A stretch of DNA of 40,424 nt from Streptomyces coryli (lineage in GTDB: Bacteria > Actinomycetota > Actinomycetes > Streptomycetales > Streptomycetaceae), in the NCBI RefSeq assembly GCF_011044975.1, contig NZ_JAAKZV010000047.1, positions 1-40,424 on the forward strand. The letters are read 5' to 3'. Numbering within the stretch: the first letter of the stretch is position 1; every line of letters starts with the position of its first letter. The position numbers were made by a program, and so were the translations under genes. The notes below the pieces were generated by a model. It had not been told where the DNA came from. It searched no databases and was given only the letters and a program-made list of their open reading frames with translations. This document shows, piece after piece, positions 1-40,424 of this stretch.

Positions 1-45
1 GACCTGGCCTCCATGGCGTACGACCACATCGCGCACGATCGCCCC

Positions 46-1077
46 ATGTCTTTCACTGCCCCGGTCCGGACGGCGGCCCTCGGGTCCGCGCTTGCAGCGA
101 GCTTCCTCCTGGCGGGGTGCGCCCAGCCAGGCGGGGGTGAGGACACCGCCGGGGGCGGGGCCCAGGCGCAGCAGGCGGTGCAGAATGTGTCGCCCTTCTG
201 GGCCGACCCGCGCAGCGACGCCGCCAAGCAGGTCGCCTCCTGGCAGAAGGCCGGGCGGGACAAGGACGCCAAGCTGCTGGAGCGGATCTCGGAGCAGCCG
301 CAGGCGGTGTGGCCGACCGGGGGCGAGGACCCGGGGCCCGACGTCAAGCAGGCGGTGGAGACGGCGGCCAGGAACAAGGCCGTGCCGGTGCTCGTCGCGT
401 ACAACATCCCGCACCGCGACTGCGGGCAGCACTCCGCGGGCGGCGCCAAGGACGCCAAGGCGTACCAGAAGTGGATCGGCGCGTTCGCCGACAACATCGA
501 GGACAACAAGGCGATCGTGATCCTCGAGCCGGACGCGGTCGCGCACCTGATCACCGGCTGCACGCCCAAGAGCGAGTACAAGGAGCGCACCCAGCTGCTC
601 TCCGGGGCGGTCGAGCGGCTGAAGAAGAAGCCGAACGTCAAGGTCTACCTCGACGCCGGCACCTCCGGGTGGGTCACGGACTACGGCAAGCTCGCCAAGC
701 CGATGTTCGACTCCGGCGTCGCGCAGGCCGACGGCTTCGCGCTGAACGTCTCCAACTTCCAGCCGACGGACGAGGTCCAGGCCTACGGGAAGCTGGTCTC
801 CAGGCGGCTCGGCAAGGCCCACTTCGTCATCGACACCAGCCGCAACGGCAACGGGCCGCTCCCCGGCAACCGCAAGAACCCCTGGTGCAACCCGCCGGGC
901 CGGGCGCTCGGCGAGCCGCCGACCACCAAGACCGGCGACAAGCTCGTCGACGCGTACCTGTGGATCAAGCACCCGGGCGACTCGGACGGTGAGTGCCGCG
1001 GCGGCCCGAAGGCCGGCGAGTGGTGGCCGGACTACGCGCTGGGTCTGGCGCGGGCCGCCGCGGCGAACGACCGCTAG
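46..1077 (+). CDS. cslZ: GH6 family endoglucanase lipoprotein (CslZ-like)
   Basis: Glycoside hydrolase family 6 enzyme, expected to cut beta-1,4-glucan outside the membrane. From the ATG at 46 the 343-aa protein starts with a lipoprotein signal (arginine-containing n-region, hydrophobic core, lipobox LAGC with Cys25), then a low-complexity Gly/Gln linker. The GH6 signatures are intact: YNIPHRDCG in the first half, ILEPDAV with the proton-donor Asp163, and DTSRNGNG near the C-terminus. The protein is catalytic domain only, with no cellulose-binding module. An ATG at 13 is in frame, but the start at 46 gives the better signal peptide and has CACGAT 6 nt upstream, so it may be leaderless. It converges on glxA, leaving 5 nt between the stops. 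In S. coelicolor/lividans the equivalent gene beside cslA-glxA is called cslZ; the symbol is by that context. Confidence 0.88.
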   Translation: MSFTAPVRTAALGSALAASFLLAGCAQPGGGEDTAGGGAQAQQAVQNVSPFWADPRSDAAKQVASWQKAGRDKDAKLLERISEQPQAVWPTGGEDPGPDVKQAVETAARNKAVPVLVAYNIPHRDCGQHSAGGAKDAKAYQKWIGAFADNIEDNKAIVILEPDAVAHLITGCTPKSEYKERTQLLSGAVERLKKKPNVKVYLDAGTSGWVTDYGKLAKPMFDSGVAQADGFALNVSNFQPTDEVQAYGKLVSRRLGKAHFVIDTSRNGNGPLPGNRKNPWCNPPGRALGEPPTTKTGDKLVDAYLWIKHPGDSDGECRGGPKAGEWWPDYALGLARAAAANDR

Positions 1078-1082
1078 AGCGT

Positions 1083-3035
1083 CTAGGGCACCTTCACCCA
1101 CTTCGCCTTCGACGGCACGCCCTTGGCGTCCGTGACGAAGAGCATGTACCAGCCGGGCGGCGCCAGCGACGTGTCCTCCGGCGTCTTGAAGGTGACCGAG
1201 TCGCCCTTCTTCGTAAGGTCAAGGGCGATCGAGCGCTGCTCGACGTCCGTGACGTGGGTGACCGCGCTCGGGCGCATCAGGCGGGCGTTCTTGACCTTCT
1301 TCGCGTCCTCCACGGTGAAGGTCGCCTTGGCGCCGCGCTCCAGCTTCTTCGGGCCCTTGCCGATGGTGAGCCGCTCGGCCTTGCCGTCGGCGGTGTGCAG
1401 ATACGGCGGCTCGTAGACCTCGATGCGCTTCTCGAACTCGCCGAGGACCGTGTTCGCCTTGTTGCCGTACAGCGGGTCGGAGCCGAAGGTCGCCACCCGG
1501 CCGTCGGGGAGCAGCATCGCCTCGGAGTGGTAGTTGCGGCCGACCGTCGGTGAGGCCGCCTTCGTGAAGCGGTTCTTCTCCGGGTCGTAGATCTGCGACT
1601 TGAAGACGTCGCTGTTGGAGCGGCCGCGGTAGTCCTTCGAGCCGCCGGTGGTGAAGACCGAGTCGTCCGGCATGATCACGCTGTTGAGATAGCGGGTCCC
1701 TTGCGGGAGGTCCGGGCCCTTCTTGAAGGAAGGGGTCTCCTTCATCAGGTCCACCACCGCGGTGCGCGGCGTGGCCTTCTTGGACTCGCCGACCCCGCCG
1801 CCGCCGAGGATCATCACCTTCTGGTCCTGGGCCGGGGGCAGCAGCAGCGAGCTGGAGGTCTCGGTCTCGTCCTTGTCGGTGAGGCCCGGGACCGGGGTGA
1901 ACTTGTTCTTCTTCACGTCCCAGGTGCCGGGCTGGCGGCCGCGGTCGGCGGCGCCGTAGCCGGCGTTGGAGCCGGAGTAGAAGAGCTTGCCGCCCTTGGT
2001 GAGGAAGAGCGCCGGGTAGGTCGGGAAGTAGCGCTTGGGGCCCTTGGTCCACTTCCTGGTCTTCGGGTCGTAGATCTCGTTGTCGCCCTGCAGGATCTCG
2101 CCGATGTCGTCGAGGCCCGAGACCGCCATCACCTTGCCGTTGGCGAGGGTCACCAGCGTCGGGTACCAGCGGGCGGCGTCCATGGCCTCGACGCGCTCGT
2201 ACTTCTCCGTCTCCGGGTTGAACTCGAAGGCGTCGCGGATGCCCTGGAAGTCCTGCTTCTCCAGGGTCATGCGCTGGGCGAGGCCGTAGACATTGTCGAG
2301 GTCCTTGCCCTGCAGACCCTCCACCGTGTACTGCGAGGGGCGGTTGTTGACCGCCTCCCGGCCCTTGTCCACCGCCTCGACGAAGACCTTCGCCTCGCTG
2401 GCCTTGACGGTGACCTTGCCCTTCTTGCCGTTCGACTTCTTCTTCGCCTTCGGCAGGTCGACGGGGAAGGCGGTGCGGTACTCGATGCCGGCCGCGGATA
2501 TGAAGCGGGTGCCCTTGGGCAGCCGGTGCTTCTTCTCCGGGTCCTCGTTCTTGACCACCATCCGGCCGCCGGCCTTCTCCACGTCGCCGTGCAGCTTCTC
2601 GTAGCGGGCGGTGCCGCCGGCGACCAGCAGATTCCCGCTGGGCAGCTGCGCGTGGCCGGCGCAGAACATGTCGGCGGGGGTGGGGATCTTCTTGTACGTG
2701 TTCTTCTCCGGGTCCCACAGGACGGTCTTGAACTCGCCCGCGTCGAACTGCTCCTGCTTGTTCCCGGAGCCCGCGACCAGCAGCACTTTGCCGGTGTGCA
2801 GCAGGGCGGCGTGGATGGAGTTCAGCCGGTAGCCGTCGGGGACGTCCATCAGCCCCCAGCTGCCGTACTGGGCCTTGTACTTCGGCTGCGAGATCACGTA
2901 GTCGTGGTACTGCTCCTTGGCGAAGCCGTACGTCGCGGGCGCGTTCATCGCCGCGAGCAGCACGATCACGCCGCCGCCGACGGCGGTCTTCTTCAGGTTC
3001 AGGCGCTTGCGCTTGCTGTCCCCGTGATCAGGCAT
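1083..3035 (-). CDS. glxA: GlxA-type copper radical oxidase (galactose-oxidase-like)
   Basis: A 650-aa mononuclear copper radical oxidase that in Streptomyces acts with CslA on the tip glycan. The basic N-terminus (KRKRLNLKK) is followed by one hydrophobic segment (about residues 17-37), so it is exported or membrane-anchored. The body is a kelch-type propeller with a galactose-oxidase-like C-terminal domain. By alignment to galactose oxidase from memory, the cofactor residues are present: Cys125 in DMFCAGHAQLP, Tyr291 after Trp290 in ARWYPTL (the Tyr-Cys crosslink partner), Tyr502-His503 in NYHSEAMLLPDGRV, and His594 in AVTHVTDVEQRS. It overlaps the end of cslA by 8 nt, so the two are translationally coupled. 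Oxidising terminal hydroxyls of the glycan is the accepted family role; the exact substrate cannot be read from sequence. Confidence 0.93.
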   Translation of the reverse strand: MPDHGDSKRKRLNLKKTAVGGGVIVLLAAMNAPATYGFAKEQYHDYVISQPKYKAQYGSWGLMDVPDGYRLNSIHAALLHTGKVLLVAGSGNKQEQFDAGEFKTVLWDPEKNTYKKIPTPADMFCAGHAQLPSGNLLVAGGTARYEKLHGDVEKAGGRMVVKNEDPEKKHRLPKGTRFISAAGIEYRTAFPVDLPKAKKKSNGKKGKVTVKASEAKVFVEAVDKGREAVNNRPSQYTVEGLQGKDLDNVYGLAQRMTLEKQDFQGIRDAFEFNPETEKYERVEAMDAARWYPTLVTLANGKVMAVSGLDDIGEILQGDNEIYDPKTRKWTKGPKRYFPTYPALFLTKGGKLFYSGSNAGYGAADRGRQPGTWDVKKNKFTPVPGLTDKDETETSSSLLLPPAQDQKVMILGGGGVGESKKATPRTAVVDLMKETPSFKKGPDLPQGTRYLNSVIMPDDSVFTTGGSKDYRGRSNSDVFKSQIYDPEKNRFTKAASPTVGRNYHSEAMLLPDGRVATFGSDPLYGNKANTVLGEFEKRIEVYEPPYLHTADGKAERLTIGKGPKKLERGAKATFTVEDAKKVKNARLMRPSAVTHVTDVEQRSIALDLTKKGDSVTFKTPEDTSLAPPGWYMLFVTDAKGVPSKAKWVKVP

Positions 3036-4848
3036 CTGCGATCAGCTCCCCACTCGTCGTCAGTGCGGGGTCCGGCTCCCCCGCCGGTTCCTTGATTTCC
3101 TTGGCGAGGGACACCCCGCGGCGCGGCCGCTGCACATCGGCGAGCTCCGGCGCCTCGGCGGCCCGGGTCGCCCGCCTGTCCCGCAGCAGGCACCAGCCCC
3201 AGATCGCCGCCGGCGCGATGGCGATGCCGGTGCCGAGCACCGTCCAGGTCCGCATCGCCACATGCGTGTTGTTGAAGACGATCGAGGCGAGGAACGAAAC
3301 CGCCAGCAGCGCCGCCCAGGACAGGTGGATACGGAAGGTCGCCAGCCGGTCCGGACTGGCCGTGGCGCCCTTCGGCGTCACCACGAACTTGCTCGGCCGC
3401 CGCAGCACCGCGTCCACGAAGGACTTGAAGTAGATCGGCGCCGACATCGCCGACATCGCCATGCCCGCCACGCCGCCGGAGCCCTCCGGCTCGTGCGGGG
3501 AGACGTTGTGCCGCCGGTTCCACATGTAGAGCCCGATCTGCAGCGCGGCGGCATCGGCGTAGAGCATCAGCCAGACCTCGCTGGGCACCTGGGTGCCGGA
3601 GGCGCCGAGCCACAGGAAGAGCACGCAACTGAGCGCGCCGAGCAGCCAGTTGACCGCCGTCATCGGGTAGTAGGCGAGCATCAGCGAGTAGCTGGCGAGC
3701 CGCCCGACGGGGAAGCGCTCTTCCCCGCGCCCGTACTGATTGATGAGCGTCTCGTACGTGCCCCGCGACCAGCGCATCTGCTGGGTGAAGAAGTCCGTCC
3801 AGGACTCCGGGCCCTCGCCGACGGCGAGCACGTCGGGGGTGTAGACGGAGCGCCAGCGCTGCCCGGTCTCCGGGTTGCGGGTGCGGTGCAGCTCGAAGCC
3901 GGTGGCCATGTCCTCGGTGATCGAGTCGTAGAGGCCGCCGATGCCCTTGACCGCGGATATCCGTACGGCGTTGTTGGTGCCGACGAACATCGGGGCGCCG
4001 TAGCGGTTGCCCGCCCGCTGGATCAGCGCGTGGAAGAGGAACTGCTGCGACTCCGCGAATTTGGTGACGGTGGCGTCGTAGTTCCCGTAGACCTGCGGGC
4101 CGACGACGAAGGCGATGTCCTCGTCGCGGAAGTAGCCGAGCATCCGCTCCAGGAAGTTCGGCTGCGGGACGTGGTCGGTGTCGACCGAGGCGAAGAAGTC
4201 ATAGGCGTCGCCGTGCGCCTCGAGCCAGGCGTTGTAGTTGCCGTGCTTGGTCTTGGCCTTGTTACGGCCCTCGGGCTGGTTCCACTTTTCGACGCCCTTG
4301 CGGGAGAAGTGCCTGACGCCCAGCTCTTCGCAGAGCGCCCGGGCCTCGGGGTCATTGCCCTCGTCCAGCAGCCAGACGTGCAGGGTGCCCGGGTGGTGCA
4401 TGTTCACCGCGCCCGTCAGGGTCGCCCGCACCATCGCTATGGGCTCCTTGCCCGGCACGTAGGTGGTGAGGAAGGCGACCTTGGTGCCCTTCGCGGGCGG
4501 GACGGGTATCGGGTCGCGGGCGACCATGGTCGCGTGCGCGATCGAGACGACGTTGATGAGCCGGAACGCCTCGATCAGGAAGATCGAGAGCAGCATGACG
4601 GCGTCCGCGGCTATCAGCCAGAACGGGGCGCCGTGGCGCTCGGTCCAGTGCGACGGCCAGACCAGGTACAGCAGCAGCACCAGCGACAGCACCGGGGCGA
4701 GCGCCATCAGGGCTATCGCGCGTATCCGGTGCGGCTCCTGGGAGAGCAGGCTCCGGTACTGAACGCGATACGTTCCGTCCGGGGCCGGTTCGGTCAGCGG
4801 TCCCGCGAGACGGCTGAATTTCTCGTAGTCGTAGCCCCTCGGCTGCAC
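3028..4848 (-). CDS. cslA: Cellulose-synthase-like GT2 glycosyltransferase CslA
   Basis: A 606-aa processive family-2 glycosyltransferase in the cytoplasmic membrane that builds the beta-glucan-like polymer at Streptomyces hyphal tips. It has two N-terminal membrane segments (about residues 45-100), a cytoplasmic GT-A domain, then several C-terminal membrane segments forming the export channel. Catalytic motifs are complete: SVDTD with Asp223/Asp225, SITED with Asp313, and QQMRW at 356-360. I see no PilZ domain, so direct c-di-GMP control is not indicated. The start is GTG at 4848 with GGAGGG just upstream. It is first in an operon with glxA. The upstream 91 nt hold a plausible TAGGAC -10 box about 35 nt before the GTG. 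Confidence 0.93.
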   Translation of the reverse strand: MQPRGYDYEKFSRLAGPLTEPAPDGTYRVQYRSLLSQEPHRIRAIALMALAPVLSLVLLLYLVWPSHWTERHGAPFWLIAADAVMLLSIFLIEAFRLINVVSIAHATMVARDPIPVPPAKGTKVAFLTTYVPGKEPIAMVRATLTGAVNMHHPGTLHVWLLDEGNDPEARALCEELGVRHFSRKGVEKWNQPEGRNKAKTKHGNYNAWLEAHGDAYDFFASVDTDHVPQPNFLERMLGYFRDEDIAFVVGPQVYGNYDATVTKFAESQQFLFHALIQRAGNRYGAPMFVGTNNAVRISAVKGIGGLYDSITEDMATGFELHRTRNPETGQRWRSVYTPDVLAVGEGPESWTDFFTQQMRWSRGTYETLINQYGRGEERFPVGRLASYSLMLAYYPMTAVNWLLGALSCVLFLWLGASGTQVPSEVWLMLYADAAALQIGLYMWNRRHNVSPHEPEGSGGVAGMAMSAMSAPIYFKSFVDAVLRRPSKFVVTPKGATASPDRLATFRIHLSWAALLAVSFLASIVFNNTHVAMRTWTVLGTGIAIAPAAIWGWCLLRDRRATRAAEAPELADVQRPRRGVSLAKEIKEPAGEPDPALTTSGELIADA

Positions 4849-4939
4849 AATCCCTCCGGCTGATCGACGAAGCCGACAGTCCTACCCAAATAGGGACATG
4901 AGGGTGTGTCGAGCCGGAGGGGGCCGAACGATTCAGCGA

Positions 4940-5272
4940 TCAAGCAGCCTGGCGTGCCTGCGCGGCGATCACCGACGCCTCGCTCTCCCGGCGGAGCATG
5001 CGGTCGGCGAAGAAGCCGCCGGTCGGGAGGACGGAGAGGATGAAGTAGATCGCGCCCTTCTTGAAGTCCCACTTCGAGCGGTTCCAGGCGTCCGCGAGGA
5101 AGAGGACGTACGCGATGAAGAGGACGCCGTGGATCGCGCCCATCACCGGCACGGCATTGAAGTCGGTGGTCCGCTTGAGCACCGAGCAGACGAGCAGCAG
5201 CAGGAAGGACACGGCCTCGGGTCCGGAGACCAGGCGGAGGCGGCGCTGGGCGGCGGCGGTCTTGATGTCCAT
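4940..5272 (-). CDS. DUF3817 integral membrane protein
   Basis: A 110-aa membrane protein with three hydrophobic segments (about residues 17-32, 45-62, 72-86) and the family pattern of an IHG motif (GAIHGVLFIAYVLFLAD) followed by a short basic loop and an LPTGGFFADR segment. This matches actinobacterial DUF3817 proteins, whose function is unknown. The start is ATG at 5272; the open frame runs further upstream but that part is low-quality sequence. It reads toward cslA with a 91-nt gap and diverges from the first AIM24 gene. It is a paralogue of the product at 10837-11175, and both lie near MarR genes. Confidence 0.85.
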   Translation of the reverse strand: MDIKTAAAQRRLRLVSGPEAVSFLLLLVCSVLKRTTDFNAVPVMGAIHGVLFIAYVLFLADAWNRSKWDFKKGAIYFILSVLPTGGFFADRMLRRESEASVIAAQARQAA

Positions 5273-5378
5273 GGAGAACCTTCGGTCCGGGGGCTTCGGC
5301 TTGTGCAGGGGTTCACAAGCTCCTTGCCATTGTGCCAAGCCTTTCCGTACGCCCTTCTCCGGGGGCATCCGCGCCGGA

Positions 5379-5392
5379 TACCGTCGCATCCG
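5379..5392 (+). promoter_or_regulatory. -10 box and leaderless start of first AIM24 gene
   Basis: TACCGT (5379-5384) fits the TAnnnT -10 consensus and is followed by exactly 7 nt and then the GTG at 5392. No Shine-Dalgarno sequence precedes the GTG. Transcription would begin at or next to the start codon. Confidence 0.6.
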
Positions 5393-6030
5393 TGGCGGAC
5401 TTCACACTCCAGGGGAGCAAGGTGCTCGCCGTCCGGATGGGCGGCGACTCCGTAAAAGCGAAGAACGGCGCCATGGTCGCGTACGACGGTCAGATGGCCT
5501 TCAAGCGGCTCAGTGGCGGCGGCGAGGGGATACGGGGGATGGTGACCCGGCGGCTGGCCGGCGAGTCCATGACGATGATGGAGGTCAAGGGGACGGGGAC
5601 CTGCTATTTCGCGGACCGGGCGAGTGAGATCAACCTCGTCCAGCTGGGCGGCGAGAAGCTTTGGGTAGAGGCCAGCAATCTGCTCTGCACCGACGGCGGC
5701 CTGCGCACCGGCACCGCCTTCACCGGCCTGCGCGGCGCCAGCCAGGGCAACGGCCTCTTCACCACCACGCTGGAGGGCGCGGGCACGGCCGCGATCATGT
5801 CCGACGGCCCCGCGGTGGTGCTGCGGGTGGCGCCCGGCATGCCGCTGACGGTGGACCCGGGTGCGTACGTGGCGCACACCGGCAATCTCACCCAGCAGTT
5901 CCAGTCGGGCGTGAACTTCCGCACCGTCATCGGTGAGGGCGGCGGCGAGGCGTTCCAGATCCGGTTCGAGGGGGACGGGCTCGTGTACGTGCAGCCCAGC
6001 GAGCGCAACACGATCGGGGGCGACGTCTGA
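5392..6030 (+). CDS. AIM24 family protein, copy 1
   Basis: A 212-aa protein of the AIM24 family (beta-rich fold, named from a yeast mitochondrial protein; bacterial role unclear). It has no signal peptide or membrane segment, so it is probably cytoplasmic. Family features include VAYDGQMAFKR near residue 25-35, a GxGIRGMVTRRLAGE segment, repeated Gly-rich turns, and VDPGAYVAHTGNL leading into GEGGGEAFQIRFEGDGLVYVQPSE at the end. The chosen GTG start (5392) gives MADFTLQGSKVLAV, typical of the family; the upstream in-frame ATG at 5332 lies in the promoter. The stop overlaps the start of copy 2 (TGATG). Confidence 0.85.
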   Translation: MADFTLQGSKVLAVRMGGDSVKAKNGAMVAYDGQMAFKRLSGGGEGIRGMVTRRLAGESMTMMEVKGTGTCYFADRASEINLVQLGGEKLWVEASNLLCTDGGLRTGTAFTGLRGASQGNGLFTTTLEGAGTAAIMSDGPAVVLRVAPGMPLTVDPGAYVAHTGNLTQQFQSGVNFRTVIGEGGGEAFQIRFEGDGLVYVQPSERNTIGGDV

Positions 6031-6680
6031 TGCCGTTCACCCAGGTCAACAGCAAGGTCGTGCAGGCGAAGATCCAGGCCGGGCAGCGGCTGTACAGCCA
6101 GCGCGGCGCGATGCTCGCCTACTCCGGCGCGGTCTCTTTCACTCCGGACCTGGCAGGCGGCCAGGGCGGCATCGGCGGCATGATCGGCCGCCGGGTGGCG
6201 AACGAGGCCACGCCGCTGATGACGGTCGAGGGCGACGGCACGGTGATGTTCGGCCACGGCGGCCACCACATCGAGGTCATCGAGCTGTCCGGCGAGACCC
6301 TCTACGTCGAGGCCGACCGGCTGCTTGCCTTCGACGGGCAGCTGCGCCAGGGCACGATGTTCATGGGCCAGCAGGGCGGCGTCATGGGCATGGTCCGCGG
6401 CCAGGTCACCGGCCAGGGCCTCTTCACCACCACCCTCGCGGGCAACGGCGCGGCGGCCGTGATGGCGCACGGCGGGGTGCTGGCCCTGCCCGTAACGCCG
6501 CAGTCGCCGGTCCATGTGGACCCGCAGGCCTACGTCGCGCACCGCGGCGAGCTGCAGAACAAGCTGACCACCGCGCTCGGCTGGCGCGAGATGGTCGGCC
6601 GCGGCTCAGGAGAGGGCTTCCAGCTGGAGCTGACCGGCAGCGGCACGGTGTACGTACAAGCCTCGGAGGAAAAGCTGTGA
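6030..6680 (+). CDS. AIM24 family protein, copy 2
   Basis: A 216-aa AIM24-family protein, clearly homologous to its upstream neighbour along its whole length (MLAYSGAVSFTPDL, GGMIGRRVANEATPLMTVEGDGTVMFG, VDPQAYVAHRGELQNKL, GSGEGFQLELTGSGTVYVQASE). The ATG sits inside TGATG at the stop of copy 1, and its own stop overlaps the GTG of copy 3, so the three are translationally coupled and probably made in equal amounts. No signal peptide is visible. The function is not known; a hetero-oligomer with its neighbours is an inference. Confidence 0.88.
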   Translation: MPFTQVNSKVVQAKIQAGQRLYSQRGAMLAYSGAVSFTPDLAGGQGGIGGMIGRRVANEATPLMTVEGDGTVMFGHGGHHIEVIELSGETLYVEADRLLAFDGQLRQGTMFMGQQGGVMGMVRGQVTGQGLFTTTLAGNGAAAVMAHGGVLALPVTPQSPVHVDPQAYVAHRGELQNKLTTALGWREMVGRGSGEGFQLELTGSGTVYVQASEEKL

Positions 6681-7411
6681 CACCCCCCGTATCAGCTCCT
6701 GTGATCCACGACGTCAACACGCTGCCCTCCGGGGACAACGTCAACCCGTACGCCTTTAGCGTGGACGTGCAGGGCCAGTGGTTCCTGCAGAAGGGGAAGA
6801 TGATCGCCTATTACGGGCAGCTCTCCTTCGACGGCGTCGGCCACGGCCGCTTCGACCGGCTGCTCGCCGGATCCTTCCATTCGCCGATGCACGCGGCGGA
6901 CTGGGTGGTGGCCGAGGGCAGCGGAAAGATGCTGCTCGCGGACCGGTCGTTCGACATCAACTCCTACGACCTCGACGACGGCAACCTCACCATCCGCTCC
7001 GGGAATCTGCTCGCCTACGAGCCCGGCCTGGCGCTGAAGCAGTCAATCATCCCGGGCTTCCTCACCCTGATCGGTACGGGGAAGTTCGTCGCCGCGTCCA
7101 ACGGACCGGTGATCTTCGCCGAGCCGCCGATCCGGGTCGACCCGGAGGCGCTGGTCGGCTGGGCCGACTGCCCGTCGCCCTGCCATCACTACGACCACCA
7201 GTACCTGCGCGGCGTCCTCGGCGGCGTGCGCAGGCTCACTGGCCTGGGCGGGGCGTCGGGGGAGGAGCACCAGTACGAGTTCGTCGGCGCCGGGACGGTG
7301 CTGCTGCAGTCCTCGGAGCAGGTGATGGCGGCGCGCCCGACGGGCGCCACGCCGGGTCAACAAGGCGTTCCACGGCAGCGCGGCGGCGTCGGAGGCCTGC
7401 TCGATATGTGA
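6677..7411 (+). CDS. AIM24 family protein, copy 3 (divergent)
   Basis: A 244-aa AIM24-family protein, more diverged than the other two. The start is GTG at 6677, overlapping the previous stop (GTGA) and preceded by GGAGGA at 6665-6670. Family features are present: KMIAYYGQLSFDG, LLADRSFDINSYDLDDGNLTIRSGNLLAYEPGL and a final GAGTVLLQSSEQV. It differs by an inserted CPSPCHHYDHQYLRG segment before the last strand pair, with two Cys and three His close together, which could bind a metal (inference). It also has a Gly/Arg-rich 25-residue tail. It is the last gene of the AIM24 operon. Confidence 0.85.
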   Translation: MTPPVSAPVIHDVNTLPSGDNVNPYAFSVDVQGQWFLQKGKMIAYYGQLSFDGVGHGRFDRLLAGSFHSPMHAADWVVAEGSGKMLLADRSFDINSYDLDDGNLTIRSGNLLAYEPGLALKQSIIPGFLTLIGTGKFVAASNGPVIFAEPPIRVDPEALVGWADCPSPCHHYDHQYLRGVLGGVRRLTGLGGASGEEHQYEFVGAGTVLLQSSEQVMAARPTGATPGQQGVPRQRGGVGGLLDM

Positions 7412-7415
7412 GCCA

Positions 7416-7421
7416 TACTCT
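7416..7421 (+). promoter_or_regulatory. Putative -10 box of MarR gene
   Basis: TACTCT just after the AIM24 operon fits TAnnnT. A transcript from it would have a leader of about 40 nt before the ATG at 7467. No clear -35 is visible. Confidence 0.35.
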
Positions 7422-7466
7422 GCGGCGCCCCGTCCCCCAAGACCCGCTGCGTAGGTGCCCGTCCAG

Positions 7467-7925
7467 ATGAAGACTCGATGGCTGAGTGATTCGGAACAGC
7501 GTGCCTGGCGCACCCATCTCGAGGTGAGCCGCATGCTGATGTATCAGCTGGAACGGGACCTGCAGCCCTACGGCCTGACGAACAACGACTACGAGATCCT
7601 GGTCAACCTCTCGGAGGCGGACGGCCGCCGGATGCGCATGAGCGATCTGGCGGCCGCCACGCTGCAGTCCAAGAGCCGGCTCTCGCACCAGATCACCCGG
7701 ATGGAGAGCACCGGTCTGGTACGGCGCGAGCACTGCGAGTCGGACCGCCGCGGTCTCTTCGCCTGCCTGACCGACCAGGGTTGGCAGACGATACAGCGGG
7801 TGTCCCCGCACCATGTCGCGTCGGTCCGCAAGCACTTCATCGACCTGCTGACGCCCGACCAGCTGGAGACCGTGCACAAGGCCCTGAGTCCGGTGGCCGG
7901 CCGGCTGCGGGAGCTCAGGTCGTAG
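7467..7925 (+). CDS. MarR family transcriptional regulator
   Basis: A 152-aa winged-helix regulator of the MarR family, expected to act as a dimer. It has an N-terminal helix (WLSDSEQRAWRTHLEVSRML), a recognition region MSDLAAATLQSKSRLSHQITRMESTGLVRR, and a wing with CESDRRGLFACLTDQG. No ligand can be inferred. An in-frame GTG at 7455 is an alternative start; the ATG at 7467 has GTAGG about 11 nt upstream. It follows the AIM24 operon after 55 nt and converges on the ArsR-type gene with 15 nt between stops. Whether it controls the AIM24 genes cannot be told from sequence. Confidence 0.9.
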   Translation: MKTRWLSDSEQRAWRTHLEVSRMLMYQLERDLQPYGLTNNDYEILVNLSEADGRRMRMSDLAAATLQSKSRLSHQITRMESTGLVRREHCESDRRGLFACLTDQGWQTIQRVSPHHVASVRKHFIDLLTPDQLETVHKALSPVAGRLRELRS

Positions 7926-7940
7926 GACAGGCTCCAGGCC

Positions 7941-8942
7941 TTACGCCACCGCGCCGCCCACCAGCGCGATCCCCAGCGGCGTGCGCTCGTACAGCACCTC
8001 GTGCCGCGCCCGCCGCGCGGACAGCAGCCCTGCCGCCCTGAGCACCTTCAGGTGCGCCGATACGGACGAGGGCGCGAGGCCCACCCGCGCGGCGAGCGCG
8101 CTGGTCGACGCCGGCTCGTCCAGCGCGGCCAGCACCCGGGCCCGGCCCGTCCCCAGCAGCTGCTCGAGGGCCTGCGCCGCCTCCGGCGCGGCATGCCGCA
8201 GCCACAGCCCGCCGACGCCGCGGGCCGGATAGATCACGGTCGCCTGCCACGGCGGCCGGAAGCCGCTCACCACATCGGGCCACACGAACGCGCTCGGCAT
8301 CAGGAGCAGCCCGTCCCCCTCCAGGGCCCGCTCGTAGACCTCGCGGTCCCGGGTCTGCACGGTCACCACGCCGTCCTCGTACGACACCCGCTCGTGCAGC
8401 CCCGCGAACAGGCCGGCGAGGCCGTGCGCCGCCAACTGCCGCGCCCGGTAAGCGATCTCCGCGTCCAGCAGCTCGCGCAGCCGCGGCCAGTACGGCTCGA
8501 CGAGCGTGTGCCAGGCCCGCTCCGTAAGATCCGCCAGCCGGCGCACCGCGGCCGCCGGATCGGTGAGCAGCTCCTGCCCGAGCGCCGAGTCCCGGGCGCC
8601 CGGGATGGTGGCGAACGACAGCTCCATCTCCGCGCGCGCCAGCTGCGGGTCGGTCGCCCGCAGCCGGGCGATGCCCTCCTCGGGTGAGGTGTACGCGGAC
8701 TGCGGCGGCCCGCCGAGGAAGTCCGGCGTGTACGCGGGCCGGTCGGCCGGCATGAAGATCCACAGCGGCTCCAGATCGAGCCCGGCCGCCGCCCCGCTCA
8801 GCTGCCGCAGCCACGGCAGGTGATAGCCGTGCCGGTCCGCGCGCCGCAGCGTACGCACGGCCTCGTGCGTCTCGAAGACCGGCGAGATCGCGAAGCGACA
8901 CCGCAGCAGGTCATCGGCGCCGACGCGCATCAGCACCGGCAT
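7941..8942 (-). CDS. ArsR-type winged-helix regulator with DUF5937-like N-terminal domain
   Basis: A 333-aa regulator with a long N-terminal domain (about residues 1-255, DUF5937-like: FAISPVFETHEAVRTL, HLPWLRQLSG, VIYPARGVGGLW) and a C-terminal ArsR-type HTH (about 265-325: RARVLAALDEPASTSALAARVGLAPSSVSAHLKVLRAAGLL). No Cys-rich metal site is seen, so a metal sensor is unlikely; the large domain probably binds a small ligand. The start is ATG at 8942 behind GGAGGT; an in-frame GTG at 8948 lies within that ribosome site. It diverges from the MFS transporter, with a perfect palindrome between them, which suggests that it represses both. Confidence 0.85.
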   Translation of the reverse strand: MPVLMRVGADDLLRCRFAISPVFETHEAVRTLRRADRHGYHLPWLRQLSGAAAGLDLEPLWIFMPADRPAYTPDFLGGPPQSAYTSPEEGIARLRATDPQLARAEMELSFATIPGARDSALGQELLTDPAAAVRRLADLTERAWHTLVEPYWPRLRELLDAEIAYRARQLAAHGLAGLFAGLHERVSYEDGVVTVQTRDREVYERALEGDGLLLMPSAFVWPDVVSGFRPPWQATVIYPARGVGGLWLRHAAPEAAQALEQLLGTGRARVLAALDEPASTSALAARVGLAPSSVSAHLKVLRAAGLLSARRARHEVLYERTPLGIALVGGAVA

Positions 8943-8957
8943 GGCCACCTCCAGAGA

Positions 8958-8973
8958 TTCGGCTCCAGCCGAA
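8958..8973. promoter_or_regulatory. Palindromic operator between ArsR-type regulator and MFS gene
   Basis: TTCGGCT-CC-AGCCGAA has perfect 7-bp arms and a 2-bp centre. It lies in the 71-bp divergent region, about 15 bp upstream of the regulator start and 40 bp upstream of the transporter start. This is well placed for one dimer to block both promoters. Confidence 0.65.
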
Positions 8974-9013
8974 AGACTAGATCGCCCCGGCGGCCGGGCA
9001 CACCGTTTCCTCC

Positions 9014-10282
9014 ATGACCACGACCACCGCCGCCGCCCCGAAGTCCGTCGGCTACCGCGCCGTCTTCGCCGTCCGCGAGTTCCGCTACGTCTTCGCCGCG
9101 CACGTGCTGTCCATCCTCGGCGAGGTCGTGGCCGCCATCGCCCTGACGGTGCTGGTCTACGAGCAGACCGCCTCCCCGCTGCTGTCCGCCCTCAGCTTCG
9201 GCGTCGGCCTGCTGCCGTACGTCCTCGGCGGCGTGCTGCTCTCCGAGGTCGCCGACCGCTACCCGGCCCGCCGGGTGCTGGTGACCTGCGACCTCTTCGC
9301 CGCCGTCTGCATCGCGGCGATGGTGCTGCCCGGGATGCCGGTGGTCGCGCTGCTGCTGCTCCGCTTCCTGGCCGGCGTCGTCTCGCCGGTCTTCGCCGGG
9401 ACCCGGGCGGCGACGCTGAGCGACATCCTCGGCGAGGGCGACCGCTTCGTCCTCGGCCGCTCGGTGATCCGGCTGACGGCGCAGAGCGCGCAGCTCGTCG
9501 GCTTCGCGCTCGGCGGCGTGCTGGCCGCCTTCTCGCCGCGCGGCACGCTGCTGTTCACGGTGGCGGGGCTGCTCGGCTCGGCGCTGGTGCTGCGCCTGGG
9601 CACCCGGCGCCGCCCGGCGCGCTCGGCGGCGGACGGCTCGCGGGCCGGGTCCGGCGCGGTCGTCGCCTCGCTGGCCGCCGCCCGCGGCCTGCTCGCCGAC
9701 CGCCGCATCCGCGCGCTGATGGTCTTCCTCTGGGTCCCGCCCACCTTCGTGGTCGCTCCGGAGGCGCTCGCCGCCGCGTACGCCGACGAGCTCGGCCTCA
9801 GCGCCGTAGGCCTCGGGCTGATGCTCTGCGGAATGCCGGTGGGTGCGCTGGTGAGCGAGGCTCTCGCGGGCTCCCTGCTGGGCCCGCGCGGCCGCGCCCG
9901 GATCGTGCTGCCGGTCGGGGTGCTGGCGACGGTCCCCGCGATCGGCTACGCCGCCCATCCGTCCTTCGCCTGGGCGCTCCCGCTCCTGGTCCTGACCGGC
10001 TTCGGCATCTCGTACTCGCTCGGCCTCGACCAGTGGTTCATCGCCGCCGTCCCGACCGAGCTGCGCGGCCGGGCGATGACGCTGCAGACGGCAGGCCTGA
10101 TGACCTTCCAGGGATTGGGCATGGCGGGCGCGGGGGCGGTGGCGGAGTGGCTGCCGGTGCATGTGGCGATCGCCGCGATCGGCATTACGGGGACGGTGTG
10201 CTCGGCGCTCGCGGCGGTCGCGGTCGTACGCACCCGGCCGAAGGGCCGACCGAAGGGCGAGACGGGGCTGACCACGATATGA
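9014..10282 (+). CDS. MFS family transporter (probable exporter)
   Basis: A 422-aa major-facilitator protein with about 12 hydrophobic segments. The short N-terminal tail is followed by YRAVFAVREFRYVFAAHVLSILGEVVAAIALTVLVYEQT, and the conserved loop-2 motif appears as LSEVADRYPARRVLVTCDL, as in the MFS-3-like exporters. A charged cytoplasmic loop of about 25 residues separates the halves. The substrate cannot be read from the sequence. The context beside a ligand-sensing-type repressor and operator is typical of drug or metabolite efflux. The start is ATG at 9014. Confidence 0.88.
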   Translation: MTTTTAAAPKSVGYRAVFAVREFRYVFAAHVLSILGEVVAAIALTVLVYEQTASPLLSALSFGVGLLPYVLGGVLLSEVADRYPARRVLVTCDLFAAVCIAAMVLPGMPVVALLLLRFLAGVVSPVFAGTRAATLSDILGEGDRFVLGRSVIRLTAQSAQLVGFALGGVLAAFSPRGTLLFTVAGLLGSALVLRLGTRRRPARSAADGSRAGSGAVVASLAAARGLLADRRIRALMVFLWVPPTFVVAPEALAAAYADELGLSAVGLGLMLCGMPVGALVSEALAGSLLGPRGRARIVLPVGVLATVPAIGYAAHPSFAWALPLLVLTGFGISYSLGLDQWFIAAVPTELRGRAMTLQTAGLMTFQGLGMAGAGAVAEWLPVHVAIAAIGITGTVCSALAAVAVVRTRPKGRPKGETGLTTI

Positions 10283-10290
10283 CCAGCCGG

Positions 10291-10304
10291 TAGGGTCGGC
10301 CTCG
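10291..10304 (+). promoter_or_regulatory. -10 box and leaderless start of second MarR gene
   Basis: TAGGGT (10291-10296) is followed by exactly 7 nt and then the GTG at 10304, with no ribosome-binding site. The box lies 8 nt after the MFS stop, so this gene has its own promoter despite the tight spacing. Confidence 0.6.
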
Positions 10305-10813
10305 TGCCGAAGCCGCTCAGTCTGTCGTTCGACCCGATCGCACGCGCCTCCGATCTGTGGGAGCAGCGCTGGGGCGCCGTGCCCTCGATGGGTGCGATCA
10401 CGTCGGTGATGCGCGCCCACCAGATCCTGCTCTCGCAGGTCGACGCGGTCGTGAAGCCCTACGGACTGACCTTCGCGCGCTACGAGGCCCTGGTGCTGCT
10501 CACCTTCTCCAAGGCCGGCGAGCTGCCGATGTCCAAGATCGGCGAACGCCTGATGGTCCACCCCACCTCGGTCACCAACACCATCGACCGCCTGGTGACG
10601 TCCGGCTACGTCGACAAGCGCCCCAACCCCAACGACGGCCGCGGCACCCTCGCCTCCATCACCGACAAGGGCCGCGAGGTGGTGGAGTCGGCCACCCAGG
10701 ACCTGATGGACATGGACTTCGGCCTGGGCGCGTACGACGCCGAGGAATGCGCGGAGATCTTCGCGATGCTGCGCCCGCTGCGGGTGAGCGCGGGGGACTT
10801 CGAGGAGCGCTGA
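10304..10813 (+). CDS. MarR family transcriptional regulator
   Basis: A 169-aa winged-helix MarR protein. An N-terminal extension (residues 1-30, SFDPIARASDLWEQRWG) precedes the dimer helix and the HTH: ELPMSKIGERLMVHPTSVTNTIDRLVTSGYVDKRPNPNDGRGTLASITDKG, with the wing DxRxxxxxxTxxG pattern. It is a well-kept actinobacterial type; the target is unknown. A DUF3817 gene follows after 23 nt and icmA 494 nt downstream of its stop, so a role in acyl-CoA metabolism is possible but only by neighbourhood. Confidence 0.9.
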   Translation: MPKPLSLSFDPIARASDLWEQRWGAVPSMGAITSVMRAHQILLSQVDAVVKPYGLTFARYEALVLLTFSKAGELPMSKIGERLMVHPTSVTNTIDRLVTSGYVDKRPNPNDGRGTLASITDKGREVVESATQDLMDMDFGLGAYDAEECAEIFAMLRPLRVSAGDFEER

Positions 10814-10823
10814 CGGGGGCAGC

Positions 10824-10837
10824 TACCCTCGTGGGCA
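10824..10837 (+). promoter_or_regulatory. -10 box and leaderless start of DUF3817 gene
   Basis: TACCCT (10824-10829) is followed by exactly 7 nt and then the ATG at 10837. An in-frame GTG at 10831 would fall before the predicted transcription start. Confidence 0.55.
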
Positions 10838-11175
10838 TGAAGAAGAGCGTTCTGACCCGGTACCGGACGATGGCCTACGTCACCGGTGTGCTGCTGGTCC
10901 TGCTGTGCCTCGGAATGATCGGCAAGTACGTCCTGGACCTCTCGGGTGCGGACGGCTTCACCAAGGTCGTCGGCATCGCCCACGGCTGGCTGTACATCCT
11001 CTACCTGGTCTTCGCCTTCGACCTGGGCTCCAAGGCGAAGTGGCCGGTCGGCAAGCAGCTGTGGGTGCTGCTCGCGGGCACGATTCCGACGGCGGCGTTC
11101 TTCGTCGAGCGGAAGGTCAGCCGCGAGGTGGAGGCGAAGGTCACGTCGGATGACGGGGACCTGGCGAAGGCCTGA
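10837..11175 (+). CDS. DUF3817 integral membrane protein
   Basis: A 112-aa membrane protein with three hydrophobic segments (about residues 12-28, 45-62, 72-88) and the DUF3817 pattern GIAHGWLYILYLVFAFDLGSKAKWPVGKQLWVLLAGTIPTAAFFVERKV. The function is unknown. It is a paralogue of the product at 4940-5272, sharing the HG...YxxF..D segment, the short basic loop and the IP/LPT-FF-R end. It lies between a MarR gene and icmA with its own -10 box. The tail is short and acidic (SDDGD). Confidence 0.87.
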   Translation: MKKSVLTRYRTMAYVTGVLLVLLCLGMIGKYVLDLSGADGFTKVVGIAHGWLYILYLVFAFDLGSKAKWPVGKQLWVLLAGTIPTAAFFVERKVSREVEAKVTSDDGDLAKA

Positions 11176-11249
11176 GGTCTGAGTCCTGAGGCCTGAGGGG
11201 CACCTCTCTGACCTGGCTCCTTGCGTGAACGGCCGCTAACCCGGGACAA

Positions 11250-11269
11250 TTACTAGGACGTCCTAGTAA
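11250..11269. promoter_or_regulatory. Perfect 20-bp palindrome upstream of icmA
   Basis: TTACTAGGACGTCCTAGTAA is a gapless perfect palindrome 38 bp before the icmA ATG. It stands out as AT-rich against the surrounding sequence and overlaps plausible -10 sequences (TAGGAC, TAGTAA). CCCGGG hexamers sit on both sides at similar distances. It is a strong candidate operator for a dimeric regulator of icmA; the protein is not identified. Confidence 0.65.
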
Positions 11270-11307
11270 CTGCCCGGCGAACCCGGGCTCGGAGAGGCGG
11301 TAACGGC

Positions 11308-13008
11308 ATGGACGCCGAGCAGATCGGGGCAGGTCGCAAGCGCTGGCAGGAGCGGTACGACGCCGCCCGTAAGCGCGACGCCGACTTCACGACGCTCTCC
11401 GGCGACGCGGTCGAGCCGGTCTACGGACCCCGCCCAGGTGACGCGTACGAGGGCTTCGAGCGCATCGGCTGGCCGGGGGAGTACCCGTTCACCCGCGGCC
11501 TGTACGCCACCGGCTACCGCGGCCGCACCTGGACCATCCGGCAGTTCGCGGGCTTCGGCAATGCCGAGCAGACCAACGAGCGCTACAAGATGATCCTGAA
11601 GGCGGGCGGCGGCGGCCTGTCCGTCGCCTTCGACATGCCGACGCTGATGGGTCGCGACTCCGACGACCCGCGCTCGCTCGGCGAGGTCGGGCACTGCGGG
11701 GTGGCGATCGACTCGGCGGCGGACATGGAGGTCCTGTTCAAGGACATCCCGCTGGGCGACGTCACGACATCGATGACGATCTCGGGCCCGGCGGTCCCGG
11801 TCTTCTGTATGTACCTGGTCGCGGCGGAGCGCCAGGGCGTGGACCCGGCGGTGCTCAACGGCACGCTCCAGACCGACATCTTCAAGGAGTACATCGCGCA
11901 GAAGGAGTGGCTCTTCACCCCCGAGCCGCACCTGCGCCTCATCGGCGACCTGATGGAGCACTGCGCGCAGGGCATCCCCGCGTACAAGCCACTGTCGGTG
12001 TCCGGCTACCACATCCGTGAGGCGGGTGCGACAGCCGCGCAGGAGCTGGCGTACACCCTCGCCGACGGCTTCGGTTACGTGGAGCTGGGGCTGTCGCGGG
12101 GCCTCGACGTGAATCGTTTCGCCCCAGGGCTGAGCTTCTTCTTCGACGCCCACGTCGACTTCTTCGAGGAGATCGCCAAGTTCCGCGCGGCGCGCCGGAT
12201 CTGGGCGCGCTGGATGCGCGATGTGTACGGGGCGACGAGCGAGAAGGCGCAGTGGCTGCGCTTCCACACGCAGACGGCGGGCGTCTCGCTGACGGCGCAG
12301 CAGCCGTACAACAACGTGGTCCGGACGGCAGTCGAGGCGCTGGCGGCGGTGCTCGGCGGCACGAACTCGCTGCACACGAACGCGCTGGACGAGACCTTGG
12401 CGCTCCCGTCCGAGCAGGCGGCGGAGATCGCGCTGCGCACCCAGCAGGTGCTGATGGAGGAGACCGGCGTCGCCAACGTGGCCGACCCGCTGGGCGGTTC
12501 CTGGTACCTCGAGCAGCTCACGGACCGCATCGAGGCCGACGCGGAGAAGATCTTCGAGCAGATCAAGGAGCGGGGGGTGCGCGCGCACCCGGACGGTCAG
12601 CACCCGATCGGCCCGATCACGTCGGGCATCCTGCGCGGCATCGAGGACGGCTGGTTCACGGGCGAGATCGCGGAGTCGGCCTTCCAGTACCAGCAGTCCC
12701 TGGAGAAGGGCGACAAGAGGGTCGTCGGCGTGAACGCCCACCACGGGTCGGTGACCGGCGATCTGGAGATCCTCCGGGTCAGCCATGAGGTGGAGCGCGA
12801 GCAGGTGCGGGTGCTCAGCGGCCGTAAGTCGGCCCGGGATGATGCGGCGGTACGGGCGGCGCTGGACGGGATGCTGGCGGCGGCCCGCGATGGCTCGAAC
12901 ATGATCGAGCCGATGCTGACGGCGGTGCGCGCCGAGGCCACGCTGGGGGAGATCTGCAATGTCCTGCGGGACGAGTGGGGGGTCTATACGGAGCCGGCGG
13001 GCTTCTGA
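11308..13008 (+). CDS. icmA: Isobutyryl-CoA mutase large subunit IcmA
   Basis: A coenzyme-B12-dependent acyl-CoA mutase large subunit that interconverts isobutyryl-CoA and n-butyryl-CoA, linking valine breakdown with butyrate and polyketide precursor supply. At 566 aa it has the length of known Streptomyces IcmA and lacks the C-terminal B12-binding domain of methylmalonyl-CoA mutase. Two residues that separate the families read as isobutyryl type: Phe80 in TIRQFAGF (Tyr in methylmalonyl-CoA mutase) and Gln198 in EYIAQKEW (Arg in methylmalonyl-CoA mutase, where it holds the carboxylate). The small subunit (IcmB, B12-binding) is not in this window and must be encoded elsewhere. The start is ATG at 11308 behind GGAGAGG. 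A 20-bp palindrome upstream suggests dedicated control. Confidence 0.93.
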   Translation: MDAEQIGAGRKRWQERYDAARKRDADFTTLSGDAVEPVYGPRPGDAYEGFERIGWPGEYPFTRGLYATGYRGRTWTIRQFAGFGNAEQTNERYKMILKAGGGGLSVAFDMPTLMGRDSDDPRSLGEVGHCGVAIDSAADMEVLFKDIPLGDVTTSMTISGPAVPVFCMYLVAAERQGVDPAVLNGTLQTDIFKEYIAQKEWLFTPEPHLRLIGDLMEHCAQGIPAYKPLSVSGYHIREAGATAAQELAYTLADGFGYVELGLSRGLDVNRFAPGLSFFFDAHVDFFEEIAKFRAARRIWARWMRDVYGATSEKAQWLRFHTQTAGVSLTAQQPYNNVVRTAVEALAAVLGGTNSLHTNALDETLALPSEQAAEIALRTQQVLMEETGVANVADPLGGSWYLEQLTDRIEADAEKIFEQIKERGVRAHPDGQHPIGPITSGILRGIEDGWFTGEIAESAFQYQQSLEKGDKRVVGVNAHHGSVTGDLEILRVSHEVEREQVRVLSGRKSARDDAAVRAALDGMLAAARDGSNMIEPMLTAVRAEATLGEICNVLRDEWGVYTEPAGF

Positions 13009-13079
13009 CGTTGTGCCCTATGCCGCGCCCGCCCGCTGGTCCCGCTGGCTGAGGGCGGTCTCGCGCCGCTGCCACGGGG

Positions 13080-13595
13080 GAGTTGGCATCGGATGGTGAC
13101 GGCCGCGCGGCCGGCTTCCCGCTGGTCCCGGCGCCGGTGAGTTGGCTGGCTACGGGAGGGGTGGGGCGTTGGTCTGCCGGGCGGCGCTCGTGGTCGGCGG
13201 TCCCAGTAGCGGGCTGGACGGCTTGGGGTGCCGGGTGGCGGTGCGCCTCGCCTGCCCGTCAGGACTGCGGGAGGATGCCTGCCCTTCCCCCGACACACCC
13301 CCAGGAAAAAGAGCGCGCGCCTACCCTCGTGCGCCCCGCGCTCGTGCCTTCGCGCCTCGCCCTGCCCGGGCCAAGCCCCGCCCCGCAGGCCACCACAGTC
13401 CCGCGCCCGGACGCCCCGGCCTCCACTTCCCCGGGCCCCCGGGCTCCTCCGCCCTGCCGCGTTCCGCCCGGAAACAAACCGCTGCCCGGCAGATCAACGC
13501 CCTCCGCCGCCCCACTCCTCCCGTAGCCAGCCAACCCACCGGCACCGCCCGGAACTCACGACGGCAACGCGGCCGTCACCATCCGCTACCAACTC
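13080..13595. repeat. Long imperfect inverted repeat in a gene-free stretch
   Basis: The 657-bp interval after icmA (13009-13665) has no credible gene. Most of it is one large inverted repeat. Left-arm blocks 13080-13107, 13133-13168 and 13169-13186 pair in order with right-arm blocks 13568-13595, 13508-13543 and 13480-13497. By hand alignment the matches are 25-26/28, 34/36 and 16/18. The arms share GTTGGCTGGCTACGGGAGG. The region between the arms (13187-13479) is very GC-rich, Pro-codon-like in several frames and contains no clear ORF. Single-stranded DNA or RNA from it could fold into a stem of about 100 bp with a 300-nt loop. Confidence 0.75.
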
Positions 13596-13653
13596 ACCCG
13601 CTGCCAACTCACCCGCGCCGACCTCGCCCCACGCGACGGCCTACGGCCGGGGA

Positions 13654-13666
13654 TAGGCTCAGCAAG
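13654..13666 (+). promoter_or_regulatory. -10 box and leaderless start of small membrane protein gene
   Basis: TAGGCT (13654-13659) is followed by 6 nt and then the GTG at 13666, with no ribosome-binding site. Confidence 0.5.
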
Positions 13667-13872
13667 TGCACAGAAAACGAATCCGCGTCTCAACGGTCGG
13701 TTTCTGCGCCATCTGGTGGGCTGCAGCCACCGCCGGATTCTGGCTGCTGAGCAAGCTCAGCGACCAAGCCATGGGATGGCCGACCGCCGCCTGCTTCGCC
13801 CTCGTCGCCATCGTCAGTGGAGCCTTGGGCGAACGGTCACGCAACCGCCGACGCCGGCGAAGTCCCGGGTAA
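13666..13872 (+). CDS. Small membrane protein, unknown function
   Basis: A 68-aa protein with a basic N-terminus (HRKRIR), two hydrophobic segments (about residues 9-28 and 36-54, with WWAAATAGFWLL and ACFALVAIVSGALG), and a very basic end (RSRNRRRRRSPG). The charge layout predicts both termini inside. I do not recognise a family. Support is the GTG with a leaderless-type -10 box and the clean two-helix pattern. It stands alone between the inverted repeat and the monooxygenase-like gene. Confidence 0.6.
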   Translation: MHRKRIRVSTVGFCAIWWAAATAGFWLLSKLSDQAMGWPTAACFALVAIVSGALGERSRNRRRRRSPG

Positions 13873-13901
13873 GACCCTGTTCGGCCCGTAACGTCCCGCC
13901 A

Positions 13902-13914
13902 TAGAGTCGCCCCA
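13902..13914 (+). promoter_or_regulatory. -10 box and leaderless start of ABM-domain gene
   Basis: TAGAGT (13902-13907) is followed by 6 nt and then the ATG at 13914. No ribosome-binding site is present. Confidence 0.55.
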
Positions 13915-14246
13915 TGATCTGTCGTCAGTGGCGTGGCTGGACCACCAAGGACAACGCCGACGCCTACGAGCACATCGTCCGGGGACAAGTCATCCCCGGC
14001 ATCGAGGCGATGCGCATACCAGGTTTCCTCTCGATCGACCTGGCCCGGCGCGAGCGCGACAGCGAGGACGACGTAGAGTTCATGACCCTGATGTGGTTCG
14101 ACGCTCTCGCCTCCGTCAAGGCCTTCATGGGTGAGGACTACGAGACGGCACACGTGCCCGCCGCCGCCCAAGCGGTGCTCACCCACTTCGACAAGCAGTC
14201 CGCGCACTACGAGGTACTCGACCGCCGCGACCAGCCCCGCCTCTGA
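13914..14246 (+). CDS. Antibiotic biosynthesis monooxygenase (ABM)-like small protein
   Basis: A 110-aa protein resembling the ABM/dimeric alpha-beta-barrel superfamily: a CRQWRGWT strand, helix NADAYEHIVRGQVIPGIEAM, the strand GFLSIDLARRER, then VEFMTLMWFDALASVKAFMGEDYETAHVP, the usual position of the final strand and helix. These proteins can oxidise quinol-type substrates or act as heme or stress proteins; the activity here is unknown. It converges on the response-regulator gene. A small GC-rich hairpin lies between them. Confidence 0.75.
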   Translation: MICRQWRGWTTKDNADAYEHIVRGQVIPGIEAMRIPGFLSIDLARRERDSEDDVEFMTLMWFDALASVKAFMGEDYETAHVPAAAQAVLTHFDKQSAHYEVLDRRDQPRL

Positions 14247-14254
14247 GCGCAGCC

Positions 14255-14280
14255 CCCGCGGTCGGACCGACGCGAGCGGG
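14255..14280. terminator. Possible bidirectional hairpin
   Basis: CCCGC (14255-14259) and GCGGG (14276-14280) enclose a GTCGG-A-CCGAC inverted repeat in the 42-bp gap between two convergent genes. The position suits a terminator for both; the stem is short and has no U-tract. Confidence 0.35.
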
Positions 14281-14288
14281 TGGCGGCC

Positions 14289-14951
14289 TCACCGCGCCTC
14301 CAGGCGATAGCCGGCGCCGCGGACCGTGTGGATCAGCCCGGGGCCCAGCTTGCGGCGCAGGGCACTCACGTACACCTCGACGATGTTCGGGTCGCCGCTC
14401 TCGTACGCGAAGTCCCAGGCGTAGTCGAGGATTTCGGCCTTGGACACCACCTCGCCCGGATGCAGCGCAAGCTGCTCGAGCACCGAGAACTCCTTCTTGG
14501 TGAGCGGTATTTCGGCGCCCGCGCGCAGCACGCGCCGGGCCACCGCGTCCACCCGCAGGTCACCCAGGGCAAGCGCAGCCCGCGTGCGGCCGGCGCGGTA
14601 GCGCAGCAGAGCCTTGATCCGGGCCACGAGCACCACAAATGAGAACGGCCTGGTGAGGTAGTCGTCCGCCCCCGTGTCCAGCCCTTCGGCCTCGTCGTAC
14701 TCGCCGTCCTTGCGGGTGAGCATCAGGATCGGTACGTCATCGCCCGCGGCCCGCAGCCTGGCGCAGACCCGGTATCCGTTCAGCCCGGGCAGCAGGACGC
14801 CGAGCACGATCAGGTCGTACGGCGCCATGGCGGCCCGGTGCAGCCCCGCGATGCCGTCGTGGACGACGTCCACGGCGAAGCCCTGCGCCTTCAGACCCTT
14901 GGCCAGGGAAGCGGCGAGCCGTTTCTCGTCCTCCACGATCAGCAGACGCAT
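14289..14951 (-). CDS. OmpR-family response regulator with lost phospho-acceptor
   Basis: A 220-aa two-domain regulator: receiver (1-118) and winged-helix trans_reg_C domain (about 128-218, ending HTVRGAGYRLEAR). The acidic pocket E7-D8-E9 is present. The phospho-acceptor position, which should read LDVxLPG, is Gly51 (IVLGVLLPGLNG), and the conserved Lys of the KPF motif is Arg101 (YLTRPFS). Either change is one base from the usual codon. The protein therefore probably cannot be phosphorylated in the normal way. No histidine kinase gene is adjacent. The start is ATG at 14951 with GAGGAGG upstream; a GTG at 14975 is possible. It diverges from the PepSY gene across TTCAGGTT direct repeats. The otherwise intact frame suggests retained DNA binding or a recent loss. 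Confidence 0.88.
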   Translation of the reverse strand: MRLLIVEDEKRLAASLAKGLKAQGFAVDVVHDGIAGLHRAAMAPYDLIVLGVLLPGLNGYRVCARLRAAGDDVPILMLTRKDGEYDEAEGLDTGADDYLTRPFSFVVLVARIKALLRYRAGRTRAALALGDLRVDAVARRVLRAGAEIPLTKKEFSVLEQLALHPGEVVSKAEILDYAWDFAYESGDPNIVEVYVSALRRKLGPGLIHTVRGAGYRLEAR

Positions 14952-14998
14952 GCGCCCCGGCCTCCTCTCACGCACACCTGAAATGATCTTCGACTGGC

Positions 14999-15017
14999 TT
15001 CAGGTTCCCTTCAGGTT
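14999..15017. promoter_or_regulatory. TTCAGGTT direct repeat, likely response-regulator site
   Basis: TTCAGGTT at 14999-15006 and again at 15010-15017 repeat with an 11-bp period, the usual layout for tandem OmpR-family binding. An inverted half site (CCTGAA) lies at about 14978-14983. A second symmetric motif, AGTAC-N5-GTACT, is at 15032-15046. All are in the divergent region between the response regulator and the PepSY gene. Confidence 0.55.
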
Positions 15018-15076
15018 CTTTGCGAAAGATTAGTACCTGTCGTACTTAACAGGACAAAGCGCCTGATGGGAGCCCC

Positions 15077-15745
15077 ATGAATCGCAAGATGATCATTGCC
15101 GTCATCACCGCAGCCCTCGTCGGCGGCGGTGCCACGACCGCCCTCGCATGGAGCGACGGCGAGGACCGGGCCGCGCGAGCCGCCCAGGCCAAGGCCGGCC
15201 CCGCTGAGGCGTCCGGTCCGCGGCTCTCCGCCGAGCAGGCCGTCGTCGCGGCACTGAAGGCGCAGCCGGGTACGGCGGTCTCGGTGACCAGTCACAGCGA
15301 CGACGACGATCGCGGCTGGGAGGTCGAGATCCTGGGCTCCGGTGCGACCGCGCACACGGTCCACGTGGATCCCGTAACCGGCAAGATCCTGACTCGCGAG
15401 GCGGAGCGGGACGACGACCACCGGGACGACCGCACCGCACTGCGCGGCGCGCAGATCACCGCCGCCGAGGCCGCCAGGGCCGCCGCCGCCAAGGGCGTCG
15501 TCACCTCCGTCGACCTGGACGACCGCGACGACGACCGCGTGGCGAGCTGGGACGTGGAGACGGCGGACGGCCGCGACTGGGACGTCAACCTGACGACCGG
15601 AGCGGTGACCGCAGACCACGACGACGCGGACGACTCCCGCTCGTACCGAGTCGATGACGATGACGATGACGACGATGACCGCTATGGCGACGACCGGGAT
15701 GATGACGACGCGGACGACGACGGCGACGACCACGACGACGACTGA
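15077..15745 (+). CDS. Exported PepSY-domain protein with poly-Asp tail
   Basis: A 222-aa protein with an N-terminal signal segment (MNRKMIIAVITAALVGGG...ALA, about 24 residues), then two PepSY-type repeats: SAEQAVVAALKAQPG...WEVEILG...VHVDPVTGKIL (about 51-100) and TAAEAARAAAAKG...SWDVETADGRDWDVNLTTGAVT (about 120-172). PepSY domains are small extracytoplasmic modules linked to protease inhibition or cell-envelope sensing. The last 45 residues are almost all Asp with a few Arg/His/Tyr (nine consecutive Asp in one run), built from GAC/GAT triplets, and would bind cations. It diverges from the response regulator, its likely controller. A calcium or metal-buffering role is only inferred. Confidence 0.88.
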   Translation: MNRKMIIAVITAALVGGGATTALAWSDGEDRAARAAQAKAGPAEASGPRLSAEQAVVAALKAQPGTAVSVTSHSDDDDRGWEVEILGSGATAHTVHVDPVTGKILTREAERDDDHRDDRTALRGAQITAAEAARAAAAKGVVTSVDLDDRDDDRVASWDVETADGRDWDVNLTTGAVTADHDDADDSRSYRVDDDDDDDDDRYGDDRDDDDADDDGDDHDDD

Positions 15746-15849
15746 TCGCATCAAAGTCGGCTGAGCCCGCCCGTGGCCGGGAGCGCTTCGTGGACGCACT
15801 CCCGGCCGTCCCGCCAAGCCGTTGCAGACCACAAGCTGGAGGAGCCCCT

Positions 15850-16671
15850 ATGCTGAAGCAGGTCGCGGAAGGTGTGCTGGTCCACCAGAGCGAGCTACTC
15901 CAGAACAACACCGCCGTCGTGCAGGGCAGCAGTGGCGTGCTGCTCGTGGACGCCGGGATCACCGGCGGTGAAATGGCCTGTCTGGCGAACGACCTTCGCG
16001 AGTTGGGGCAGCCCGTCATCGCGGGCTTCTCGACACACCCCGACTGGGATCACGTCCTCTGGCATGCCGACCTCGGCGACGCGCCCCGTTACGGCACAGC
16101 CCGCTGCGCGGCCCACATGCAAGAGCTGCTGTCGAACTCGGACTGGAAGGCCCGCGCCGCCGAGGGGCTACCGCCGGAAATCGCCGAGGAGACTCCGCTG
16201 GACCTCTTCGGTCGCATCACGCCGCTGCCCCCTGGGACGGCCCGGCTTCCCTGGGACGGCCCCGAGGTCCGGATCATCGAGCATCCGGCGCACTCGCCGG
16301 GCCACGCGGCGCTGTTGATCGAAGAACGCCGGGTCCTCGTCGCCGGCGACATGCTCTCCGATGTCTTCGTTCCGATGCTCGACGACGTGAACGACACCAA
16401 CGACCCGATCGAGGAGTACCTCGTCGGGCTGCGCCTGCTCGAGGCCGTAGCGGACGACGTCGATACCGTCATCCCCGGCCACGGGTCCGTCGCCATCGCC
16501 GATCAGGTACGCGCCCGGATCGACCTGGACCGAGCCTACGTACACGCCCTGCGCGACGCCCGCACCCCCACCGACCCGCGAATCGGCCCGACGGCCAAGC
16601 CCGGCTGGGAATGGGTGAACGACATCCACGAGGGCCAATTCCAGCGCTTCGCCAAGGGGTCCCAACCATGA
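15850..16671 (+). CDS. Metallo-beta-lactamase-fold hydrolase
   Basis: A 273-aa MBL-fold enzyme. The metal motif reads T-H63-P-D65-W-D67-H68, with Asp at the second position where most members have His (HxHxDH). The remaining ligands are present: HSPGH, AGDML and a late IPGHGSV. The substrate is unknown; an ester, thioester or lactone hydrolase is plausible, and classical beta-lactamase activity is not implied. The ATG at 15850 follows GGAGG. Its stop overlaps the start of the next gene (ATGA at 16668-16671), so it is coupled with a serine beta-lactamase-like protein. No signal peptide is visible. Confidence 0.85.
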   Translation: MLKQVAEGVLVHQSELLQNNTAVVQGSSGVLLVDAGITGGEMACLANDLRELGQPVIAGFSTHPDWDHVLWHADLGDAPRYGTARCAAHMQELLSNSDWKARAAEGLPPEIAEETPLDLFGRITPLPPGTARLPWDGPEVRIIEHPAHSPGHAALLIEERRVLVAGDMLSDVFVPMLDDVNDTNDPIEEYLVGLRLLEAVADDVDTVIPGHGSVAIADQVRARIDLDRAYVHALRDARTPTDPRIGPTAKPGWEWVNDIHEGQFQRFAKGSQP

Positions 16672-17657
16672 CGCTCCCGCCGGACTTCCGAGGCAACGCC
16701 CTGGTGGTACATGGCCACTCGGTGCTGTACGAGGTAAGCCAGGGCCATGCGGACGCCCGGACCGGCACGCAATGCACCGCCGCCACCCGCTTTCAAATCG
16801 CCTCGGTGAGCAAGCAGTTCACGGCTGCGGCGATCATGCTGCTGGTCGAACGGGGCGCCGTCGCGCTGGACCACGAAGTGAGCCGCTGGATCCGCGGCTG
16901 CCCGCCGACCTGGCGCGGGATCACCGTGCATCACCTGCTCACGCACACCTCAGGCCTGGGGCACTGGGAAGACTTCCCCGCGCTGGACCTGACCGCGTGG
17001 CTGCCGCCCGACGAGGTGCTGAAGACATTCCACCAGTCCGCGCCGAAATTCCCGGCCGGTGCCGACTGGTACTACAGCAGCCCCGCGTACGTACTGCTCG
17101 CCCACATCGTCGAACAGGCCGGCGGCGAGCCGTACCGCCGCTTCCTCGGTCGACACATCTTCGAACCGCTCGACCTGCGCGACACGTTCGCCGGCTCGCC
17201 CGGCGACCGGTCCGGCCGGTCCGACCGGTCCGACCGGTCCGAGCTAGCCACCGGCTACGCCGGGACCACCGTGGCACCGTCATTCGAGTTGGACGCGGTC
17301 GGCATGGGCGCCGGCGACATCTGGTCCACCACCGGCGACCTGCTCCGCTGGGACCAGGCCCTGGCCACGGACGGCCTCCTCGGCAGCGAGTCCCGGCGGC
17401 TGCTGTTCACGTCACACGCACCGACCGGCTTCGAAGGTCAGCTGGATGCGTACGGCTACGGCTGGCAGCTCGGCCGGATCGCCGGGCACGCCGTGCGCTG
17501 TCACAGCGGCGACAACGCCGGATTCAAAGCGTTCAATGCCTGGTTCCCGGACCTGTCCGCCTACGTCATCGTGCTGGCGAACAACCAAGAGACCGACCCC
17601 TACGCCCTCACCCTTCGCCTCACCGAAGCACACCTCACGAACCCCACGACCCCCTGA
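16668..17657 (+). CDS. Beta-lactamase-family serine hydrolase (class C/esterase-like)
   Basis: A 329-aa protein of the beta-lactamase/penicillin-binding-like serine hydrolase family. The nucleophile motif SxxK is S46-V-S-K49 in QIASVSKQFTAAAI. The second motif reads Y-S-S (Y136-S-S138, in DWYYSSPAY) rather than the usual Y-x-N, and HSGDNAGF stands in for the third (HxG). HLLTHTSGL is a typical family signature. No signal peptide is seen, so a cytoplasmic esterase or peptidase is more likely than an antibiotic-resistance enzyme. A loop at about residues 181-192 is encoded by four 9-bp tandem repeats. It is coupled to the MBL-fold gene upstream and convergent with the monooxygenase gene (16 bp between stops). 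Confidence 0.87.
   Translation: MTLPPDFRGNALVVHGHSVLYEVSQGHADARTGTQCTAATRFQIASVSKQFTAAAIMLLVERGAVALDHEVSRWIRGCPPTWRGITVHHLLTHTSGLGHWEDFPALDLTAWLPPDEVLKTFHQSAPKFPAGADWYYSSPAYVLLAHIVEQAGGEPYRRFLGRHIFEPLDLRDTFAGSPGDRSGRSDRSDRSELATGYAGTTVAPSFELDAVGMGAGDIWSTTGDLLRWDQALATDGLLGSESRRLLFTSHAPTGFEGQLDAYGYGWQLGRIAGHAVRCHSGDNAGFKAFNAWFPDLSAYVIVLANNQETDPYALTLRLTEAHLTNPTTP
17207..17242 (+). repeat. 9-bp tandem repeat inside serine-hydrolase gene
   Basis: Four copies of CCGGTCCG(G/A), in frame, encode R-S-G/D triplets (RSGRSDRSDRSE) in a likely surface loop. Copy number could vary without shifting the frame. Confidence 0.7.
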
Positions 17658-17673
17658 CGGTCGTCGACGCGGA

Positions 17674-18864
17674 TCACCCCCAGGGCGGGTCCCAGGCGAA
17701 GGCTGCTCCGGTGGCCCGCGTGAGCAAGGGGGTTGGGATGAGGGAGGCGACGGTGTCGCGGAGGGCGGATGCCGGGCGGCTGGCGGTCTGGAGAAGGTGG
17801 CCGAGGCGGCCGGAGGCTCGGGCCATGCGTTGGGTGCGGGGGCGGCGGCTGGTGTCGTAGGCGGTCAAGGCGGCGGCGGCCGGGGAGCGTTCGAGCGCTG
17901 CGGCCAGGGTTACGGCGTCTTCGATGGCGAGGCAGGCGCCCTGGCCGATGTCAGGGGTGACCGCGTGGGCGGCGTCACCGAGCAGGGCTACGCGGCCGTG
18001 GACGAACGACGGCAGCTTGGCGTGGAGGTAGTACACGTCGTGCCGGAGGACGGCGTCCGGCTCGGTCGCCGCCAGCAGGTCGGGGATGGGGGCGTGCCAG
18101 TCCCGGAAGCGGTCGGCCAGTTGGGACAGATCGTGGGCCGGGTTGGCGTGCTCGGGAAGACTCTCGCAGGCGAACCAGTAGATCTGCCCGTCATTGATCG
18201 CGGCGACACCGAAGCGGGCGGCCGGCCCCCAGGTCTCGGTGAGGATCGGAGATACGCGGAGCGGGGCGGCGCGCTCGGCGGGGACGATGCCGCGCCAGAC
18301 CGTGTAGCCGGCGTAATCGGGGCCGGGGTAGCTCGGAAGCAGAGCGGTGCGCAGACCGCTGCCTACGCCGTCGGCTGCTACGACGAGGTCAGCCGTATCC
18401 GAGACCGGGCCGTGCGGGGTGTCGAAGGTGACTGTTGCCGTGGGCGTTGCCATTGCCTTGTCGGAGATGGTCTCGACCCCCGTGGCGCGATAGCCGGTGT
18501 GCAGCGCGGACGGGTCGAGTCCGGTCATCAGCAGCCGGTGCGCCTCGGCGCGGTGCAGGGCGTAGAAGGGGGCGCCGTAGCGCCGCTCGATGCCGGCCGC
18601 CGGGATGCGCGCCACGCGCCGGCCCGACCGCAGGCGGATCTCCAGCGCTTCCTGGCGCAGACCGCGATCGCGTAGGCCCGCACCCAGGCCGAGGTGCTCG
18701 AGGGCCTTGACGGCATTGGGGGCGATGGCGAGGCCTGCCCCGACCGGCCCGATGACCGGCGCCTGCTCGAAGAGCGCCACCTCCCATCCGATACGCCGCA
18801 GGGCCTGGGCGGCTGCCAGCCCGCCGATGCCCGCGCCGACGATGATCGCCTTGTTGGTGCCCAT
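17674..18864 (-). CDS. FAD-dependent monooxygenase (PHBH-like)
   Basis: A 396-aa flavoprotein aromatic-hydroxylase-type monooxygenase. It has an N-terminal Rossmann motif (IIVGAGIGGLAAAQAL), the DG motif for FAD/NADPH in LVVAADGVGSGLR, and the GD motif in VALLGDAAHAVTPDIGQGACLAIEDAV. The whole family length is present. The substrate is unknown. It resembles salicylate-hydroxylase-like and FAD-dependent urate-type enzymes of actinobacteria. The start is ATG at 18864 behind GAGGAG. It is divergent from a TetR gene with a palindrome near its start codon, so it is probably induced when that repressor binds a ligand. Confidence 0.9.
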   Translation of the reverse strand: MGTNKAIIVGAGIGGLAAAQALRRIGWEVALFEQAPVIGPVGAGLAIAPNAVKALEHLGLGAGLRDRGLRQEALEIRLRSGRRVARIPAAGIERRYGAPFYALHRAEAHRLLMTGLDPSALHTGYRATGVETISDKAMATPTATVTFDTPHGPVSDTADLVVAADGVGSGLRTALLPSYPGPDYAGYTVWRGIVPAERAAPLRVSPILTETWGPAARFGVAAINDGQIYWFACESLPEHANPAHDLSQLADRFRDWHAPIPDLLAATEPDAVLRHDVYYLHAKLPSFVHGRVALLGDAAHAVTPDIGQGACLAIEDAVTLAAALERSPAAAALTAYDTSRRPRTQRMARASGRLGHLLQTASRPASALRDTVASLIPTPLLTRATGAAFAWDPPWG

Positions 18865-18893
18865 GGTCGCCGCTCCTCAGCCACTAAAGCGCT

Positions 18894-18904
18894 CGTTTCA
18901 AACG
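18894..18904. promoter_or_regulatory. Candidate TetR operator
   Basis: CGTTT-C-AAACG is an 11-bp palindrome 30 bp before the monooxygenase start, in an unusually AT-rich 103-bp divergent region. It suits binding by the TetR protein encoded at 18968. Confidence 0.45.
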
Positions 18905-18967
18905 GTCATTTTAATCGATTGTTATAGCCTCTGACGTGAGGGCTGGTCAGACCTACGAGGAGGTGCG

Positions 18968-19612
18968 GTGACCGGATCCGAGCAGACGCCCACGTCCACG
19001 CGGGAGCGACTGATCGAGGCGGCGGTGCGCCTCTTCGGCGAACGCGGAATCGGCGCGACGTCGCTACGGGCGCTGACCGAAGCGGCAGGAAGCAACATCG
19101 CCGCGGTCAACTACCACTTCGGATCCAAGGAAGGACTCCTCCGCGCCGTCATCGACCAGACGATGCACGCAGTGAACGAAGAGCGCCGGCGCCGCCTGGA
19201 CACACTCGAAGCATCCGGCCAGCCGCTGACACTGCCCGACCTGGTCCGCGCCTTCGTCGAACCGGGCGTCGGCCTGACGGAGGGCCACGGCCACCGCGCC
19301 CCCGAGGTCGCACGCTTCATCGGCAGGGTGATGAACGAGCCGGACCCACGCATCCGCCAGATCTTCGCCGAACAGGTCGACCCGATCGAAGGCCGCTACC
19401 TGACCGCATTCGGCCGCGCCCTCCCCGAACTCGACGAGGACGGCGCCCGATTCGCCTACGCCGGCGTAATCGGCCTCCTGAGCTCCTACCAGTCCGGCAC
19501 ACTCACAACGCTGCACGGCCAACCGCCCGAGAAAGCGGACGACGACACCAACCGCGAACGACTGGTCGCCTTCATCACGGGGGGCCTGCTCGGCCTGCAA
19601 TCGACACCGTAG
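18968..19612 (+). CDS. TetR family transcriptional regulator
   Basis: A 214-aa regulator with the TetR HTH at residues 12-58: TRERLIEAAVRLFGERGIGATSLRALTEAAGSNIAAVNYHFGSKEGLLRAV. The C-terminal ligand-binding half is all-helical and has no recognised signature. The GTG at 18968 has GGAGG 4 nt upstream. Divergence from the FAD monooxygenase is the classic layout of a repressor controlling a neighbouring catabolic or detoxifying enzyme and itself. Confidence 0.9.
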   Translation: MTGSEQTPTSTRERLIEAAVRLFGERGIGATSLRALTEAAGSNIAAVNYHFGSKEGLLRAVIDQTMHAVNEERRRRLDTLEASGQPLTLPDLVRAFVEPGVGLTEGHGHRAPEVARFIGRVMNEPDPRIRQIFAEQVDPIEGRYLTAFGRALPELDEDGARFAYAGVIGLLSSYQSGTLTTLHGQPPEKADDDTNRERLVAFITGGLLGLQSTP

Positions 19613-19811
19613 GCGAACTCGCTGTCACCTGCAGGTCTCGCTGGCCGCCATCAGGCGCAGGACTGGGCGCCACACCTTCACGTTGAAGATACGGCGATTG
19701 AACGCTCCGCCCGTGCGAGTTGCAGCAGAGTGACGCCGTAACCGGCGGACCATCCAGCGTCTTCCATGGCAACGTGATCTCATTGCGGAGCCACGACTCT
19801 TGGAGCCCATC

Positions 19812-20153
19812 ATGGAGCGTTCTGAGTTCCTGGCCGCGCTCAGGCGAGGGACCGAACTGGTCGCTGTCTGGCCGGCCGCCAAGCCTGGTTGGCGCGCTTG
19901 GGTCGCTGTCTGGTCTGCCGTCCACCTCGAAGATCACCCCGGCATCCGGAACCCCGACCTGAAGCTCATCTGGCTCGCGCGCGAGTGGGACCCGGAGTAC
20001 GTGGAGAAGGACCTCTGCTGGGCAGAGGACGACGGCATGCACACTCTCCAACACCTGACCTCTGTCGGCGAAGAGCAGCTCTGGGACACGCTGGAACGGC
20101 TCTGCGGCTACGACGCCTTCGACTACCCGTGGAACACGGACTACCCAGGTTGA
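19812..20153 (+). CDS. Hypothetical protein, 113 aa
   Basis: A soluble, Trp-rich protein (10 Trp in 113 residues) with an acidic second half: ERSEFLAALRRGTELVAVWPAAKPGWRAW, then KLIWLAREWDPEYVEKDLCWAEDDGMHTLQHL and FDYPWNTDYPG. I do not recognise a family. Support is the ATG at 19812 with GGAG 6 nt before it, consistent codon bias and the lack of any competing frame. The preceding 199 bp hold no gene. The flanks on both sides are less GC-rich than the rest of the window, so this patch may be acquired (inference). Confidence 0.6.
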   Translation: MERSEFLAALRRGTELVAVWPAAKPGWRAWVAVWSAVHLEDHPGIRNPDLKLIWLAREWDPEYVEKDLCWAEDDGMHTLQHLTSVGEEQLWDTLERLCGYDAFDYPWNTDYPG

Positions 20154-20306
20154 CGGGCGTGCTGCCGTCTCAGTAGCCGCCTCATTCAGAGGGCCCGGCT
20201 GGGTCCAGAGCGGACCGCAAGCAGTGAGTGCTGACTAGCATGTGCGCAGGTGAAGCGCCTTGCATCGCTCTTCGAAACCAGTCATCAGGCTTGGAAAGCG
20301 TGCAGG

Positions 20307-20573
20307 TCAGAAGGGACGGGCGATCCCATGCGTTTCCAGGGCATCCGTGTAGCGCAGCAGTATCCCGTCGATCTCCGCGACCAGGAGTTCCGCCGTCTCG
20401 CGCGCATCCTCCAACTCTCCATCAGCGCATAGGGCAGCTACCTCCGCGGCATCCGCGCGAAGAATGGACAGTGAGTCGCCCTGGATCAAGACACCCGGGA
20501 AGCGTCGGCCTGGCATGCGAGCGACGGCGTTGTTGCTTCTATCGGTGAACAGCTCAACCTCGACACGTTCCAT
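20307..20573 (-). CDS. Small conserved protein (DUF6959-like)
   Basis: An 88-aa soluble protein: MERVEVELFTDRSNNAVARMPGRRFPGVLIQGDSL, then an acidic helical half with two Ala/Glu-rich helices ending ALETHGIARPF. The pattern recalls a small actinobacterial family (DUF6959, from memory) of unknown role. The start is ATG at 20573, although no good ribosome site precedes it; a TTG at 20585 is in frame. It is isolated, with 153 bp of gene-free sequence on its right-to-left downstream side and 185 bp upstream. The frame shows good Streptomyces codon bias on this strand. Confidence 0.65.
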   Translation of the reverse strand: MERVEVELFTDRSNNAVARMPGRRFPGVLIQGDSLSILRADAAEVAALCADGELEDARETAELLVAEIDGILLRYTDALETHGIARPF

Positions 20574-20758
20574 GAGGGAGATCAAAGCTCAGCCGCGCGA
20601 GTACGGCAACGGTTCGCGACCCTTCGGCGGCAGAACCGAAGTTGACGCTTGATCACGATCCTGCTCTCGACTGCCTGCAGCCTAAGGAGGGTAGGGGCCT
20701 ACCTGCGCCCACGGCTCCGGAGCTTGGTGCGGCTCCTTACGCGCACAAAGACCCGCTC

Positions 20759-22318
20759 TCACCTGCGATCGCGTACCGCCACCAGGCCGTTGAAGACGCC
20801 GACGTACGCCGTGCCGTTCGGACCGATCGTTACTGGGGCCCAGTTGTTGTCGTACAGGAGGCCTGTGCCGGTCAGGCGGCGCCAGCGTGTTTCTCCTGTG
20901 CGGAAGTCGATCGCTGTCAGGTACCAGGCGTCTGCGCCGAGGCGGCTCGGGCGCTTGGTGTAGAGGTACAGGAGGCCGTTGGCTGTCGAGAGCTTTGCCA
21001 CTGTCGATGGGGAGCGTTCTCTGCTTTCCCATACCGGGTCGCAGCCGGTGCCGCCGCGGCGGATGTCGATGCGTGAAGCGCCGCCTACCACCGAGCGGCC
21101 GCCGGTCAGGGAAGTGACGTTCTCGTAGCCGTAGTTGTTCTCCACGATCAGGCTGTGGTTCCAGCCGATGAGGGAGTTGTCGGTGGTGGAGGTGCCGGCT
21201 TCGAAGACCGGGAGCTTGCAGATCAGGTTGCCCTTTGCCCAGTCGTATACGAGGACGTTCATCCGGGACTTCGCGTTGTCGGTGATCGCGACATAGTCGC
21301 CGAGCAGGGTTGGTGTCGTCCCCGAGCCCTGGTTCACTGAGCCGGGCTTGGCGCCCGTGCCCCGGTCGTACGCGCGTCGCCACGTCACCCGCGGTGTCCC
21401 GTCGGCCGCCGCCTCCATGCGATACAGGGCGTGGTCGGAGACGATCGACATGCCGTCGGGGCCGGCTGAGAAGGAGTTCTGGATCTCCTCGCCCTCCAGG
21501 CGGATGGACTTCACCGTGCCCGACTCCGGGTCCACCGTCCCGATTCGGCCTTGCCGCGTCACCCACCAGATCCGGCCGTCCCAGTCGGGTACGACCGATG
21601 TGACCGGGTCGCACGCCCCGTCCGGGGAGAGGTTGCGCCAGCTCTTGCAGTCGTGCGGGACGTAGCGGCGGAGGTTCCAGTCGTCCTCGATCGTGAAGCG
21701 CCAGTCGCCGTCCGGGCCGCGGGAGTGGGCGATCCGGAGCAGGTGCTGGCGTGAGTCGGCCAGCACCAGGCGGTCGCGGTGGTCCAGGTAGGCGTACGCA
21801 CCGCCCGAGGTGTCCTTGAAGATCTTCGACGTGTCGAGCGATGTCACCGCGTCCACGCTCGACGGGCGTTGTGGGAGTTGGTGTTCGGCGAGTGTCTTCA
21901 GACTCCGCGGGTGCAGCAGCTTCACCAGGAAGCCGGAGAAGGTGCCGCACACCGCGATGATTCGGCCGGCCCGGTCGAAGGTCAGAGTCGCGCACTCGCC
22001 GCCCAGCACCGCCATCGATTCGCTGGTCACCTCGGGGTCTCGACCTAGCGGCCCGGCGGTCGGGTGCGTATCGCTGCTCGCCGCGTCGGCGTGCATGCCG
22101 CTGCGGCCGTTCGGTGCGAGGTACGGGTGCTGCGGTTGGGCAGCGTCCGGCAGCGGGCGCGGCTTCGCCGGGGCGCCCTCGTATGCGGGGACGAGGTGGC
22201 GGCCGAGATCCTGCGGGATCGGGTCCGCGTGTCCTGGGGTGTGCCGGGCGACCAGCATCGCGGCGAGCAAGGCCAGCATCGAGAAGGTGCAGGCGTAGCG
22301 CCGGCCGTTGGGCAGCAT
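20759..22318 (-). CDS. Secreted beta-propeller-like protein
   Basis: A 519-aa exported protein. The signal segment runs LPNGRRYACTFSMLALLAAMLVARHTPGHA. It is followed by a Pro-rich stretch and then repeated beta-sheet blade-like units typical of PQQ/SMP-30-type propellers: CATLTFDRAGRIIAVCGT, GAYAYLDHRDRLVLADS, SVVPDWDGRIWWVTRQGRIGTVDPESG, TTDNSLIGWNHSLIVENNYGYENV, and finally WAPVTIGPNGTAYVGVFNGLVAVRD. Several Cys pairs are consistent with an exported fold. No catalytic motif is recognised. The start at 22318 has TACCGT followed by 6 nt before the ATG, a leaderless pattern; an in-frame ATG at 22354 would add 12 residues. It diverges from the TetR-thioesterase pair. Confidence 0.78.
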   Translation of the reverse strand: MLPNGRRYACTFSMLALLAAMLVARHTPGHADPIPQDLGRHLVPAYEGAPAKPRPLPDAAQPQHPYLAPNGRSGMHADAASSDTHPTAGPLGRDPEVTSESMAVLGGECATLTFDRAGRIIAVCGTFSGFLVKLLHPRSLKTLAEHQLPQRPSSVDAVTSLDTSKIFKDTSGGAYAYLDHRDRLVLADSRQHLLRIAHSRGPDGDWRFTIEDDWNLRRYVPHDCKSWRNLSPDGACDPVTSVVPDWDGRIWWVTRQGRIGTVDPESGTVKSIRLEGEEIQNSFSAGPDGMSIVSDHALYRMEAAADGTPRVTWRRAYDRGTGAKPGSVNQGSGTTPTLLGDYVAITDNAKSRMNVLVYDWAKGNLICKLPVFEAGTSTTDNSLIGWNHSLIVENNYGYENVTSLTGGRSVVGGASRIDIRRGGTGCDPVWESRERSPSTVAKLSTANGLLYLYTKRPSRLGADAWYLTAIDFRTGETRWRRLTGTGLLYDNNWAPVTIGPNGTAYVGVFNGLVAVRDRR

Positions 22319-22330
22319 GGGCGGACGGTA
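22318..22330 (-). promoter_or_regulatory. -10 box and leaderless start of beta-propeller gene
   Basis: On the minus strand TACCGT (22330-22325) is followed by CCGCCC and then the ATG at 22318. No ribosome-binding site is present. The spacing matches the other leaderless candidates in the window. Confidence 0.5.
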
Positions 22331-22365
22331 CGGAGGGGCGCTACAAGAGTCCATGCACGGCCGCA

Positions 22366-22382
22366 GGTAGACAGTGTCCACC
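22366..22382. promoter_or_regulatory. TetR operator O1 (imperfect)
   Basis: GGTAGACAGTGTCCACC is one mismatch from a 17-bp palindrome. Its centre is 22 bp (two helical turns) from that of O2, on the side of the beta-propeller gene. Confidence 0.65.
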
Positions 22383-22387
22383 CCCCT

Positions 22388-22404
22388 GGTAGACACTGTC
22401 TACC
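22388..22404. promoter_or_regulatory. TetR operator O2 (perfect)
   Basis: GGTAGACA-C-TGTCTACC is a perfect 17-bp palindrome ending one base before the GTG of the TetR gene. A bound dimer would cover the TetR promoter and start codon, so autorepression is very likely. Confidence 0.75.
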
Positions 22405-23007
22405 GTGACCACCGACACCCGCGGCCGCCTCCTCCAAGCCGCGCTCGAGCTCCTCGAAGGCGAAGGCGTCGAGGCCCTCACCCTCCGCGCCATCGCCCGC
22501 CGCACCGGCGTCTCGCACGGCGCCCCGCTCAAGCACTTCCCGCACCGCGCCGCACTGCTGTCCGCCGTGGCCACCCAGGGATTCGGCGAACTGCAGGCAT
22601 GGGCGCGGCGGGCGATCGAGGAGCTCCCCGAGACCGCCTGCACCGCGAGCCGGCTGCGCGCCGGCACCCGCGCTTACGTGGCGTTCGCAGAAGCCCGGCC
22701 GCAGATGTTCGCGCTGATGTTCCGGCGCGACCTGCTCGACGACGAGGACCGCGAGCTCGGCAAGGCCAGCCTCGGCGGCTTCGAGGAGCTGATGACCCTC
22801 GTACAGGACCACCAGGCGGCCGGCTGGCGCGCGGACGCCGATACCCGGCTGCTCACCGGAGCCCTCTGGTCCGCCATGCACGGGCTCGCCCAGCTCTGGT
22901 CGTGGGGCGCGCTGCCCCTGGCCACGAAGGCCGCCACCGTCGAGGACGCCCTCGACGGACTGTGCCGGGCCTTCGATCTCACCAGCACGGAAGGACAACC
23001 GACTTGA
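22405..23007 (+). CDS. TetR family regulator with WHG-type C-terminal domain
   Basis: A 200-aa repressor with the HTH at residues 5-50: TRGRLLQAALELLEGEGVEALTLRAIARRTGVSHGAPLKHFPHRAALLSAV. The SHGAPxxHF recognition helix and the later LWSAMHGLAQLWSWG segment are typical of the WHG C-terminal class. The GTG at 22405 abuts operator O2, leaving no room for a ribosome site. It is translationally coupled to the thioesterase gene (stop TGA overlaps the TTG start). The natural ligand may be an acyl-CoA or a related lipid, judging only from the co-transcribed enzyme. Confidence 0.9.
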   Translation: MTTDTRGRLLQAALELLEGEGVEALTLRAIARRTGVSHGAPLKHFPHRAALLSAVATQGFGELQAWARRAIEELPETACTASRLRAGTRAYVAFAEARPQMFALMFRRDLLDDEDRELGKASLGGFEELMTLVQDHQAAGWRADADTRLLTGALWSAMHGLAQLWSWGALPLATKAATVEDALDGLCRAFDLTSTEGQPT

Positions 23008-23852
23008 CCACCCAGCCCGACTTCGACCGCGAGACCGCCGTCACTCCGCGAGCCGGTGAGCCCGGCGCGTACGACACCGACCTGCCCGGCAGCTTCCGCA
23101 TCGGCATGGGCATCAACGGCGGGCTGCTGCTGTCCGTCGCCGCCCGCGCGCTGCAGGCCGAGCTGGGGCAGGGCGAGGACGCGCACCGGGACCCGTTCTC
23201 GATCAGCGCCTACTACCTGACCACGTCGGCCGCCGGCCCGGCCACCGTGCGCACCGAGACGCTGCGCCGGGGCCGTACGGTCTCCACCGGCGCGGCCACG
23301 CTCACTCAGCCCGGCGAGGACGGCGAGCCGGTCGAACGGCTGCGCGCGCTGGCCACCTTCGGCGACCTCAACGGGCACGACAACGGCGACGTCCGCACCA
23401 CCGCCAAGCCGCCGCAGCTGCCGCCGCCGGAGCAGTGCGTGACCTCGGACCAGGCGCCGAAGGAGTTCACCCACGCCGCGCCGCTGCTGAAGCGCATCGA
23501 CGTCCGGCTCGACCCCGACACCGTCGGCTGGGCGGTGGGCGAGCCATCGCACCGTGGCGAGATCCGCGGCTGGTTCCGGCTGCCGGAGGGCCGCGAGCCC
23601 GACCCGCTGCTGCTCCTGCTGGTCGCGGACGTGCTGCCGCCGGTCACCTTCGACCTGGGCATCATCGACTGGGCGCCGACCCTGGAACTGACCGCCCACG
23701 TCCGCGCGCACCCCGCGCCGGGCTGGCTGCGTGTGGTGCACTCCACCCGCAACTTCGCCGACGGTTATCTGGAGGAGGACGCGGAGATCTGGGACTCGAC
23801 GGACCGGCTGGTCGCCCAGTCGCGGCAGCTGGCGCGGGTGCGTACGACCTGA
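23004..23852 (+). CDS. Acyl-CoA thioesterase-like protein (hotdog family)
   Basis: A 282-aa two-hotdog protein of the TesB-like thioesterase superfamily. The first half contains INGGLLLSVAARAL and DPFSISAYYLTTSAAGPATVRTETLRRGRTVSTGAATLTQ; the second half contains LLLLVADVLPPVTFDLGIIDWAPTLELTAHVRAHPAPGWLRVVHSTRNFADGYLEEDAEIWDSTDRLVAQSRQLARVR. These are the usual sequence landmarks of the family. The start is a TTG at 23004, decided by GGAAGGA 8 nt upstream and overlap with the TetR stop. Expression should follow the TetR gene. Confidence 0.85.
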   Translation: MTTQPDFDRETAVTPRAGEPGAYDTDLPGSFRIGMGINGGLLLSVAARALQAELGQGEDAHRDPFSISAYYLTTSAAGPATVRTETLRRGRTVSTGAATLTQPGEDGEPVERLRALATFGDLNGHDNGDVRTTAKPPQLPPPEQCVTSDQAPKEFTHAAPLLKRIDVRLDPDTVGWAVGEPSHRGEIRGWFRLPEGREPDPLLLLLVADVLPPVTFDLGIIDWAPTLELTAHVRAHPAPGWLRVVHSTRNFADGYLEEDAEIWDSTDRLVAQSRQLARVRTT

Positions 23853-23916
23853 ACCCCGAGACCGGGGACGGCGCGCCGGGTATTACCCGCGCGCCCCCGG
23901 TGGTACCCATGCCCTC

Positions 23917-25335
23917 GTGGAGTGGTTCACCGACGACGGCTACTACTGGGCCCGGCTGGTCTTCCAGCGCGGGCTCGCCGCGCTCTACTGCGTGGCGTTC
24001 CTCGCCGCCGCGAATCAGTTCCGGGTGCTGATCGGCGAGCGCGGCATCACGCCGGTGCCGCGCTTCACCGCCCAGGTGCCGTTCAAGGCCGCGCCCAGCC
24101 TCTTCCAGCTCCGCTACTCCGACCGGCTGTTCGCCGCCGTCGCCTGGACAGGGGCGGCGCTGGCGGCGGCCGTCGTGCTCGGGGCGGCGGATGCCGTACC
24201 GCTGTGGGCGGCGATGGTGATCTGGCTCGTGCTCTGGGCGCTGTACATGTCGATCGTCAACGTCGGCCAGACCTGGTACGGCTTCGGGTGGGAGTCGCTG
24301 CTGCTGGAGACCGGATTCCTCGCCGTCTTCCTCGGCAACGATGAGACCGCCCCGCCGATCCTCATCCTCTTCCTGCTCCGCTGGCTGCTGTTCCGGGTGG
24401 AGTTCGGGGCCGGGTTGATCAAGATGCGCGGCGACCGCTGCTGGCGCGATCTGACCTGCCTGTACTACCACCACGAGACGCAGCCGATGCCGGGCCCGCT
24501 GAGCTGGTTCTTCCACCATCTGCCGAAGCCGCTGCACAAGGTCGAGACCGCCGCGAACCACGTCGCCCAGCTGGGCCTGCCGGTCCTCCTCTTCCTCCCG
24601 CAGCCGGTCGCCACCGCCGCCGCCCTCGCCATCGCCGTCACCCAGCTGTGGCTGGTGATCTCCGGCAACTTCTCCTGGCTGAACTGGATCACGATCCTGC
24701 TGGCGCTCTCCGCCGTCCAACTGCCGCTCCCGGACCGCGACCTCCCCGACGCCCCGCTCTGGTTCACGACCCTCGTCTGCGCCGCCACCGCCCTCGTGCT
24801 CGTCCTCAGCTACCGGCCGGCCCGCAACCTCCTCTCCCGGCAGCAGAAGATGAACGCCTCCTTCAACTCCCTGCACCTGGTGAACACTTACGGCGCCTTC
24901 GGCTCCATCACCCGCGTCCGCCAGGAGATCGTCATCGAGGGCACGGACGAACCCGTCCTGACACCGTCGACGCGCTGGCAGGAATACGAGTTCAAGGGCA
25001 AGCCCGGCGACCCCCACCGCCTCCCGCGCCAGTACGCGCCGTACCACCTGCGCCTCGACTGGCTGATGTGGTTCGCGGCGATGTCACCGTCGTACGCGGT
25101 GCGCTGGTTCCCGTCGCTGATCGCCAAGCTCCTCGACAACGACCGCCACCTCACCAAGCTGCTCCGCCACAACCCCTTCGCGACCGGCCCGCCGCCGACG
25201 TACATCCGGGCCCGGCTGTACCACTACACGTACTCCGACTGGCAGGAGCTCCGCGCCACCGGCAACTGGTGGCACCGCGAACTGGTCGGCGAGTATCTGC
25301 CGCCGGTCAGGCAGAGCGATCTGGTATCGGGTTAG
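23917..25335 (+). CDS. Lipase maturation factor (LMF1) family membrane protein
   Basis: A 472-aa multi-pass membrane protein with six or more hydrophobic segments in the first 300 residues. It has the LMF1-family landmarks TWYGFGWESLLLETGFLAVFLG, LLRWLLFRVEFGAGLIKMRGDRCWRDLTCLYYHHETQPMPGPLSWFFHHLP and, in the soluble C-terminal third, YGAFGSITRVRQEIVIEGT, WQEYEFKGKPGDP and QYAPYHLRLDWLMWFAA. In animals LMF1 folds secreted lipases in the ER; the bacterial role is unproven. The start is GTG at 23917, with TACCCA 7 nt upstream. It follows the thioesterase after 64 nt and its 3' end overlaps the convergent XRE-type gene by 29 bp. Confidence 0.88.
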   Translation: MEWFTDDGYYWARLVFQRGLAALYCVAFLAAANQFRVLIGERGITPVPRFTAQVPFKAAPSLFQLRYSDRLFAAVAWTGAALAAAVVLGAADAVPLWAAMVIWLVLWALYMSIVNVGQTWYGFGWESLLLETGFLAVFLGNDETAPPILILFLLRWLLFRVEFGAGLIKMRGDRCWRDLTCLYYHHETQPMPGPLSWFFHHLPKPLHKVETAANHVAQLGLPVLLFLPQPVATAAALAIAVTQLWLVISGNFSWLNWITILLALSAVQLPLPDRDLPDAPLWFTTLVCAATALVLVLSYRPARNLLSRQQKMNASFNSLHLVNTYGAFGSITRVRQEIVIEGTDEPVLTPSTRWQEYEFKGKPGDPHRLPRQYAPYHLRLDWLMWFAAMSPSYAVRWFPSLIAKLLDNDRHLTKLLRHNPFATGPPPTYIRARLYHYTYSDWQELRATGNWWHRELVGEYLPPVRQSDLVSG

Positions 25336-26182
25336 CGCCGCCGTCCACGCCCATGTCCTGCAACCCGATCACCCGCAGCAGCTCCAGCCGCTGGGCCGTA
25401 TCGCTGCCCGGAGGGGCCGTGTAGAGCACCAGACGCTGGTCGTGTGCCGGGCTGAGGAGTACCTCGCAGTCCACCTCCAGCAGCCCCACCACGGGATGCA
25501 CGAATCGCTTCGCGGAGGAGCGTCGGACGCCGACCTCATGTTGCTCCCACAGCTCCGCGAACTCCGTGCTCACCTCCCGCAACCGCCGTACCAGCGCCGC
25601 CAGCCGGGCGTCGTCCGGGCGCTTGGCGAGCGTCGCGCGGAGGTCGGCGGCCTGGGCGCGGGCCAGCTCCGGGCGGTCCTCGGGCGGGAAGCCCGCGATG
25701 GTGGCGGGGTCGGTGAAGAAGCGCCAGGGGATGTTGCGTTCGGCCGCGGGACGGGAGGCGTAGTCGCCGTGCATCGCCTTCGCCATGGCGTTCTGCGCGA
25801 GCACGTCGCCGCGGTCGCTCACGACCATGGCCGGGTTCTCCGTCAGCCGGTCGAGGATCAGCAGCAGCCCGGGGCGTACGTGGTCGGTCGCCTCGTGCTG
25901 CGGCGGCGGCTCCTCCCCCGCCAGCCGGAAGAGGTGGTCGCGTTCGTCGTCCGTCAGCCGCAGCGCCCGCGCCAGCGCGCCCAGCATCTGCCGCGAGGGG
26001 CGCGGGCCGCGGGCCTGCTCGAGCCGGGTGTAGTAGTCGACGGACATGCCTGCCAGCTGGGCCACCTCCTCCCGGCGCAGTCCGGGCGTGCGGCGCCGCG
26101 GGCCCTCGGGCAGCCCTACGGCCGCCGGCGCGAGGCGGGTGCGGCAGCGGCGGAGGAAGTCGGCGAGCTCGGTGCGGTCCAC
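25307..26182 (-). CDS. XRE-family regulator with MmyB-like ligand domain
   Basis: A 291-aa regulator. The N-terminal HTH (about residues 2-75) carries LADFLRRCRTRLAP...RRTPGLRREEVAQLAGMSVDYYTRLEQARGPRPSRQMLGALARAL. The C-terminal half is the MmyB/MLTR-type sensor domain (PAMVVSDRGDVLAQNAMAKAM, IPWRFFTDPATIAGFP, HPVVGLLEVDCEVLLSPAHDQRLVLYTAPPGSDTAQRLELL), proposed in this family to bind fatty-acid-like ligands. I chose the GTG at 26182; the open frame extends upstream to 26293 over the divergent promoter. It is divergent from the epimerase gene, the usual target arrangement for this family. Confidence 0.88.
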   Translation of the reverse strand: MDRTELADFLRRCRTRLAPAAVGLPEGPRRRTPGLRREEVAQLAGMSVDYYTRLEQARGPRPSRQMLGALARALRLTDDERDHLFRLAGEEPPPQHEATDHVRPGLLLILDRLTENPAMVVSDRGDVLAQNAMAKAMHGDYASRPAAERNIPWRFFTDPATIAGFPPEDRPELARAQAADLRATLAKRPDDARLAALVRRLREVSTEFAELWEQHEVGVRRSSAKRFVHPVVGLLEVDCEVLLSPAHDQRLVLYTAPPGSDTAQRLELLRVIGLQDMGVDGGANPIPDRSA

Positions 26183-26310
26183 TCCCCCAGCATCACCCGG
26201 ATCCCGCGGCGCATCCAGGGACTGCCGATCCCCGGATAAGCGGGTCTCTCCCGCCCCGGCGCCGGCGGCCGCAGCCTGGGTCCGTAACCGCAATGATGAG
26301 GAGCACGACC

Positions 26311-27177
26311 ATGAAGATGCTGGTCACAGGCGCTACCGGCAGAGTGGGCAGCCGCGCGGTGCCGCGGCTGCTGCAGTGGGCGAACGGCCCAGACGACGAG
26401 GTTCGGGTGCTGGTCCGGACCGCCGAGAAAGGCGAACCGGCGGCCGCGCTCGGCGCGGTCCCGGTGGTGGGCGACCTGCGCGACGCCGAGGCCCGGCGCA
26501 AGGCGCTTGCCGGGGTGGACGCGGTGGTGCACACCGCGGTGGCGTTCCGCGGGGTGCCGGACGAGGAGGCGTACGCGGTCAACCGCGACGCGACCCTGGG
26601 ACTCGCGCGGGACGCGGTGGCCGAGGGCGTCGGCCGCTTCCTCTTCACGAGCACCACGCTGGTCTACGGGCCAGGCCGCGGCCGTCCGGCCACCGAGGCG
26701 GACGAGCCGCGGGCCGGCGGGGTGCTGGACGGCGCGTATCCGCAGTCGAAGCGGGACGCGGAGCGGGAGCTGCGGGAGCTGGCCGCCGCCGACGGCCTCG
26801 ACCTGCGCATCGCCCGCCTCGGCTTCGTCTACGGCGACGGCGACCCGCACCTGCCGGAGGCGGCGCGGCAGGCCATGGACTGGCCGGCCCACCAGGGCCT
26901 GCACTGCGTGCACCACGCGGACGTGGCGCGGGCGCTGTGGCGGATCCTGCGGTCGGCCGACGCCGCCGGCGGCACGTACAACGTGGTCGACGACGCACCG
27001 CTGTCCGCGGCGGAGATCCTGGAGCTGAACGGCACCGCGCTGCCGGACGGCATGGCGGACCGGGGGCTCGCCGACCCGTGGTGGCAGGTCATGTCCAACC
27101 GCCGCCTCCGGGACGAGCTGGGCTTCCGCCCGCTGTACCCGACGGTATGGACGGCGAGGGACGCGGGCGCGCTCTGA
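26311..27177 (+). CDS. NAD(P)-dependent epimerase/dehydratase (extended SDR)
   Basis: A 288-aa extended short-chain dehydrogenase. The cofactor motif is MLVTGATGRVGSRAV at the N-terminus; the catalytic region has FTSTTLVYG and the Y-x-x-x-K motif as AYPQSKRDAE. The C-terminal part (VDDAPLSAAEILELN...GLADPWWQVMSNRRLRDELGFRPLYPT) is typical of NAD-dependent sugar-epimerase-like proteins. The substrate is unknown. The start is ATG at 26311 behind GAGGAG; in-frame ATGs at 26293/26296 overlap that ribosome site. It is divergent from and probably controlled by the XRE/MmyB-like regulator. Confidence 0.88.
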   Translation: MKMLVTGATGRVGSRAVPRLLQWANGPDDEVRVLVRTAEKGEPAAALGAVPVVGDLRDAEARRKALAGVDAVVHTAVAFRGVPDEEAYAVNRDATLGLARDAVAEGVGRFLFTSTTLVYGPGRGRPATEADEPRAGGVLDGAYPQSKRDAERELRELAAADGLDLRIARLGFVYGDGDPHLPEAARQAMDWPAHQGLHCVHHADVARALWRILRSADAAGGTYNVVDDAPLSAAEILELNGTALPDGMADRGLADPWWQVMSNRRLRDELGFRPLYPTVWTARDAGAL

Positions 27178-27180
27178 CTG

Positions 27181-27222
27181 TCAAGCCCGTCCGGCGTTTG
27201 AGGACGAGCGCGAAGCGCGATC
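27181..27222 (+). repeat. 42-bp dispersed Streptomyces repeat, copy A
   Basis: Begins TCAAGCCCGTCCGGCG and ends AAGCGCGATC, starting 3 bp after the epimerase stop. Copy B at 28775-28816 is identical except for one base (T versus C at position 17) and has the same orientation. This sequence type is common between genes in Streptomyces (from memory). Confidence 0.8.
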
Positions 27223-27270
27223 GGCCGGAGGCCGCGGCGGACGCGATCCGCCACCGGCCTCCGGATCGCG
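27216..27270. terminator. Bidirectional terminator between epimerase and permease
   Basis: A nested hairpin: CGCGAT...ATCGCG outside, CCGGAGGCCG (27225-27234) with CGGCCTCCGG (27255-27264) as the main stem, and GCGGA (27237-27241) with TCCGC (27247-27251) inside. It fills the gap between two convergent stops, and its outer left arm is the end of repeat copy A. Confidence 0.75.
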
Positions 27271-28653
27271 TCAGCGTGCGGCTTCCGCCCGCCGCTTGTC
27301 CACGACCACCGACGCGCCCGCCACCACGACCGTCACGATCCCCGCGCACATCAGGTTGTTCCGGTTCGCCGAATCGGTCAGCATCAGCGCCGTCAGCGCC
27401 ACCATCCCCGCCATCGCGATCCAGGTCAGATACGGGAAGCCCCACATCTTCACCGCGAGCCGGGCCGGGTCCTCGCGCTCCAGCTTCCGGCGCAGCCGCA
27501 GCTGCGAGACGGCCACCATGAACCAGACGATCAGCAGCAGCGCGCCGACGGCGTTGGCGAGGAACTTGAAGATGGTGTCCGGCCAGTACACGTTCAGCAG
27601 CACCGCGACGTAGCAGAAGGCCACCGACGCGAGCACCGCGGCCTGCGGGACACCCTCGCCGGATACCTTCAGCAGGGCCTTCGGGGCCTGGCCGCGGTCG
27701 GCGAGCGAGTAGATCATGCGGGAGGCGCCGTAGATGTTGGCGTTCAGCGCGGAGAGCAGCGCGATGACGGCGATGACCTCGATGAGGCGGCCGGTACCCG
27801 GGATACCGATCATGTCGAGGACGGTGGCGTACGGGCTGGCCGCCGGGTTCACCTTGTCCCAGGGCAGCAGCGCGGCGATGACGATCATGGAGCCGACGTA
27901 GAAGAGCAGGATGCGCAGCACCGCGCTCCGTACCGCCTTCGCGATCGACCGCTCCGGGTCCTCGGCCTCGCCGGCGGCGATGGTGGCCGCCTCCAGGCCG
28001 CCGAAGGAGAAGATCACCATCAGCAGGCCGGCGGACACGCCGTCCCAGCCCTTGGGGGTGAAGCCGCCGTTGTCGGTGAGGTTCGACAGCCCGCCCGGCA
28101 CGTCCGAGAACACGCCGCAGATGGCCAGGACGCCGAGGATCAGGAAGCCGATCACGGCCGCGACCTTGATCGCGGCGAACCAGAACTCGGACTCACCGAA
28201 GAACCGCACCCCGCGCAGATTGAGCGCGGTGAAGACGACGACGAACAGCAGCACCAGCGCCCACTGCGGGGCGTCCGGGAACCACGCGTGCACGAACCCG
28301 GCGGCCGCGGTGGCCTCGATCGCGAGCACGACCACCAGCAGGATCCAGTACAGCCACCCGACGGTGAACCCGGCCCAGCGGCCCAGCGCCCGCTCGGCAT
28401 GGGTGGAGAAGGAGCCGCTGGACGGGTACGCGGCGGACATCTCGCCCATCATGCGCATGACCAGCAGCACCAGCCCGCCGGCCAGCAGATAGGAGAGGAT
28501 GATCGCCGGCCCGGCGGCCTGCAGCGCGGCACCGGAGCCGAGGAAGAGCCCGGAGCCGAGGGCGCCGCCCAGGGCGAGCATGGTCAGGTGGCGCTGCTTC
28601 AGCCGATGCGGAAGCGCCTGCGCTTGGCTCTCGGGGGGAGCGGTGGTCTTCAT
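27271..28653 (-). CDS. APC-family amino acid permease
   Basis: A 460-aa amino acid/proton symporter with 12 predicted membrane segments. Family landmarks: LKQRHLTMLALGGALGSGLFLGSG at the start (the GxxxGxGxFxG motif of TM1), FGGLEAATIAAGEAEDPERSIAKAV in the middle, and SALNANIYGASRMIYSLADRGQAPK. The overall order resembles the GABA/aromatic/proline permease (AAT) subgroup. The start is ATG at 28653; the frame is open to 28695 but the extra part is weak. No good ribosome site is seen. It is flanked on both sides by copies of the dispersed repeat in the same orientation. Confidence 0.9.
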   Translation of the reverse strand: MKTTAPPESQAQALPHRLKQRHLTMLALGGALGSGLFLGSGAALQAAGPAIILSYLLAGGLVLLVMRMMGEMSAAYPSSGSFSTHAERALGRWAGFTVGWLYWILLVVVLAIEATAAAGFVHAWFPDAPQWALVLLFVVVFTALNLRGVRFFGESEFWFAAIKVAAVIGFLILGVLAICGVFSDVPGGLSNLTDNGGFTPKGWDGVSAGLLMVIFSFGGLEAATIAAGEAEDPERSIAKAVRSAVLRILLFYVGSMIVIAALLPWDKVNPAASPYATVLDMIGIPGTGRLIEVIAVIALLSALNANIYGASRMIYSLADRGQAPKALLKVSGEGVPQAAVLASVAFCYVAVLLNVYWPDTIFKFLANAVGALLLIVWFMVAVSQLRLRRKLEREDPARLAVKMWGFPYLTWIAMAGMVALTALMLTDSANRNNLMCAGIVTVVVAGASVVVDKRRAEAAR

Positions 28654-28774
28654 GGGGGACGGTCCAGGAGGTGCGGTGGGGCAGGAAAGATCCACAGGCT
28701 AGCCGCCGAGCCCGCTCCCCGAACAGACGTGCCCGAATACCGGACAGTCACTCATCGGCGCAAAGCACGCGAAA

Positions 28775-28816
28775 TCAAGCCCGTCCGGCGCTTGAGGACG
28801 AGCGCGAAGCGCGATC
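28775..28816 (+). repeat. 42-bp dispersed Streptomyces repeat, copy B
   Basis: Same orientation as copy A with one mismatch. Read on the minus strand it supplies the last 13 codons (starting DRASRSSSS) and the TGA stop of the transporter gene at 28775-29806. Confidence 0.8.
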
Positions 28817-29806
28817 CCCCCGAGCGACAGCTCCAACATCTGGCGCCGTCCGCGCCCATCGCTTAGCGATCACCGCACACACAATCAACTGCAGCTGATG
28901 GAACAACATCAACGGCAAAATCGTGATACTCGCGGCGGAGCCGAAGAGCACCGCAGCCATCGGCAGCCCATTCGCCAGACTCTTCTTCGACCCCGCGAAG
29001 ACGATCGCCACCCGGTCCTCCCGGCTGAACCCCATCCGCCGCGACAGCGTCGACGTGATCAGCAGCACCACCGCGAGCAGCACCCCCAGCACCCCGGCCA
29101 GCGCCAGCAGCCGCAGCGGGGTGACCTGGCTCCAGATGCCCTGGTTCATGCCTTCGCTGAAGGCCGTATAGACGACGAGCAGGATCGACGAGCGGTCCAC
29201 ATACCCCAGCACCCGCCGGTTCCGCTTCACGAACCCGCCGATCCACCGGCGCAGCACCTGCCCGGCGATGAACGGCAGCAGCAGCTGGGTGCCGATGCCC
29301 AGCAGACCGTCCGTCGAGAAGTCCGCCTTCGAGCCGATGAACCACGCCACCAGCAGCGGCGTCAGCACCATCCCGAGCAGCGCGGAGTACGTGCCGGCGC
29401 AGATCGCCGCCGGGACGTTGCCGCGGGCGATCGACGTGAAGGCGATCGACGACTGGATCGTCGACGGGACCAGGCACAGGAAGAGGAAGCCGGTGTACAG
29501 CTGCTCGGTCAGCAGCCACGGCACCAGTCCCCGCGCCGCCAGCCCCAGCAGCGGAAAGAGCACGAAGGTCGACGCGATCACGAAGAGGTGCAGCCTCCAC
29601 GCCCGCAGCCCGTCCAGCGCCTCGCGGGTGGACAGCCGCGCGCCGTAGAGGAAGAACAGCAGCCCGATGGCGACCTTGGACGCATCGGAGACCACCGTCT
29701 CTGCCGTACCGCTGGCCGGCAGCAGGGCGGCCAGGCCCACCACCGCCAGCAGGGTGAGCACGAAGGGGTCCAGCGGCAGCCAGGACGGTAGGGCGATGCG
29801 GCGCAT
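28775..29806 (-). CDS. Bile acid:sodium symporter-like (SBF-like) transporter
   Basis: A 343-aa membrane protein with about ten hydrophobic segments, of the SBF-like branch of the bile-acid/sodium symporter superfamily. Landmarks are FFLYGARLSTREALDGL, FLCLVPSTIQSSIAFTSIARGNVPAAICAGTYSALLGMVLTPLL, LLLPFIAGQVLRRW and VFAGSKKSLANGLPMA. The solute is unknown. The start is ATG at 29806 behind AAGGA. The C-terminal 13 residues and the stop come from dispersed repeat copy B, so the original end of the gene has been replaced; the membrane core is complete, so function is probably kept. Confidence 0.9.
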   Translation of the reverse strand: MRRIALPSWLPLDPFVLTLLAVVGLAALLPASGTAETVVSDASKVAIGLLFFLYGARLSTREALDGLRAWRLHLFVIASTFVLFPLLGLAARGLVPWLLTEQLYTGFLFLCLVPSTIQSSIAFTSIARGNVPAAICAGTYSALLGMVLTPLLVAWFIGSKADFSTDGLLGIGTQLLLPFIAGQVLRRWIGGFVKRNRRVLGYVDRSSILLVVYTAFSEGMNQGIWSQVTPLRLLALAGVLGVLLAVVLLITSTLSRRMGFSREDRVAIVFAGSKKSLANGLPMAAVLFGSAASITILPLMLFHQLQLIVCAVIAKRWARTAPDVGAVARGDRASRSSSSAGRA

Positions 29807-30049
29807 GACTTCCTTTTACGCTCCGTCTCCAGCGAGTCTTCGAGGGCTGCCTCACATTCTGCCCTCAGGGGTCTGGTGGCTCGCGGCGACCCGTGCTGCA
29901 CTCTCCTTCCGGGGGCCTTAATGGGGGAGGCTGCTTGTGACTCCACGGCGGAGATTCAGTGCAAGGTCTTCACATTTGCGCACGTCAATCGGTGTCTGCT
30001 GTACCGTCTGCGCGGGCGTATGACCCCCCAAGCCGCTAGGAGACCGGAA

Positions 30050-31873
30050 TTGCGCGAGTACACCGTCCCGTCGCTTGCGACGGCGCCCCAGGTCGGTGGA
30101 CTTGCGGACGCGGTTTTCGAACAGGCGGCCGCGGAACCGGATCGTCCGGCATTCGGCCGGAAGGTCGCCGGGCACTGGCGGAATGTGACCATCGGCACCT
30201 TCCGTGACGAGGTGGTGGCGGTCGCAAAGGGCCTGCTCGCCCAAGGCGTCCGTTTCGGCGACCGGGTGGGGCTGATGTCCCGTACCCGCTACGAATGGAC
30301 GCTCTTCGACTTCGCCCTGTGGTCCATAGGCGCCCAGCCGGTGCCGGTCTATCCGACGTCGTCGGCCGACCAGGTGCTGCACATCCTCAATGACTCCGCC
30401 GCGGTCGCCTGCATCGTCGAGCACGAGGACCACGCGATGACGGTCGGCTCCGTCATCGACAAGCTCCCCAAGCTCACCCGGCTGTGGCAGCTGGACGCCG
30501 ACGCCGCCGCCGACCTCGTCGCGGCAGGCGCGCACTTGGACGACGACGTGGTGGAGCGGCACCGCCTCGCGGTCACCCCGGACTCCGTCGCCACGGTCAT
30601 CTACACGTCGGGTACCACCGGTCGGCCGCGCGGCTGCACCATCACCCACGCCAACTTCATGTCGCAGTCGGACAACATCATCGAGCGCTATCCGCCGCTC
30701 TTCGAGAACCGCCCCGGCAACCGCCCGGCGACGCTGATGTTCCTGCCGCTCTCGCACGTCTTCGGCCGGATGATCGAGGTCACGGCCATCCGCGGCAAAA
30801 TCAAGCTCGGCCACACCCCGGACGTCCGCCCCGAGACGCTGCTGCCCGACCTCGCGGCCTTCCGCCCGAGCTTCATCCTCGCGGTGCCGCACATCTTCGA
30901 GAAGGTCTTCGCCGCCGCCCGCCGCAAGGCCGAGGCGCAGGGGAAGGCCGACGCCTTCGACAAGGCCGCCGACGTCGCCATCCGGTACGCGGCGGCGCAG
31001 GAGCAGCGCGCCTTCGATACGGGCCCGGGCCCGTCCGCGGCGCTGCGGATGCAGCACCAGGTCTTCGACAAGCTCGTCTACGCCAAGATCCGCGCCTCGC
31101 TCGGCGGCCGCTGCCGGTACGCGATGTCCGGCGGCTCCGCCATGCAGCGCCGGCTCGGCCTCTTCTTCGCCGGCGCGGGCCTGTCGGTGATCGAGGGTTA
31201 CGGCCTGACGGAGTCCACCGCCGCGGCCGCCGCCAACCCGTGGGAGCGCCCCCGCTACGGCACCGTCGGCGTCCCGATCCCCGGCATGACCGTGCACATC
31301 GCCCAGGACGGCGAGATCTGGCTGCGCGGCGGCCAGATCTTCTCCGGCTATACGGGCGAGCCGCAGGCCACGACGGCGGTGCTGCGCGACGGCTGGCTGG
31401 CGACCGGCGACGTCGGCGAGCTGGACGACGACGGCTATCTGACGATCACCGGCCGCAAGAAGGAAATGCTGGTCACCTCCAACGGCAAGACCGTCTCGCC
31501 GGTCGGCCTGGAGGACGGCGTCCGCAACCATCCGCTGGTCGCGCAGTGCCTGGTGGTCGGCAACGACCGCCCGTACATCGCCGCGCTCATCACGCTGGAG
31601 CCGGAAGGCGTCTCGCACTGGCTGAAGATGCGCGACAAGCCCGAGCTCACCGGCGCCGAACTGGTCCGCGACGAAGAGCTGGAGGCGGAGATCCGGCGGG
31701 CGGTGGTGGCGGCGAACACGCATGTCTCGCAGTCGGAGTCGATCAGGACCTTCCGCATCATGGCGACCCAGTTCACCGAGGACCAGGGCCTGCTGACGCC
31801 GTCGCTGAAGCTGAAGCGCAAGGCGATAGAGAAGGCGTACGCGAACGAGGTCGAGGCGCTGTACGGCGGCTGA
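30050..31873 (+). CDS. Long-chain fatty acid--CoA ligase (AMP-binding)
   Basis: A 607-aa acyl-activating enzyme making acyl-CoA via acyl-AMP for lipid metabolism. The adenylation motifs are complete: the P-loop YTSGTTGRPRG at 185-195, GYGLTEST, and TGDVGELDDDGYLTITGRKKEMLVTSNGKTVSP. The C-terminal lid ends SLKLKRKAIEKAY, with the catalytic-type Lys. The TTG at 30050 is chosen because AGGAG lies 7 nt before it and because the resulting MREYTVPSLATAP start fits the family; the frame is open back to 29876, and an ATG at 30020 lacks a ribosome site. The 243-bp upstream region contains TACCGT at 30002-30007 as a possible -10 box. Confidence 0.9.
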   Translation: MREYTVPSLATAPQVGGLADAVFEQAAAEPDRPAFGRKVAGHWRNVTIGTFRDEVVAVAKGLLAQGVRFGDRVGLMSRTRYEWTLFDFALWSIGAQPVPVYPTSSADQVLHILNDSAAVACIVEHEDHAMTVGSVIDKLPKLTRLWQLDADAAADLVAAGAHLDDDVVERHRLAVTPDSVATVIYTSGTTGRPRGCTITHANFMSQSDNIIERYPPLFENRPGNRPATLMFLPLSHVFGRMIEVTAIRGKIKLGHTPDVRPETLLPDLAAFRPSFILAVPHIFEKVFAAARRKAEAQGKADAFDKAADVAIRYAAAQEQRAFDTGPGPSAALRMQHQVFDKLVYAKIRASLGGRCRYAMSGGSAMQRRLGLFFAGAGLSVIEGYGLTESTAAAAANPWERPRYGTVGVPIPGMTVHIAQDGEIWLRGGQIFSGYTGEPQATTAVLRDGWLATGDVGELDDDGYLTITGRKKEMLVTSNGKTVSPVGLEDGVRNHPLVAQCLVVGNDRPYIAALITLEPEGVSHWLKMRDKPELTGAELVRDEELEAEIRRAVVAANTHVSQSESIRTFRIMATQFTEDQGLLTPSLKLKRKAIEKAYANEVEALYGG

Positions 31874-31913
31874 GCTGCCCGGTAGAACCTGTTCCTGATT
31901 GAGCGTCAGTTAT

Positions 31914-31926
31914 TGACGGACCGTCA
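31914..31926. promoter_or_regulatory. Palindromic operator upstream of liv-type operon
   Basis: TGACGG-A-CCGTCA is a perfect 13-bp palindrome, overlapped on its left by CGTCA (31904-31908) pairing with TGACG (31914-31918). The two nested symmetries lie 50 bp before the ATG of the substrate-binding protein. This resembles TetR-type operators; no TetR gene is adjacent. Confidence 0.6.
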
Positions 31927-31975
31927 GATCCGCCCGCAGAATGCAGCAACCTGCATCGGTGGGAAGGATCTTCGT

Positions 31976-33238
31976 ATGCCTCGCCTGCTCCGCGCCGCCA
32001 TGCTCACCCTCATCCCCCTCACTCTCGTCGTCAGCTGCAACTCCGCCTCCACCGCCGGGAAGAGCGGCTCCTCGGACGGGGGCGCCGCATCCGTGCGCGG
32101 GGTCACCGACGACTCCATCAAGGTCGGCGGAATCGTCTCCAAGACCACCACCAGCGGCTACAGCAAGGCCGACACCGACCTCGGCGCCAAGGCCCGCTTC
32201 GACCGCGCCAACGCGGAAGGCGGCGTCAACGGCCGTAAGATCGACTATCTGGGCGCCGAGGACGACGGCCAGGACCCGGCCAAGAACCTCGCCGCCGCCC
32301 GCACCCTCGTCCAGCGCGAGAAGGTCTTCGCCATCGCGCCGATGAGCTCGGTGACCTTCTCCGCCGCCGGCTTCCTCAAGGACCAGCAGGTGCCGGTCTT
32401 CGGCTGGGGCACCATCCCGTCCTTCTGCGACCAGGAGTACGCCTACGGCTACAACGGCTGCCTCGTGCCGCGGCCCGGGCACAACATCGGGCTCAGCTGG
32501 CAGGACGGCCTGAAGCACGTCATGGGCGGCGCCAAGGGCAAGTCGGTGGCGCTGGTCGCGAACGACAGCGACGCCGGCAAGTTCGGCATCCGCACCTACA
32601 AGCAGGGCTTCGCGGCGGCCGGCTTCAAGGTCACGTATGCCAAATCCACGGTGCCCGCGGCGGCCGCGCCCAGCGACTGGTCCGGCTATATCGGCGAGAT
32701 CATGAAGAGCGACGGCGGGAAGGCGCCGGACGCGGTCGTCTCGGTCATGCAGACGCCGCACAACATCGGCCTGTTCACGGCGCTCAAGCGGGCCGGGTAC
32801 AAGGGCACGCTGACCGACCCGACGGACTACGACCCCGGGCTGCTCGCCAAGAAGACCACCCGCAAGGCGCTGGACGGGGTCTACGTCTTCATCCAGAACG
32901 AGCCCTTCCAGTCCACCAAGCCGGCGATGAAGCAGTTCAAGGCCGACATCAAGAAGGCGGCGGGCGAGGACAAGCCGCTCAATATGCACATGATGACCGG
33001 CTATCTCTCCGCCGATCTCTTCCTCGCCATCGCCGAGAAGGCGGGCAAGGACCTGACGACGAAGAGCTTCCAGCAGGCGGCGGACGGCTTCAAGGACACC
33101 GGGACGATGGCCGGGGAGCGGGAGTTCCCCAAGGGGCACGAGGAGTCGTTCAACTGCGGCGCGCTGGTGCGGCTGAAGGACGGCACGTACGAGGTCGCCT
33201 CCAAGTTCCGCTGCTCCGGCACCGTTCCGTTCAAGTAG
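31976..33238 (+). CDS. ABC transporter substrate-binding lipoprotein (branched-chain amino acid type)
   Basis: A 420-aa periplasmic-binding-protein-like lipoprotein. It has the signal sequence MPRLLRAAMLTLIPLTLVVSC with lipobox Cys21, a Ser/Gly-rich linker, then a type-I two-lobe binding domain: IKVGGIVSKTTTSGYSKADTDLGAKARFDRANAEGGVNGRKI, AAARTLVQREKVFAIAPMSS and KHVMGGAKGKSVALVANDSD. It belongs to the LivJ-like family that binds branched-chain amino acids, amides or aromatic acids; the ligand is not predictable. The start is ATG at 31976 with GGAAGGA 7 nt upstream. The fused permease/ATPase and LivG-type ATPase follow at once. Confidence 0.9.
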   Translation: MPRLLRAAMLTLIPLTLVVSCNSASTAGKSGSSDGGAASVRGVTDDSIKVGGIVSKTTTSGYSKADTDLGAKARFDRANAEGGVNGRKIDYLGAEDDGQDPAKNLAAARTLVQREKVFAIAPMSSVTFSAAGFLKDQQVPVFGWGTIPSFCDQEYAYGYNGCLVPRPGHNIGLSWQDGLKHVMGGAKGKSVALVANDSDAGKFGIRTYKQGFAAAGFKVTYAKSTVPAAAAPSDWSGYIGEIMKSDGGKAPDAVVSVMQTPHNIGLFTALKRAGYKGTLTDPTDYDPGLLAKKTTRKALDGVYVFIQNEPFQSTKPAMKQFKADIKKAAGEDKPLNMHMMTGYLSADLFLAIAEKAGKDLTTKSFQQAADGFKDTGTMAGEREFPKGHEESFNCGALVRLKDGTYEVASKFRCSGTVPFK

Positions 33239-33260
33239 CGGCGGGGCGGGGGCTGATCAC

Positions 33261-36047
33261 GTGCTCGACCTCATCCTGAGCGGCCTGGTCTCGGGTGCGC
33301 TGTACGCGCTGCTGGCGACCGGGCTGGTGCTCTCGTACTCGGCGTCCGGGCTCTTCAACTTCGCACACGGCGCGACTGCGTTCCTCACCGCGCTGACCTT
33401 CTACGAGCTGCACTCCGGGCTCGGCTGGCCGGCCGTACCGACGGCGCTGCTGCTGGTGCTCGTCGTCGCGCCCGCGCTGGGGTGGGGCCTGGACGTGCTG
33501 ATGTTCAGAAAGCTGGCCAAGGTCGGCCAGTCGGCGCAGATCGTCGCCACCATCGGGCTGCTGGTCGCGCTGCCCGCGCTCGGGCTGTGGATGGTGGAGC
33601 TGCTGACGGACGCGGGCGCGCCGCTGAAGCCGGCGGAGAACCAGTTCGGGCTGCCCGGCGTCGGCCCCGACCCGGCGGTGACCTGGCAGCTGCTGCCGGG
33701 CGTCGGCATCGACTCCAACCAGCTGATCACGTGGGTGGCCACGGCGGTGGTGGCGGTCGCGCTGTGGGTGCTGCTGCGGCACACCGCGCTGGGGCTACGG
33801 CTCCGCGCCGCCGTCGACAACCGCGAGCTGACCGAGCTGCGCGGGATCAGCGCGGACCGGCTGTCGTCGGTGGCGTGGGCGCTGTCGTCGATGCTCGCGG
33901 GGCTCGCCGGGGTGCTGGCGACGCCGCTGCTGGGGCTTTCGGCGCACGACTACACGCTGTTCCTGTTCGTGTCGGCGACGGCGGCGGTGCTGGGCCGCTT
34001 CGCGTCCATCCCGCTGGCCTTCGCGGGCGGGCTCGGCCTCGGCGTGCTGCAGAACCTGGCGGCGGAGTACGCGTCCTTCGCGGACGACATCACGGGGTTC
34101 CGTACCGCGGTGCCGTTCGTGCTGCTCTTCGCGGGGCTGCTGCTGCTCACGCGGCGGCAGCGGACCGCGGGCACGGCGGCGGTCGACGCGCCACCGCCGG
34201 ACTATCTGGCGGGGATGTCGTGGGGCCGGCGATGGGGTCCGTGGGCGGTAGCGGGGCTGCTGCTCGGGATCGCCTTCTACACGGTGACGACGCCGTTCTG
34301 GAGCGGGCTGCTGGCCCAAGGGCTGGCGATCTCGCTGGTGTTCCTGTCCTTCACCATCGTCACCGGGATCGGGGCGATGGTGTCGCTGGCGCAGGCGGCC
34401 TTCGTGACGGCGGCCGCGCTGACGGCCGGGCTGCTGATGAGCCACGGCGTGCCGTTCTTCGCGGCGGCTTTGGCCGGGACCGCGGTCGCGGCGCTGCTCG
34501 GCACCGTAACGGCGCTGCCCGCACTGCGGATCGGCGGCCGCAGCCTGGCTCTGGCCACGCTGGCCCTTGCCTTCCTGGCGGACCAGGTGCTCTTCCAGAT
34601 GGGCTGGCTGCGCAACGGCGACACCGGGTGGGAGATCCCGCGCCCGGTCTTCGGCCCGGTGGACCTCTCGGACGACCGCGCCTTCGGCGTGGCGATGCTG
34701 GTGCTGGCGGCGCTGTGCGTCGCCGGCCTCGCGTGGCTGCGCGGCTCGGCGCTGGGCCGCGCGATGCTCGCGGTCCGCTCGGCACCGTCGGCGGCCACGG
34801 CGGTGGGGGTGTCGGTGGCCCGTACGAAGCTGCTGCTCTTCGCGCTGTCGGCGGGCCTGGCGGGCTTCGGCGGGGTGATGTACGCGTCGTACAACACCCG
34901 CATCACGGCGACCGACTTCACCGCGATGACGGGCCTGATCTGGCTCGCGGTGGTGGTCGCGGCGGGGTTGCGGAGGCCGCAGTTCGCGGTGGTGGCGGGG
35001 CTGGTCTTCGCGCTGGTCCCGCATGTGATGGAGGAATACGCGACGGAGTCGACGCACTTGCCGGTGATCCTCTTCGGCCTGGCGGGGCTGGCGCTGGCCA
35101 ACGACCCGGACGGGTACTGCGCGGCGGTGCCGACGCGCCTGCATCGGCGCCGGGCGACGGCTGCCGGGCCTCCCGCCGACGCGGCACCGGCGGCGGAGGC
35201 GAAGCCAGTGCCGGACACTCCGCAGAAGCCCGACACCACCGCCGCGCTCTCGCTGCGCGGGGTCAGCGCCGGTTACGACGGTGCCGCCGTGCTGCACGGT
35301 GTCAGTCTCGAGCTGCGGGCCGGGGAGGTGCTGGCGCTGCTCGGGGCCAATGGGGCAGGGAAGTCCACGCTCTGCAAGGCCGCCGCCGGGCTGCTGCGGC
35401 CCACCACGGGTGAGGTGCTCGTGGGTGGGCGCGACGCCACGCGCGAGGGGCCGGTCAAGCGCTCCCGCGACGGCGTCGTCCTCGTACCCGAGGGACGCGG
35501 CATCTTCCCGTCCCTGTCCATCGACGAGAACCTCGCCCTGCACCTGCCGGACCCGGCAGCCCGCACCGCCGTCCTCGACCGCTTCCCCTCCCTCGCCGCC
35601 CGCCGCCGCGTCCTCGCCGGCTCGCTCTCCGGCGGCGAACAGCAGATGCTCGCGCTGGCCGCCCTGCTGGAGCGCCCACCCGCCGTACTCATCGCGGACG
35701 AGCCCTCCCTCGGCCTCGCCCCGAAGGCAGCAGACGAGGCCTTCGCACTGCTCGCCGCCCTCCGCGACGCGGGGACGGCGCTCCTGCTCGTAGAGGAGAA
35801 GGCCGTCGAAGTCCTCGGCCTCGCCGACTCGGTGGCCTACCTGGCCGCGGGCCGGGTCGCCTGGCACGGCCCCCGCTCCGAAGTGGACACGGACCAGCTG
35901 ACGACCGCGTATCTGGGCCTCGCGGCCGACGGGGACAGCGAGCCGGTCCAGGACCCGCCCGCCGAGGTCCTGCCGGACGGTGCGCCGCTGCCGCGCCAGG
36001 AGCGGAGCGGCGAAGACCGTACGGATGAGGAGGTCATCCGGCCATGA
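33261..36047 (+). CDS. Fused LivH-LivM-LivF branched-chain-type ABC transporter
   Basis: One 928-aa protein holding three usually separate subunits. Residues 1 to about 303 are a LivH-type permease (LVSGALYALLATGLVLSYSASGLFNFAHGA). About 320-615 is a LivM-type permease (GIGAMVSLAQAAFVTAAAL, then LAGFGGVMYASYNTRIT). After an Ala/Pro linker (about 620-655), residues 656-885 are a LivF-type ATPase with Walker A GANGAGKST (695-703), signature LSGGE (789-793) and Walker B IADEP with D813-E814. All catalytic motifs are intact. The start is GTG at 33261. The final ATGA overlaps the start of the LivG-type ATPase, the fourth core subunit. Confidence 0.9.
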   Translation: MLDLILSGLVSGALYALLATGLVLSYSASGLFNFAHGATAFLTALTFYELHSGLGWPAVPTALLLVLVVAPALGWGLDVLMFRKLAKVGQSAQIVATIGLLVALPALGLWMVELLTDAGAPLKPAENQFGLPGVGPDPAVTWQLLPGVGIDSNQLITWVATAVVAVALWVLLRHTALGLRLRAAVDNRELTELRGISADRLSSVAWALSSMLAGLAGVLATPLLGLSAHDYTLFLFVSATAAVLGRFASIPLAFAGGLGLGVLQNLAAEYASFADDITGFRTAVPFVLLFAGLLLLTRRQRTAGTAAVDAPPPDYLAGMSWGRRWGPWAVAGLLLGIAFYTVTTPFWSGLLAQGLAISLVFLSFTIVTGIGAMVSLAQAAFVTAAALTAGLLMSHGVPFFAAALAGTAVAALLGTVTALPALRIGGRSLALATLALAFLADQVLFQMGWLRNGDTGWEIPRPVFGPVDLSDDRAFGVAMLVLAALCVAGLAWLRGSALGRAMLAVRSAPSAATAVGVSVARTKLLLFALSAGLAGFGGVMYASYNTRITATDFTAMTGLIWLAVVVAAGLRRPQFAVVAGLVFALVPHVMEEYATESTHLPVILFGLAGLALANDPDGYCAAVPTRLHRRRATAAGPPADAAPAAEAKPVPDTPQKPDTTAALSLRGVSAGYDGAAVLHGVSLELRAGEVLALLGANGAGKSTLCKAAAGLLRPTTGEVLVGGRDATREGPVKRSRDGVVLVPEGRGIFPSLSIDENLALHLPDPAARTAVLDRFPSLAARRRVLAGSLSGGEQQMLALAALLERPPAVLIADEPSLGLAPKAADEAFALLAALRDAGTALLLVEEKAVEVLGLADSVAYLAAGRVAWHGPRSEVDTDQLTTAYLGLAADGDSEPVQDPPAEVLPDGAPLPRQERSGEDRTDEEVIRP

Positions 36048-36835
36048 CCGTCGACCAGGCCCAGGCCCAGGCGCCGCCCGCCCTCGCCGCCACCGACATC
36101 GTCGTCCGCTTCGGCGGTGTCACCGCTCTCGACCGGGTGTCCGTCGCCGCCGCCCCCGGCGAGATCGTCGGGCTCATCGGGCCCAATGGCGCGGGCAAGA
36201 CCACGCTCTTCGACGCCCTCTCCGGCCTCCGCCGCCCCGACGCGGGCCGCGTGCTCCTCGGTGGCGCCGACGTCACCCGCCGCGCCCCCGTCTGGCGGGC
36301 CCGCAACGGACTCCGCCGCACCTTCCAGCGGCAGCAGCTCTTCGGCCAGCTCACCGTCGCCGACAACCTCCTCGTCGCCCAGGAGTGGCGCGGCAACCAT
36401 CTCGCCGCCGCCCGCGCCCGCCGCGCGGCCCGCGCCGACGACGTCCTCGCCCGCACCGGCCTGCAGCCACTCCGCGAGCGCTACGCCGGCACCCTCCCGG
36501 TCGGCCAGGCCCGCATGGTCGAGCTCGCCCGCGCCCTCGCCGACCCACCCAGCGTCCTGCTGCTCGACGAGCCGGCGTCCGGCATGACGAAGACCGAGCG
36601 GGCCCGGCTCGCCGACGTCGTCCGCGAGACGGCACAGAGCGGCGACTGCGCCGTCGTCGTCGTAGAGCACGACGTCGGCTTCGTCATGGAGCTGTGCTCC
36701 CGCGTCGTGGTCCTCGACCTCGGCCGCGTCCTCGCCGAAGGGACACCGACCGAGATACGGGACGATTTCGCCGTAAAAGCGGCATACCTGGGCACGTCGC
36801 TGGCGGGGAATGCGTCATCGTTGGATGGTGGTTAG
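36044..36835 (+). CDS. LivG-type ABC transporter ATPase
   Basis: A 263-aa nucleotide-binding subunit: Walker A GPNGAGKTT (46-54), Q-loop TFQRQQLFGQLTVADNLL, signature LPVGQARMVELARALA (LP-GQ form, usual in LivG), Walker B VLLLDEPASGM, and switch His in VVVEHDVGFVM. It pairs with the ATPase domain fused to the permeases upstream to complete one importer. The ATG at 36044 overlaps the previous stop (ATGA). It is the last gene of the operon; no terminator hairpin is obvious in the next 48 bp. Confidence 0.92.
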   Translation: MTVDQAQAQAPPALAATDIVVRFGGVTALDRVSVAAAPGEIVGLIGPNGAGKTTLFDALSGLRRPDAGRVLLGGADVTRRAPVWRARNGLRRTFQRQQLFGQLTVADNLLVAQEWRGNHLAAARARRAARADDVLARTGLQPLRERYAGTLPVGQARMVELARALADPPSVLLLDEPASGMTKTERARLADVVRETAQSGDCAVVVVEHDVGFVMELCSRVVVLDLGRVLAEGTPTEIRDDFAVKAAYLGTSLAGNASSLDGG

Positions 36836-36883
36836 CAGCACGTACCACTTTGCAGCCGACGAGACTCAGGGAAACCATCGCTC

Positions 36884-37726
36884 GTGAGCAACGTTCCGTC
36901 CATCACCCTCAACAACGGCGTCTCCATGCCTCAGCTCGGCTTCGGTGTCTGGCAGGTGCCCGACGACGAGGCGACCGCCGCCGTCAGCCATGCCCTGGAG
37001 GCCGGCTACCGCAGTATCGACACGGCCGCGGTCTACGAGAACGAGAAGGGCACCGGCAAGGCGCTGGCCTCCTCCGGCCTCCCCCGCGAGGAGCTCTTCG
37101 TCACCACGAAGCTGTGGAACACGCAGAAGATCCAGTGGACCCGCGACGAGGTGTTCCGCGCCTTCGACGAGTCGCTCGACCGCCTCGGCCTCGACTACGT
37201 GGACCTCTACCTGATCCACTGGCCGCGCGCGGTCCGCGACGACTACCTCACCATCCTGCGCGCCTTCGGCGAGCTGCACACGAGCGGCCGCGCCAAGGCC
37301 GTCGGCGTCTCGAACTTCAAGCCCCCGCACCTGCGGCGGGTCATCGACGAGACCGGCGTCGTCCCGGCCGTGAACCAGATCGAGCTGCACCCGAACCTGC
37401 AGCAGGCCGAGACCCGCGCCTTTGACGCCGAGCACCGGATCGCCACCGAGGCCTGGTCCCCGCTGGGCCAGGGCAAGGGCATCCTGACCGACCCGGTGAT
37501 CGCCTCGATCGCCGAGAAGCACGGCGTGACGCCCGCCCAGGCGATCCTCCGCTGGCACCTCCAGCTCGGGAACGTGGTCATCCCGAAGTCGGTGACCCCG
37601 TCCCGTATCAAGGAGAACATCGACGTTTTCGGCTTCGAGCTGGACGCCGACGACATGGCGGCCGTCGCCGGGCTCGACAACGGCACCCGGCTCGGCTCGG
37701 ACCCGGACACGATGGACTTCCAGTAG
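36884..37726 (+). CDS. Aldo/keto reductase
   Basis: A 280-aa NADPH-dependent aldo/keto reductase of the AKR5-like (2,5-diketo-D-gluconate reductase) type. The catalytic tetrad is present: Asp46, Tyr51 (DTAAVYENEKGTGKAL), Lys76 (TTKLW) and His112 (YLIHWPRA). Cofactor-end residues VIPKSVTPSRIKEN are typical of NADPH binding. The natural aldehyde or ketone is unknown. The start is GTG at 36884 with AGGGA about 12 nt upstream. It is 48 bp after livG in the same direction, so read-through is possible. A strong terminator follows. Confidence 0.92.
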   Translation: MSNVPSITLNNGVSMPQLGFGVWQVPDDEATAAVSHALEAGYRSIDTAAVYENEKGTGKALASSGLPREELFVTTKLWNTQKIQWTRDEVFRAFDESLDRLGLDYVDLYLIHWPRAVRDDYLTILRAFGELHTSGRAKAVGVSNFKPPHLRRVIDETGVVPAVNQIELHPNLQQAETRAFDAEHRIATEAWSPLGQGKGILTDPVIASIAEKHGVTPAQAILRWHLQLGNVVIPKSVTPSRIKENIDVFGFELDADDMAAVAGLDNGTRLGSDPDTMDFQ

Positions 37727-37741
37727 TAGTCATGTGATCGG

Positions 37742-37780
37742 CGGCGCCGCCTTCCTCCAGTCGAGAGGGAGGCGGCGCCG
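37742..37780 (+). terminator. Rho-independent-type terminator
   Basis: GGCGCCGCCTTCCTC (37743-37757) pairs with GAGGGAGGCGGCGCC (37765-37779) around a 7-nt loop with one G-T wobble; a further C-G pair closes the base. It has no U-tract, as is common in Streptomyces. It lies 16 bp after the aldo/keto reductase stop. Confidence 0.85.
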
Positions 37781-37871
37781 TACGTATGGCCGAATCCCGA
37801 TCCCGGTAGCAGACTCCGCGGCACGGACTCATCCGGAGCCCAGTGAGACGAATCCGGAGGGACGGCACAGT

Positions 37872-39098
37872 ATGAGCACTAACAGGGCAGTCGCCTATCT
37901 CAAGCCCGGAGCCGTGGAAGTCCAGGACATCGACTTCCCGAGCCTGGAGCTGCAGGACGGACCCGGGGTCGCGGCGGCGAACGTCGGCCGCAAGTGCCCC
38001 CACGGCGTCATTCTGAAGGTCCTCGCCAGCAACATCTGCGGCAGCGACCAGCACATGGTGCGGGGCCGCACCACCGCCCCCGAGAATCTGGTCCTCGGCC
38101 ACGAGATCACCGGCGAGGTGATCGAGAAGGGCCAGGACGTCGAATTCATCAAGGTCGGAGACGTCGTCTCCGTCCCGTTCAACATCGCCTGCGGCCGGTG
38201 CCGCAACTGCAAGGAGCGCAAGACCGGTATCTGCCTGAACGTCAACCCCGCCCGCCCCGGCGCCGCTTACGGCTACGTCGACATGGGCGGCTGGGTCGGT
38301 GGCCAGGCCGAGTACGTCATGGTCCCGTACGCGGACTTCAACCTGCTCCGCTTCCCCGACGCCGACCAGGCGAAGGAGAAGCTGCTCGACCTCACCATGC
38401 TCTCGGACATCTTCCCCACGGGTTTCCACGGTGTGGTGAGCTCGGGCGCGCAGGTCGGCTCGACCGTCTATATCGCGGGCGCCGGGCCGGTTGGTCTCGC
38501 CGCGGCGGCGGGTGCGCAGCTGCTGGGGTGCGCGGTCGTGATCGTCGGTGACCTCAACGCCGACCGGCTCGACCAGGCACGCAGCTTCGGCTGCGAGACG
38601 GTCGACCTGACCCGCGGCTCCCCCGCCGAGCAGATCGAGCAGCTGCTGGGCGAGCCGGAGGTGGACTGCGCCGTCGACGCGGTCGGCTTCGAGGCGCGGG
38701 CGCACGGCGAGAACTCCGAGGAAGCCCCCGCCACGGTCCTCAACTCCCTGATGGAGCTGGCCCGGGCCGGCGGCGGCCTCGGCATCCCCGGCCTGTACGT
38801 CACCGGGGACCCGGGCGGCATCGACGCCGACGCCAAGATCGGAGCGCTGAAGCTGCGCCTCGGCCTCGGCTGGGCGAAGAGCCACTCGTTCGTTACGGGG
38901 CAGTGCCCGGTGATGAAGTACAACTTCCACCTGATGCGCGCGATCCTGCACGACAAGGTCCAGATCGCGAGGGCGGTCAACGCCACCCCGATCCGCCTCG
39001 AGGACGCGCCCCGCGGCTACGCCGAGTTCGACCAGGGCGCCAGCCGCAAGTACGTGCTGAACCCGCACGGGGCGCTGGACAACGTCAGTCCGGCGTAG
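37872..39098 (+). CDS. fdhA: Glutathione-independent formaldehyde dehydrogenase
   Basis: A 408-aa zinc-dependent medium-chain dehydrogenase that oxidises formaldehyde to formate with NAD, of the Pseudomonas putida FdhA type. It has the long N-terminal insertion of that family. The catalytic zinc region is NICGSDQHM and LGHEITGEV. The structural zinc loop is CGRCRNCKERKTGIC with four Cys. The NAD fold contains YIAGAGPVGLAAAAGAQLLG. The family-specific stretch GLGWAKSHSFVTGQCPVMKYN is present. The start is ATG at 37872 with GGAGGGA about 10 nt upstream. Its end overlaps the convergent LacI gene by 14 bp. Confidence 0.9.
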   Translation: MSTNRAVAYLKPGAVEVQDIDFPSLELQDGPGVAAANVGRKCPHGVILKVLASNICGSDQHMVRGRTTAPENLVLGHEITGEVIEKGQDVEFIKVGDVVSVPFNIACGRCRNCKERKTGICLNVNPARPGAAYGYVDMGGWVGGQAEYVMVPYADFNLLRFPDADQAKEKLLDLTMLSDIFPTGFHGVVSSGAQVGSTVYIAGAGPVGLAAAAGAQLLGCAVVIVGDLNADRLDQARSFGCETVDLTRGSPAEQIEQLLGEPEVDCAVDAVGFEARAHGENSEEAPATVLNSLMELARAGGGLGIPGLYVTGDPGGIDADAKIGALKLRLGLGWAKSHSFVTGQCPVMKYNFHLMRAILHDKVQIARAVNATPIRLEDAPRGYAEFDQGASRKYVLNPHGALDNVSPA

Positions 39099-40107
39099 TC
39101 GTCGTCCCGTACTCCACGAGATGCGTGGGCACGACCGTGCGCCGGGGCGCTCCCCCGCGCTCGCGCGTGCGGTCGACCAGCATCCGGCCGGCCTGCCGCC
39201 CCAGTTCGTCGATGTCGTAGTCGACGAGGGTGAGCGGCAGGCCGAGCGCGTCGGCGAGCTCGAAGTCGTCGAATCCGGCGAGGGCGGTGCGGGTGCCCGC
39301 GGCGCTGATGGCGCGGAAGGCGCCGATGGTGTTGCGGTTGTTGGAGCAGAACAGGGCGGTGGGCGGGGCGGGGAGGCTGAGGAGTCCGGCGGCGGCGCGG
39401 GCGGCTTCTGCGGTCTGCTGCTGGCCCTGGCGGACGTATGCGTCGTCGGGGGTGATCCCGGCGCCGGTGAGCGCGGCGCGGTAGCCGCGCAGCCGCTCGG
39501 TGCCGGTGTAGACGGCGGTCGGGGAGCCGAGAAAGCCGATGCGGTGGTGGCCGCGGGCGATGAGCTTTTCGGTGGCGTCCTTGGCGCCGCCGAAGTCGTC
39601 GACGAGGACGCAGTCGGCGTCGAAGCCCTCGGGCGGGCGGCTGGCGAGGACGACGGGGACGCCCTCGGCTGCAGCGGTGGCGAGGTGGCGCTGGTCGGGA
39701 CCCGCGGGGACGGCGATGATGCCGTCCACGCGGCGGGCGACGAGATCTTCGACGAGGCTGCGCTCGGCGGCCGGGTCCTGGGCGGTGTTGCCGATGACGG
39801 TCTTCAGGCCCTGGGTCCTGAGGACGGAGTCCACGCCGAGGGCCAGGCGGGAGTAGAAGGGGTTGGCGAGGTTGGTGACGATGAGGCCGACCAGGCCGGA
39901 GCCCTTGCCCAGCCGGAGGCTGCGGGCGACCTCGTTGGGGCGGTAGCCGAGTTCGGTGGCGGCTGCCCGTACCCGGTCGCGCGTGGCGGGGAGGACGCGG
40001 GGGTCGTCGCGGAGGGCGCGGCTCACCGTCATGGCGCTGACGGCTGCACGCTCGGCGACGTCGCGGAGTGTCGGCTGCGCCGGCCTGGTCCCCCGGTTGT
40101 CCGGCAT
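39085..40107 (-). CDS. LacI family transcriptional regulator
   Basis: A 340-aa repressor with the LacI HTH and hinge helix (PTLRDVAERAAVSAMTVSRALRDD, then ELGYRPNEVARSLRLGKG) and a C-terminal sugar-binding-type domain (VGLIVTNLANPFYSRLALGVDS, RRVDGIIAVPA, HHRIGFLGSP, TALFCSNN). The ligand is not predictable. The start is ATG at 40107 with AAGGGA upstream; the open frame extends to 40152. It lies 50 bp downstream of the partial isomerase gene in the same direction, suggesting a role in sugar metabolism. It converges on fdhA with overlapping 3' ends. Confidence 0.92.
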   Translation of the reverse strand: MPDNRGTRPAQPTLRDVAERAAVSAMTVSRALRDDPRVLPATRDRVRAAATELGYRPNEVARSLRLGKGSGLVGLIVTNLANPFYSRLALGVDSVLRTQGLKTVIGNTAQDPAAERSLVEDLVARRVDGIIAVPAGPDQRHLATAAAEGVPVVLASRPPEGFDADCVLVDDFGGAKDATEKLIARGHHRIGFLGSPTAVYTGTERLRGYRAALTGAGITPDDAYVRQGQQQTAEAARAAAGLLSLPAPPTALFCSNNRNTIGAFRAISAAGTRTALAGFDDFELADALGLPLTLVDYDIDELGRQAGRMLVDRTRERGGAPRRTVVPTHLVEYGTTTTPD

Positions 40108-40133
40108 GCGCTGTCCCTTCCCGGAACGGTCCG

Positions 40134-40153
40134 GGTGCGCTTCCCCGCGCACC
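40134..40153 (-). terminator. Hairpin after the partial isomerase gene
   Basis: GGTGCGC and GCGCACC form a perfect 7-bp stem around a 6-nt loop, 4 bp beyond the isomerase stop. It may end or attenuate transcription before the LacI gene. Confidence 0.55.
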
Positions 40154-40157
40154 GGTC

Positions 40158-40424
40158 TCAGCGGACCAGCGCCTTCACGACCTTGACCGGCCCGCCACCG
40201 ACCGCCCGCAGCGTATACGCCCCCACGGCCGCCGGCACCGTCAAAGTCTCCGCGTAAGAAAGCGCGTGCCGGTCCCCCGCCGCCGTCTCGATCACCACGC
40301 CCTCCCCCTCCACCACATTCAGCACGTGGAAGCGCCCGTCCGTGTCGTCATCCGCCACCGCCCCCGCGTCGAGCGCGATGCGCCGCACCTCGTAGAACAT
40401 CTCCTCCAGCGCCCCGAGCAGCTC
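40158..40424 (-). CDS. C-terminal part of a probable class I mannose-6-phosphate isomerase (partial)
   Basis: The frame is open to the window edge, so only the last 88 residues are seen (ELLGALEEMFYEVRRIAL at the edge, then a cupin-like beta segment GRFHVLNVVEGEGVVIETAAGDRHALSYAETLTVPAAVGAYTLRAVGGGPVKVVKALVR). The FYEVRRI start and the VPA...Y end match the C-terminal cupin half of class I mannose-6-phosphate isomerases, which interconvert mannose-6-P and fructose-6-P. Metal and catalytic residues lie in the missing N-terminal part. An ATG at 40400 is internal, not a start. Another cupin sugar enzyme is possible. Confidence 0.65.
   Translation of the reverse strand, partial: ELLGALEEMFYEVRRIALDAGAVADDDTDGRFHVLNVVEGEGVVIETAAGDRHALSYAETLTVPAAVGAYTLRAVGGGPVKVVKALVR

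Follow-up and report, generated by a model that had tools for sequence, protein, structure and literature searches.

What is the large imperfect inverted repeat that lies behind icmA in Streptomyces coryli, and by what route might it have come to lie there? An earlier note, made from the letters of the DNA alone, had described three blocks in a left arm that pair in order with blocks in a right arm about 290 bp away, within a gene-free stretch of 657 bp, and had offered a mobile repeat, a structured RNA or a head-to-head pair of intergenic units as explanations. Here the repeat is considered within the whole stretch of DNA in which it was found, 40,424 nucleotides of contig NZ_JAAKZV010000047.1 and hereafter the window, and in comparison with other Streptomyces genomes.

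The inverted repeat is real and stands well above chance. A repeat search returned three collinear inverted pairs, 13075-13113 with 13562-13600 (39 nt, 87%), 13129-13168 with 13508-13547 (40 nt, 93%) and 13154-13186 with 13480-13512 (33 nt, 82%), whose order is kept as the earlier note had it. These blocks are united by a single gapped alignment (125 columns, 74.4%) of the left arm, at 13075-13186 on the forward strand, with the right arm, which lies reversed on the opposite strand at 13480-13600. The spacer between them (13187-13479) is without coding signal and measures 293 bp, in agreement with the separation first estimated. Chance similarity had been declared ruled out, and the scores bear this out, as the local alignment of the two arms reaches 101 against a maximum of 38 and a mean of 24.5 among 300 randomised pairs, and against 37 for the best non-overlapping place when a sliding scan was run over the window. 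In a second randomisation (n=500), the arms gave a z of 11.9, the halves of the spacer 0.4 and the outer flanks 0.8, all randomisations of arms, spacer halves and flanks, as well as those of the L194 and G198 comparisons below, being first-order Markov resamples and not exact dinucleotide shuffles. The spacer halves are thus not alike beyond chance, and the similarity is confined to the arms. In addition, GC skew and AT skew both reverse sign near 13290, and a tandem repeat of a 15-bp unit (2.3 copies, 13583-13616, reverse strand) overlaps the outer end of the right arm.

The inverted repeat looks non-coding. GC content by codon phase is flat, at 0.64-0.84 in every phase of 150-nt windows starting from 13000 to 13525, compared with about 0.9/0.78/0.45 inside icmA. 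The ORFs scanned across the stretch had no Pfam match at E 1e-3 or at E 1, and six ORFs, two of them in a further scan, matched neither Pfam nor NCBIfam. With neither a codon-phase signal nor a protein family to its name, a protein-coding gene in the repeat stretch was rejected, including the conserved one that the earlier note had named as its refuter. As such, the description of the stretch as gene-free holds, but its length of 657 bp is less secure, since it assumes that a 68-aa ORF at 13666-13872 on the forward strand is a gene; given the weak coding signal of this ORF, the gap may extend over 905 bp, to 13914. By eye, the 68-aa ORF has a hydrophobic middle, and it matched no family at the cut-off used.

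The earlier note had proposed a search for the arms among Streptomyces genomes, and in 392 Streptomyces genomes and 394 genomes of the family, two partly overlapping sets in which two candidates were scored per genome, this search gave one single-arm look-alike, in genome G198, and neither paired arms nor any other two-armed homologue. Within the 40-kb window, no second copy of an arm and no likely source sequence was found. A 581-bp region containing the repeat had weak DNA matches in 135 of the 392 genomes (E 1.6e-8 to 1e-3), which fell on scattered parts of the query and of which none was near full length; few of these were read in context, and we treated the rest as GC-rich background. A 621-bp region had no match in plasmids or phages at E 1e-5, two exact patterns had none in IMG/VR viral contigs, and when the arms were compared with plasmids at a limit of E 5, none of the matches listed, all at E of about 0.03 or more, went beyond chance. 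The icmA piece used had a closest match of 89% at most in the 392 genomes of the genus, and for the 110-aa protein encoded at 13914-14246 on the forward strand, an ORF with clear codon phase, the best relative among the collected genomes is 83% identical; the closest genomes compared are thus not close relatives. As far as can be seen from these genomes, the repeat appears to be specific to the Streptomyces coryli lineage.

The right arm alone matched 2 of the 392 genomes at E 1e-5 and 10 of the 394 at E 1e-4, and ten of these twelve matches lie inside coding-like ORFs, the two outside being L039, which is the look-alike in G198, and L117. The G198 site (C42:32664-32727) shows 77% identity to the right arm across 65 bp, has no coding-like ORF over it, holds an exact 21-base core that fits the pattern of both arms, and aligns with both arms, resembling each more than any of 300 randomisations per pair. 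These features would be consistent with a repeat made of two head-to-head copies of a rare intergenic unit that occurs as a single arm elsewhere, for instance in G198. Of the options in the earlier note, which are borne out in part, this one comes closest to the local inverted duplication that we favour below; a dispersed family did not emerge from the searches, however, and we regard the head-to-head reading as quite unlikely. The G198 match was picked among the best of hundreds of genomes, and seven of the ten matches inside coding-like ORFs reach or pass its score of 53, with L033 at 59, L045 and L114 at 54, and L109, L110, L111 and L113 at 53 itself (the local phases of L111 being rather flat). 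The site is single-copy in G198, and seven further genomes searched with it returned nothing. Since matches in coding-like ORFs score as high or higher, G198 remains a lead. A search with the core pattern, allowing up to two mismatches, found matches in 50 of the 392 genomes, exact in G198 only; 57 matches were listed, 25 of them the single sequence CTGGTCGCGGATGGTGACGGC, and the reversed control pattern gave 18. The other match outside such ORFs, L117, is found at about 1491-1554 in another genome of the family, where a tandem array of GGGTGAGTTGG-type units lies outside any coding-like ORF; this array and the 15-bp tandem unit of the right arm are probably independent.

The ends of the repeat raise the question of whether it was once mobile, as the first of the earlier options would have it. 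A 9-bp direct repeat, CCGCTGCCA, is present on the forward strand in one copy that abuts the left arm (13066-13074) and in a second at the end of the right arm (13598-13606), and could be considered a weak candidate for a target-site duplication. It is the main feature in favour of a decayed, MITE-like non-autonomous element or insertion sequence remnant, about 525 bp in length and bounded by long terminal inverted repeats, that inserted after icmA with a 9-bp target duplication. Long inverted arms that flank a centre without coding signal would suit such an element, and the repeat shares with bacterial MITEs its inverted ends, its non-coding centre, its intergenic position and its length of a few hundred bp. 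However, bacterial MITEs are expected to occur in multiple copies and with a clean target-site duplication, and neither was seen for the window repeat in the sequences searched. There is no second copy in the window, in plasmids or in phages, and no convincing copy among the 392 and 394 genomes with two candidates scored in each. The direct repeat was found post hoc, extends 3 bp into the right arm and sits in the tandem array. In addition, the ORFs across the spacer are without Pfam match, so no remnant of a transposase is seen. Of the mobile-repeat option, the direct repeat at the ends is the main feature that speaks in its favour, while a protein family, a convincing copy and a clean duplication are lacking, and we consider it unlikely. 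An invertible switch was also rejected, as no recombinase was found among the proteins scanned, from 9014 rightward, and as the arms seem too diverged, which is our inference.

That an inverted repeat of this build can be part of something mobile is suggested by a survey of 77 stretches from other Streptomyces (1.54 Mb), in which two inverted repeats with a spacer approached or exceeded the 84 bits of the window repeat, namely L194 at 189 bits and L183, a 68% pair, at 74 bits. Spacerless palindromes reached equally high scores (L132, 97.8 bits; L137, 84.2 bits), so such repeats are uncommon without being unique. The L194 unit lies at 2758-3876 of its stretch of a Streptomyces chromosome and consists of 112-bp inverted arms, 97% identical, around a DUF4232 gene in an 895-bp spacer. 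A 201-bp query over one of its arms matched 24 plasmid records (22 from Streptomyces and 2 from Kitasatospora), some only in the inner part, and on the plasmid NZ_CP108445.1 (L205, about 3501-4260) a similar arm adjoins a DUF4232 gene. These plasmid matches, together with the shared DUF4232 neighbour, make the L194 unit look mobile, perhaps as a mobile unit with a cargo gene, and this lends some support to a mobile origin of the window repeat. The two are alike in having inverted arms of about 110 bp in a Streptomyces chromosome, but the near-identical arms, the long spacer with its gene and the plasmid matches of the L194 unit have no counterpart in the window repeat. The left arm is only weakly similar to the L194 arms (p 0.01 and 0.013 under one scoring, about 0.05 under the other), and the similarity of the right arm to them is not above chance. 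We set this weak kinship aside.

The position of the repeat between two converging genes suggests another role. Both icmA, on the forward strand, and a response regulator gene on the reverse strand (14289-14975) point toward it, which is why a function as a transcription boundary has to be weighed; the repeat might form a large GC-rich hairpin on both strands that stops the icmA transcript and the leftward transcript of the response regulator, or it might act as a structured RNA. The predicted folds of both strands are better than those of dinucleotide shuffles, with z of -8.8 and -9.5 and none of 100 shuffles as good, and to that extent they favour the structured-RNA option of the earlier note. 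Strong folding of both strands is, however, a consequence of the inverted repeat itself and would be expected from any other. No intrinsic-terminator-like site was detected at the repeat, no tRNA lies in the repeat stretch, and Rfam gave no match, even when the limit was relaxed from the gathering threshold to E 1. Given, in addition, arms that are 293 bp apart and the lack of a two-armed homologue in the genomes searched, a terminator or RNA role seems improbable.

The order of the genes around the repeat was compared with that in ten reference chromosomes over 60 kb around icmA, a non-random choice of the best icmA matches on long contigs. The gene at 11308-13008 on the forward strand encodes a large subunit of the methylmalonyl-CoA mutase family, presumably icmA, as the earlier note named it, and is the last gene of a block in which the usual partner marR is retained. 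In all ten references, the genes matching those at 7455, 6030, 5332 and 4940 of the window (4940-7925) are found upstream of icmA and run the other way round than in the window, and in two of them (G210 and G326) the genes 7941 and 9014 directly precede marR-icmA, as they do here. Downstream of icmA, a TetR gene follows in nine of the ten references, and in 26 of 32 short icmA loci one lies in the flanking sequence retrieved, one of the six misses, L050, having only 103 bp there; the TetR family assignment was confirmed for one copy. A relative of this downstream TetR was not found in the window. A response regulator like that at 14289 (72-76%) lies beyond the 4940-7925 block, beside a histidine kinase, in six of the ten references, and the kinase domains of this neighbour were confirmed in G303. 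In the other four references, no match to 14289 was found in the stretch, save one at 41% in G236.

The window reads, from left to right, 13(+), 1083(-), 3028(-), 4940(-), 5332(+), 6030(+), 7455(+), 7941(-), 9014(+), marR(+), icmA(+), the inverted repeat, 13914(+), the response regulator(-) and PepSY(+). Set against the references, the usual neighbourhoods are broken on both sides of a seam, with the repeat between icmA and the response regulator. By this comparison of gene order, the repeat sits at a synteny break, an observation that is new here beyond the earlier note. Two successive inversions would explain the order in the window, as would a single transfer of the 7941-icmA block that also inverted it; alternatively, the seam may stem from a misassembly. 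If one block was moved and inverted, the TetR and thioredoxin/TPR genes found behind icmA elsewhere would be expected to lie before position 1. The junction interval (13009-14288) contains the inverted repeat, the doubtful 68-aa ORF and the 110-aa ORF, and no remnants of TetR or of a histidine kinase were found in the gap after icmA. The 110-aa ORF bears a weak resemblance to an ABM domain (E 0.032, below cut-off) and is patchily distributed, with 12 relatives by pattern scan at 50-83% identity, from Streptomyces to Mesoflavibacter.

The repeat is absent from loci with the ancestral order, of which the 26 of 32 with TetR in the flank are the example, at an icmA identity of at most 89%. In all 32 loci, no comparable inverted repeat follows icmA (best score 38; L050 with 103 bp downstream), and no arm-like sequence was found there either (best arm score 32). 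Changes on the 3' side of icmA occur in other genomes too: TetR was not found in the stretch of G269, it is some 7 kb distant in G025, and six of the 32 short loci (L050 with its 103 bp among them) lack it in the flank, yet none of these loci has a comparable repeat. A break can thus arise at this place without any inverted repeat, and the window offers a single case of the two together.

Across the junction, the response regulator stands without the usual histidine kinase, which was not found in the 40-kb window, and where all six orthologues have the receiver Asp it has Gly (VLGVLLPG against VLDIMLPG and the like); in a second motif, Arg replaces a conserved Lys (LTRPF against LTKPF). We take the replaced Asp and Lys to be the phosphoacceptor and the switch Lys. 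Judging from these residues and the missing kinase, the protein is probably a phosphorylation-independent orphan.

Given its place at this seam, we favour the reading of the repeat as an inverted duplication that break repair left behind where a rearrangement was joined, a feature of known kind and no new class, and we do so tentatively, at somewhat less than an even chance. Two marks of a junction duplication are found here, namely mirror copies above chance with a spacer between them and a position at a break in conserved gene order. The repeat would be a local, non-coding inverted duplication of about 115 bp at the junction where the response-regulator/PepSY pair was brought up against the 3' end of icmA. 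Most likely, a double-strand break or a stalled fork was repaired either through fold-back synthesis or by taking up a fragment from close by in the reverse orientation, which would leave two mirror copies 293 bp apart that have diverged since. That duplication and rearrangement were one event, and that break repair was its cause, is what we infer from a single locus of a single genome; repeat and junction may have come together by coincidence, because a long intergenic gap is the likeliest site for any such feature. The high identity of the blocks (82-93%) beside poorly aligned stretches could come from selection on paired arms.

Fold-back synthesis is one route to an inverted duplication, and fragment capture would be another. 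In S. ambofaciens, the repair of induced breaks left insertions, which in two cases consisted of 42 or 83 bp taken from near the break (PMC5869714). The window repeat would resemble these scars in that fragments from near a break are inserted at the repair site and in that rearrangement proceeds through end joining; the scars, however, are induced and recent and, in the parts of that report on which we draw, not described as inverted (PMC5869714), whereas the window repeat would, judging from comparison, be old and diverged. Fold-back inverted duplications have been reported in yeast and human, and they share with the window repeat mirror copies at a rearrangement junction, but they are eukaryotic and were studied directly, while the window repeat is known from sequence alone (PMC10622511, PMC7467729, PMC3907307).

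If the reading as an inverted duplication is right, a small mirror copy marks a point at which a Streptomyces chromosome was cut and rejoined, and the locus would be an example of a striking inverted repeat that is a scar and neither an element nor an RNA. The cost would be visible next door, where of a two-component pair there remains a regulator with neither kinase nor receiver Asp, and this broken pair may be more telling than the repeat beside it. One might further speculate that the scar has since turned functional, as a long bidirectional hairpin that insulates icmA from the orphaned regulator, with kinase and phosphorylation site lost in the same upheaval, although we regard this as very unlikely. 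Elsewhere in the window, the lipase-maturation-factor-like ORF at 23731-25335 on the forward strand shows an irregularity of its own, as its first residues, to about position 58, resemble a different place in 8 of the 10 references, though weakly (E 9e-7 to 8e-4), perhaps because the start codon is misassigned or because two genes have fused.
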